33,105 bases of DNA from Candidatus Gastranaerophilales bacterium (GTDB lineage: Bacteria > Cyanobacteriota > Vampirovibrionia > Gastranaerophilales > Gastranaerophilaceae). The notes under the pieces were generated by a model. The model had not been told where the DNA came from and did not search any database. It saw only the letters and a list, made by a program, of their open reading frames with translations. Of this stretch, positions 1-33,105 are shown piece by piece. The stretch is from contig CALVAL010000016.1 of the NCBI GenBank assembly GCA_944325535.1, forward strand, positions 1 to 33,105. The letters are read 5' to 3'. The position numbers and the translations under genes were made by a program. Numbering within the stretch: the stretch's first letter is position 1; each line of letters opens with the position of its first letter.

Positions 1-98
1 TAGTTATATCTTTTCTGGATATTAATTCTTCTAATTTACATCTTCCATTTTTAAAATTATATCCAAATATTTTATTAAATATGGCAATCGGAGGCTAA
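1..98 (+). CDS. C-terminal end of an upstream gene, probably NuoM (partial)
   Basis: An open frame runs from base 3 to a TAA at 96-98 and encodes about 31 residues ending in YPNILLNMAIGG. Its stop directly abuts the nuoN ATG at 99, and the nuoN ribosome site (GGAGG, 90-94) lies inside its last codons, as expected for tightly coupled genes. In nuo operons nuoM precedes nuoN, and NuoM proteins often end with a short segment around a YPN/YPxP element, so NuoM is the best guess. The visible part is too short to prove it; another antiporter-like subunit such as NuoL is possible. The start lies outside the window. Confidence 0.55.
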   Translation, partial: VISFLDINSSNLHLPFLKLYPNILLNMAIGG

Positions 99-1535
99 AT
101 GATTAACGATATTTTCAATATTCTATTACCGCAAGCATCACTTGGAATATTCATATTTATACAACTTATACTATCTATGATTTTATCTCCAAGATTATAT
201 CGCTATGCTCGTTTAGTGTCTGTAATCGGAATATTTTTCAGCATATTTTTACTATCCACAGTCCAAACAGAGCCACAATATTTCGGATTCCATAACTCTA
301 TAATGTCTGATAGCTATACACTTCTTTTTGACTTTGTAATTCTAGTATGCGGCTTTTTTGTAGCATTGCTGACTAGAAATCTAGTCAAATCTATAAAAGG
401 AAATGCTTATACATTTCATGCAATATTTTTAAGCGGTCTTTTAGGAGCTATGAGTATAGTATCTGCAAACGATTTTTTAACTCTCTTTATCTCAATAGAA
501 TTACTTAGTTTCGCAACATATTTTTTAATTGCGACAGCAAAAGGATATTATTCAAAAGAAGCTAGCTTTAAATATTTAATTACCTCAGCAGTCTCTTCAG
601 GAGTATTTCTATTTGGAGTTTCATATCTATATGGAGTTACAGGCTCAATCAATTTTACAACTATTTATGAATATATCGTAAATCAAGACAGCTCAATACT
701 ATATTCAATATCCGCAATTATGATAATACTTGGAATGGTATCAAAACTTGCAGTATTACCTTTTGCTAATTGGATTATTGATGTATATAAAGGTTGCGAA
801 AGCTCGATTTTGGCATTCCTTTCAACAATCCCTAAATTAGCAATATTCGCGATTGTATGTCGATTAATGGTATTCCCTCTTAGTAACAGCTTTGAGCTAA
901 CATTTGCCTTAGCATTTCTATCATTAATCACTGCTTTTTGGGCAAATACTTATGCAATAAGAGAAAACAATGTAAAAGTTATTCTAGCTTGCTCATCTGC
1001 TGCAAATTGTGCATATGCATTACTAACAGCATCATTAGTTTCTGTCTATAACCTATCTACAGTTATTTTCTATCTTATATGTTATTCATTTATGAACATT
1101 TCAGCATTTGCATTTTTGAATATCTATGGAGATAAAAACTCTCTTGATGTTAAAAGCTTTAAAGGAATTTTTCATAATAATCACGGCTTATGCGGAGCTT
1201 ATGCCATATCAATTATTGCACTTGCAGGATTTCCACTCACCTCTGGATTCATCGCCAAAATATACTTATTCACGGCTATAGCTAATTCTGGCCTTGTATT
1301 TGTTCCATTTTTACTATTATTACTAATTCTTACAGTATATGCGTTATTTTATTATCTCAAAATACTTCTTCCACTTTTTGAAAAAACAGATAAAAACTTC
1401 AATGACATCATCATTTTAAACCCTGTTTTTTCACAAAAATTTGTACTTACAATTACAACTATTATCACCGTAATAATAGGAGTTTATCCAGAAAAAATTA
1501 TAGAATTATGTAGATTTATTGCATATAACATATAA
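99..1535 (+). CDS. nuoN: NADH-quinone oxidoreductase subunit N (NuoN), proton-pumping membrane subunit
   Basis: 478 residues, highly hydrophobic with about 14 membrane segments, the normal NuoN length. It is one of the three antiporter-like subunits of the complex I membrane arm. Family features are in order: SANDFLTLFISIELLSFATY at 122-141 with the conserved membrane glutamate E134, a lysine in VSKLAVLPFANW (K216), K246 in the following helix, and the late GFIAKIYLF segment near 384-392. GGAGG at 90-94 precedes the ATG, which touches the stop of the upstream gene, so it is the distal gene of a nuo operon. No catalytic NADH module is in view; whether NADH or reduced ferredoxin feeds this complex cannot be told here. 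Confidence 0.93.
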   Translation: MINDIFNILLPQASLGIFIFIQLILSMILSPRLYRYARLVSVIGIFFSIFLLSTVQTEPQYFGFHNSIMSDSYTLLFDFVILVCGFFVALLTRNLVKSIKGNAYTFHAIFLSGLLGAMSIVSANDFLTLFISIELLSFATYFLIATAKGYYSKEASFKYLITSAVSSGVFLFGVSYLYGVTGSINFTTIYEYIVNQDSSILYSISAIMIILGMVSKLAVLPFANWIIDVYKGCESSILAFLSTIPKLAIFAIVCRLMVFPLSNSFELTFALAFLSLITAFWANTYAIRENNVKVILACSSAANCAYALLTASLVSVYNLSTVIFYLICYSFMNISAFAFLNIYGDKNSLDVKSFKGIFHNNHGLCGAYAISIIALAGFPLTSGFIAKIYLFTAIANSGLVFVPFLLLLLILTVYALFYYLKILLPLFEKTDKNFNDIIILNPVFSQKFVLTITTIITVIIGVYPEKIIELCRFIAYNI

Positions 1536-1600
1536 GAACTTTATGTACTAGCAAAAATTTTTTTTACATGTTTTTATATAAAAAATAGGAGAAATTTGTA

Positions 1601-3592
1601 ATGAAAATTAATGCTAACACCCAATATAACCAACAATTCAATGGTCGTATAGGGAAATTCAAAACACCAGGTTTCGCAACAAAATTAGAAGATGTGCGTT
1701 CAAAAGCATCTTTAATTTTAGAACAAAACTATAACGATATTTTATCTCTAACAAAGGGGGCAGGAGAAAAAAGAATAGACTTTTTTGACTCTCTTGTTCA
1801 GTTATATACTACAAAATATTTTTATAATTTCAAGAATAAAGAAAATTCAAACATAGTAAATACAATATATCAAAATATAAAAAAACCAAAAAACATTCAC
1901 ATTAATATAGTCAAAAATTTTAAGAATTCTCTTGAAAGCTTAAACCAAATTTTGATAGCAGCAGGTAATAGTACTAAAAAGCTAAAATTCGCACAAAATA
2001 TTAATAACTTAATAGAAAATGATGAAAACTTAGCTGCGCAATTATTGAACTCAAAACATAATAGATTTTATGTCAATAATTTTAATAAAATAAAATCATA
2101 TCTTATTTTAAATCAAGATAACCCAAATTCTATAAATGATTTAGAAAAAATGGTTGAAACTAATACTTTTAACCATAAAACCTACGATAACACTTTAAAA
2201 ATAAAAAATATTTTACAGGATCTTATATATAGTGATATTGATAAGTCAACCACTGAGCTTTTCATTAAAAATTATTCAAAACCAAGAGTAAAATTATTAC
2301 AAACTATTCAAGATAAATATACTAATATAAATAGCAAAGTAGATTCAAATGATGAAAATGAAATTTTATCAATGTATTTATCTACTAACAAAAACAACAT
2401 AAAATTAAGAAACAAAATTATAGAGTATTTTAACCAAAACTACAATTTTATTAAAAGCCAAGATGAAAATAGCGCTTTTTTGAAAAATATAAATACTATT
2501 TTTAAAATAGCAGATAGTGGTGATAAACATGCAAAAAATTATCTAAAAAAACTAACTAACTCTAAAGATATTCTATTCTCAGATCCTAAAGAAGTTGTAG
2601 ATATTCTTAATGAGGTTCCTACTAAAAAATTAAATATTTTCTTCGAAAACTCTAAAAGAATAATACAAGCTACTAAAAAAGAGAATAGAATCGATGAATT
2701 AAAAAATAATATTTCAAAACTACAGTTACCAAAAAATAATAAACTTGCTTTAAAATACGGCTACACAACAAAAGAAAATATCTTCAAAAAAGCATATTTA
2801 TACATATCAAACACCCTTAATCTTATAAGGGATAAATTAACAAAAGATACTAAACCTTTAAGTTTGAAAACTAATGAAAACATTACAGCTCCAATAAAAA
2901 ATATTGAAAAAGAAATCGTAAAAACAAATCCTATTGTAGAAAATTTAAATCAAGTTCAGTCAAATACAAAATCAGAAATTAAAACAACTTCCCAGCAGGA
3001 AAAATCTATCATTAATTTAGAAAATAAATCTAAAGAAAAAACAATTAATAATGACAAACCAATTAAAAAAGAAAATGTCTTGAAAAAAATGACTTCAAGA
3101 TTTGAAAAAATACAAAAACAAGATGCTTTACACCAAAATATCATATCATTTATAAGCAAAAAACTTGGAGCAAAAACCTTTTCTAATCAACGAGAAAAAT
3201 TCGTAGAAAATGCAACAAAGATGAGATATGAAATGTTACCTGAAATATTCGCTTCAATTTCAGATACAAGAAAAGCTGATAGAGCTGTCGGAAAATATAG
3301 AATAAATTCTGCAAATAAAGATGCATTAAATTTATACTTAAAAATTAATGGAAATAATAAAAAATTTGTCAATTACTTACTAAAAAAACGTAACGTAGAT
3401 GGCAGTAGAATGTTCGAAGTAAAAGATATTATCAGTATGCTTGACAAAGCTGAGCAACAGATAAAAAAACAAAGACAAAATAATCCTGAATATCGTGCAA
3501 GAGATGTAAGAAAATACTATAACCATCTTTTAGAATCAAAAATCGAACAATATGGCAAAGTAACTCGTCAAAAAAGTAAAAAAACAAAATAA
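1601..3592 (+). CDS. Large Lys/Asn-rich orphan protein with MKIN-type N-terminus
   Basis: 663 residues, very rich in Lys, Asn, Ile and Glu, with no membrane segment or signal peptide. AGGAG with usual spacing precedes the ATG. I recognise no family. The N-terminus (MKINANTQYNQQFNG, then GKFKT at 18-22) resembles the motif on four other orphans in this window. The middle is mostly helical by composition. A low-complexity Lys/Asn/Glu linker lies around 420-495, and a more basic, better ordered C-terminal part around 495-663 contains the blocks RKADRAVGKYRI and EYRARDVRKYY. The linker suggests two folded parts joined flexibly. It stands alone between nuoN and the next operon. Coding is secure; function is unknown. 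Confidence 0.8.
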   Translation: MKINANTQYNQQFNGRIGKFKTPGFATKLEDVRSKASLILEQNYNDILSLTKGAGEKRIDFFDSLVQLYTTKYFYNFKNKENSNIVNTIYQNIKKPKNIHINIVKNFKNSLESLNQILIAAGNSTKKLKFAQNINNLIENDENLAAQLLNSKHNRFYVNNFNKIKSYLILNQDNPNSINDLEKMVETNTFNHKTYDNTLKIKNILQDLIYSDIDKSTTELFIKNYSKPRVKLLQTIQDKYTNINSKVDSNDENEILSMYLSTNKNNIKLRNKIIEYFNQNYNFIKSQDENSAFLKNINTIFKIADSGDKHAKNYLKKLTNSKDILFSDPKEVVDILNEVPTKKLNIFFENSKRIIQATKKENRIDELKNNISKLQLPKNNKLALKYGYTTKENIFKKAYLYISNTLNLIRDKLTKDTKPLSLKTNENITAPIKNIEKEIVKTNPIVENLNQVQSNTKSEIKTTSQQEKSIINLENKSKEKTINNDKPIKKENVLKKMTSRFEKIQKQDALHQNIISFISKKLGAKTFSNQREKFVENATKMRYEMLPEIFASISDTRKADRAVGKYRINSANKDALNLYLKINGNNKKFVNYLLKKRNVDGSRMFEVKDIISMLDKAEQQIKKQRQNNPEYRARDVRKYYNHLLESKIEQYGKVTRQKSKKTK

Positions 3593-3658
3593 CACATATA
3601 ATTTCTAGTTAAAAAAATACTTTGGTGATAAAATAATAATTACGAAAGAGGTAAGATT

Positions 3659-4054
3659 ATGAAAGCATCAGAGTATTTTTTAAATGGTTATTCTTGTTCT
3701 GAAAGCATAATAAAAGGGGCAGTTGATGCTGGACTTGTCCCTGAAGAATTACTACCAATTGCAACACCATTCTGCGCAGGAATAAGTTCAGGATGTCTTT
3801 GTGGAGCAATAGCAGGTTCTCAAATGGTACTTGGATATTTATTCGGTAGAAATAATAAAAATGGCAATGAAGTAATTGCAAAAGCTAAAGCAAAAGAATT
3901 TATGGAAGAGTTCAAAAAAAATCATAAAGCTACTTGCTGCAGAGTATTAACAAGTGGCTTAGATATGGGCTCTCCTGAAAGAAAAGCTCATTGTGCAAAC
4001 ATGGTAGAAGATTGTTCAAAAATATTGGAAAGATTAGCTAAGGTAAGAGTATGA
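3659..4054 (+). CDS. C_GCAxxG_C_C family cysteine-rich redox protein
   Basis: 131 residues with the Cys pattern that names this Pfam family: C13 in GYSCSE, C39, then C46-L-C48-G-A-I-A-G, followed by C93, C94, C112 and C119. The family is common in anaerobes and is presumed to bind a metal or cluster or to do redox work; no reaction is established. The protein appears cytoplasmic. GAAAGAGG precedes the ATG. It is the first gene of a plus-strand operon and overlaps crcB by four bases (ATGA). I saw no fluoride riboswitch in the 66-base gap upstream, although crcB is the second gene. Confidence 0.85.
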   Translation: MKASEYFLNGYSCSESIIKGAVDAGLVPEELLPIATPFCAGISSGCLCGAIAGSQMVLGYLFGRNNKNGNEVIAKAKAKEFMEEFKKNHKATCCRVLTSGLDMGSPERKAHCANMVEDCSKILERLAKVRV

Positions 4055-4425
4055 CAAATTTATTTGTAGTATTTATAGGTGGTGGAATGGGAGCTATGCT
4101 TCGATATTTGTTCTCAATCTTGATTCCAAAGGAAAACGCATATATTCCGTACCATACACTTGCAGTTAATTTTTTAGGCTGCTTCATTGCTGGAGTAGTA
4201 GTTACTTACTTTGTTTTAAAAAGTGATATCAATCCTGTGTATAAGCCTTTAATAATTACAGGTTTTTGTGGGGGATTAACAACATTCAGCACATTTTCTC
4301 TTGAAATTGTTGAGTTTCTTCAACAAGGTGATTTTTTAAAGGCAATTATTTATATATTAACAAGTTTGTCAATTTGCTTAATTTCAGTTATACTTGGTGT
4401 ATTACTGGTAAAAAAATATGTTTAA
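4051..4425 (+). CDS. crcB: Fluoride exporter CrcB/Fluc
   Basis: 124 residues with four membrane helices, the standard length of single-domain Fluc channels, which export fluoride as antiparallel dimers. Visible family marks are GGGMGAMLRY (R18), the pore asparagine in TLAVNFLG (N40), and GFCGGLTTFSTFS (71-83). The last block carries the central Na+-binding turn and the two phenylalanines (F79, F82) that line the fluoride path. One copy is present, so it should homodimerise. It overlaps the upstream gene by four bases and the downstream gene by eight, which implies coupled translation. Confidence 0.95.
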   Translation: MTNLFVVFIGGGMGAMLRYLFSILIPKENAYIPYHTLAVNFLGCFIAGVVVTYFVLKSDINPVYKPLIITGFCGGLTTFSTFSLEIVEFLQQGDFLKAIIYILTSLSICLISVILGVLLVKKYV

Positions 4426-5359
4426 TCGAACTCTTTTCAAAAAAAGAATACTCTTTGTAGGAATCCCCGATATGGCATATATCGGATTGGACGGACTCTT
4501 AATGGCAGGAGTAAATATTGTAGGAGTTCTTGGGCCTAAAAAAGATTATAGCATGTACTATGATTTTAAGAATTTTGTCCTATCTAGAAGATTAAACTAT
4601 ATAGACTATGATGAATTAGATGAGCCGCAGTTAATTGAAACAATAAGAAATTTGGATATTGATGCAGCTGTAGTATGCTCGTTTAACTACAAAATCCCTA
4701 AAATATTACTTGAATCGACAAAAGATGGCTTCATCAATGTACATCCATCTATGTTACCTAAATATAGAGGTGGGAATCCATACTCAAGAGTAATTATGAA
4801 TGGTGAAACTGAAACAGGTGTTACTATTCATTTTATGGATGAAAGATTTGATACAGGAGATATTATCGCTCAAAAAGCATATCATATTCATTCAAAAGCA
4901 ACAATGGGAACTCTTTTTAATGAGCTTAACGTGCTTGGTATAGAACTACTTTTACAAGTACTTCAAGCATATGAAACTCAACCTTTACCAAGAATTAAGC
5001 AACCTAATGGAGATTTTATTTCAGGTAAAGGCTTAGATGAAAGAGAATTATTTATTAATTACAACAGAACAGCTGAAGAAATCGAAAGATTTGTAAGAGC
5101 CCTGAATCCGTTTATACTTGCCAGCACAACATTTCGTGGGAATATGATGAAAATTATGAAAGTAGAAGTTGCATCAGATGCTTTTTGTGTTCCACATCCT
5201 GCTGGAACTGTTGCTAAAATTGAAGACGATAAATTCTTCATCGCAACGTCAAAGGGGCTTATTGTTCCGTTAGTTATGCAATTTGGTAGCTTCTTTATGG
5301 GTGATAGCAAAGATTTTATAAGAATTGTGAATCCTAAAATAGGTGAAGAATTCAGATAA
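4418..5359 (+). CDS. Formyltransferase family protein (methionyl-tRNA formyltransferase-like)
   Basis: 313 residues, similar in length to Fmt. The N-terminal formyltetrahydrofolate-binding domain has the catalytic set N107, H109 (INVHPSMLPKYRGG) and D145 (RFDTGDII), equal to N106/H108/D144 of E. coli Fmt. The C-terminal part (about 205-310) matches the Fmt C-terminal domain in size. Canonical Fmt has RGAAPI after the catalytic His, whereas this protein has RGGNPYSRVIMNGE, a variant I associate with formyltransferases acting on sugars or other amines. The substrate is therefore uncertain: initiator tRNA or another amine. It overlaps crcB by eight bases and is 36 bases from the next gene. Confidence 0.82.
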   Translation: MFNRTLFKKRILFVGIPDMAYIGLDGLLMAGVNIVGVLGPKKDYSMYYDFKNFVLSRRLNYIDYDELDEPQLIETIRNLDIDAAVVCSFNYKIPKILLESTKDGFINVHPSMLPKYRGGNPYSRVIMNGETETGVTIHFMDERFDTGDIIAQKAYHIHSKATMGTLFNELNVLGIELLLQVLQAYETQPLPRIKQPNGDFISGKGLDERELFINYNRTAEEIERFVRALNPFILASTTFRGNMMKIMKVEVASDAFCVPHPAGTVAKIEDDKFFIATSKGLIVPLVMQFGSFFMGDSKDFIRIVNPKIGEEFR

Positions 5360-5395
5360 AATAATAATTTTTAATATTTAAATTAGAAGGATAAT

Positions 5396-6214
5396 ATGGA
5401 TAAACTAAATTTTTTAACAGCAGGAGTACCTTTAAAAGCTGGAAATAAAGGCTATGAAGTCGGATTTCAAATATTAAATGATATGAATTTAGACGGCTTA
5501 GAATTAGAATTTGTGCGAGGTGTGCGAATTAGCGATAAAAGCAGAGCTGCTGTGAGCAATTCAAAAAAAGTAATAACTGCTCATGCACCATTTTATGTTA
5601 ATTTGAATTCTAAAGAAGAAGATAAAATAGAAGCAAGCGTACAAAGAATCATTGAAACCGCCGAAGTTGCAAATGAACTTGGAGGATATAGCATAACATT
5701 CCATGCTGCTTATTATATGGGAATGAGCAAAGATTTAGTCTATAATCAAGTAAAAACACAAATGAAAATTATTACCGATGCTCTTGAAAAAAGTGGTAAT
5801 AAAATTTGGATAAGACCTGAAACCACAGGAAAAGGTACTCAGTGGGGAGATTTAGAAGAAATAGTTAATCTTTCTAAAGAATTCGAAACTGTTCTTCCTT
5901 GTGTCGATTTTTCACATCTCCATGCCAGATACAATGGAATTTCTAATACATATGATGAATTCTCACAAATTTTTGAAAAAATAGGAAATAAGCTGGGACA
6001 AAACGCTCTAGATAATTTCCATGCTCACGTTGCAGGAATTGAATATGGTGATAAAGGTGAGAAAAAACACTTAAATCTTGAAGAATCCGATTTCAATTAT
6101 AAAGATTTACTAAAAGCATTCAAAGCTTTTGATATAAAAGGTGCAATAGTTTGTGAAAGCCCTAACATCGAAGATGATGCAAAGCTATTAAAAGATTATT
6201 ATTTAAGCTTATGA
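5396..6214 (+). CDS. nfo: Endonuclease IV family AP endonuclease / TIM-barrel metalloenzyme
   Basis: 272 residues, close to E. coli Nfo (about 280). It shows the ordered zinc-ligand blocks of endonuclease IV: H63 (TAHAPFYVNL), H103 (TFHAAYY), E142 (PETTGKGTQWG), D171 and H174 (CVDFSHLHAR), H209/H211 (FHAHVAG), H225 (KKHLNL) and E254 (CESP). Enzymes of this type cut DNA 5' of abasic sites in base-excision repair. The blocks drift from the bacterial consensus (for example PETTGKGT for ENTAGQGT), so a related sugar-phosphate isomerase of the same fold is the alternative. AGAAGGA precedes the ATG. The stop overlaps the ribD start. Confidence 0.8.
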   Translation: MDKLNFLTAGVPLKAGNKGYEVGFQILNDMNLDGLELEFVRGVRISDKSRAAVSNSKKVITAHAPFYVNLNSKEEDKIEASVQRIIETAEVANELGGYSITFHAAYYMGMSKDLVYNQVKTQMKIITDALEKSGNKIWIRPETTGKGTQWGDLEEIVNLSKEFETVLPCVDFSHLHARYNGISNTYDEFSQIFEKIGNKLGQNALDNFHAHVAGIEYGDKGEKKHLNLEESDFNYKDLLKAFKAFDIKGAIVCESPNIEDDAKLLKDYYLSL

Positions 6215-7239
6215 GAAATTTAGATGAAAAATATATGAAAATGTGTTTTGCTCTTGCAAAAAAGGGCAAAAACGCTACAAGACCAAATCCATTAGTCGGA
6301 TGCGTTGTTTTAGATAAGCTTGGGAATATAGTATCAAAAGGTTACCATAAAAAATACGGTAAAAACCACGCAGAACGTGATGCTTTACTAAAATTAGAAA
6401 ATAATGAAGCAGAAGGTGGAACCCTATATGTTAATTTGGAGCCATGCTCGCATTATGGCAAGACTCCGCCTTGTGCAGATTTAATTATTGAAAAAAAATT
6501 AAAAAAAGTAGTAATTGCAATGCAGGATGTAAACCCTATTGTTTGCGGAAACGGTATCAAAAAACTAAAAGAAGCTGGAATCGAAGTAACTATAGGGATT
6601 TTAGAAGATGACGCTAAATTTCTGAATAGAGTTTTTATAAAAAATCAGACAAAAAAACTACCTTATGTCGTACTCAAAACTGCAACTACAGCTGATGGGA
6701 AAACTTCTACTAAAACGGGATCTTCAAAATGGATAACCTCAGATGAAGCTCGAAAATTAGTTTATAAAATGAGAAAAGACTTCGATTGTATAATGACAAG
6801 CTCAAATACAGTAATTGCAGATAATCCAAATATGAAAATGGGCAGAAATAAGTGGAAATGTATTCTTGATAAAGATTCAAGAGTGGATAAAAATTCTAAA
6901 ATTTTTAATGACGGACAAATTTTTATCGCAACAAAAGAAAATACACCAGTTAAAAATAATCAGCTTGATATAGAATTTGTGCTAAAAGAATTATATAAAA
7001 AAGGAATCTACAAAGTCTTTGTAGAATCTGGTGGAACACTCGCTGGAGCTATGTTAAAAGCTGGTTTAATTGATGAAATTTATCAATTTATAGCTCCAAA
7101 AATTTTGAATGACAATAACGGTAAAAGCTGCTTTGATGGCGATGATATTGATGAAATCAATAAATCTAGAAACCTTAAAATTTATGATATAAAAAAAGTC
7201 GGAAATGACTTATTAATCAAGTCTTTAGTCTTAAATTAA
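6211..7239 (+). CDS. ribD: Bifunctional riboflavin biosynthesis deaminase/reductase RibD
   Basis: 342 residues in two domains. The N-terminal deaminase (about 1-145) has the zinc motif H53-A-E55 and PCSHYGKTPPC (C79, C88). The C-terminal NADPH reductase (about 150-342) has LKTATTADGKTSTKTGSSKWITS and the ESGGTLAGAML block. It converts the pyrimidine made from GTP into 5-amino-6-ribitylaminouracil 5-phosphate by deamination and side-chain reduction. No other rib gene is in the window. It starts inside the stop of the endonuclease gene (ATGA, 6211-6214). The reductase half is slightly shorter than in E. coli (367 residues in total there). Confidence 0.94.
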   Translation: MRNLDEKYMKMCFALAKKGKNATRPNPLVGCVVLDKLGNIVSKGYHKKYGKNHAERDALLKLENNEAEGGTLYVNLEPCSHYGKTPPCADLIIEKKLKKVVIAMQDVNPIVCGNGIKKLKEAGIEVTIGILEDDAKFLNRVFIKNQTKKLPYVVLKTATTADGKTSTKTGSSKWITSDEARKLVYKMRKDFDCIMTSSNTVIADNPNMKMGRNKWKCILDKDSRVDKNSKIFNDGQIFIATKENTPVKNNQLDIEFVLKELYKKGIYKVFVESGGTLAGAMLKAGLIDEIYQFIAPKILNDNNGKSCFDGDDIDEINKSRNLKIYDIKKVGNDLLIKSLVLN

Positions 7240-7295
7240 AAAGAATTAGTCTAAAAGAATTAGTTAAGTATATACAAAATAGATATTCAGAATCA

Positions 7296-7323
7296 TTGAA
7301 AGGTTGAAAAAAAGATTTATAAT
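7296..7323 (+). promoter_or_regulatory. Sigma-70 type promoter of the 7359 gene
   Basis: TTGAAA at 7296-7301 and a perfect TATAAT at 7318-7323 are 16 bases apart. Transcription would start near 7330, giving a leader of about 29 bases that carries GAGGTG before the ATG at 7359. The orphan therefore has its own promoter and is not simply read through from ribD. Confidence 0.65.
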
Positions 7324-7358
7324 AATCATGTACCCTGCTATAGTTGTGAGGTGTTGTC

Positions 7359-7724
7359 ATGACAAATGAAATTAATCTAAATCAACCCCAAGTAAGATCA
7401 AGCTTTTATCAAAAAGAAATGAAATTTGACTTTTCTTCAAGAGTCAACTCAAATCAAGCTTTTGAAATAAAAGAAGAAATGTATGAGCAATCATCAGTAT
7501 ATGAAAAAGCTCCTGAAACTGATTTATCAAAATTCGACTATAATGAATATTTTGAATACTGTAAAGCAAATGCCGTATCAAACACTCCTGATAGTGGAAA
7601 AACTGTTGTTGACAGAACACAAGGTTATGAGTCAGTAAGGATTATGAACTTTGGAAAAGCGCTTGGCTCTTATGCAAATACTAACGTTAATTACTCAACA
7701 TCACAAATCAACAGTTATACATAA
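7359..7724 (+). CDS. Small orphan protein, Ser/Asn/Tyr-rich
   Basis: 121 residues, soluble, with no domain I know. GAGGTG at 7348-7353 precedes the ATG. The N-terminal 30 residues contain INLNQPQVRSSF and MKFDFSS. These are only loosely like the MQIN/NFKG-type N-termini of other orphans here, so I do not count it firmly among them. The tail is rich in Asn, Ser and Thr with tyrosines. It is a single-gene unit with its own promoter and a strong terminator, which supports it being real. Confidence 0.65.
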   Translation: MTNEINLNQPQVRSSFYQKEMKFDFSSRVNSNQAFEIKEEMYEQSSVYEKAPETDLSKFDYNEYFEYCKANAVSNTPDSGKTVVDRTQGYESVRIMNFGKALGSYANTNVNYSTSQINSYT

Positions 7725-7742
7725 AATAAATTTTTCTATAAA

Positions 7743-7774
7743 AATAGTCGGATTTTTAGTCCGACTATTTTTTT
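7743..7774. terminator. Bidirectional intrinsic terminator
   Basis: A perfect 10-bp stem, AATAGTCGGA (7743-7752) with TCCGACTATT (7760-7769), has a 7-base loop and is followed by a T run. It ends the 7359 gene and, read on the minus strand, the metX-metW-udg operon, whose stop codon (7773-7775) lies in the T run. Confidence 0.9.
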
Positions 7775-8354
7775 ATAATTTATCATATTCTCTTCTTATT
7801 TCTTGAATATCCTGCCACATGAGCCACTTAGGAGAGCCTTTTTCTCTAGAATCATTCCTCAAAAGATAAGAAGGATGGAAAATTGGCATTAATTTCGCAT
7901 GATAGACGACATCGTTCCCCTCAAACCATTTTCCTCTTATTCTTGTAATACCGCCAACATCACCAAGTATTGATTTTACAGCAACGTTACCGCATAAAAG
8001 AATAATTTTGGGTCTTATAATATCAATTTGAGCCTTTAAATACTCCCAACAAGCTTCTTTTTCGTGCGGAAGAGGATTTCTATTATCAGGTGGTCTGCAT
8101 TTAAGAGTGTTACAAATATAGATATCTTTTCTGCTAAAACCTACTGAAGCAAAAATCTTATCCAATAATTGTCCTGCTTTCCCTACAAAAGGTTTACCTT
8201 GTTGATCTTCATAAAACCCAGGAGCTTCACCAATTAGCATAAGCTTAGGATTAGGAGTCCCATCTGAAAATACAATATTATTTCTTGTCTTATTAAGCTC
8301 GCATTTTTCACAAGAAAGACATTTTTTATGAATTTTTTCTAAATCTTCGTACAT
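7773..8354 (-). CDS. Family 4 uracil-DNA glycosylase ([4Fe-4S])
   Basis: 193 residues. It removes uracil from deaminated DNA. Seen here are the cluster ligands C12 and C15, then C86 and C102, the family-4 block GEAPGFYEDQQGKPFVGKAG (42-61) that holds the uracil pocket, NTLKCRPPDNRNP, and HPSYLLR with H160. Length and motif order fit thermophile-type UDGa enzymes, which are also common in mesophilic anaerobes. It is the last gene of metX-metW-udg and starts 16 bases inside metW, so it is translationally coupled. No functional link to methionine synthesis is evident. Confidence 0.92.
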   Translation of the reverse strand: MYEDLEKIHKKCLSCEKCELNKTRNNIVFSDGTPNPKLMLIGEAPGFYEDQQGKPFVGKAGQLLDKIFASVGFSRKDIYICNTLKCRPPDNRNPLPHEKEACWEYLKAQIDIIRPKIILLCGNVAVKSILGDVGGITRIRGKWFEGNDVVYHAKLMPIFHPSYLLRNDSREKGSPKWLMWQDIQEIRREYDKL

Positions 8355-8971
8355 AAAAAAATCACTTCTTCCGTAAATAAATTATCAAAAATTCTATGAA
8401 ATAAGCTTTTTCTGATTTTAGCTTTCGTCATAGAAAGTTTACTTTCTATTTTAAAATCATTATCTCTCGCAAATTCATAAAAATCTTTTATCGTAAGCAA
8501 ATGAATATTCGGAGTATTAAACCATTCAAAAGGTAATATTTTTGATTTAGGCATTTTACCATTAAATAATAAATAAAACCTTACACGCCAATACGCAAAA
8601 TTTGGAAAGCTTACTACTATTTTTTTCCCTACTCTAAGCATTTCTTTTATAACATAATCAGGCTTTTCAGTTGACTGTAATGTTTGATTCAAAATCACAT
8701 AATCATAAGATTTTTCGGGATATTCATGCAAACCTTCATCAATATCACCCTGAATAACTGGAAGTCCTTTTTCCAAGCATTTTACAATATTATCTTCACT
8801 AATATCAATTCCGCTTACAAAAACACCTTTATCTTTTAACATTTTCATCAAAGTCCCGTCCCCACAGCCCAAATCAAGCACTGTAGCACCAGTTTCTACC
8901 ATATCAGTAATAATTGAATAGTTAAGATGAAGTCCTTTAGATTTTATATAATGATCATTTACTGGAGACAT
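8339..8971 (-). CDS. metW: MetW, methionine biosynthesis methyltransferase-fold protein
   Basis: 210 residues with a class I SAM-binding fold: [11 protein letters not shown] near 32-42 (motif I), GIDIS, and [12 protein letters not shown]. The block [18 protein letters not shown] with NTPNIHLLT is typical of MetW. MetW is nearly always encoded next to metX and supports homoserine O-acylation; its exact biochemical role differs between reports. The start overlaps metX by 13 bases and the end overlaps udg by 16. Confidence 0.92.
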
Positions 8972-10053
8972 AGAAAACTCCTTATAATCTTAGTCTGTGT
9001 CTCATACTCTAATAAAAACGCATCATGCCCGCAAGGTGACTGAATTTCACAATAAGAAACGTCTTTTTTATTCCGCATAAGAGCATTTACTAATTCTTTT
9101 GACTGAGACGATGGAAATAACCAATCTGAAGAAAAAGAAATTACTAAATATTTTGATTTAGTATTCTCAAATGCTTTTTCAAGCGAACCGTATTTTTTAG
9201 CAATATCAAAATAATCAACAGCTTTTGTTATGTATAAATAACTATTTGCATCAAAACGGTCAACAAACGTCTGCCCTTGATGAGCAAGATAGCTTTCAAC
9301 CTCAAAATCTATATCAAAATTAAAATTCGGCGAGTCTTTATCCTGAAACCGTCTTGCAAATTTTTCATGCATAGCCTCTTCACATAAATAAGTAATATGT
9401 CCTACCATTCTTGCGATAGCTAAACCTTTTTCAGGCTTTTCTCCATGATAATAATCCCCATTATTAAAATTTGGATCAGATAAAATTGCGTTTCTTCCAA
9501 CGGCATTAAAAGCGATACTTTGAGCAGAAAGTCTTGGAGTAGAAGCTATCACAATAACATGTGATACCATATCAGGATATGCTAAAGCCCATTCAAGAGC
9601 CTGCATACCGCCCATTGAGCCTCCAGCTACTGTTAGTTTTTTTACTCCTAAAAAATCAATGAGTTTTTTTTGAACCCTTACAACATCCTCAATCGTTATT
9701 ACAGGAAATGTTAATCCATACTCTTTCCCTGTATCAGGATTTATTGAATTAGGACCAGTTGTCCCCTTACATCCGCCTAACATGTTTGAGCAAATAACAA
9801 AATACTTATCAGTATCAAAAGCTTTACCAGAGCCTACCATATCATCCCACCAGCCAGGCTTTTTATCACCTTCATGATAACCAGCAGCATGAGCATCACC
9901 AGTTAGAGCGTGTAAAAGTAAAATTGCATTATCACAATCTTTATTAAGCTCGCCATATGTTTCATAAGCTACTTCAACATTCTTAAGCTCTCTACCTGAT
10001 TCAAGACTTATAGGCTCGTTAATTTTAAAATACTTTGTCTCTACATAATTCAT
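8959..10053 (-). CDS. metX: Homoserine O-acyltransferase MetX (probably acetyl)
   Basis: 364 residues, alpha/beta-hydrolase fold. It acylates homoserine in the first committed step to methionine. The nucleophile S146 is in GGSMGG, with D310 in SSDWLFP and H343 in GHDAFL completing the triad. [12 protein letters not shown] is the family signature. MetX enzymes can use acetyl-CoA or succinyl-CoA. A MetY-type sulfhydrylase gene nearby (10646-11944) makes O-acetylhomoserine the likely product, but this is inference. It is the first gene of metX-metW-udg. I saw no SAM riboswitch or T-box in the 119 bases upstream. Confidence 0.94.
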
Positions 10054-10172
10054 CTTAAAATATATTGTATCATATTTAAAATGTTAGACAAAATAACAAA
10101 CTCAATAAATTAGCTAGCAAATTAAATTTTTACAAGTTTTACAATATTGTAAGTATAAATAGGAGAAAAAAT

Positions 10173-10601
10173 ATGCAAATTAACAACATTCAATCAAGTA
10201 ATTTAAACTCTAAAAATCCTAACTTTGGAGCTCTTAAAAAAGTTAAATTTAAAGGCTATTATAAAAACTGTGATGCTAGACTGCAACAAAAACTACTAAA
10301 TGCACTCCACGAAAGCAAAGCTTTTAGAAACTTTTTCAACAAATACGACGGCACCGTAACATTTGAAGCCCAAAATGGATTTAGTGGTCTAGGTATACAA
10401 AGTACATTTGCCTATATGGATATAAAATATAAAACTAAAAATGATTTTCTTTCTTTTATGCAATCTCCAAAATGTTTTACACTCTCTGCTGGTGAAAATC
10501 ATTATGGTAAATTTTATCAAGTAACTAAAAACCTAGCTAACACTATCAAACATGCTTCTACTAGAGATGTATTCAATGCATCTAAAAACATATACAAATA
10601 A
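10173..10601 (+). CDS. Orphan protein with MQIN...FKG N-terminus
   Basis: 142 residues, no family recognised, no signal peptide or membrane helix. AGGAG at 10161-10165 supports the ATG. The first 28 residues fit the window's recurring N-terminal pattern: MQINNI, an Asn/Ser-rich stretch, NPNFGA (15-20) and VKFKG (24-28). The rest looks like a compact mixed alpha/beta domain (YDGTVTFEAQNGFSG, then TFAYMDIKYKT). It is a lone gene divergent from metX and is closed by the terminator at 10631. Confidence 0.72.
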   Translation: MQINNIQSSNLNSKNPNFGALKKVKFKGYYKNCDARLQQKLLNALHESKAFRNFFNKYDGTVTFEAQNGFSGLGIQSTFAYMDIKYKTKNDFLSFMQSPKCFTLSAGENHYGKFYQVTKNLANTIKHASTRDVFNASKNIYK

Positions 10602-10630
10602 GAAAGTAACAAATATTGTAATAAAACCAA

Positions 10631-10663
10631 AAAAGCCAAGTATAATTATACTTGGCTTTTTTT
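10631..10663. terminator. Bidirectional intrinsic terminator overlapping the metY stop
   Basis: A perfect palindrome at 10631-10660 (15-base arms, AAAAGCCAAGTATAA and its complement) is followed by T to 10663. It serves the 10173 gene on the plus strand and metY on the minus strand. The metY stop codon (10646-10648) is at the tip of the hairpin, so the last MetY codons form one arm. Confidence 0.9.
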
Positions 10664-11944
10664 AATAGCTTGGTCTAAATCCTCGATTATATCCTCGACA
10701 TCCTCTAGCCCGACTGAAAAACGCATAAAATCATCAGTCACACCACAAGCAATTTTTTGTTCATCACTCAATTGTCTATGAGTTGTCAAATACGGATATG
10801 TGATAATACTTCTTGTATCTCCAATATTTGTCGTATGAATAGGAATAGTTAGCGAATTGATGAATTTTTCACCTGCCTTTGCGCCCCCTTTTAATCCAAA
10901 CCCTATTATCGAAGAACAACCTTTAGGTGTATATTTCTTTGCTAATTCATAATATTTACTGCTTTTTAATCCTGGATAATTTACCCAGCTGATTGAAGGA
11001 TGATTTTCTAGCCATTCAGCTATTTTTAAAGCTGAATCACAATGTCTTTGCATTCTTAAAGATAAAGTCTCAAGTCCTGATATTGTTAAATAAGAATTAA
11101 AAGGACTAGGACATGCTCCCATATCTCTAAGTATTTGAACTCTTGCTTTTACAATATAAGCAGCTTTTCCAAAAGCCTCTGTATAAACAATTCCATGATA
11201 AGATTCATCAGGTTCTGTAAGTTCAGGATACTTAGGCAAAATTTTACCATCAATATTTACTTTTACATTCCAATCAAAGTTTCCTGAATCAATAATAGCA
11301 CCACCCATAGCATTTCCATGACCTGAAATATATTTTGTAGTTGAATGCACTACAATATCAGCACCCCAATCAATAGGACGACATAAATAAGGACTTGGAA
11401 TAGTATTATCAACAATTAAAGGAACATTATGTCTATGAGCTACATCAGCTAATTTTTCAATATCAATTATATTCAAAGCCGGATTTGATAATAATTCGAT
11501 AAAAATACATCTTGTTTTTTCTGTAATTTCTCTTTCAAAATCTTCAGGATCTTCACCTTTTGCAAATTTGACGTTTATTCCTAATTTTTTAAAAGTTGAA
11601 GAAAATAAGTTGCAAGTCCCACCATAAAGAGTTGATGCTGCAACAACCTCATCTCCTGAATTTGTTATATTCAAAATCGCTGCAGTAGTAGCCGCCTGAC
11701 CTGAAGAAAATGTCAAAGCCCCAACCCCGCCTTCTAATTCAGCAAGGCGCTTTTCCAATATATTATTCGTAGGATTTGATAATCTCGTATAAATATCACC
11801 CTCGACTTTCAAATCAAAAAGTCCAGCCCCACGTTCTACATCATCAAAATCAAATGCTGTAGTAGGATAAATCGGAACATTTATACACATTTGATGTTCT
11901 TTTGGATTATGACCTGCATGTAGAAGTTTTGTATCGAATTTCAT
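10646..11944 (-). CDS. metY: O-acetylhomoserine sulfhydrylase MetY (PLP)
   Basis: 432 residues, Cys/Met metabolism PLP-enzyme family, at the length usual for the MetY branch and longer than MetB/MetC (about 390). The PLP lysine is K204 in HSTTKYISGHG. SSGQAATTAAI binds the phosphate and YTRLSNPT is the substrate-side signature. It makes homocysteine from O-acetylhomoserine and sulfide, the step after MetX. The start ATG overlaps the stop of the acyl-CoA synthetase gene (TAATG), and AAGGGG lies just upstream, so the two genes are cotranscribed and coupled. Confidence 0.93.
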   Translation of the reverse strand: MKFDTKLLHAGHNPKEHQMCINVPIYPTTAFDFDDVERGAGLFDLKVEGDIYTRLSNPTNNILEKRLAELEGGVGALTFSSGQAATTAAILNITNSGDEVVAASTLYGGTCNLFSSTFKKLGINVKFAKGEDPEDFEREITEKTRCIFIELLSNPALNIIDIEKLADVAHRHNVPLIVDNTIPSPYLCRPIDWGADIVVHSTTKYISGHGNAMGGAIIDSGNFDWNVKVNIDGKILPKYPELTEPDESYHGIVYTEAFGKAAYIVKARVQILRDMGACPSPFNSYLTISGLETLSLRMQRHCDSALKIAEWLENHPSISWVNYPGLKSSKYYELAKKYTPKGCSSIIGFGLKGGAKAGEKFINSLTIPIHTTNIGDTRSIITYPYLTTHRQLSDEQKIACGVTDDFMRFSVGLEDVEDIIEDLDQAIKKSQV

Positions 11945-13629
11945 TAGTTCCCCTTATTGCTATATACCATTTCTCTGACTTTATTTCTTTGAACTGTAGC
12001 TTTTTTAGTTCTTGGTAAAGTCTCTTTTAGTACAGTGATATTTATTGGACGTTTATAAGGAGTGAGCCTTTGAGAAAGTCTTTTCACTTCATCTTTCATA
12101 AGTTTATTCAAAGTCTCATCATCATATTTATTTTTAAGCTCTTCAGTAGGAACAACAACAGCAGCAATATCTTCTGTACCGTCTTTTGCTCCGCCTTCTC
12201 GTGAAACTCCGAATACGCATAATTCAGCAAACATATCGCTTTTCTCTAATACAGCCTCAACTTCTTCAGGATAAACTTTTTTACCGCCTGAAAGCACAAT
12301 CATATTCTTAATACGACCGGTTATATACACTCTGCCTTTATCATCAATTCTTGCAATATCACCTGTATGGAACCAGCCATCCTCATCAATAGCTTCAGCA
12401 GTTAAATCAGGACGATTGTGATAACCTTTCATAATTGAAGGTCCTTTTAATAACAATTCACCGCTTTCAGGATCAACTTTAGCTTCATAGCTTGGAAGCG
12501 GCTTACCTACAGAACGTAAATCACGATTCTTTTCAATATTAATAGTTGCAATAGGACTAGTCTCAGTAAGACCATATACTTCATAGACTTGAATACCTAT
12601 TCTTTGGAAAAATTTTGCGACATCCAAATCCAAAGGAGCACCACCTGACATGCAGCCTTTAAAATTTCCACCAAAGAAACTATGAGTTTTCCAAAATAAA
12701 AGTTTCTTAGCCCAAATAAATGGTATAAATTTTGCTATGTGGAATAAAATCGGAAACATTTTTTGGCTGAATTTTGAACGATTCTTCATTTCAGCTTCAA
12801 GCCCTGTTTTTAATAGTTTTAAAAATGCAGGTACTACAATCATGAACGTAATCTTTTTATCACGCATAGTATTTAAAATATCTTTTGGTTTCAAGTTATG
12901 AGTGTAATATACTGAAAAACCTAAATTCAAGAAAGTAGAAAAACCTACAGTCATTTCAAATAAATGGTTCATTGGAAGAATTGATAAAATTCTTACATCA
13001 CCATTTGGCAAAATACTATCAAATGCTACTTTCAAATCATTAAGCTGTGTTAGCATATTACCGAAAGTTGTTTCTACACCTTTAGGAGAGCCTGTTGTTC
13101 CGGATGTATAAATTATAAACACAGTAGAATTTTTAGAACGATGTCTCCATTTGCAAGTATAATTATTAGGGATTGTATAAATACTCTCTAATTCTTTATT
13201 TACTGGATGTTCATCCATTACTATTATATGTTTTAAAGATGGAAGAACTTTTTGTAATTCTAGAGCTTTATCAATATATGTTTGAGAAACAAGCATTACA
13301 GAAGGATTACAGTCAGATAATATTGATTGTAATTCATACTTTGTAAGTTTAATATCTAAAGGCACAGTAATAAGTCCGGAAATTACAGAAGCAAAAACGC
13401 AAGCACCATATTCAGGCTTTGATTCTGATAAAATCGCTAAACGCTCACCTTTTTGTAAGCCTAAATCGTTCATTAAATAGGCAGCAAGTCTTCTAGACAT
13501 AAGCCCTAGCCCATCGTAAGTTATCTCTTGCCAGCCGAATTGAGTTTTCATTCCTAATGCTATTTTGCGAGCATAACTGTTTGTCTTATCCTCAAGTATC
13601 GATAACACATTACTCTTACGTTCTTTCAT
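11944..13629 (-). CDS. Long-chain acyl-CoA synthetase / AMP-binding ligase
   Basis: 561 residues from the chosen ATG. A TTG four codons upstream is also in frame, but it lies within the GGAGGG ribosome site, which fits the ATG at 13629 better. Adenylate-forming enzyme with YTSGTTGSPKG (ATP loop), YGLTETSP, GWFHTGDIARIDDKGRVYITGR, and a C-terminal LPRTKKATVQR block that should carry the catalytic lysine. These enzymes activate fatty acids to acyl-CoA through acyl-AMP. A hydrophobic stretch (FPILFHIAKFIPFIWAKKLL) may give membrane contact. The substrate is not fixed by sequence. It leads an operon with metY. Confidence 0.88.
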   Translation of the reverse strand: MKERKSNVLSILEDKTNSYARKIALGMKTQFGWQEITYDGLGLMSRRLAAYLMNDLGLQKGERLAILSESKPEYGACVFASVISGLITVPLDIKLTKYELQSILSDCNPSVMLVSQTYIDKALELQKVLPSLKHIIVMDEHPVNKELESIYTIPNNYTCKWRHRSKNSTVFIIYTSGTTGSPKGVETTFGNMLTQLNDLKVAFDSILPNGDVRILSILPMNHLFEMTVGFSTFLNLGFSVYYTHNLKPKDILNTMRDKKITFMIVVPAFLKLLKTGLEAEMKNRSKFSQKMFPILFHIAKFIPFIWAKKLLFWKTHSFFGGNFKGCMSGGAPLDLDVAKFFQRIGIQVYEVYGLTETSPIATINIEKNRDLRSVGKPLPSYEAKVDPESGELLLKGPSIMKGYHNRPDLTAEAIDEDGWFHTGDIARIDDKGRVYITGRIKNMIVLSGGKKVYPEEVEAVLEKSDMFAELCVFGVSREGGAKDGTEDIAAVVVPTEELKNKYDDETLNKLMKDEVKRLSQRLTPYKRPINITVLKETLPRTKKATVQRNKVREMVYSNKGN

Positions 13630-13663
13630 ACTTCCCTCCAAGATAAATAAGCCTATAGTCAGT

Positions 13664-13693
13664 ATTATACCAAAACCAACTTATTTAAGCCAA
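13664..13693 (-). promoter_or_regulatory. Promoter of the acyl-CoA synthetase-metY operon
   Basis: Read on the minus strand, TTGGCT (13693-13688) is followed after 18 bases by TATAAT (13669-13664), preceded by TGG, which makes an extended -10. The leader to the ATG at 13629 would be about 28 bases and contains GGAGGG. Confidence 0.65.
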
Positions 13694-13718
13694 AAGTTTT
13701 AATATTTCTTAAAAAGAA

Positions 13719-14210
13719 CTATGTATTATGCAAAACAATTTCGCCAGTCTCAAGAGTAGGCTTAACATCAATAACTCTTTGGTTAGAACTTCCTACCCAA
13801 TGAATCTTAGGATCGAGTAATTCTTCAACAAACTTTCCTTCTGCAATAACATCTATATCTGCAATATCAGGAATGTCTTTTATTTCTTCCCATAAAAATC
13901 CAGTATAAAGCCAAATAGTTTTTTGAGGCAATTCTTTTCTTATCTTTTTAATAAGTCTAAACACTTCATCACGATTAAAAGGATGTAATGGATCACCACC
14001 AGAGAATGTAATACCTGCGACATGCGGCCTATCAAGAGCTTCAAATAATTCTTTTTCTGCTGCCTCATCAAATAAAAGTCCACCAGCTACATCCCAAGTA
14101 ATAGGATTTTGACAGCCATGGCAATGGTGAGTACAGCCTGCTACCCACAATACAACCCTAAGCCCATCTCCATTTAACATATCATCTTTTGTAATATTGT
14201 GATAATTCAT
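13719..14210 (-). CDS. nrdG: Anaerobic ribonucleotide reductase activating protein NrdG
   Basis: 163 residues, a radical SAM enzyme with the CxxxCxxC cluster motif C26, C30, C33 (AGCTHHCHGCQNP). GITFSGGDPLHP is the SAM-binding GGDP-type block. It uses reduced [4Fe-4S] and SAM to put the glycyl radical on NrdD. Typical length is 150-170. It is encoded in the same orientation as nrdD (14646-16934) but is separated from it by a small plus-strand HTH gene, so the two are not one transcript. AAAGGAG precedes the ATG. Confidence 0.95.
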   Translation of the reverse strand: MNYHNITKDDMLNGDGLRVVLWVAGCTHHCHGCQNPITWDVAGGLLFDEAAEKELFEALDRPHVAGITFSGGDPLHPFNRDEVFRLIKKIRKELPQKTIWLYTGFLWEEIKDIPDIADIDVIAEGKFVEELLDPKIHWVGSSNQRVIDVKPTLETGEIVLHNT

Positions 14211-14281
14211 TTTTAAAACTCCTTTAGTTCATGATACCACTTCAAAAACAATTGTGCATGCTCTTTACAAAATTAAAAAAT

Positions 14282-14310
14282 TTGAAAAATATTTTGTTAA
14301 ATATTAGAAT
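14282..14310 (+). promoter_or_regulatory. Promoter for a likely leaderless HTH gene
   Basis: TTGAAA (14282-14287), a 17-base spacer and TAGAAT (14305-14310) end only six bases before the ATG at 14317. The predicted transcription start falls on the start codon itself, and no Shine-Dalgarno sequence is visible, so the mRNA would be leaderless. Confidence 0.5.
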
Positions 14311-14316
14311 TAGCTT

Positions 14317-14526
14317 ATGAGTATAAGAGAAGATATTAAAATGCTTTTAGCCAAAAAAGCAATGACAATGACAGAGCTAGCAAGAATTTTAACAGAAAAA
14401 GGTTCTAAGACTTCAATTAAAAGCCTTTCTAATAAGCTTGCTCAGAAAACTATCAGATTTGAAGAAGTAAGAAAGATTTTAGAAATCCTTGGATACGAAA
14501 TAGAATATAAAGAAAAAAAAGATTAA
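14317..14526 (+). CDS. Small helix-turn-helix protein (XRE-like)
   Basis: 69 residues. IREDIKMLLAKKAMTMTELARILTEKG and SIKSLSNKLAQKTIRFEEVRKILEILGYEIEY fit a five-helix lambda-repressor-like fold, with the recognition helix around SIKSLSNKL (35-43). Short stand-alone proteins of this type occur in Firmicutes and in phages. It has no ligand domain. It lies alone between nrdG and nrdD, divergent from nrdG, and might regulate one of them, but nothing in the sequence proves this. No ribosome site is visible; see the adjacent promoter. Confidence 0.75.
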   Translation: MSIREDIKMLLAKKAMTMTELARILTEKGSKTSIKSLSNKLAQKTIRFEEVRKILEILGYEIEYKEKKD

Positions 14527-14596
14527 TTTTAGTAATCTAAAATAATGCCCCCTATAAGAATTTCTAGAGTAACAAAATGATAGAAAATTTCTAAAA

Positions 14597-14630
14597 AAAT
14601 AAGTCCTACAAAATTGCAGGACTTATTTTT
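14597..14630. terminator. Bidirectional intrinsic terminator (HTH gene / nrdD)
   Basis: AAATAAGTCCT (14597-14607) pairs with AGGACTTATTT (14618-14628) across a 10-base loop and has T on one side and A on the other. It lies between the convergent ends of the HTH gene (14526) and nrdD (14646). Confidence 0.85.
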
Positions 14631-14645
14631 ATATTAATAACTACA

Positions 14646-16934
14646 CTACATTGATTTTCTATCTGCTAACTCTTCCATTTTAGCGTCATTCAAACGAGTA
14701 TCACCTTTTACTCTTGAATAAGATAGATAGCCGTTCATTCTATCAATTTTAGTTAGATTTCTGCTTCCGCATTTTGGACATACATCCATATTTAATTCTT
14801 CATGACCGCAATCATCGCAGTATGAAAGTGATAGATTGACTCCTTCATAGAATCCCATATCCATTGCTCTATGAACTAAAGTCTCAACTGCTTCTGTATT
14901 ATAATCAAGCGGATATTTTACATACTGGATTTTTCCACCGTTCAATAAATCCCAAAAACGTTTTTCCAAATCTTGTTTTTGTATAGGACTTATATCTTCA
15001 CTAACGTGGCAGTGGAAACTATTTGATACATAGCCTCTGTCTGAAACATTAGCAACAACACCATATTTTTTACGGAATTGTTTTACTTGTAAGCCACAAA
15101 GATTTTCTGCCGGAGTACCATAAATTGCATATAAGTAACCATCTTGTTCTTTGAATTCATTAACTTTTTTATTAATGTATTCCATAACTTCAAGAGCAAA
15201 AGCACCGTCTTCTACTAAAGATTTTCCGTTATGTAATTCTTGTAATTCATTCAAAGCTGTAATACCAAATGAAGCTGTAGCAGATTTCAATAAAGGCTTA
15301 ATTTTATCATGAATACCCAAGTGACCGCCTAAGAAACCACCTTCACAATAAGCAAGAGGGTTTACTGAAGCTTTCATTTCACCTAAATAATCATAAGTTC
15401 TGATATGAAGCTTTCTTATTAATTCCATATAATAATCTAATACTTCATAGAAATCTTTGCTTTCTTTTTTAGCTTTTGCATAAATCATTGGTAAGTGTAA
15501 ACTAATTGCACCAATGTTGAAACGTCCAACGAAAATAGGCGCATCATTTTCATCAGCAGGATGCATACCACCTCTTTCATACCAAGGTGATAAGAATGCT
15601 CGACATCCCATTGGAGAAACCACTTTACCATATTTTTTATACATTGATGCGACATATCCTTCTCCTGATAATGATAACCAGTCAGGATACATTGCTTTTT
15701 TAGAACATTCAATACCTGCTTTAAATAAATCTTCGTTTACCTTTCCTTCACCATGTAAGTTTTCATCATATAAGAAAACTATTTTAGGGAATAAAACAGG
15801 TTTTTTGCATTCTTTCTTACCTTGACCTCTCATTCTGATTTTTAACATAGCTAATGTAGCCATTTTTTCGTATTCACCTGTTCCCAAACCTGCAGAAACA
15901 GTAATGAAAGGATAATCACCTCTTGAAGAAGCTACTGTATTGAATTTGTATTCCCAACCTTGGAAACCTTGTTCAAAATCTTTTTGTAGATCTTTTAGAG
16001 CTTCTTCACGGGCTTTTTCAAAAGACAAGCCTAAGCATAAATATTTGTTATATTGTCTTTCATAAGTTTTATCAGCATATGGAGCTAAAATTTTATCAAC
16101 TTCTGCAACAGTAAAACCACCATATTGTTGACTTGCTGCTGCCATAACAATATCACCGATTACATCAAATGCTACATCTAAAGATTTTGGCTCATTATAC
16201 CAAAGGTTACCCATTTCAAATCCACCTTTTAGAACAGATGCAACGTCAAATAGACAACAATTCATTGTATCTCTTCTTGCTGACATATCATGGATATAGA
16301 TATAGCCATCTCTTATTGCTTGTAATTCATCTACTGTAAGGAAGAATTTTTTGTACAATTCTTTATTTAATTCATTAAAAATTAATGAACGCTTAGTAGA
16401 TACCAAAGTAGAATCAGCATTAGAGTTTTCCTTATCTCCAATGTACATAATTTTTTGGCTCTCTTGGTATACTTTATCAAGCATATGTACAAAATCCTGT
16501 TTGTAGTTTCTATAGTTTCTATAACTATGTGCAACATTAGGATTGATATGTTCTAAAGCACCTTCTACTAAATTATGCATTTCAGCAATTGTTACTTCAG
16601 ACTTGTTCATTCTCAAAATGTTGTTATCTACAAAATCGCATATTTCTTTTAATTCTTCATCAGTTAGTTCTACTAACATTCTAGTAGCAGATTTTTTAAC
16701 TGCATTAATAATTTTTCTATTATCAAATTCTTCTTTAGTTCCGTCTTTTTTTATAACTAAAACATTATTAACTTTTATAGGAGTAACTTTTTGTTCCGCT
16801 TGAACATTAATTTTAGAAAGCGGAGATGACATATATTCATTATTAACAGCTGCATTTCCCTTAATTACATCTGTTACTACTTTATTTGAGGCAAATTCTA
16901 CAATATTTCTTTCCTTATTTAAACTATTTTGCAT
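14646..16934 (-). CDS. nrdD: Anaerobic ribonucleoside-triphosphate reductase NrdD (class III)
   Basis: 762 residues. It makes deoxyribonucleotides from NTPs without oxygen. An N-terminal ATP cone lies near 50-145 (VIKKDGTKEEFDNRKI). The large barrel follows, with NCCLFDVASV, GCRAFLSPW and NLCGLQVKQF. A four-cysteine zinc site is at C706, C709, C719 and C722. The radical glycine is G735 in RMNGYL. Length is normal. NrdG at 13719-14210 is its activase. AGGAGG lies 14 bases before the ATG, longer than usual; the N-terminal 50 residues before the cone are not conserved, so a later start is possible. A 412-base leader region separates it from gatB. Confidence 0.95.
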   Translation of the reverse strand: MQNSLNKERNIVEFASNKVVTDVIKGNAAVNNEYMSSPLSKINVQAEQKVTPIKVNNVLVIKKDGTKEEFDNRKIINAVKKSATRMLVELTDEELKEICDFVDNNILRMNKSEVTIAEMHNLVEGALEHINPNVAHSYRNYRNYKQDFVHMLDKVYQESQKIMYIGDKENSNADSTLVSTKRSLIFNELNKELYKKFFLTVDELQAIRDGYIYIHDMSARRDTMNCCLFDVASVLKGGFEMGNLWYNEPKSLDVAFDVIGDIVMAAASQQYGGFTVAEVDKILAPYADKTYERQYNKYLCLGLSFEKAREEALKDLQKDFEQGFQGWEYKFNTVASSRGDYPFITVSAGLGTGEYEKMATLAMLKIRMRGQGKKECKKPVLFPKIVFLYDENLHGEGKVNEDLFKAGIECSKKAMYPDWLSLSGEGYVASMYKKYGKVVSPMGCRAFLSPWYERGGMHPADENDAPIFVGRFNIGAISLHLPMIYAKAKKESKDFYEVLDYYMELIRKLHIRTYDYLGEMKASVNPLAYCEGGFLGGHLGIHDKIKPLLKSATASFGITALNELQELHNGKSLVEDGAFALEVMEYINKKVNEFKEQDGYLYAIYGTPAENLCGLQVKQFRKKYGVVANVSDRGYVSNSFHCHVSEDISPIQKQDLEKRFWDLLNGGKIQYVKYPLDYNTEAVETLVHRAMDMGFYEGVNLSLSYCDDCGHEELNMDVCPKCGSRNLTKIDRMNGYLSYSRVKGDTRLNDAKMEELADRKSM

Positions 16935-17005
16935 TTTTATCTATCTAACCTCCTAATTTACGACAAAACAAGCTATTCTATTATTATTTCGCTTATTTCT
17001 ATTAT

Positions 17006-17020
17006 GAGAATAACATTCTC
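17006..17020. promoter_or_regulatory. Inverted repeat, candidate nrdD operator
   Basis: GAGAAT (17006-17011), AAC, ATTCTC (17015-17020) has perfect 6-bp arms. On the minus strand it directly precedes a possible -10 (CATAAT, 17006-17001) and sits in the presumed spacer after TTGGGA (17027-17022). The geometry suits a repressor site, but the promoter elements are weak and no regulator is identified. Confidence 0.35.
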
Positions 17021-17166
17021 TTCCCAAAATCTAATCCTATATTTAAATGATAATTCAAATAAGTATTCATATCAAATAATTCACAAAAAGACACAATCCT
17101 TGAAATCCTTTAAAATCAATAGTTTTACAAATCTCAATATTGTTAATTTTGTTACAGTTTTCGCAT

Positions 17167-17184
17167 GAAAAGTATATACTTTTC
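17167..17184. promoter_or_regulatory. 18-bp perfect palindrome
   Basis: GAAAAGTATATACTTTTC is fully self-complementary and stands about 230 bases upstream of nrdD. It has no T run after it, so it is more likely a protein-binding site than a terminator. It is immediately followed on the plus strand by TTGACA (17185-17190), for which I see no gene in reach. Confidence 0.4.
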
Positions 17185-17269
17185 TTGACAAAATCCGAAG
17201 CAGTTATTAATTGTGAAAGACACACCCATCGAATAAAAACATTCAAAAATTTTTGAGCATGCCCATGCC

Positions 17270-17320
17270 CAAAAGAAAAAGAAAAAGAAAAAGAAGAAAT
17301 AAATAAAATTATTTCTTCTT
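17270..17320 (-). terminator. Intrinsic terminator of gatB
   Basis: AAGAAGAAATAA (17291-17302) pairs perfectly with TTATTTCTTCTT (17309-17320) around a six-base loop. Read on the minus strand the hairpin follows the gatB stop (17347) and runs into a long T-rich tract, complementary to the GAAAAA repeats. Confidence 0.75.
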
Positions 17321-17346
17321 TTTTATTCTATCTATTATAAATTTTA

Positions 17347-18795
17347 TTAACCTTCTAAGAATCCTTTGATTAATTCATTAACTGTTTTTGGATTAGCTCT
17401 GCCCTTTGTCTCTTTCATTACCTGACCAACAAAGAATCCTAATAAATTAGTTTTACCGTTTCTATAAGCTTCTACCTGAGGCTGATTAGCTTCAATAATC
17501 TTTTGTACAATTTCTTTAATTGCTCCCTCATCAGAAATTTGGCTTAAGCCTTTTTTCTCAACGATTTCAGAAGCTTTTTCACCATTAGTAATCATATCTT
17601 CTACAAGAATTTGTTTACCAATATTATTAGAGATTGTACCTTTTTCGATTAATGAAATTAATTCCGCTAAATTTTCAGGAGTTAATTTTGTTTCATTAAT
17701 TTCTACCTTATTTTCTTTCAAGTAAGCTGCAATTTCACACATTATAAAGTTTACAGCTATTTTTGCATTAGCACCTAATTCTAATACTTTATCAAAGAAT
17801 AGAGCTAATGGCATTTGCTCAACTATAACAGAAGCATCATATTCGCTCAATCCGATACTCATATATCTTTGACGCTTAGCTTCAGGAAGCTCAGGCATTT
17901 TTGCTCTAATTTCTTCTACCCATTCTCTTGAAATTTCTAAAGGCATTAAATCAGGCTCAGGGAAATATCTATAGTCATGAGCATCTTCTTTTCCTCTCAT
18001 TGAGCGAGTCTCTCTCAAGTTATCATCCCAAAGTCTTGTTTCTTGAACAACTTGACCGCCTTCTTCAACGATTTCGATTTGTCTGTCTATTTCATATTCA
18101 ATTGCACGTTGTAGAGCAGAAAAACTGTTTACATTCTTGATTTCAGCTCTTGTTCCGAATTCTTTAGAACCTTTAGGCATTATTGAAATATTAGCATCAC
18201 ATCTCATTGAGCCTTCTTCTAAGTTACCATCACAAACACCTAAGTATCTTACAATATTTCTCAATTCTTCCATGTAATTTCTAGCTTCTTCACTTGATCT
18301 CATATCAGGCTCAGAAACGATTTCTAATAATGGAGTCCCTGCTCTATTCAAATCAACTAATGAACCTGTAGCACCATTAATACCTGCAGCACCTAAGTGA
18401 ACTAATTTTCCTGCATCTTCTTCTAAGTGAGCTCTTGTAATACCGATTCTTTTACCTTTAACATCGATATAGCCATCAACACAAATTGGCTCATCATATT
18501 GAGAAATTTGATACCCTTTTGGAAGATCTGGATAGAAATACTGTTTTCTATCAAATTTACATCTATTAGGAATTTTACAATTCAATGCAAGCCCTAATAA
18601 AATCCCCATATTAACACATTCTTTATTCAATACAGGTAAAACACCTGGCATACCTAAAGTAATTGCACTAGTCTGTGAATTCTGTTCATTACCGAATTCT
18701 GTTGAATCAGGTGCAAATATTTTAGATTTTGTCTTTAATTGCGCATGGACTTCCAGTCCGATTACGACTTCATATTTATCTCTTAAATCTGACAT
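17347..18795 (-). CDS. gatB: Aspartyl/glutamyl-tRNA(Asn/Gln) amidotransferase subunit B
   Basis: 482 residues, normal GatB length. Family blocks in order: VIGLEVHAQLKTKSKIF, KQYFYPDLPKGYQISQYDEP, THLEEDAGK-type ARAHLEEDAGK, DLNRAGTPLLEIVSEPDMRS, and EGSMRCDANISI. The C-terminal tail domain (about 395-482) contains KGTISNNIGKQ and ANPKTVNELI. With GatA and GatC it converts Glu-tRNA(Gln) or Asp-tRNA(Asn) to the amide form; GatB carries the kinase site. gatA and gatC are not in the window, so the complex is encoded at separate loci. Confidence 0.96.
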   Translation of the reverse strand: MSDLRDKYEVVIGLEVHAQLKTKSKIFAPDSTEFGNEQNSQTSAITLGMPGVLPVLNKECVNMGILLGLALNCKIPNRCKFDRKQYFYPDLPKGYQISQYDEPICVDGYIDVKGKRIGITRAHLEEDAGKLVHLGAAGINGATGSLVDLNRAGTPLLEIVSEPDMRSSEEARNYMEELRNIVRYLGVCDGNLEEGSMRCDANISIMPKGSKEFGTRAEIKNVNSFSALQRAIEYEIDRQIEIVEEGGQVVQETRLWDDNLRETRSMRGKEDAHDYRYFPEPDLMPLEISREWVEEIRAKMPELPEAKRQRYMSIGLSEYDASVIVEQMPLALFFDKVLELGANAKIAVNFIMCEIAAYLKENKVEINETKLTPENLAELISLIEKGTISNNIGKQILVEDMITNGEKASEIVEKKGLSQISDEGAIKEIVQKIIEANQPQVEAYRNGKTNLLGFFVGQVMKETKGRANPKTVNELIKGFLEG

Positions 18796-18838
18796 AATTT
18801 TTCCCTCACTTAATAAGAATATTCTAACATAAACATTT

Positions 18839-19183
18839 TTAAATGTTTTTTAAGTGCTTAATTTCTATTTTAGGATTTAAAATAATTGAAATTGCATCTA
18901 TCCTATATTTTTTATACTGCGGATTTTCTTGTAAATAAGTAAAAAGACCTTGTTTAATATGCTGATATTTTGATTTTGTAATCGCTTCCAGTGGAAGACC
19001 TGTAGAATTAGAGCTTCTAGTTTTTACCTCTATAAAAACAAGCGTATCTTTTTCTTGAGCAATAATATCAATTTCGCAAATGCGAGAAAATCTTTTGTTT
19101 GTATCTAAAATCTTATATCCGATTTTATTTAAATAATTTAAAGCAATTTCCTCGCCTTGTTTTCCAACTGAAATATTTGACAT
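18839..19183 (-). CDS. YraN/UPF0102 family endonuclease-like protein
   Basis: 114 residues, the typical family length. GKQGEEIALNYLNKIGYKIL, then NKRFSRICEIDIIAQEKDTLVFIEVKTRSS, gives the E...D...ExK arrangement of restriction-endonuclease-like folds (EIDIIA and FIEVKTR). The family is widespread and conserved, but its cellular substrate is unsettled. It lies 43 bases upstream of gatB on the same strand. Confidence 0.9.
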   Translation of the reverse strand: MSNISVGKQGEEIALNYLNKIGYKILDTNKRFSRICEIDIIAQEKDTLVFIEVKTRSSNSTGLPLEAITKSKYQHIKQGLFTYLQENPQYKKYRIDAISIILNPKIEIKHLKNI

Positions 19184-19236
19184 AAGTGTATATTAACATA
19201 AAAGGTCTTGAATTTTTAGAATATCAGTTTTTATAT

Positions 19237-19452
19237 TTACTCTTTAAAATCAAACAAATCTTTAACTTCTACTCCTAAATTGTCTGCAATTATCTTTAAT
19301 TTAGTTACGGTAACATCTGTTTTTGCAAGTTCAAGTAAGCTAATCATAGCTCTTGAAACACCATTAACTCCAATATCATCTTGAGTTAATTTTCGTTCAT
19401 TTCTTAATTTTTTTAAATTTTTTGCGAATTTTTCTAAAAAAGACTTGTTCAT
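19237..19452 (-). CDS. XRE family transcriptional regulator, single-domain
   Basis: 71 residues from the ATG at 19452 (MNKSFLEKFAKNLKKLRNER). The frame stays open upstream to a TTG at 19503, but that extension has no ribosome site and would cover two operator-like palindromes, so I prefer the ATG. The HTH spans about 9-63: LKKLRNERKLTQDDIG, then VSRAMISLLELAKTDVTVTKLKIIADNLGVEVKDLF. There is no ligand domain. It is divergent from the HAD-like gene at 19519 and probably represses itself, that gene, or both. Confidence 0.78.
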   Translation of the reverse strand: MNKSFLEKFAKNLKKLRNERKLTQDDIGVNGVSRAMISLLELAKTDVTVTKLKIIADNLGVEVKDLFDFKE

Positions 19453-19462
19453 TTTTAAATTG

Positions 19463-19475
19463 TTAGTTATACTAG
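19463..19475. promoter_or_regulatory. Candidate XRE operator, site 1
   Basis: TTAGTTATACTAG is an imperfect palindrome centred on 19469 with the core TAGT-nnnn-ACTA. It resembles site 2 (19488-19500), 25 bases away centre to centre, and lies just upstream of the preferred XRE start. Confidence 0.45.
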
Positions 19476-19487
19476 CATTAGCTACAA

Positions 19488-19500
19488 CTAGTGACACTAG
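19488..19500. promoter_or_regulatory. Candidate XRE operator, site 2
   Basis: CTAGTGACACTAG is a perfect 13-bp palindrome around a central A (19494). It sits immediately before the ribosome site of the HAD-like gene, so a bound repressor could block both divergent transcripts. Confidence 0.5.
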
Positions 19501-19518
19501 CAATAGAAAGGATTAATT

Positions 19519-19854
19519 ATGTTTAGAAAGAAAATATTAATAGATTTAGATGGGGTTTTGAATGAGTATGGGAAAGAAAAATTCGATGAGAATTTTATCC
19601 CTGAAATTAAAACCGGCGCTTTTGATTTTTTAGATAAATTATCTAAAGATGCTGAATTATATTTATTTACTTCAAGGAATTTATTACTAGCTTCTAAATG
19701 GTTAATTAAGAATAAATTAGATAACTTTTTTAAGGATGTAACAAATATAAAACTACCATCTTTTCTTTATATTGATGATAGGACAATTTGCTTTAAAGGC
19801 GATTATAATAAGACGTTAGATGAAATTAGAAATTTCAAAGTTTATTGGAAATAA
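19519..19854 (+). CDS. Short HAD-superfamily phosphatase-like protein
   Basis: 111 residues. HAD motif I is seen as LIDLDGVLNEYG (nucleophile D8, acid D10), motif II as LYLFTSRN, and motif IV as YIDDRTICF. A motif III lysine (SKWLIKNKL) is plausible. This is the small capless HAD type often found in phages and mobile regions, some acting on nucleotides or 5'/3' ends. The substrate is unknown. AAAGGA precedes the ATG. It is divergent from the XRE gene over two palindromic sites. Confidence 0.78.
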   Translation: MFRKKILIDLDGVLNEYGKEKFDENFIPEIKTGAFDFLDKLSKDAELYLFTSRNLLLASKWLIKNKLDNFFKDVTNIKLPSFLYIDDRTICFKGDYNKTLDEIRNFKVYWK

Positions 19855-19872
19855 AAACCTTCTCCATTTCTC

Positions 19873-19950
19873 AACTAGTGATTAGTGAGGAGTGAAGAGT
19901 GAATAGATTTATTTTTATTAATTCCTTCTCAACTCCTAAACTTATAAACT
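19873..19950 (+). repeat. Composite dispersed repeat, copy 1
   Basis: 78 bases in two parts. AACTAGTGATTAGTGAGGAG-like sequence (19873-19906) is joined by an AT spacer to a CTTCTCAACTCCTAAACTTATAAACT part (19925-19950). The reverse complement of 32807-32877 has the same two parts in the same order. The second part also matches the right flank of the S23 gene (29355-29385) with one indel and one mismatch. Confidence 0.75.
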
Positions 19951-19957
19951 TTTTAAT

Positions 19958-19990
19958 ACCTCATCCTAACCTTCTCCTTATATGAGAAGG
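19958..19990 (+). repeat. CCTCATCCTAACCTTCTCC repeat with hairpin
   Basis: CCTCATCCTAA is followed by CCTTCTC (19970-19976) that pairs with GAGAAGG (19984-19990). The same layout, CCCCATCCTAA followed by a CCTTCCCC hairpin, recurs at 33042-33072, again near a composite repeat. It looks like a REP-type extragenic element. Confidence 0.6.
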
Positions 19991-20143
19991 AATGTTTTCC
20001 AAGCCCTCTCCTTAAAGAGATGGTTTAGTTAAGGTGATAGTTTTGTACCTTTAAACATTTCCGCTATTTAATTCTCTCCAATTTGATAGATAGCTTCATA
20101 GTTTATTAGAGATAATTTCAAACTATATTCCTGACCTTAATAC

Positions 20144-21313
20144 TTATTTTGTTCTTAGTTCTCCATCTGTTATAGAAATATTATCTTTAGCTTTTTGTAA
20201 ATATTCAAATTTAAATACTTTACTCTTATCTTTAAGCTTATCTTCCAAATAATAATTTTTAGAAGTTTCCACAACGTTTTCCAAATTTCTAAATGAATAT
20301 TGTTTTGATTCCATCTCTTTGGCAAGTTCTTTTAAATTACTTTCGTTAGCCTGAAAAAAAGCATCGCTATTTTTTATATTCTTCAAATTTGTTTTTAAAG
20401 CTTCATATAAGCAGTCTTTATCAGGCAAAGGAACTTCCTTAATATTTTTAAATCTACTCATTGCTGCACCATCAAGCGCATTATTTTTGGGAGATAAATT
20501 TGTAGTCCCAACTACAATGACATTAGGAGTCTTTGTACTCAATTCATCCATATAATTTAAAAATGCTGAGCGATGTTCTAATTTAGTCATAAAGTATGAT
20601 CCCCCAGTATGCTCAGTCATTTTTTCTATTGGTTGTACTATTGTATCAATTTCATTAAAAGTTACTACATATCTCTTCTGAGGATTTTCTTGAGCAGTTT
20701 TAATAATACTCTCAAAAATTCTTTTCAAATTATCAGTTCCCTTACCTGCCCATTCAGAATTAAAATCAGAATGTTTTACCTCCATGTATTCAGCATTTAA
20801 TGTTTTAGCATATATTTTTGCAAAAAATGATTTTCCTGTTCCTGGAGAACCATATAATAATAAACGATTTGTAACTTCTGGAGCTCCTACTTCTTTTAGT
20901 AGACCTGAATCTGCTCTATTATAATTGAGTTGATGTTGTAAAAAATCTTTTAAATTCGTATTAAGACTTTTACAGTTCTCTAGTGTTGGAATTTTTATAT
21001 CATTAGCCAAAGATGTAAATTCTAAAATTGCTTTTTGTAGTTTAGGAGACTTTTTCTTTGCAAGTGCCATATCATAGTTTACGATTGCATTCGACGTTAC
21101 TGGAATTAGCAAAGCCGTCGCAAAACAAGCAGTGCTGAAAGCAGCACCTAAAAGAATTTTATTACGCTTATCATTTTGAGCTTCTTGTTTTTTGAAATGC
21201 TCATTTATCGAATTTAAAATACTTAAATTATTATCAACATTTTGTTGATTATTCTTAAAAGATAAATAACTTTTATACTTATAGTTATTAATTTGCGTAA
21301 TTGGCTGAATCAT
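20144..21313 (-). CDS. Membrane-anchored AAA+ ATPase with MIQPITQINN...SFKN N-terminus
   Basis: 389 residues. The first 22 residues carry the window's recurring N-terminal pattern (QINN, then LSFKN). One hydrophobic segment at about 52-75 could anchor it. The AAA+ core starts near 130: Walker A GSPGTGKS (155-162), Walker B VVTFNEID (216-223), sensor 1 GTTN (N272) and an arginine-finger-like R287 in AAMSRF. Walker B has Asn220 where most AAA+ proteins have Asp, while the catalytic Glu221 is kept. The core resembles FtsH/Cdc48-type remodelling ATPases but lacks the protease domain. The substrate is unknown. It is adjacent to two further orphan genes with the same N-terminal pattern. Confidence 0.85.
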   Translation of the reverse strand: MIQPITQINNYKYKSYLSFKNNQQNVDNNLSILNSINEHFKKQEAQNDKRNKILLGAAFSTACFATALLIPVTSNAIVNYDMALAKKKSPKLQKAILEFTSLANDIKIPTLENCKSLNTNLKDFLQHQLNYNRADSGLLKEVGAPEVTNRLLLYGSPGTGKSFFAKIYAKTLNAEYMEVKHSDFNSEWAGKGTDNLKRIFESIIKTAQENPQKRYVVTFNEIDTIVQPIEKMTEHTGGSYFMTKLEHRSAFLNYMDELSTKTPNVIVVGTTNLSPKNNALDGAAMSRFKNIKEVPLPDKDCLYEALKTNLKNIKNSDAFFQANESNLKELAKEMESKQYSFRNLENVVETSKNYYLEDKLKDKSKVFKFEYLQKAKDNISITDGELRTK

Positions 21314-21377
21314 TTGCTTAATACTCCTTATATACTAAAAGAGATGTATACTTTTATACATCTCTCTTCTCAATAAT

Positions 21378-21737
21378 CTAATAATCACGGTGATTAGGAT
21401 ACATTGGATCATAATCATCCGTCTCGTTATCATCTCCTGGACGAATTTTATGATCTATCATATCTCCACCTATGGCACCTGAGGCACAACCTAAAGCTCC
21501 TAAAAGTAGAGGTGCTGCTAATCCTCCAGTCGCAGCTGTTGCAATTGCTCCTAAACCAATTCCAGCTAATGTGCCGACAACACTACCTATAGAACCTCCA
21601 TATCTTGCTTTTCCACTAAAATTTACATTATCATTTTTAGTTGGAATAGTTTGCGTACTGTTAGCATTCATTTGGTTTTGTTTTTTACCTATATTAACTC
21701 TATTATAGTTAATATTATTAATTGCTGAAATTCTCAT
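21378..21737 (-). CDS. Glycine-zipper small protein with MRIS.INNIN N-terminus
   Basis: 119 residues. The N-terminus MRISAINNIN with VNFSGK at 38-43 follows the recurring pattern. Residues 46-95 form a Gly/Ala-rich hydrophobic stretch (GGSIGSVVGTLAGIGLGAIA, then GGLAAPLLLGALG) with small residues at regular spacing, a glycine zipper able to pack as membrane hairpin helices. The tail is acidic (GDDNETDDYDP). GGAGA with usual spacing precedes the ATG. Such domains occur in outer-membrane proteins, colicin-like proteins and mechanosensitive proteins; which applies is unknown. It lies 64 bases upstream of the AAA+ gene, so cotranscription is likely. Confidence 0.75.
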   Translation of the reverse strand: MRISAINNINYNRVNIGKKQNQMNANSTQTIPTKNDNVNFSGKARYGGSIGSVVGTLAGIGLGAIATAATGGLAAPLLLGALGCASGAIGGDMIDHKIRPGDDNETDDYDPMYPNHRDY

Positions 21738-21803
21738 CGACTATTCTCCTTCAAGAGCACAATATCATATATAAAAAGTATTGTCAATTAGGAGTTATTA
21801 ACA

Positions 21804-21830
21804 ATAAAAAAACTAAGCTTTACGCTTAGT
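21804..21830 (-). terminator. Intrinsic terminator after tRNA-Gly
   Basis: On the minus strand ACTAAGC (21830-21824), a five-base loop and GCTTAGT (21818-21812) are followed by a run of T (complement of the A run at 21805-21811). It ends the tRNA-Gly transcript. Confidence 0.8.
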
Positions 21831-21861
21831 CTGTTTTTATCTTCTCATATTTATTTTTAAA

Positions 21862-21936
21862 TGGAGCGGGAGACGAGGCTCGAACTCGCGACATCCTCCT
21901 TGGCAAGGAGGCATTCTACCACTGAATTACCCCCGC
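21862..21936 (-). tRNA. tRNA-Gly (GCC anticodon), CCA encoded
   Basis: Read on the minus strand from 21936: acceptor GCGGGGG, D-arm TTCAGTGGTAGAA, anticodon arm CCTCC-TTGCCAA-GGAGG with GCC, T-arm GCGAG-TTCGAGC-CTCGT, acceptor CTCCCGC, discriminator T, then an encoded CCA (21864-21862). All stems pair, with one G-U in the acceptor and one in the T stem. It has its own promoter (22004-22031) and terminator. Confidence 0.96.
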
Positions 21937-22003
21937 GAATAATTCACCAAGCTTATTGGGGCTGCTACTGACCGAACCATTTACCCCCGCTCGGTATATT
22001 TTT

Positions 22004-22031
22004 ATAATACATGCTAAGTTTTTAATGTCAA
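22004..22031 (-). promoter_or_regulatory. Promoter of tRNA-Gly
   Basis: On the minus strand a perfect TTGACA (22031-22026), a 16-base spacer and TATTAT (22009-22004) stand about 70 bases upstream of the tRNA. Transcription would start near 21997, giving a 5' leader of about 60 bases to be cut by RNase P. Confidence 0.75.
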
Positions 22032-22070
22032 GCGATTGAATATTATGAAAATGAAATTTTGATAAATTAG

Positions 22071-22730
22071 CTATCTATAAAGCTTTTCTAAGGGATTTCC
22101 CTTGCCTTGAGCAGGTAAAAATCTAGCATCGACCAAGCGATAATCCTTTATTTTCCCAAGCTTATTTCTTACAATCTCAAACTTCGTATGCAAAATATAT
22201 CTCATTCCTTTATCATCTTTAATAGAATTTCGATAATCATTCACATAATCAAGCCCTTTTCTGTTATATAATTTTATAGCTTCTACAGTCTCAGGAGAGT
22301 ATGGATTATTTAAAAGCTCTTTTGCATTATGCTTTGCTTTACCTATTCCTTTTGCTAAATAAGTTTCAAAATCATCTACATTTGCTCCTGAAATCATATA
22401 GGAAACTGGTGAGTATTTGTCAACGCTTCCAGAAAAACGGTTATAGAATGAACGAACCTTGGGTAAATTTCTATAATCGATATCAGAAGCTCCAACGTAA
22501 GCTCTTAGCTTTTGTTCAGCAACATTTAGAGGTTTAGTAATTTCACTAAGCGGCTTGTTTAAGACTCTTACAATCTTGCCTTGGAGTTTTTTTACAATAT
22601 CCAAATTAGCAACTGGTGCATAGCTGCTATTAGCTTCTGCAACCCAATGCACAACCGGATAAGTTGATTTAAAATTTACCCCTTGAGTTTTATTTTGGAT
22701 ACTTAAATTATTTATAGAATTTATTTGCAT
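22071..22730 (-). CDS. Orphan protein with MQINSINN...VNFKS N-terminus
   Basis: 219 residues, no known family. The N-terminus MQINSINNLSIQNKTQ with VNFKS at 18-22 is the clearest case of the recurring pattern. The rest looks helical and basic in the C-terminal part (TKFEIVRNKLGKIKDYRLVD). No signal peptide or membrane segment is evident. No strong ribosome site is visible directly before the ATG. It precedes the tRNA-Gly gene, the glycine-zipper gene and the AAA+ gene on the same strand; the tRNA promoter starts inside the gap after it, so it is a separate unit. Confidence 0.72.
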   Translation of the reverse strand: MQINSINNLSIQNKTQGVNFKSTYPVVHWVAEANSSYAPVANLDIVKKLQGKIVRVLNKPLSEITKPLNVAEQKLRAYVGASDIDYRNLPKVRSFYNRFSGSVDKYSPVSYMISGANVDDFETYLAKGIGKAKHNAKELLNNPYSPETVEAIKLYNRKGLDYVNDYRNSIKDDKGMRYILHTKFEIVRNKLGKIKDYRLVDARFLPAQGKGNPLEKLYR

Positions 22731-22770
22731 AGTGAATTAAAACGCCTAAAAATATTTTTTGCTAGTAAAT

Positions 22771-24009
22771 TTAGTTCCAGCTAAATCCGTCTTCTTTCAT
22801 TCTTCTGATAACTTCTTTCAGCTCATCTTTAGAACATACTATAGACACTCTAAAAAAGCCTTTTCCATAGTCACCAAAAGCGTCTCCAGGGACAGCCACA
22901 ACTCCTGATTTTTTCAACAAATCATCAGTAAATTCTACTGAACTTTTATATCTAGGAGGGATTGGAAGCCATAAATAAAATGTAGCATCTGGAATATAAA
23001 AATCACCCCAGCCTAATTCCTTTAATCCTTCTACAAAAATCGTTTGATTTTCTTTAAATGATTTATTAGCATTAGCAATATATTCATCACCCTCTTTTGA
23101 ATTAATAATTTCAGCACCAGCGATTTGTAGAGCTTTGAATATTCCTGAATCAATAGTTGATTTTAATTTTCCAAAAATCTGTACAGCCTCTTTATTACCG
23201 CAAATCCAGCCTAGTCTCCATCCTGTCATCGCATAAGGTTTAGAAAAACTAAAAAACTCTACTGCAATATCTTTAGCACCATCTATTTCCAAAATACTTA
23301 GAGGTTTTTTATCTTCTTCAAAGTACATATCAGTATAAGCAGCATCAGAAATCAATAGAATATGATGGCGCTTACAAAAATCAACAACACTTTTTAAATA
23401 TTCACGAGTCGCACAAGCTCCAAGTGGATTATTAGGATAATTAATAATCAAAGCTTTAACTTTTTTAGGATTGTATCCCTCTTTTACCAAATTAGAAAAA
23501 ACTTCTTCTAAATCAGGCATAAAATTATTTTCTATTGTCAAAGGTACTGCATATGCTGCCCCACCTGATACTTTTATCATTTCTTTATAGCTTGCATATC
23601 CAGGATCCGGTACCATGATAATATCTTGCTCATCTTGATTAGTTGTAGGATTAATCATTGCTCTTATAAAGTTTGCAATACCTTCTTTTGATCCTATTAA
23701 TGAAAAAATTTCATCCACTGGTGATAGCTCAACATTGAATCTATTTTTCATTCTCTGAGCAATAGCTTCTCGAAGATAGATTTCACCCTTAGGTGTTGAG
23801 TATGTATGCACACCAGCTTTATCCAACGATTTTTTAAGACTATCAATTACAAACTCTGGAGGAGTAGCAGTAGGAGCGCCCATTGACAAGGTGATAGGTT
23901 TGCGTCCTTTTGCCGTAAGCTCAGGAGTTAATTTTGCAACCGTCTCTTTAATTCTAAACATAATATAAGTCTCTAGCGATTGCACATAGTCATTAAAAAA
24001 TTCTTGCAT
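22771..24009 (-). CDS. Class I/II PLP aminotransferase, LL-diaminopimelate aminotransferase-like
   Basis: 412 residues. The PLP lysine is K257 in SFSKPYAMTGWRLGW, with N194 (YPNNP), D222, Y225 (SDAAYTDMY) and R265. IGSKEGIA (105-112) is a block I associate with the DapL/AlaC side of the family. DapL makes LL-diaminopimelate for lysine and peptidoglycan in cyanobacteria and some anaerobes. Alanine or aspartate aminotransferase activity is the alternative, so no symbol is given. GAGGA precedes the ATG and lies inside an 11-bp inverted repeat (24009-24046). Confidence 0.85.
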   Translation of the reverse strand: MQEFFNDYVQSLETYIMFRIKETVAKLTPELTAKGRKPITLSMGAPTATPPEFVIDSLKKSLDKAGVHTYSTPKGEIYLREAIAQRMKNRFNVELSPVDEIFSLIGSKEGIANFIRAMINPTTNQDEQDIIMVPDPGYASYKEMIKVSGGAAYAVPLTIENNFMPDLEEVFSNLVKEGYNPKKVKALIINYPNNPLGACATREYLKSVVDFCKRHHILLISDAAYTDMYFEEDKKPLSILEIDGAKDIAVEFFSFSKPYAMTGWRLGWICGNKEAVQIFGKLKSTIDSGIFKALQIAGAEIINSKEGDEYIANANKSFKENQTIFVEGLKELGWGDFYIPDATFYLWLPIPPRYKSSVEFTDDLLKKSGVVAVPGDAFGDYGKGFFRVSIVCSKDELKEVIRRMKEDGFSWN

Positions 24010-24046
24010 ATAATAATCCTCATTAAACTCGATAAGGATTATTATA
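24009..24046. promoter_or_regulatory. Inverted repeat over the aminotransferase start and ribosome site
   Basis: TATAATAATCC (24009-24019) and GGATTATTATA (24036-24046) are perfect 11-base arms separated by 16 bases. On the minus strand the second arm holds the GGA of the ribosome site and runs into the start codon. The first arm contains a TATAAT that could be the -10. It may be an operator or a translation-blocking hairpin. Confidence 0.5.
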
Positions 24047-24057
24047 TACCAATTTTT

Positions 24058-24369
24058 TTAAAGTGAACAGTTTTTTATTGTAGGAATTTTTATACAATTG
24101 TCCAAATACTCTATTGTACTGAGTTTTTCATTGTATAAATACTTAATAAAATTAAGATATGAGATATCAAAAGAACTCAATAGAATATTTATTTCAAACC
24201 CCTCTGAGCAGAAAGGCTCATAATCATATACAACATAGCTGTTATATTTACTTTTCCACTCTTTACGTTCGACTTTGCAGTTATTTTCTTCTGCGACATC
24301 TTCGACCCAATCTACAATGTCTTTGTTAATATTTTTTATTTCTAAATATTTATTTTGTAATTTTTCCAT
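24058..24369 (-). CDS. Small orphan protein, 103 residues
   Basis: Acidic, soluble, 103 residues with no family I recognise. The first 30 residues look helical (KYLEIKNINKDIVDWVEDVAEENN), followed by strand-rich sequence (YNSYVVYDYEPF, EINILLSS). GGAG lies 10 bases before the ATG. Codon use matches the surroundings. It could belong with the 72-residue gene upstream (24696-24914), but a terminator-like hairpin lies between them. Confidence 0.55.
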   Translation of the reverse strand: MEKLQNKYLEIKNINKDIVDWVEDVAEENNCKVERKEWKSKYNSYVVYDYEPFCSEGFEINILLSSFDISYLNFIKYLYNEKLSTIEYLDNCIKIPTIKNCSL

Positions 24370-24572
24370 AACAACATATCTCCATACAGAAATTTTAAGT
24401 GTTTCTATATGAACATAAATTACCTGTTAGTTTAGTTTTTAGGGGTAAACTCTTAAGAAATAAGGTATTAGAATTATCGGTTATTAAATCTGAATTTGCA
24501 GTTATAAAGTATTATAATAACAATAAGATAAAACAAGCATAAAATAAAAATCACAAATTTAAATCTATTTAG

Positions 24573-24614
24573 AAAAAAACATTTACTCCATCTTACAAAA
24601 TAAGATGGAGCAAA
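24573..24614 (-). terminator. Intrinsic terminator or attenuator hairpin
   Basis: On the minus strand CTCCATCTTA (24610-24601), loop TTTTG and TAAGATGGAG (24595-24586) form a perfect 10-bp stem. It extends by four pairs through a G-U, and TG plus seven T follow (24579-24573). It would end transcripts from the 72-residue gene or attenuate reading into the 103-residue gene. Confidence 0.7.
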
Positions 24615-24640
24615 ATATCTTGAAAGTATTTTCTCTTCAT
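24593..24640 (-). CDS. Possible 15-residue leader peptide
   Basis: AAAGGA three bases before an ATG (24640-24638) opens a 15-codon frame whose TAA (24595-24593) is the first triplet of the hairpin's 3' arm. A ribosome at the stop would melt the terminator, the geometry of a leader-peptide attenuator. The peptide (MKRKYFQDILLHLIL) has no long run of one amino acid, though Leu is 4 of 15. It may be chance. Confidence 0.25.
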   Translation of the reverse strand: MKRKYFQDILLHLIL

Positions 24641-24695
24641 ATATCCTTTCTCCCAATTAAATAGTAATGGAGGAATTAAGTTTTATTGGAAGAAA

Positions 24696-24914
24696 TTAGT
24701 TTTTATCGTCAATATAATCAGAATATTTTCCTAATACCCCTTTCATTTCAACTAGTACGGAATCCATTGCATATAATAGTCCGTTCATTTCTTTTTTAGC
24801 ATCAAAATTTTTAATATCCCATTCATCGTTAAGCTTATTACTAAGAGATTCTACTAAAACCTCTAAAGAATGTATAGGTGGAGCAATTTCTATAGGTAAA
24901 TCCTCTAATTTCAT
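24696..24914 (-). CDS. Small acidic orphan protein, 72 residues
   Basis: 72 residues, acidic, predicted all-helical (LEVLVESLSNKLNDEWD, MDSVLVEMKGVLGKY), with no family I know. AAGGAG stands well before the ATG, and a consensus promoter (24938-24966) lies just upstream, so expression is likely. It is divergent from a 51-residue AbrB-like gene across a 92-base control region with three GTTATAA octamers. The layout is like a small regulator with its target; no toxin motif is visible. Confidence 0.65.
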   Translation of the reverse strand: MKLEDLPIEIAPPIHSLEVLVESLSNKLNDEWDIKNFDAKKEMNGLLYAMDSVLVEMKGVLGKYSDYIDDKN

Positions 24915-24937
24915 AAAGATCTCCTTGTTTTAACATT

Positions 24938-24966
24938 GTTATAACATAGTAATAACTCACTGTCAA
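24938..24966 (-). promoter_or_regulatory. Promoter of the 72-residue gene
   Basis: On the minus strand a perfect TTGACA (24966-24961), a 17-base spacer and TATAAC (24943-24938) are seen. The -10 lies inside the palindrome TGTTATAACA (24937-24946), so a regulator bound there would block the polymerase. Confidence 0.75.
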
Positions 24967-24973
24967 GCAGAAT

Positions 24974-24993
24974 TGTTATAATACGGTTATAAC
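24974..24993 (+). promoter_or_regulatory. Extended -10 of the AbrB-like gene with GTTATAA octamers
   Basis: TGTTATAAT (24974-24982) is a perfect extended -10 for the plus strand; the -35 is poor. GTTATAAT (24975-24982) and GTTATAAC (24986-24993), with GTTATAAC at 24938-24945, are three copies of one octamer, candidate autoregulatory sites. Confidence 0.5.
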
Positions 24994-25006
24994 GAGAGGA
25001 TACAGA

Positions 25007-25162
25007 TTGAAAAAGCTTACTCAAATAGGAAATAGTTTTGGTCTTATTATCCCTAAGCCTTTTTTAGAAGCAATGGGAATAAATCCTGTGCTTGATAAAA
25101 TCGAAGTTGAGCTTGAAAATAAGGTCTTGAAGATCAAAAAGGCTGATAAACCTAATTCATAG
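25007..25162 (+). CDS. AbrB/MazE-like swapped-hairpin DNA-binding protein, 51 residues
   Basis: A TTG at 25007, six bases after GAGAGGA, opens a 51-codon frame. KKLTQIGNSFGLIIPKPFLEAMGI followed by DKIEVELENKVLKIKKA is the SpoVT-AbrB swapped-hairpin pattern: TQIGNSFGLIIPK matches the common T-x-x-G-N-S-x-G-v-x-I-P-k block. Such proteins are transcription regulators or antitoxins. No toxin gene follows: the frame ends at 25162 and overlaps the convergent glycosyltransferase stop by 11 bases. The divergent 72-residue gene is its natural partner or target. Confidence 0.78.
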   Translation: MKKLTQIGNSFGLIIPKPFLEAMGINPVLDKIEVELENKVLKIKKADKPNS

Positions 25163-26210
25163 CATTTTTAAGATAATTTTCACAAGCTTTTTGCTGTGTA
25201 TAATTTAAGATTGTATTATAGCAATTATCAAGGATTTTATCTTGAGTATTTGAATTTAAGATTTTTTCAATAATATCATCTGACCAAAAATAACCATTCT
25301 CATTATTTTTTAAAATCCCTGCTACAGCTTCATTTTCGGAACAAATTGTTATACATCCTGATGCCATAGCCTCTAAATATACCATCCCAAACGTTTCATT
25401 TTTACTAGGCAGTGCAAAAATATCCGATTTTCGCATTTGAGCTATAACTTCGCTATTTTTTATATGACCTAAAAATTTTGGCTTATTTGATATTTTTCTA
25501 AGATTTTTTAGTTCCACTCCATCCCCTGCAATTACAAGTTCTACAGGCAAATTTTCACAAGCCCTTATCACCTTATCTACATTTTTTCTTTTTATCAAAT
25601 TTGCACATACAAATACTCTTGGAGGATTATTGGGTCTCCATTCGCGTTTAATGATTTCAACGTTAATTCCAGAATAACAAACAAAAGTCTTATTTTCATA
25701 TTCAGGAAATAATTTGAGGAATTTATTTTTTATCACCTCAGATCTGCAAGCTATTTTTTTTGCGTTTTTATAAGCTTTTTTTAATTCGGATTTGAAATAA
25801 AAAGAATATATGGGATTTGTTAAGACTTCTAAATCTGATACATGCACAGCTGCTATAAATGGATATTCGAGCTTGTTTGCAAAAATAACCCCGCTTGGCA
25901 TATGAGCAAATACTATATCTGGATTATATTTACCCCCATTGTATTTACCCAAATTGTATTTACCCCTAATTTTGTTTTTTATGTTTCCTAAAAAAGGAAG
26001 AAAATAATTTATATTCTCAACTTCATCATAAATTCCACTTTTATAAAACGGCTTTTTTCTTATAAAAGAATTGAATAAAAAATTTGGCTTAATTATTTTT
26101 ACAGAATGTCCCAAATCCCTCCAGCCATCGACAAATTGTTTAATTGTCTTTGGTGTGTATTTTTCAACATCCTTTATTGGGTATAAATCAGTTATTACAA
26201 GTATATTCAT
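25152..26210 (-). CDS. Glycosyltransferase family 4 (GT-B fold)
   Basis: 352 residues. N-terminal Rossmann half (NILVITDLYPIKD), then PDIVFAHMPSG, and a C-terminal nucleotide-sugar half with PPRVFVCANLIKRKNVD, ELVIAGDGVE, and the EX7E block ALPSKNETFGMVYLEAMASG. These retaining enzymes move a sugar from a nucleotide donor to glycan or lipid acceptors. An in-frame 15-bp triplication encodes GKYNL, GKYNG, GKYNP just before PDIVFAH. The start overlaps the permease stop by one base (TAATG), so the genes are coupled. Confidence 0.9.
   Translation of the reverse strand: MNILVITDLYPIKDVEKYTPKTIKQFVDGWRDLGHSVKIIKPNFLFNSFIRKKPFYKSGIYDEVENINYFLPFLGNIKNKIRGKYNLGKYNGGKYNPDIVFAHMPSGVIFANKLEYPFIAAVHVSDLEVLTNPIYSFYFKSELKKAYKNAKKIACRSEVIKNKFLKLFPEYENKTFVCYSGINVEIIKREWRPNNPPRVFVCANLIKRKNVDKVIRACENLPVELVIAGDGVELKNLRKISNKPKFLGHIKNSEVIAQMRKSDIFALPSKNETFGMVYLEAMASGCITICSENEAVAGILKNNENGYFWSDDIIEKILNSNTQDKILDNCYNTILNYTQQKACENYLKNAMN
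25927..25971 (-). repeat. Three tandem 15-bp units inside the glycosyltransferase gene
   Basis: TATTTACCCCCATTG, TATTTACCCAAATTG and TATTTACCCCTAATT follow head to tail. The length is a multiple of three, so copy change would keep the frame and vary a GKYN-x linker in the N-terminal domain. Confidence 0.8.
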
Positions 26211-27082
26211 TAAACGTCCGTATACTTGCCCCTTTCAAAGCAAAAAATATTAATTAAAGAAAATAACATTACAACAATCAATAATACAACCGCAAGGGCT
26301 GAAGCATAGCCCAAATCCAAATTCTCAAAAGCTCGCTCATAAATATAATAGACAATGGTTTTAGTCGAATTTAAAGGACCGCCCTTTGTCATTACATAAA
26401 TTTCAGCAAAAACTTTCATAGCTGAAATTGTACTAATTGTTGAGACTAAAGCAATCGTAGGCATTATATGAGGAATAGTAACTGTCAAATGTTTTTGGAA
26501 AAAATTAGCTCCATCAATATCACAAGCCTCATACAAGTCTTGAGGTACACTCATTAATGATGCTAAATAAATCATCATATAATATCCAATCCCCTTCCAA
26601 ATAGTAACTATTGCAACAGAAAACAAAGCCCACTTTGTATCAACAAGCCAGCCTATAGAATCAATATTAAAAATTGATAAAATATAATTCAAAATTCCTT
26701 GAGTTGCATAAAGCCACTTAAAAGCAATCGCAGCAACAACGATTGAAACAATTACAGGTAAATACAAAAGTATTTTATATAATGTTATACCCCTAATTTT
26801 TTGATTAATCAAAATTGCCAAAAACAATGGAAAAGTAACCAAAAAAGGTACTGCAATTATTAAATACATAAACGTATTGAACATAACCTTATAAAAAATA
26901 GGCTCTTTAAATAATTTTATATAATTATCCACTCCACAAAAATTTGGATTATAAAGACTTGATGAATAATCAAAAAAGCTAAGTCCAAATGTTTGAAAAA
27001 ACGGTATAAAAAAGAACACTATTAATACCGCTGCTGCAGGTAATATAAACAAATATGGCGTATATTTTTTATAATAATTCAT
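26210..27082 (-). CDS. ABC sugar transporter permease, MalF/UgpA type
   Basis: 290 residues with six membrane helices. The EAA loop that docks to the ATPase is YEACDIDGANFFQKHLTVTIP near 184-204. The N-terminal PYLFILPAAAVLIVFFFIPF start and GGPLNSTKTIVYYIYE block are typical of the first permease of carbohydrate-uptake (CUT1) systems. No MalG-type partner, binding protein or ATPase is encoded nearby; the downstream gene is a glycosyltransferase. The rest of the transporter must be elsewhere or lost. Substrate unknown. Confidence 0.9.
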   Translation of the reverse strand: MNYYKKYTPYLFILPAAAVLIVFFFIPFFQTFGLSFFDYSSSLYNPNFCGVDNYIKLFKEPIFYKVMFNTFMYLIIAVPFLVTFPLFLAILINQKIRGITLYKILLYLPVIVSIVVAAIAFKWLYATQGILNYILSIFNIDSIGWLVDTKWALFSVAIVTIWKGIGYYMMIYLASLMSVPQDLYEACDIDGANFFQKHLTVTIPHIMPTIALVSTISTISAMKVFAEIYVMTKGGPLNSTKTIVYYIYERAFENLDLGYASALAVVLLIVVMLFSLINIFCFERGKYTDV

Positions 27083-27211
27083 AAACTAATTATCACATTC
27101 AATTAAAATATGGTCAATACTGAATTAAATCCAAAAAGGTTAAATGATTCAAAATATTAAGTTATGTAAATTTTCATAAAAAATAGACTTATGGAAGGAT
27201 GCAAAATAGTA

Positions 27212-27217
27212 TATAAT
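27212..27217 (+). promoter_or_regulatory. -10 element before the 27263 gene
   Basis: A perfect TATAAT with a poor -35 (TTATGG, 27189-27194, 17-base spacer) stands 45 bases before the ATG. Confidence 0.4.
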
Positions 27218-27262
27218 AAGTGTATATAAGTATATTATTAAACAACAAAAAGAGAACAGAAT

Positions 27263-27739
27263 ATGAGTACAGCTGAATCAATCGGGCCATATTCTCCGAC
27301 GACAATATACGGACAATTGACGTCGCCGTTTACGCCCAAATTAGTTTCAATAAATTCTCATACGCCTTTTGACAAAACAAACGAAGAAGAGTCAAAGGTA
27401 TTTTCTCGTGATTATTTTGAAGGCAGACCAGTGGCAAGAATGAAGTATTCATTGCCAGAAACAGCACCTGCAGAAATAACTAAATATCAACCAGAACAAC
27501 AAAATTCAAATAATACTAATAATGATACAAAGCAAAGTGAAAAGCCTCAGACAGAATTAACTGCATTTTCTATGTCTGCAACATCATCAAGTGATATTGT
27601 GAAAAGCTCATTAAAACAAGGTTATTCAACTGAACAAGCTGTTGTAATTAGCAAGGCTCAAAGTGCTTATCAAAGGAGCGCAACATTAACAAAAGATCCT
27701 GTTGGCGTATTAGGCTCTTGCAATTATATGGTTTCTTAA
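27263..27739 (+). CDS. Small orphan protein with Gln/Asn/Ser-rich linker
   Basis: 158 residues, soluble, no family recognised. It has an N-terminal Pro/Thr/Ser-rich half, a low-complexity middle (about 78-95, Gln/Asn) and a helical C-terminal part (SDIVKSSLKQGYSTEQAVVISKAQSAY). The ribosome site is weak (AGAG). It lies upstream of the oxidoreductase operon but has a promoter-like element in its own 5' region, and a further promoter follows it, so it is probably an independent unit. Confidence 0.6.
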   Translation: MSTAESIGPYSPTTIYGQLTSPFTPKLVSINSHTPFDKTNEEESKVFSRDYFEGRPVARMKYSLPETAPAEITKYQPEQQNSNNTNNDTKQSEKPQTELTAFSMSATSSSDIVKSSLKQGYSTEQAVVISKAQSAYQRSATLTKDPVGVLGSCNYMVS

Positions 27740-27759
27740 TTTGATAAATTTCTTAATCT

Positions 27760-27789
27760 TTGCAATCTACAATGTTTTTGTAGTAAAAT
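27760..27789 (+). promoter_or_regulatory. Promoter of the oxidoreductase operon with nested inverted repeats
   Basis: TTGCAA (27760-27765), an 18-base spacer and TAAAAT (27784-27789). CTACAA (27767-27772) and TTGTAG (27778-27783) form an inverted repeat in the spacer. AATCTAC (27764-27770) also pairs with GTAGATT (27796-27802) across the start site. This suggests operator control. Confidence 0.5.
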
Positions 27790-27822
27790 GTTATCGTAGA
27801 TTTTTAAGGGAAGGTTAAGAAT

Positions 27823-28917
27823 ATGGTAAACAAACTTATTAAGGAAGACACTAGAATGTTCCTTACTGGAAATGAAGTGTTAGCTTATGCTGCTAATTCA
27901 GCAGAAGCAGAATTCATGTATGGTTATCCAATCACACCTCAAAACGAAATTATGCACACTTGGTGTAAATTATTACCAAAAACTGGTGCAGGATTTTTAC
28001 AAACTGAGGATGAAATTTCAGCAGGATTTTCAACAATCGGCGGTATTTTAGCTGGTAAAAGAGCATTTACGGCTACAGCTGGACCTGGAAATGTTATTAT
28101 GCAAGATGCTCAATCAATGGCTGAAATGATGAGAATACCGTTTGTATGCGCAGTTATGCAAAGAGGCGGACCTTCTACAGCTACAGTTATTTATGCACAA
28201 CAAGAAACAAGATTAACATGTTATGGTGGCAATGGCGAAGGTTTCAGAATTGTATACTCAACAGCCGGTCACCAAGATTTATATGATTATATGATTAAAG
28301 CTTTCAATACAGCTTGGAAATATCGTTTCCCAACTTATGTATTAGCTGATGGTTACCAAGGTAAGATGAGAGAACCTGTAATGTTATACGACCCTGCTAG
28401 TCGTGGTATTACTATGGTTCCTACTGAAAAAGCTTTACTTGGCCCTGGAGAAATCGGTGTTGATAGAAAATCAACTCATATGAGAAATACATATAATATG
28501 GAAGAAGAGCTTATGGAAGTTCTTGAAGGATATCAAGCTGATTACGAAAAAATGTCAGAAGAAGTTCAAGAATGGGAAGAATATAAAGCAGAAGATGCTG
28601 AAATTCTTGTAATCGCTCATGGTATCGTTGCACGTTCAGCAAGAACCGCTATCGATGAATTAAGAGCTAAAGGAATTAAAGCAGGCTTATTCAGACCAAT
28701 TACAATAAGACCGCTTGCGGTTAAACCTCTTAGAGCAGCAGTTTCAAGAGCTAAGAAAATTCTATTTACTGAATCAGCTAATGGTCAATTAGCACAAATG
28801 GTATTAGAAAAATTATATGGCTTGACTACACCTTATGATACTCTATTCAAGATGGGTGTTGGTGTAACAGGTGATGATATTGTTAAAAAAGTTGAGTCAA
28901 TGGCAGTAGCTGTATAG
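27823..28917 (+). CDS. korA: 2-oxoacid:ferredoxin oxidoreductase, alpha subunit (KorA/VorB type)
   Basis: 364 residues covering the pyrimidine-side TPP domain and the transketolase C-terminal domain in one chain. GNEVLAYAANSAEAEFMYGYPITPQNEI is the family's N-terminal block; TATAGPGNVIMQDAQSMAEMM and QRGGPSTATVIYAQQ follow. It works with the beta, gamma and delta subunits encoded downstream to cleave a 2-oxoacid to acyl-CoA and CO2 with reduction of ferredoxin, or the reverse. Whether the substrate is 2-oxoglutarate, a branched-chain 2-oxoacid or another cannot be read here, so the symbol names the family. GAAGG precedes the ATG. Confidence 0.88.
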   Translation: MVNKLIKEDTRMFLTGNEVLAYAANSAEAEFMYGYPITPQNEIMHTWCKLLPKTGAGFLQTEDEISAGFSTIGGILAGKRAFTATAGPGNVIMQDAQSMAEMMRIPFVCAVMQRGGPSTATVIYAQQETRLTCYGGNGEGFRIVYSTAGHQDLYDYMIKAFNTAWKYRFPTYVLADGYQGKMREPVMLYDPASRGITMVPTEKALLGPGEIGVDRKSTHMRNTYNMEEELMEVLEGYQADYEKMSEEVQEWEEYKAEDAEILVIAHGIVARSARTAIDELRAKGIKAGLFRPITIRPLAVKPLRAAVSRAKKILFTESANGQLAQMVLEKLYGLTTPYDTLFKMGVGVTGDDIVKKVESMAVAV

Positions 28918-28955
28918 AGTTTAGGAGTTTAGAAGTTGAGTAGTTTAGAAGAAAT
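28917..28955 (+). repeat. Left end of the S23 element
   Basis: 39 bases starting in the korA stop codon and covering the ribosome site, TTG start and first codons of the S23 gene. The reverse complement of 30826-30864 is identical at 38 of 39 positions. The sequence is built of GAGTTTAG / AGAAGTTGAG steps. Confidence 0.85.
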
Positions 28956-29328
28956 TAAAACTTATTCATATAGTTTCGAAAAGCTTATTGTTTGGCAAAA
29001 GTCAATAGAATTAGCTAAAAGAATCTACTCAACAACTTCACAATTCCCAAAAGAAGAAACCTATGGATTGTCATCTCAAATCAGAAGAGCTGTAGTTTCG
29101 ATATCTTCAAATATTGCAGAAGGGTATGTAAAATCTTCAGCTAAAGAACAAGTAAGATTTACTGAAATTGCATATGGCAGTCTAATGGAGGTCTTGAGTC
29201 AGGTAATTATAGCAAATAAAATTGGATATATTATTGAAGATGATTATTTGATTTTAAGACAAGATATTGAAGAAATTTCAAGGATGCTAAATGCTCTAAG
29301 AAATTCACAAATAGAGAAGCAAGATTAG
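28936..29328 (+). CDS. S23-type four-helix-bundle protein inserted in the oxidoreductase operon
   Basis: 130 residues, TTG start with AGGAG eight bases upstream (28923-28927). FEKLIVWQKSIELAKRIYSTT, FPKEETYGLSSQIRRAVVSISSNIAEG and EIAYGSLMEV are the signature of the 23S-intervening-sequence protein family, which forms four-helix-bundle pentamers. In several bacteria the family is encoded by intervening sequences inside 23S rRNA genes; many stand-alone copies exist and the function is unknown. Here it lies between the alpha and beta subunit genes and is flanked by repeat ends (28917-28955 and 29355-29393), one of which occurs again in a gene-less copy at 30781-30864. Confidence 0.9.
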   Translation: MSSLEEIKTYSYSFEKLIVWQKSIELAKRIYSTTSQFPKEETYGLSSQIRRAVVSISSNIAEGYVKSSAKEQVRFTEIAYGSLMEVLSQVIIANKIGYIIEDDYLILRQDIEEISRMLNALRNSQIEKQD

Positions 29329-29354
29329 TTTAATAGATGAGCGAAGCGAATTTA

Positions 29355-29393
29355 AATTCTTCTCAACTCATAAACTTATAAACTTCTCAACTA
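29355..29393 (+). repeat. Right end of the S23 element
   Basis: AATTCTTCTCAACTCATAAA continues into CTTATAAACTTCTCAACT. It is roughly inverted relative to the left end (TTCTCAACT against AGTTGAG). It recurs in composite repeat copy 1 (19920-19951) and, diverged, in copy 2 and in the gene-less copy. Confidence 0.75.
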
Positions 29394-29418
29394 TTCAAAT
29401 TTAAAAAAGGAGATGAAT

Positions 29419-30171
29419 ATGTCAGAAATATTAACACTTCCTCCAAATTTACCAAAATCTCAAAATGCTGAGGTTGGAGCAAGTAAATTCTGTCCAGGAT
29501 GCGGACATGGTATAACACTAAAAGCACTTGGAAATGCTATCGATGAGTTAGGTATTAAACAAAAAACAGTATTCGGATGCGATATTGGATGTTCTTTATT
29601 ATCTTGGAACTACATGGACTTAGATACTGTACAGACTCACCATGGTAGAACAACTCCTGTCATTTATGGCGTAACAAGAGCTAATCCAGAAGCAATTGGT
29701 ATTGCTTATATGGGTGACGGTGGCGGACTTGCTATTGGTGCTCAACACTTAGTAAACGCTACAGTTCGTGGTGAAAGAATGATGATAGTTGTTGTAAATA
29801 ACACTAACTATGGTATGACAGGTGGACAAATGTCACCTACTACAATGCCTGGTCAAAAAACTGAAACAACTCCATATGGTCGCGACTGTGATGTTACAGG
29901 TAAACCTGCTAAAGCTGCTGAAATGGTTGCAGCAATTGCTGACCCTGCTAAATCATACGTTGCAAGATCTACTGTTTCAAATGTTATCAAACTAAAATCA
30001 GCATTTGTAAAAGGGCTTAAGAATGTTCAAAACGGTGGTTTCTCATTCATCGAAGTATTATCAATTTGTCCTTTGAACTGGAGAACTAATAACTACGATA
30101 CATTCGCAAGACTTCAACAAATGGAAGAATTCTTTGAAGTAAAAGAATTTTTAGTACCTGAGAATGTATAA
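29419..30171 (+). CDS. korB: 2-oxoacid:ferredoxin oxidoreductase, beta subunit (TPP-binding)
   Basis: 250 residues from the ATG at 29419. An ATG two codons earlier (29413) touches the AAGGAG ribosome site, so the second is preferred. C25 and C28 in KFCPGCGHGI are cluster ligands of this subunit class. GIAYMGDGGGLAIGA with VVVNNTNYGMTGGQMSPTT is the TPP/Mg2+ motif. The tail FSFIEVLSICPLNWRTN matches the KorB/VorA-type end. It is normally directly next to the alpha gene; here the S23 element separates them by about 500 bases. Confidence 0.9.
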   Translation: MSEILTLPPNLPKSQNAEVGASKFCPGCGHGITLKALGNAIDELGIKQKTVFGCDIGCSLLSWNYMDLDTVQTHHGRTTPVIYGVTRANPEAIGIAYMGDGGGLAIGAQHLVNATVRGERMMIVVVNNTNYGMTGGQMSPTTMPGQKTETTPYGRDCDVTGKPAKAAEMVAAIADPAKSYVARSTVSNVIKLKSAFVKGLKNVQNGGFSFIEVLSICPLNWRTNNYDTFARLQQMEEFFEVKEFLVPENV

Positions 30172-30201
30172 TCATAATAGAAATAATTTGGAGAATATAA
30201 A

Positions 30202-30765
30202 ATGGCAAGAACAAAAATAGTATTAGCAGGTGAAGGCGGACAAGGCGTTCAATCTATCGCTAAAATTCTTGTAGAAGCTGGATATGAAGCTGGAAAACAA
30301 GTTCTTTATATTCCAAACTTCGGTGTAGAACAAAGAGGCGGTGTATCAATTGCTTTCTGCCAAATCGCTGATGAAAGAATCGGTGAGCCTCGTTATTCTA
30401 AAGGTGATATTATTATCATGCTATCAGATAGAGCTATCGATAGATGCGAGACTTATGTTGATGAAAACTCAACTGTTGTATATGATACATCAGTATGTAG
30501 CAAAAAACCTACTGTTAAATGTAAACGTGTAATTGGTATCGATGCTAATAAAATCGCGAATGAAAAATTAAGTGCAAGAGTATTTAACATCATTATCTTA
30601 GGTGTATTGCTTGCAGCTACTAATGTACTTGAATTAAGCGATATTAAAAACGCTATGGAAATGGCATTAGGTAAGAAATTTGATGCTAAGCCTGAACTAA
30701 GAGATTTGAACTACAAAGCTCTTGAAATGGGTATGAATATGATTACCGAAAAAATTGGAGTTTAA
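30202..30765 (+). CDS. korC: 2-oxoacid:ferredoxin oxidoreductase, gamma subunit
   Basis: 187 residues, catalytic-domain fold of POR/KOR gamma subunits: AGEGGQGVQSIAKILVEAGY at the start, then IPNFGVEQRGGVSIAFCQIA and the SKGDIIIMLSD block. It forms the CoA-side domain of the complex. TTTGGAG precedes the ATG, 30 bases after the beta gene, so translation is linked. A gene-less copy of the S23 repeat follows it. Confidence 0.92.
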   Translation: MARTKIVLAGEGGQGVQSIAKILVEAGYEAGKQVLYIPNFGVEQRGGVSIAFCQIADERIGEPRYSKGDIIIMLSDRAIDRCETYVDENSTVVYDTSVCSKKPTVKCKRVIGIDANKIANEKLSARVFNIIILGVLLAATNVLELSDIKNAMEMALGKKFDAKPELRDLNYKALEMGMNMITEKIGV

Positions 30766-30780
30766 AAAGTAGATAAGAGG

Positions 30781-30864
30781 ATAAGTTTAGAAGTTTATGA
30801 GAAGTATTATTTTTAATAAATTAAAATTTCTTCTAAACTCCTCAACTTCTAAACTCCTAAACTC
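30781..30864 (-). repeat. Gene-less (deleted) copy of the S23 element, inverted
   Basis: On the minus strand, 30864-30826 matches the S23 left end at 38 of 39 bases. After about 20 AT-rich bases, 30805-30781 resembles the right end (CTTCTCATAAACTTCTAAAC). The two ends without the 360-base middle make a MITE-like derivative about 84 bases long, in opposite orientation to the full element. Confidence 0.8.
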
Positions 30865-30882
30865 AAATAAGAAAGGATAAAA

Positions 30883-31161
30883 ATGTCACAAGAAAAGAAA
30901 GAATATAAAGGTTATAAAATCGAAGGCGTTGGCAAAGGAAAAGCTGACTACTACGTTTATACAGACTTATGCAAGGGATGTGGTCTTTGTATCGCAAAAT
31001 GCCCTATGAACAAAGCAGGAAAAAAATGTTTGCAATGGTCTAAAGAAGTTGGACTATATCAAACTCCTGCAGTTGCTCCGGATCCTGAAATTTGTATCGC
31101 TTGCGGAGCTTGTGCGATGACCTGTCCTGACAGTGCAATAAGAATTGAGAAAAGACAGTAA
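30883..31161 (+). CDS. korD: 2-oxoacid:ferredoxin oxidoreductase, delta subunit (2x[4Fe-4S] ferredoxin)
   Basis: 92 residues. Two cluster motifs: C30, C33, C36, C40 (CKGCGLCIAKCP) and C71, C74, C77, C81 (CIACGACAMTCP). It transfers electrons from the TPP subunit to free ferredoxin. In many genomes the delta gene comes first (D-A-B-C); here it is last and separated from the gamma gene by the gene-less repeat. AAAGGA precedes the ATG. The operon ends at the terminator at 31180. Confidence 0.92.
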   Translation: MSQEKKEYKGYKIEGVGKGKADYYVYTDLCKGCGLCIAKCPMNKAGKKCLQWSKEVGLYQTPAVAPDPEICIACGACAMTCPDSAIRIEKRQ

Positions 31162-31179
31162 ATAACCGAGGATAATAAG

Positions 31180-31219
31180 AAAAAAGCTGAGGATGTTTAA
31201 TTACACTCTCGGCTTTTTT
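31180..31219 (+). terminator. Intrinsic terminator of the oxidoreductase operon
   Basis: AAAAAAGCTGAG (31180-31191) pairs with CTCGGCTTTTTT (31208-31219), with one G-U, a 16-base loop and a T run inside the 3' arm. Confidence 0.85.
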
Positions 31220-31236
31220 GTTTCAAGAAATTAAGG

Positions 31237-31242
31237 TATAAT
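31237..31242 (+). promoter_or_regulatory. -10 element six bases before panE
   Basis: A perfect TATAAT ends six bases before the panE ATG (31249), so transcription would begin at the start codon. No Shine-Dalgarno is close. The -35 region falls in the preceding terminator's T run and is weak. Confidence 0.4.
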
Positions 31243-31248
31243 AGTTCT

Positions 31249-32127
31249 ATGAAGAAAATTATTATTTGCGGACTAGGTGCTGTTGGTACAACTATTGGAG
31301 CTAGGATTAATTCTAAGTGTGAATTAAGAATTCTTGCTGATGAAGTTCGTATAAATAAATACAAAAATAATCCGCCAAGATTTAATAATATTGAACAAAA
31401 TTTTAAATACATTTACCCAAATGATAGTTTTGAAGCTGATTTAATTATTATTTCTACAAAATATCAAGGACTAAATAAAGCGATTGAATTTATTAAAAAT
31501 TTTGTGGGTAAAAAGACTATAATTATTTCACTTTTGAATGGAATAAGCTCAGAAAATATCATCAAAAAAAATTATCCGAATGCAAAAGTTTTGAAATCCT
31601 ACCTAATTTGTCATAGTGCAATGAGAGAGGGAAATTCAACTATACAAGATGGCAAGCTTGAATTATTTATTGAAAATGATAAGAATTTAGCTGATATTTT
31701 AGATGAAATTGGATTAAAATATACAATTCCTCAAGATATCGATTATTCAATGTGGCTAAAATTTACGCTTAATCTTTTTTCTAACCAAGTATCAGCGATA
31801 TTAAAGCTAAAATTTGGTGAGATGAAAAATAATTTAGAATTCATTAAATTTGCTAAAAAAATAATCGCAGAAACTAAATCTATTGCTGAAAAAATTGGGA
31901 TTAAGAATTTAGAAAATTTAGAAAAAGATGCGCTAGTATTTCTTTCCCAAATGTCAGATGATGGTAAAACATCTATGTATCAAGATGTCTTAGCAAAACG
32001 AGAGACCGAAGTAGAAGCTTTTGCCGGTGAAATTGTAAGACTTGGAAAAGAATTAGGAGTCGAGACTCCATATAATCAAGTGATGTATGATTTAATTAAA
32101 ATTATAGATTTTGAGGTAAAAAAATGA
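31249..32127 (+). CDS. panE: 2-dehydropantoate 2-reductase (ketopantoate reductase) family
   Basis: 292 residues, typical length. NADPH-binding GLGAVG (8-13), the catalytic lysine K171 and N175/N179 in MWLKFTLNLFSNQ, and the C-terminal TSMYQDVLAKRETEVEAFAGE block are the PanE signature. It reduces ketopantoate to pantoate for coenzyme A synthesis. Some members of the family act on other 2-oxoacids. It is directly followed, with a four-base overlap, by a CMP-sugar synthetase gene. Leaderless initiation is likely. Confidence 0.88.
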   Translation: MKKIIICGLGAVGTTIGARINSKCELRILADEVRINKYKNNPPRFNNIEQNFKYIYPNDSFEADLIIISTKYQGLNKAIEFIKNFVGKKTIIISLLNGISSENIIKKNYPNAKVLKSYLICHSAMREGNSTIQDGKLELFIENDKNLADILDEIGLKYTIPQDIDYSMWLKFTLNLFSNQVSAILKLKFGEMKNNLEFIKFAKKIIAETKSIAEKIGIKNLENLEKDALVFLSQMSDDGKTSMYQDVLAKRETEVEAFAGEIVRLGKELGVETPYNQVMYDLIKIIDFEVKK

Positions 32128-32813
32128 ACATAGCTTTTATTCCTGTGCGTGGAGGCAGCAAATCTATTCCTATGAAAAATATAAAAGAGCTTAATGGAAA
32201 GCCTCTTGTATATTGGACTGCAAAAGCTGCTAATGCTGCTAAATGTATTGATAAAGTAGTTATTGCAACTGACTCTAAGGAAATAAAGGAAGTTGTTTCA
32301 ATTTTTAATTTAGATAAAATAGAAATTTATGATAGAAAGCCTCAAAATGCTTCAGATACAGCATCAACTGAGAGCGTTATGCTTGAATATATCGCCCAAT
32401 CAGATTTAGATAATAGGGATAATTTCTTTTTAATCCAAGCAACTTCACCAATGTTGAAATCAGAACATATCGATAATATGTATCAAAAATTTGTAGATTC
32501 TAATGCTGATTCTATTTTTTCAGGAGTAGTTGAAAAACAGTTTAAATGGAAATTTGTAGATGGGAAAAAATCTGTAATCGAGCCTGTAAATTATGATTAT
32601 CAAAACCGTCCAAGAAGGCAAGATTTTGAAGGCTTAGTTGCAGAGACCGGAGCTTGCTATATTAATTCAGTTGGGAATATAAAAAAAGATAAATGCCGCC
32701 TTTCAGGGAATATAACTTTTTATGAGCTTCCAAGCTATACTGCTTATGAAATAGATGAAGAATCTGATTGGATTATTGTTGAACAACTTATGAAAAATTA
32801 CCAAAAAGTTTAG
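32124..32813 (+). CDS. neuA: Acylneuraminate cytidylyltransferase (CMP-sialic acid synthetase family)
   Basis: 229 residues. IPVRGGSKSIPMKNIKELNGKPLVYW is the NeuA/PseF/KdsB nucleotide-binding start; IQATSPMLKSEHID and NRPRRQDFEGLVAETGACY follow in family order. It activates a nonulosonic acid (sialic, pseudaminic or legionaminic type) as the CMP form for surface glycans. Which sugar is unclear, since no synthase gene is visible. It overlaps panE by four bases (ATGA). Its last codon and stop lie within composite repeat copy 2. Confidence 0.88.
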   Translation: MNIAFIPVRGGSKSIPMKNIKELNGKPLVYWTAKAANAAKCIDKVVIATDSKEIKEVVSIFNLDKIEIYDRKPQNASDTASTESVMLEYIAQSDLDNRDNFFLIQATSPMLKSEHIDNMYQKFVDSNADSIFSGVVEKQFKWKFVDGKKSVIEPVNYDYQNRPRRQDFEGLVAETGACYINSVGNIKKDKCRLSGNITFYELPSYTAYEIDEESDWIIVEQLMKNYQKV

Positions 32814-32877
32814 AAGTTTATAAGTTGAGAAGAAGTTAATTAAAAAAACTCTATTCACCAGTCACTACTCACTAGTT
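32807..32877 (-). repeat. Composite dispersed repeat, copy 2 (inverted)
   Basis: The reverse complement starts AACTAGTGAGTAGTGACTGG, like copy 1 (19873-19950), followed by an AT spacer and CTTCTCAACTTATAAACT. It overlaps the final codons of the neuA-like gene, so the insertion supplied or replaced the gene's end. Confidence 0.72.
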
Positions 32878-32970
32878 TATATACTCTTGGTGAAAAAAAT
32901 TGCACCCTACTTACTAATATAAGTATTAATTATGAATAGGAGTATAGTTTATTTTTATGAAAAATATACT

Positions 32971-32990
32971 CTCTCCCCAATTGGGGAGAG
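32971..32990. repeat. 20-bp perfect palindrome CTCTCCCC/GGGGAGAG
   Basis: CTCTCCCCAATTGGGGAGAG is fully self-complementary and followed by TAGGAGAGGGG. It is GC-rich against an AT-rich background. Confidence 0.7.
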
Positions 32991-33041
32991 TAGGAGAGGG
33001 GAATAAATAAATATTATTTGAATTTTAAAAATTTTATTGTT

Positions 33042-33072
33042 CCCCATCCTAACCTTCCCCAACTGGGGAAGG
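33042..33072. repeat. CCCCATCCTAA repeat with CCTTCCCC hairpin
   Basis: CCCCATCCTAA is followed by CCTTCCCCAACTGGGGAAGG (33053-33072, 9-bp arms) and a T run. The layout equals 19958-19990. It could act as a terminator, but the repetition suggests a REP-type element. Bases 32878-32970 and 33073-33105 hold nothing else I can identify. Confidence 0.65.
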
Positions 33073-33105
33073 AGATTTTTTGTACCAATTTGAGTACAAT
33101 CAATT

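What the first reader, a model, noticed from the sequence alone, without database searches (positions are those of the whole stretch)
20144..22730. A shared N-terminal motif on otherwise unrelated orphan proteins
Five proteins here begin alike but differ completely afterwards. They are MQINSINN with VNFKS (start 22730), MRISAINNIN with VNFSG (21737), MIQPITQINN with LSFKN (21313), MQINNIQ with VKFKG (10173) and MKINANTQ with QQFNG/GKFKT (1601). The pattern is M-x-I-N/S-x-I/N, an Asn-rich stretch, then hydrophobic-x-F-[KS]-[GSNT] at about residue 18-42. The bodies differ: AAA+ ATPase, glycine zipper, three orphans. A short conserved head on diverse bodies looks like a targeting, secretion or processing tag. 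No standard signal peptide is present. Three are encoded side by side with an ATPase that could act on or export the others, which would be a new small system.
Basis: partly seen in the sequence, partly recalled or inferred. Interest (0 to 1): 0.75.

Follow-up and report, generated by a model that had tools for sequence, protein, structure and literature searches.

The report
Shared head on unrelated gut-bacterial proteins
Uncultured gut bacteria of the order Gastranaerophilales put the same short, floppy N-terminal tag on roughly one in twenty of their proteins, including second copies of ordinary sugar enzymes, which looks like an undescribed address label that may send proteins out through a type III secretion machine.

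Summary
The head is M-x-I, then a variable Asn-rich, acid-poor linker, then [IVNSTP]-x-F-[KRSG]-[AGSN]. It occurs on 5.1% of sampled genes of the window's genome (24 of 472; 4.5±2.1 expected from shuffles) and 5.8% in congeners. It is weaker in other families of the order and at chance in sister genera and other orders. 106 hand-picked head proteins fall into 68 sequence families. In orthologues only M, I3 and F-[KQ/G/T] are kept while the linker changes length. Bodies include AAA+ ATPases, UshA/NadN-type nucleotidases without Sec signals, DSP phosphatases, and extra copies of glycogen enzymes. The GH77 head copy coexists with a headless housekeeping GH77. The genomes carry two T3SS gene sets, one canonical flagellar and one divergent. 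AAA head genes face a family that lies by the divergent set in sister genera. Best reading: an N-terminal sorting signal, most likely for T3SS export. That it sorts is well supported, but the T3SS link is circumstantial. The window's trio is not a conserved system; only the glycine-zipper/AAA pair is. I found no published description.

The parts
22665..22730 (-). head (residues 1-22, MQINSINNLSIQNKTQGVNFKS) of the 219-aa orphan
   Evidence: M, I3, F20, K21 kept in 13 orthologues, linker varies; residues 1-19 pLDDT<50
22071..22664 (-). body of the 219-aa orphan: folded alpha/beta domain, no known relative
   Evidence: model pLDDT 81; no Pfam, PDB-sequence or significant fold match; found only in Gastranaerophilales loci
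21612..21737 (-). head (residues 1-42, MRISAINNIN...VNFSG) of the glycine-zipper protein
   Evidence: orthologues and paralogues keep the start and the F-motif
21378..21611 (-). glycine-zipper membrane segment and charged tail; partner of the AAA gene
   Evidence: one hydrophobic segment at 50-68; adjacent to AAA in 8 of 9 loci
21251..21313 (-). head (residues 1-21, MIQPITQINNYKYKSYLSFKN) of the AAA protein
20144..21250 (-). body of the AAA protein: one TM segment (53-71) then a CDC48/PAN-like AAA domain, no protease domain found
   Evidence: PF00004 E 5e-21, NCBIfam, TM
10173..10232 (+). head (residues 1-20, MQINNIQSSNLNSKNPNFGA) of the 142-aa orphan; a second F-motif (VKFKG) ends at residue 28
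   Evidence: paralogue L012:12482 MQIDKFQTTNSNVQNLNFKA
10233..10601 (+). body of the 142-aa orphan
   Evidence: no significant family match
1601..1645 (+). head (residues 1-15, MKINANTQYNQQFNG) of the 663-aa orphan; GKFKT ends at residue 22
1646..3592 (+). body of the 663-aa Lys/Asn-rich orphan
   Evidence: no significant family match

Best explanation
The head is an N-terminal sorting signal specific to Ca. Gastranaerophilales. Shown: two fixed anchors (M-x-I at the very start; a hydrophobic/polar-x-F-[K/R/S/G]-[A/G/S/N] motif at about residue 11-42) joined by an Asn-rich, acid-poor linker of free length (predicted unfolded in the one case modelled), placed in front of unrelated bodies. Inferred: a receptor reads the anchors while the body is passive cargo. 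Most likely the receptor belongs to a type III secretion apparatus, and the cargo is exported as metabolic and effector-like proteins. Of the two T3SS gene sets in these genomes, the divergent set (FlhA2/FliP2/FliF2/FliI2) is favoured because it is the one found throughout the order.
For: N-terminal-only enrichment beyond composition. The two anchors co-occur in a non-circular test. 106 hand-picked head proteins fall into 68 sequence families. In orthologues the anchors are kept while the linker varies: residue 3 about 0.8-0.85 and F 1.0 pairwise identity against 0-0.4 for most linker columns. A head-bearing GH77 paralogue (10 of 10 copies) exists beside headless housekeeping GH77s. UshA/NadN-type nucleotidases, as a rule exported enzymes (family knowledge), bear the head in 4 of 4 copies seen and no Sec signal. 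Head properties match two of three compositional patterns of P. syringae T3SS substrates, aliphatic/Pro at 3 or 4 and no acid in the first 12 (PMC3338616). Two FlhA, FliP, FliF and FliI sets in the order, the divergent one also in sister genera. AAA head genes lie beside the MGLxxSQ family in 9 loci, and homologues of that family lie in the fliE2-flhA2 region of sister genera. 22071 orthologues lie beside fliOPQ2 or an MGLxxSQ cluster in single loci. No VirB4-type T4SS found. Precedent: Chlamydia GlgA, GlgB, GlgX, GlgP and MalQ N-termini act as T3S signals (PMC4829429).
Against: No secretion data. Serine above 10% is not enriched in the genus. Glycogen, epimerase, phosphoglycerate mutase-like and CheR-like bodies normally work in the cytosol. 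AAA proteins with a TM segment are odd cargo. In sister genera that keep only the divergent set the head is at chance level overall, although a few clear heads remain, so that set alone does not predict heads. Other orders with both sets lack the head in a small sample. Gene neighbourhood links are few independent events, and some loci were chosen by AAA position. The link to either T3SS is therefore circumstantial.
Confidence: 0.4

Rival explanations
1. Intracellular docking tag: the head binds a scaffold, granule, membrane microdomain or protein shell, concentrating a side branch of sugar metabolism and AAA machines inside the cell.
For: Many bodies are normally cytosolic enzymes (GH77, GlgA-like, GalE-like, phosphoglycerate mutase-like, CheR-like), and the GH77 head copy is well conserved along its whole length. 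AAA and glycine-zipper bodies carry a TM segment just after the head.
Against: No shell or scaffold gene was identified (not searched for specifically). UshA/NadN-type bodies are as a rule extracytoplasmic.
Confidence: 0.27
2. Export signal of the canonical flagellar T3SS (FlhA1/FliP1/FliF1 set).
For: Strict heads are about tenfold rarer in sister genera that lack FlhA1 and FliP1 (2/366 against 63/1141, p=2e-6).
Against: That may be a single evolutionary loss. Some clear heads persist without the canonical set, including an AAA orthologue and small proteins such as MKIQKTQNPINFNG. Other orders with both sets lack heads in the sample.
Confidence: 0.12
3. Leader or degron: the F-[KR]-[AGS] motif is a protease or AAA recognition site; the head is cut off or marks proteins for the many head-bearing AAA proteins.
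For: The motif often directly abuts the folded body (22071, GH77). Up to 10 AAA matches per genome in the search, some of them FtsH-type.
Against: The AAA proteins bear the head themselves. No dedicated protease gene was seen beside head genes.
Confidence: 0.12
4. Composition or translation-start effect of an AT-rich genome.
For: Start regions are Ile/Asn/Lys-rich in all genes of these genomes.
Against: Shuffles, internal-Met windows and equally AT-rich sister genera (GC 0.34) do not show it; anchors are conserved across orthologues.
Confidence: 0.03

Closest known systems
Type III secretion N-terminal signals (P. syringae effectors; flagellar and injectisome substrates)
   Same: N-terminal, unstructured, aliphatic residue at position 3 or 4, few acidic residues near the start, unrelated bodies, T3SS genes in the genome
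   Different: A conserved F-[KR]-[AGS] anchor and Asn instead of Ser enrichment; known T3S signals are described as highly mutable (PMC3338616); secretion not shown
Chlamydial T3S-exported glycogen enzymes (GlgA, GlgB, GlgX, GlgP, MalQ; PMC4829429)
   Same: The same enzyme classes (GH77, glycogen-synthase-like, amylase-like) carry a non-Sec N-terminal stretch
   Different: Here the tagged GH77 is an extra copy beside a headless housekeeping one; no inclusion or host compartment is known
Conserved N-terminal translocation motif of Salmonella effectors (WEK(I/M)xxFF, from memory)
   Same: Short shared motif near the N-terminus on diverse bodies
   Different: Different motif; here on a far larger share of the proteome and in a gut commensal order
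Encapsulation peptides of bacterial microcompartments (from memory)
   Same: Short N-terminal tag plus linker on metabolic enzymes
   Different: Those are amphipathic helices; this head is predicted unfolded in the one case modelled, with an F-motif; no shell genes identified (not searched)

Membership tests
T3SS substrate (signal) | Signal at the extreme N-terminus, unstructured | tested here: met
   Enrichment limited to N-termini; residues 1-19 of 22071 pLDDT<50
T3SS substrate (signal) | Aliphatic/Pro at 3 or 4 and no acid in first 12 (P. syringae patterns) | tested here: met
   Both patterns in 59% of F-motif proteins against 17% of others, p=1.2e-13 (PMC3338616)
T3SS substrate (signal) | More than 10% Ser in first 50 | tested here: not met
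   29% against 24%, p=0.23 in the genus
T3SS substrate (signal) | T3SS core genes in the genome | tested here: met
   Two FlhA and two FliP; further core genes
T3SS substrate (signal) | T3SS-dependent export | not testable with these tools
   needs secretion assays
Sec/Tat signal peptide proteins | Hydrophobic segment within first 40 residues | tested here: not met
   1 of 106 has a TM-like segment starting before residue 40, against about one fifth of other genes; partly an effect of selection
Canonical flagellar system (for the divergent T3SS set) | FlhA, FliI and FliF equivalog cut-offs | tested here: not met
   FlhA2 704<772; FliI2 568<630; FliF2 124<130; but FliP2 235 passes the FliP cut-off 217
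Non-flagellar injectisome (for the divergent T3SS set) | SctV, SctN and SctJ equivalog cut-offs | tested here: not met
   584<692; 545<605; 58<162
Non-flagellar injectisome (for the divergent T3SS set) | Own secretin | tested here: inconclusive
   One secretin gene in 16 of the 17 order genomes tested (three in the other); its gene context was not read
Microcompartment cargo | Shell protein genes | not tested

The most novel reading that the evidence does not exclude
A previously unknown protein-sorting pathway of Gastranaerophilales, with its own receptor and destination (a new intracellular body or a new export route), reading a two-anchor N-terminal address that has been added to roughly a twentieth of the proteome, including duplicated sugar enzymes.
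Probability: 0.3. Interest if true: 0.92.

Novelty: new variant of a known kind. Interest (0 to 1): 0.72.

Why it matters
If the head is a T3SS signal, a common and uncultured order of the gut and rumen has an export machine and a large set of exported proteins nobody has listed, and the 'incomplete flagella' reported for some of its members (PMC4040986) may be a working second system. If it is a docking tag, these bacteria have an undescribed internal destination. Either way the head offers a sequence handle to predict which proteins go there, and clear experiments follow.

Tried and rejected
Composition artefact: rejected by shuffles, internal-Met windows and equally AT-rich sister genera. 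The window trio as one system: rejected, the neighbourhoods are not conserved. Canonical flagellum as sole carrier: weakened by heads that persist where FlhA1 and FliP1 are absent. VirB4-type T4SS: not found in 20 genomes. Flagellar gate motif FxxxPhi after the F: not consistent by eye (alignments A2, A3). Anti-phage system for the ATPase: PADLOC hits are generic AAA matches. Body of 22071: no PDB sequence or significant fold relative, no phage match. Model of the MGLxxSQ family has low confidence (pTM 0.47) and only non-significant fold matches, flagellin among them. First genome-contig scan with the AAA protein found nothing.

Full report
WHAT IS THERE. The five proteins exist at the stated coordinates and begin as described. 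Pfam and NCBIfam recognise only the AAA domain.

IS IT MORE THAN CHANCE. I took 20 stretches of 20 kb from the window's genome and comparable samples from congeners, other families of the order, sister genera and other orders, and called genes with a simple codon-usage caller, whose starts are approximate. Heads defined as M-x(1-3)-[IV] plus a tight F-motif: own genome 24/472 (shuffles 4.5±2.1), congeners 39/669 (7.3±2.6), families f2-f7 of the order 17/459 (5.1±2.3), sister genera g15-24 2/366 (3.6±1.7), other orders 1/291 (2.6±1.5). Windows after internal methionines gave 0.9% and 0.7% where true N-termini gave 5.1% and 5.8%. Because that definition joins two features, I also chose proteins by the F-motif alone and asked about the start: I/V at position 3 in 57% against 19% (p=1.4e-11), no acid at 2-12 in 64% against 26% (p=1.6e-10). 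The linker doubles Asn (16% against 8%) and halves Asp and Glu.

HEAD CONSERVED, BODIES DIFFERENT. 106 hand-picked head proteins form 68 BLAST families. Alignment of 13 orthologues of 22071 and 10 of the head-bearing GH77 shows M, residue 3 (I/V/L, one S) and the motif F kept, with the F at residues 12-20 in the first set and between about 11 and 27 in the second, because the linker gains and loses residues. In the AlphaFold model of 22071 residues 1-19 are unfolded and the rest is a confident alpha/beta domain without known relatives.

WHAT THE BODIES ARE. AAA+ ATPases with a TM segment just after the head, glycine-zipper proteins, UshA/NadN-type nucleotidases, DSP phosphatases, GalE-, GlgA-, GH77- and amylase-like enzymes, transglutaminase-, HAD-, acyltransferase-, hydrolase- and CheR-like proteins, and many orphans. 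Most telling is GH77: the order's genomes carry a housekeeping copy starting directly with the enzyme, and the window's genus carries an extra copy (about 56-66% identical to the window genome's copy) that has the head in 10 of 10 cases. A phosphoglycerate-mutase-like protein with a head (L236) likewise has a headless relative elsewhere in the order (L097). The four nucleotidases seen have the head and no Sec signal, though this enzyme family is as a rule exported (family knowledge).

A POSSIBLE CARRIER. All 37 genomes searched have FlhA-family proteins, and nearly all have two full-length ones. One belongs to fliP-fliQ-fliR-flhB-flhA and passes the flagellar FlhA cut-off. The other belongs to fliE-fliF-(fliG-like)-fliH-flhA2 with its own FliP and FliI; its FlhA, FliI and FliF fall short of both the flagellar and the injectisome cut-offs. 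A third protein carries only the FlhA cytosolic, cargo-docking half. Sister genera of the same family keep only the divergent set. Soo et al. described several Gastranaerophilales genomes as having only a subset of flagellar genes (PMC4040986); the divergent set found here is a possible explanation, not tested against their genomes.

LINKS BETWEEN HEAD AND CARRIER. Fitting: two of three P. syringae T3S patterns (PMC3338616); AAA head genes beside the MGLxxSQ family in 9 loci, and homologues of that family in the fliE2-flhA2 region of sister genera; flhB2 within a few genes of the AAA/glycine-zipper pair in two genomes; single cases of 22071 orthologues beside fliOPQ2 and beside an MGLxxSQ cluster. 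Not fitting or weak: strict heads are rare in sister genera that have only the divergent set (2/366 against 63/1141), which by itself points to the canonical set, yet some clear heads persist there; other orders with both sets lack heads; neighbourhood cases are few independent events and partly chosen by AAA position. Several bodies are cytosolic enzymes elsewhere, though Chlamydia exports GlgA, GlgB, GlgX, GlgP and MalQ by T3S signals (PMC4829429).

JUDGEMENT. That the head is a sorting signal of some kind (T3SS export or internal docking): about 0.8. That it is a T3SS signal: about 0.5 in all, 0.4 for the reading given here (divergent set favoured) and 0.12 for the canonical flagellum. Internal docking is the main rival. 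The window's three neighbours are not a unit; the glycine-zipper/AAA pair is, in 8 of 9 loci.

LIMITS. About a fifth of the genome was sampled; starts were called by a crude method; the list of 106 is hand-picked; clade comparisons are not corrected for phylogeny; no microcompartment or encapsulin search was made; the literature searched is open-access PMC only.

Noticed in passing
L117:5690-7168 (G000:C6:36067-37140): A ~490-aa protein with ~130 residues of its own followed by only the cytosolic (cargo-docking) half of FlhA; present in nearly all genomes of the order searched, with further ~215-aa FlhA-C fragments in several congeners.
   Followed up: partly
L129:4100-5092, L139:4570-5820, L258:6518-8119: MGLxxSQ family: long N- and C-terminal helices around a variable middle, like flagellar axial proteins; beside AAA head genes, and in sister genera in the fliE2-flhA2 region.
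   Followed up: partly
L138:16808-17149: A 113-aa protein with a signal-peptide-like start lies between fliQ2 and fliR2; no family match.
   Followed up: no
L052-L064, 16 bases upstream of the 22071 orthologues: Orthologues of 22071 share a GTTTTAAT-like stretch right before the start codon and mostly lack a Shine-Dalgarno site; maybe leaderless or specially regulated.
   Followed up: no
L084:9874-19901: Run of head genes (GalE-like, GlgA-like, 1615-aa amylase-like, AAA-family relative) close behind a FliI2 gene; the amylase-like or GalE-like gene is kept beside FliI2 in several congeners.
   Followed up: partly
window 7359-7724 and 27263-27739: Two further orphans without family matches and without a clear head.
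   Followed up: no
L005:15286-18134: Four tandem paralogues starting MLNINP(I/M)(D/N)xYxKSNxxFKSQ(R/K)D with diverging bodies, an apparent recent expansion of a head gene.
   Followed up: no

Follow-up and report, generated by a model that had tools for sequence, protein, structure and literature searches.

An S23 gene between inverted octamer arrays in a kor operon of a Candidatus Gastranaerophilales bacterium: a probable small mobile element with many gene-less copies

Introduction

Among the described systems closest to the element reported here are the intervening sequences (IVSs) in the 23S rRNA genes of Leptospira and Coxiella, which carry an ORF of the same S23 protein family and have inverted ends. 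To our knowledge, S23 proteins have been without an established function since their description in 1993, and we know of no catalytic site, known or recognised, in them. The Coxiella IVS has tandem heptamers (GACAGAT) upstream of its ORF (PMC4990558); the same paper cites Ralph and McClelland (1993) for the proposal that IVSs are mobile and that the ORF is their mobility component. Tandem heptamers are also reported to be the commonest periodic repeats between prokaryotic genes, with "no clear clue" as to their function (PMC6344855). Such arrays have been reported, without a cause, in Xanthomonas (PMC4692102; 186 arrays, with 70 cases of convergence), in Nostoc, in Beggiatoaceae and in prokaryotes at large (PMC6344855).

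Results

Organisation of the S23 element

The window (the whole stretch of DNA analysed, 33,105 nt) is contig 16 of assembly G000 (1.99 Mb, 114 contigs). An element of about 475 bp (28918-29392) lies between korA and korB, starting right behind the korA stop codon and stopping shortly 5' of the korB Shine-Dalgarno sequence; at base level it begins with 28918, the preceding G (28917) still being part of the korA stop (TAG). The first-pass annotation had placed an S23 gene between these two oxidoreductase genes, and the matches to PF05635 and TIGR02436 and to the surrounding kor genes agree with this. The features of the region are:

27823-28917, plus strand: korA (2-oxoacid:ferredoxin oxidoreductase alpha; PF01855, PF17147), its TAG stop abutting the element
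28918-28951, plus strand: left arm, AGTTTAGG AGTTTAGA AGTTGAGT AGTTTAGA AG (sequence, periodicity 8)
28936-29328, plus strand: S23 / 23S rRNA-IVP family gene, 130 aa (PF05635, TIGR02436, structure match)
29359-29392, minus strand: right arm, inverse octamer array, minus strand AGTTGAGA AGTTTATA AGTTTATG AGTTGAGA AG (sequence, repeat search, periodicity)
29413-30171, plus strand: korB (PF02775)
30202-30765, plus strand: korC (PF01558)
30768-30803, plus strand: left octamer arm, degenerate, of a gene-less element in the korC-korD gap (repeat search, octamer pattern)
30830-30863, minus strand: right octamer arm, inverse, of the gene-less element, inside the 38/39 match to 28917-28955 (repeat search)
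30883-31161, plus strand: korD (ferredoxin-like delta subunit; Fer4 families)

Each end of the S23 element consists of about 4.25 units of the octamer AGTT[TG]A[GT]N with five in-phase AG anchors, and the two arrays are inverted relative to each other. The left arm (four octamers plus AG) overlaps the start of the S23 gene: the TTG start codon lies within it, and the arm provides a Shine-Dalgarno-like sequence (AGGAG). The inverse recurrence of the left end (28917-28955 against the reverse complement of 30826-30864) was confirmed at 38 of 39 positions, and in the repeat search it extends to 50 nt at 92% identity. There is indeed no gene between this inverse copy and the sequence at 30768-30803, which resembles an inverse right end. 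What had been overlooked is that both "ends" are arrays of 8-base units, with more such arrays across the genome. Over the whole window, the Rfam search returned a single match, a tRNA gene (21865-21936, minus strand).

The S23 protein

The window ORF matches PF05635 (E=1.4e-39) and TIGR02436 (E=7.3e-38) above the profile cut-off and is modelled as a four-helix bundle, the fold of the S23 / 23S_rRNA_IVP family to which we assign it. The model matches 2gsc, the S23 protein of X. campestris, with TM 0.75-0.90. The S23 fold is a known pentamer: the 2gsc and 2rld crystals hold five S23 chains each, and the title of Lin et al. (2006), as cited in PMC3936711, refers to five bundles. Avd, a relative of the same fold, is found in a reverse transcriptase-RNA complex; the match of the window protein to the bAvd profile is weak. 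S23 is under purifying selection, with a dN/dS of 0.13 between the window gene and its G211 orthologue and values mostly of 0.04-0.17 among S23 genes; those of G094 and G218 contain stops.

Gene-less and hybrid copies in the genome

G000 has two S23 genes, the only other one lying at groES-groEL, just upstream of groEL, between arms of four TAGTGAN heptamers plus TAG, inverted on the right. Searches with fixed sequence patterns, on which all array counts rest, gave 100 octamer matches genome-wide (13 for the backwards-read control) and 83 heptamer matches (24 for the backwards control). When merged, these form 81 arms in about 55 clusters across the genome, including some at the edges of contigs that could represent double counts (e.g. 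C57/C71); most are away from the known S23 sites. At least 13 of the 55 clusters are hybrids, in which one octamer and one heptamer arm face inward, in both orientations. Two of these lie in the window:

19876-19951, plus strand: gene-less hybrid, heptamer arm 19876-19906 (TAG...TAG) and inverse octamer arm 19925-19951
32807-32875, minus strand: gene-less hybrid in the opposite orientation, octamer arm 32807-32832 and inverse heptamer arm 32851-32875

The pattern proposed at first pass, a full element accompanied by gene-less derivatives, thus stands; its derivation by simple deletion of the window copy does not, given dozens of copies and many two-family hybrids.

At 32807-32813 the octamer arm supplies the final codon and stop (GTT TAG) of a cytidylyltransferase-like gene (32124-32813); elements are thus able to shorten genes or to substitute their ends. 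A second family of dispersed palindromes (e.g. CTCTCCCCAATTGGGGAGAG and CCTTCCCCAACTGGGGAAGG) often adjoins the octamer and heptamer elements, at 19958-19992, 32968-33000 and 33042-33075 in the window and also at L010, L011, L016, L019, L020 and L022; it might represent a separate, REP-like family.

S23 loci with iterated inverted arms in other genomes

All S23 loci first read within the same taxonomic order have such arms by eye. In a contig scan with one genome per species, 80 S23 loci were located; their hosts include Bacteroidota, Acidobacteriota, Planctomycetota, Gemmatimonadota, Bacillota, Pseudomonadota and Methanophagales archaea. In 46 of the 80, the inverted match between a locus's own flanks scored above the 99th percentile obtained with swapped flanks; in 26 the score was above 40, a value that no swapped-flank null exceeded. 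In a pooled set of 180 S23 genes (176 with both flanks; 1463 control window pairs; periods of 5-12 allowed), periodic and mutually inverted flanks above the 95th percentile of the control pairs were found for 154 of the 176, all with a period of 7 (86 genes), 8 (60) or 9 (8). Where both arms were strong, they shared the same period in 101 of 103 cases (44% expected). The 99th percentile of the window controls was inflated by gene-less arrays and runs of N, so the flanks of neighbouring genes were also used as controls: S23 flanks scored a median of 26.75 against 11.0 (P=8e-45), and only 42% of S23 genes exceeded the 95th percentile of this control, probably owing to arrays within some of the control flanks.

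The units differ between lineages. Arms of S23 genes on cyanobacterial plasmids are built of TAGGGAG, GGGAACA and AGAAGTC, among others, and a distant long-branch S23 subfamily (L245, L270, L285, L286) still has 7-base arms of the GGAAAAT type. Among 16 genomes searched for the unit AGAYRTG, the three whose S23 gene has this unit gave 14, 13 and 72 matches; it was abundant in G242 and G249 as well; most other genomes had few matches or none. Carriage by plasmids or phages was considered and set aside: S23 occurs in 22 of 72,556 plasmids, nearly all cyanobacterial, and only Avd genes were found among 50,697 phage records.

S23 has been reported as a CRISPR-associated gene (PMC3936711). The order cas6-S23-cas4, with iterated arms around S23, was seen in the CRISPR operons of L260 (Anabaena sp. 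90 pANA02) and L266 (Pseudanabaena galeata pPg_01), and the cas-associated S23 family probably represents insertion.

The insertion gaps are reused (26 groEL, 18 nusA, 6 cysE and 5 korB of 84), and the arm starts at a median of 1 nt 3' of the upstream stop codon. In 117 cases S23 runs in the same direction as both neighbouring genes, against 5 in which it opposes both; antisense S23 genes between two co-directional genes were observed in L258 (Nostoc edaphicum pNe_5; nrdB/nrdA) and L259 (Calothrix PCC 7716). The arm position at the stop and the sense bias would fit targeting as well as selection for sites where insertion does no harm. The bias might also point to an RNA-borne retroelement, the excised RNA being copied back by a reverse transcriptase in trans with S23 acting like Avd, for which the IVSs would offer a precedent; the fold kinship of S23 with Avd, a partner of a reverse transcriptase, and the weak bAvd match would also fit. 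We regard this as improbable: neither G000 nor most of the array-rich relatives (e.g. G215, G217, G132, G209) has an RVT_1 (PF00078) match, and spread driven by a reverse transcriptase was rejected on these grounds.

Movement of gene and arms between sites

S23 was described in the first-pass annotation as cargo of a mobile repeat, a role not borne out, as the period and unit of the arms track the S23 protein lineage. In the groES-groEL gap (24 S23 genes with six arm types, from one genus and near kin), arm type can be placed on the S23 tree with the minimum of 5 changes, a number that none of 200 shuffles reached; on the groEL tree it takes 10 (shuffled mean 11.6). On a wide S23 tree, period changes 15 times (52.7 when shuffled; near-copies add to the clustering). 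Arm type follows the S23 tree and not that of the host groEL; therefore, S23 and its arms move as a cassette. This lineage tracking, the restriction to periods of 7-9, the mutual inversion and the breadth across phyla contradict the growth of simple repeats by slippage, with S23 nearby by chance. Unit number does differ among arrays, and arms can be homogenised by slippage combined with template switching; even so, we give this origin hardly any credence.

The kor gaps are empty in G094 (KorB 99% identical; about 23 nt between korA and korB, without an element, and about 1 nt between korC and korD), and both elements are present in G211 (KorB 98% identical). No obvious target-site duplication was seen at the kor sites when compared with the empty site of G094, the flanks having diverged. 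Across the genus, the korA-korB gap holds S23-bearing elements with other units (G125, G236) or gene-less pairs of several unit types, and is empty in many genomes. For the gene-less sites, the first 9 of 12 were compared (4089 of 5520 nt of query): at nusB-ftsY, an ATP synthase gene pair, accB-accC and near pflB (gene names read from translated ends), the element is missing from one relative or differs in array family between sister genomes. The family at the pfl-like gap is GTGAAGN in G229 and G094, TAGTGAN in G211 and G198, and the octamer in G000; in G229 and G094, and in G211 and G198, this unit is also the one in the arms of the S23 gene at the groEL site of the same genome. The expectation that the element can spread between genes of protein operons therefore held, with empty sites in G094 and many other genomes of the genus and with many further copies; both situations named at first pass as speaking against it, a lack of empty sites and a lack of further end copies, proved not to apply.

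Arrays are commoner in S23-positive genomes (17 of 28, compared with 6 of 30 S23-negative ones; P=0.002), and TAGTGAN counts are higher where S23 has a TAGTGAN arm (P=0.0009). Many TAGTGAN arrays also occur in two genomes whose S23 has arms of another type, and six S23-negative genomes, several of them incomplete, are still array-rich, one with 310 matches. In G202, G224, G225 and G237 there are 48-310 heptamer matches and no S23 match; these arrays could be relics, could reflect missing contigs, or could depend on a mobiliser other than S23.

Repeated filling of the same gaps could also stem from loss and homologous recombination. This would be the only means of movement, by way of the conserved flanking genes, if S23 were a host-serving operon module for RNA processing or expression tuning, its gene-less copies being decayed remains. 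Strong purifying selection, sense orientation, the reuse of the groEL, nusA, cysE and korB gaps and the occurrence of S23-bearing elements and their gene-less versions in one kor gap would all fit such a module. It is nevertheless unlikely in view of the patchy presence of S23 (48 of 192 genomes over the cut-off, most of the compared genomes being metagenome assemblies in which absence of S23 or of arrays can mean incompleteness), the exchange of S23 with its arm type next to a groEL of other history, the roughly 55 clusters in one genome, most of them off known S23 sites, and the hybrids and family switches at one gap.

Arm geometry, folding and a proposed mechanism

Within the taxonomic order, arm length is 31 nt at period 7, 34 nt at period 8 and 40 nt at period 9; unit number is thus constant and length is not. 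In-phase AG runs drop sharply past five (29 arms with 5, 2 with 6). In the RNA of the window element the arms pair end to end (z -2.5), and a pure gene-less heptamer element folds very well (z -8.1). Hybrid elements fold poorly (z -2.1, -1.5 and +1.0, at best slightly better than shuffled sequences), and stem pairing is thus dispensable for some copies. Strict stem pairing was rejected on this near-shuffle folding and on the weak in-register matching of units between arms (mean 21.2 against 20.3 when permuted, P=0.001; 1 of 87 loci individually at 0.05).

We consider it likely that the S23 element belongs to a family of small mobile elements in which an S23 pentamer recognises its own five-unit arms and gene-less copies are mobilised. 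The five chains per S23 crystal and the five anchors per arm suggest one pentamer per arm: each subunit would contact one repeat, and the pentamer would thereby mark an element end. TRAP, which reads NAG repeats in RNA, offers a likeness for a ring of S23 reading arm repeats. Placed behind a stop codon in sense orientation, the element would be co-transcribed with the host genes; in the transcript its arms would pair with each other and become a substrate of RNase III, as happens to the intervening sequences of 23S rRNA, and the host operon would thereby keep working. The resident S23 would also act in trans on gene-less arm pairs, which might have brought them to the present dozens of copies and hybrids.

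Discussion

IVS mobility and the arrays have each been described before, and in the open-access literature we found no paper linking S23 to heptamer arrays. The S23 element is therefore best seen as a much wider variant of the S23/IVS kind and possibly as a new transposon class. The design of an S23 gene between inverted arrays recurs in bacteria and some archaea, and may therefore explain intergenic heptamer repeats. More tentatively, and with somewhat less conviction than we attach to the mobile family itself, a small pentameric four-helix bundle of no known catalytic fold that reads five anchors spaced by 7-9 bases and drives copies into intercistronic gaps could define a new class of transposable elements, with the heptamer repeats largely its footprints and the rRNA IVSs a special case. 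If S23 proteins own the arrays, the puzzles of S23 and of the heptamer repeats merge into one testable question; many genomes would gain a recognisable mobile-element family, and the reports of CRISPR-associated S23 would be explained as insertions.

Compared with the IVSs, the window element likewise has inverted ends able to pair in RNA (z -2.5), but it lies in a protein operon (kor) and not in rRNA, it has many gene-less and hybrid copies, its S23 gene is under purifying selection, and its arm unit is specific to the S23 lineage. Six conserved 16S/23S rRNA motifs were absent from all S23 loci examined, and an rRNA location was set aside for the kor operon. Few protein genes (two S23) with many short cognate copies (about 55 clusters) and an arm type matched to the protein recall REPIN/RAYT systems; however, RAYT is an HUH (TnpA, Y1) nuclease acting on REP hairpins, whereas the gene of this element encodes a four-helix bundle, not an HUH-type Y1 transposase, and the ends are built of 7-9-mers. 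As in MITEs and their autonomous transposons, the gene-less copy and the putatively autonomous S23 copy have terminal inverted ends in common (38/39 match, octamer arms); the S23 element differs in having no transposase fold, no target duplication seen, and ends that are arrays of about five anchors. The Avd protein of diversity-generating retroelements shares the fold and the pentamer, but those elements have a reverse transcriptase (PF00078), which G000 lacks. Finally, the heptamer repeats of Xanthomonas, Nostoc, Calothrix and Beggiatoaceae resemble the arms described here in being intergenic 7-mers, mostly of four units and often in convergent pairs.
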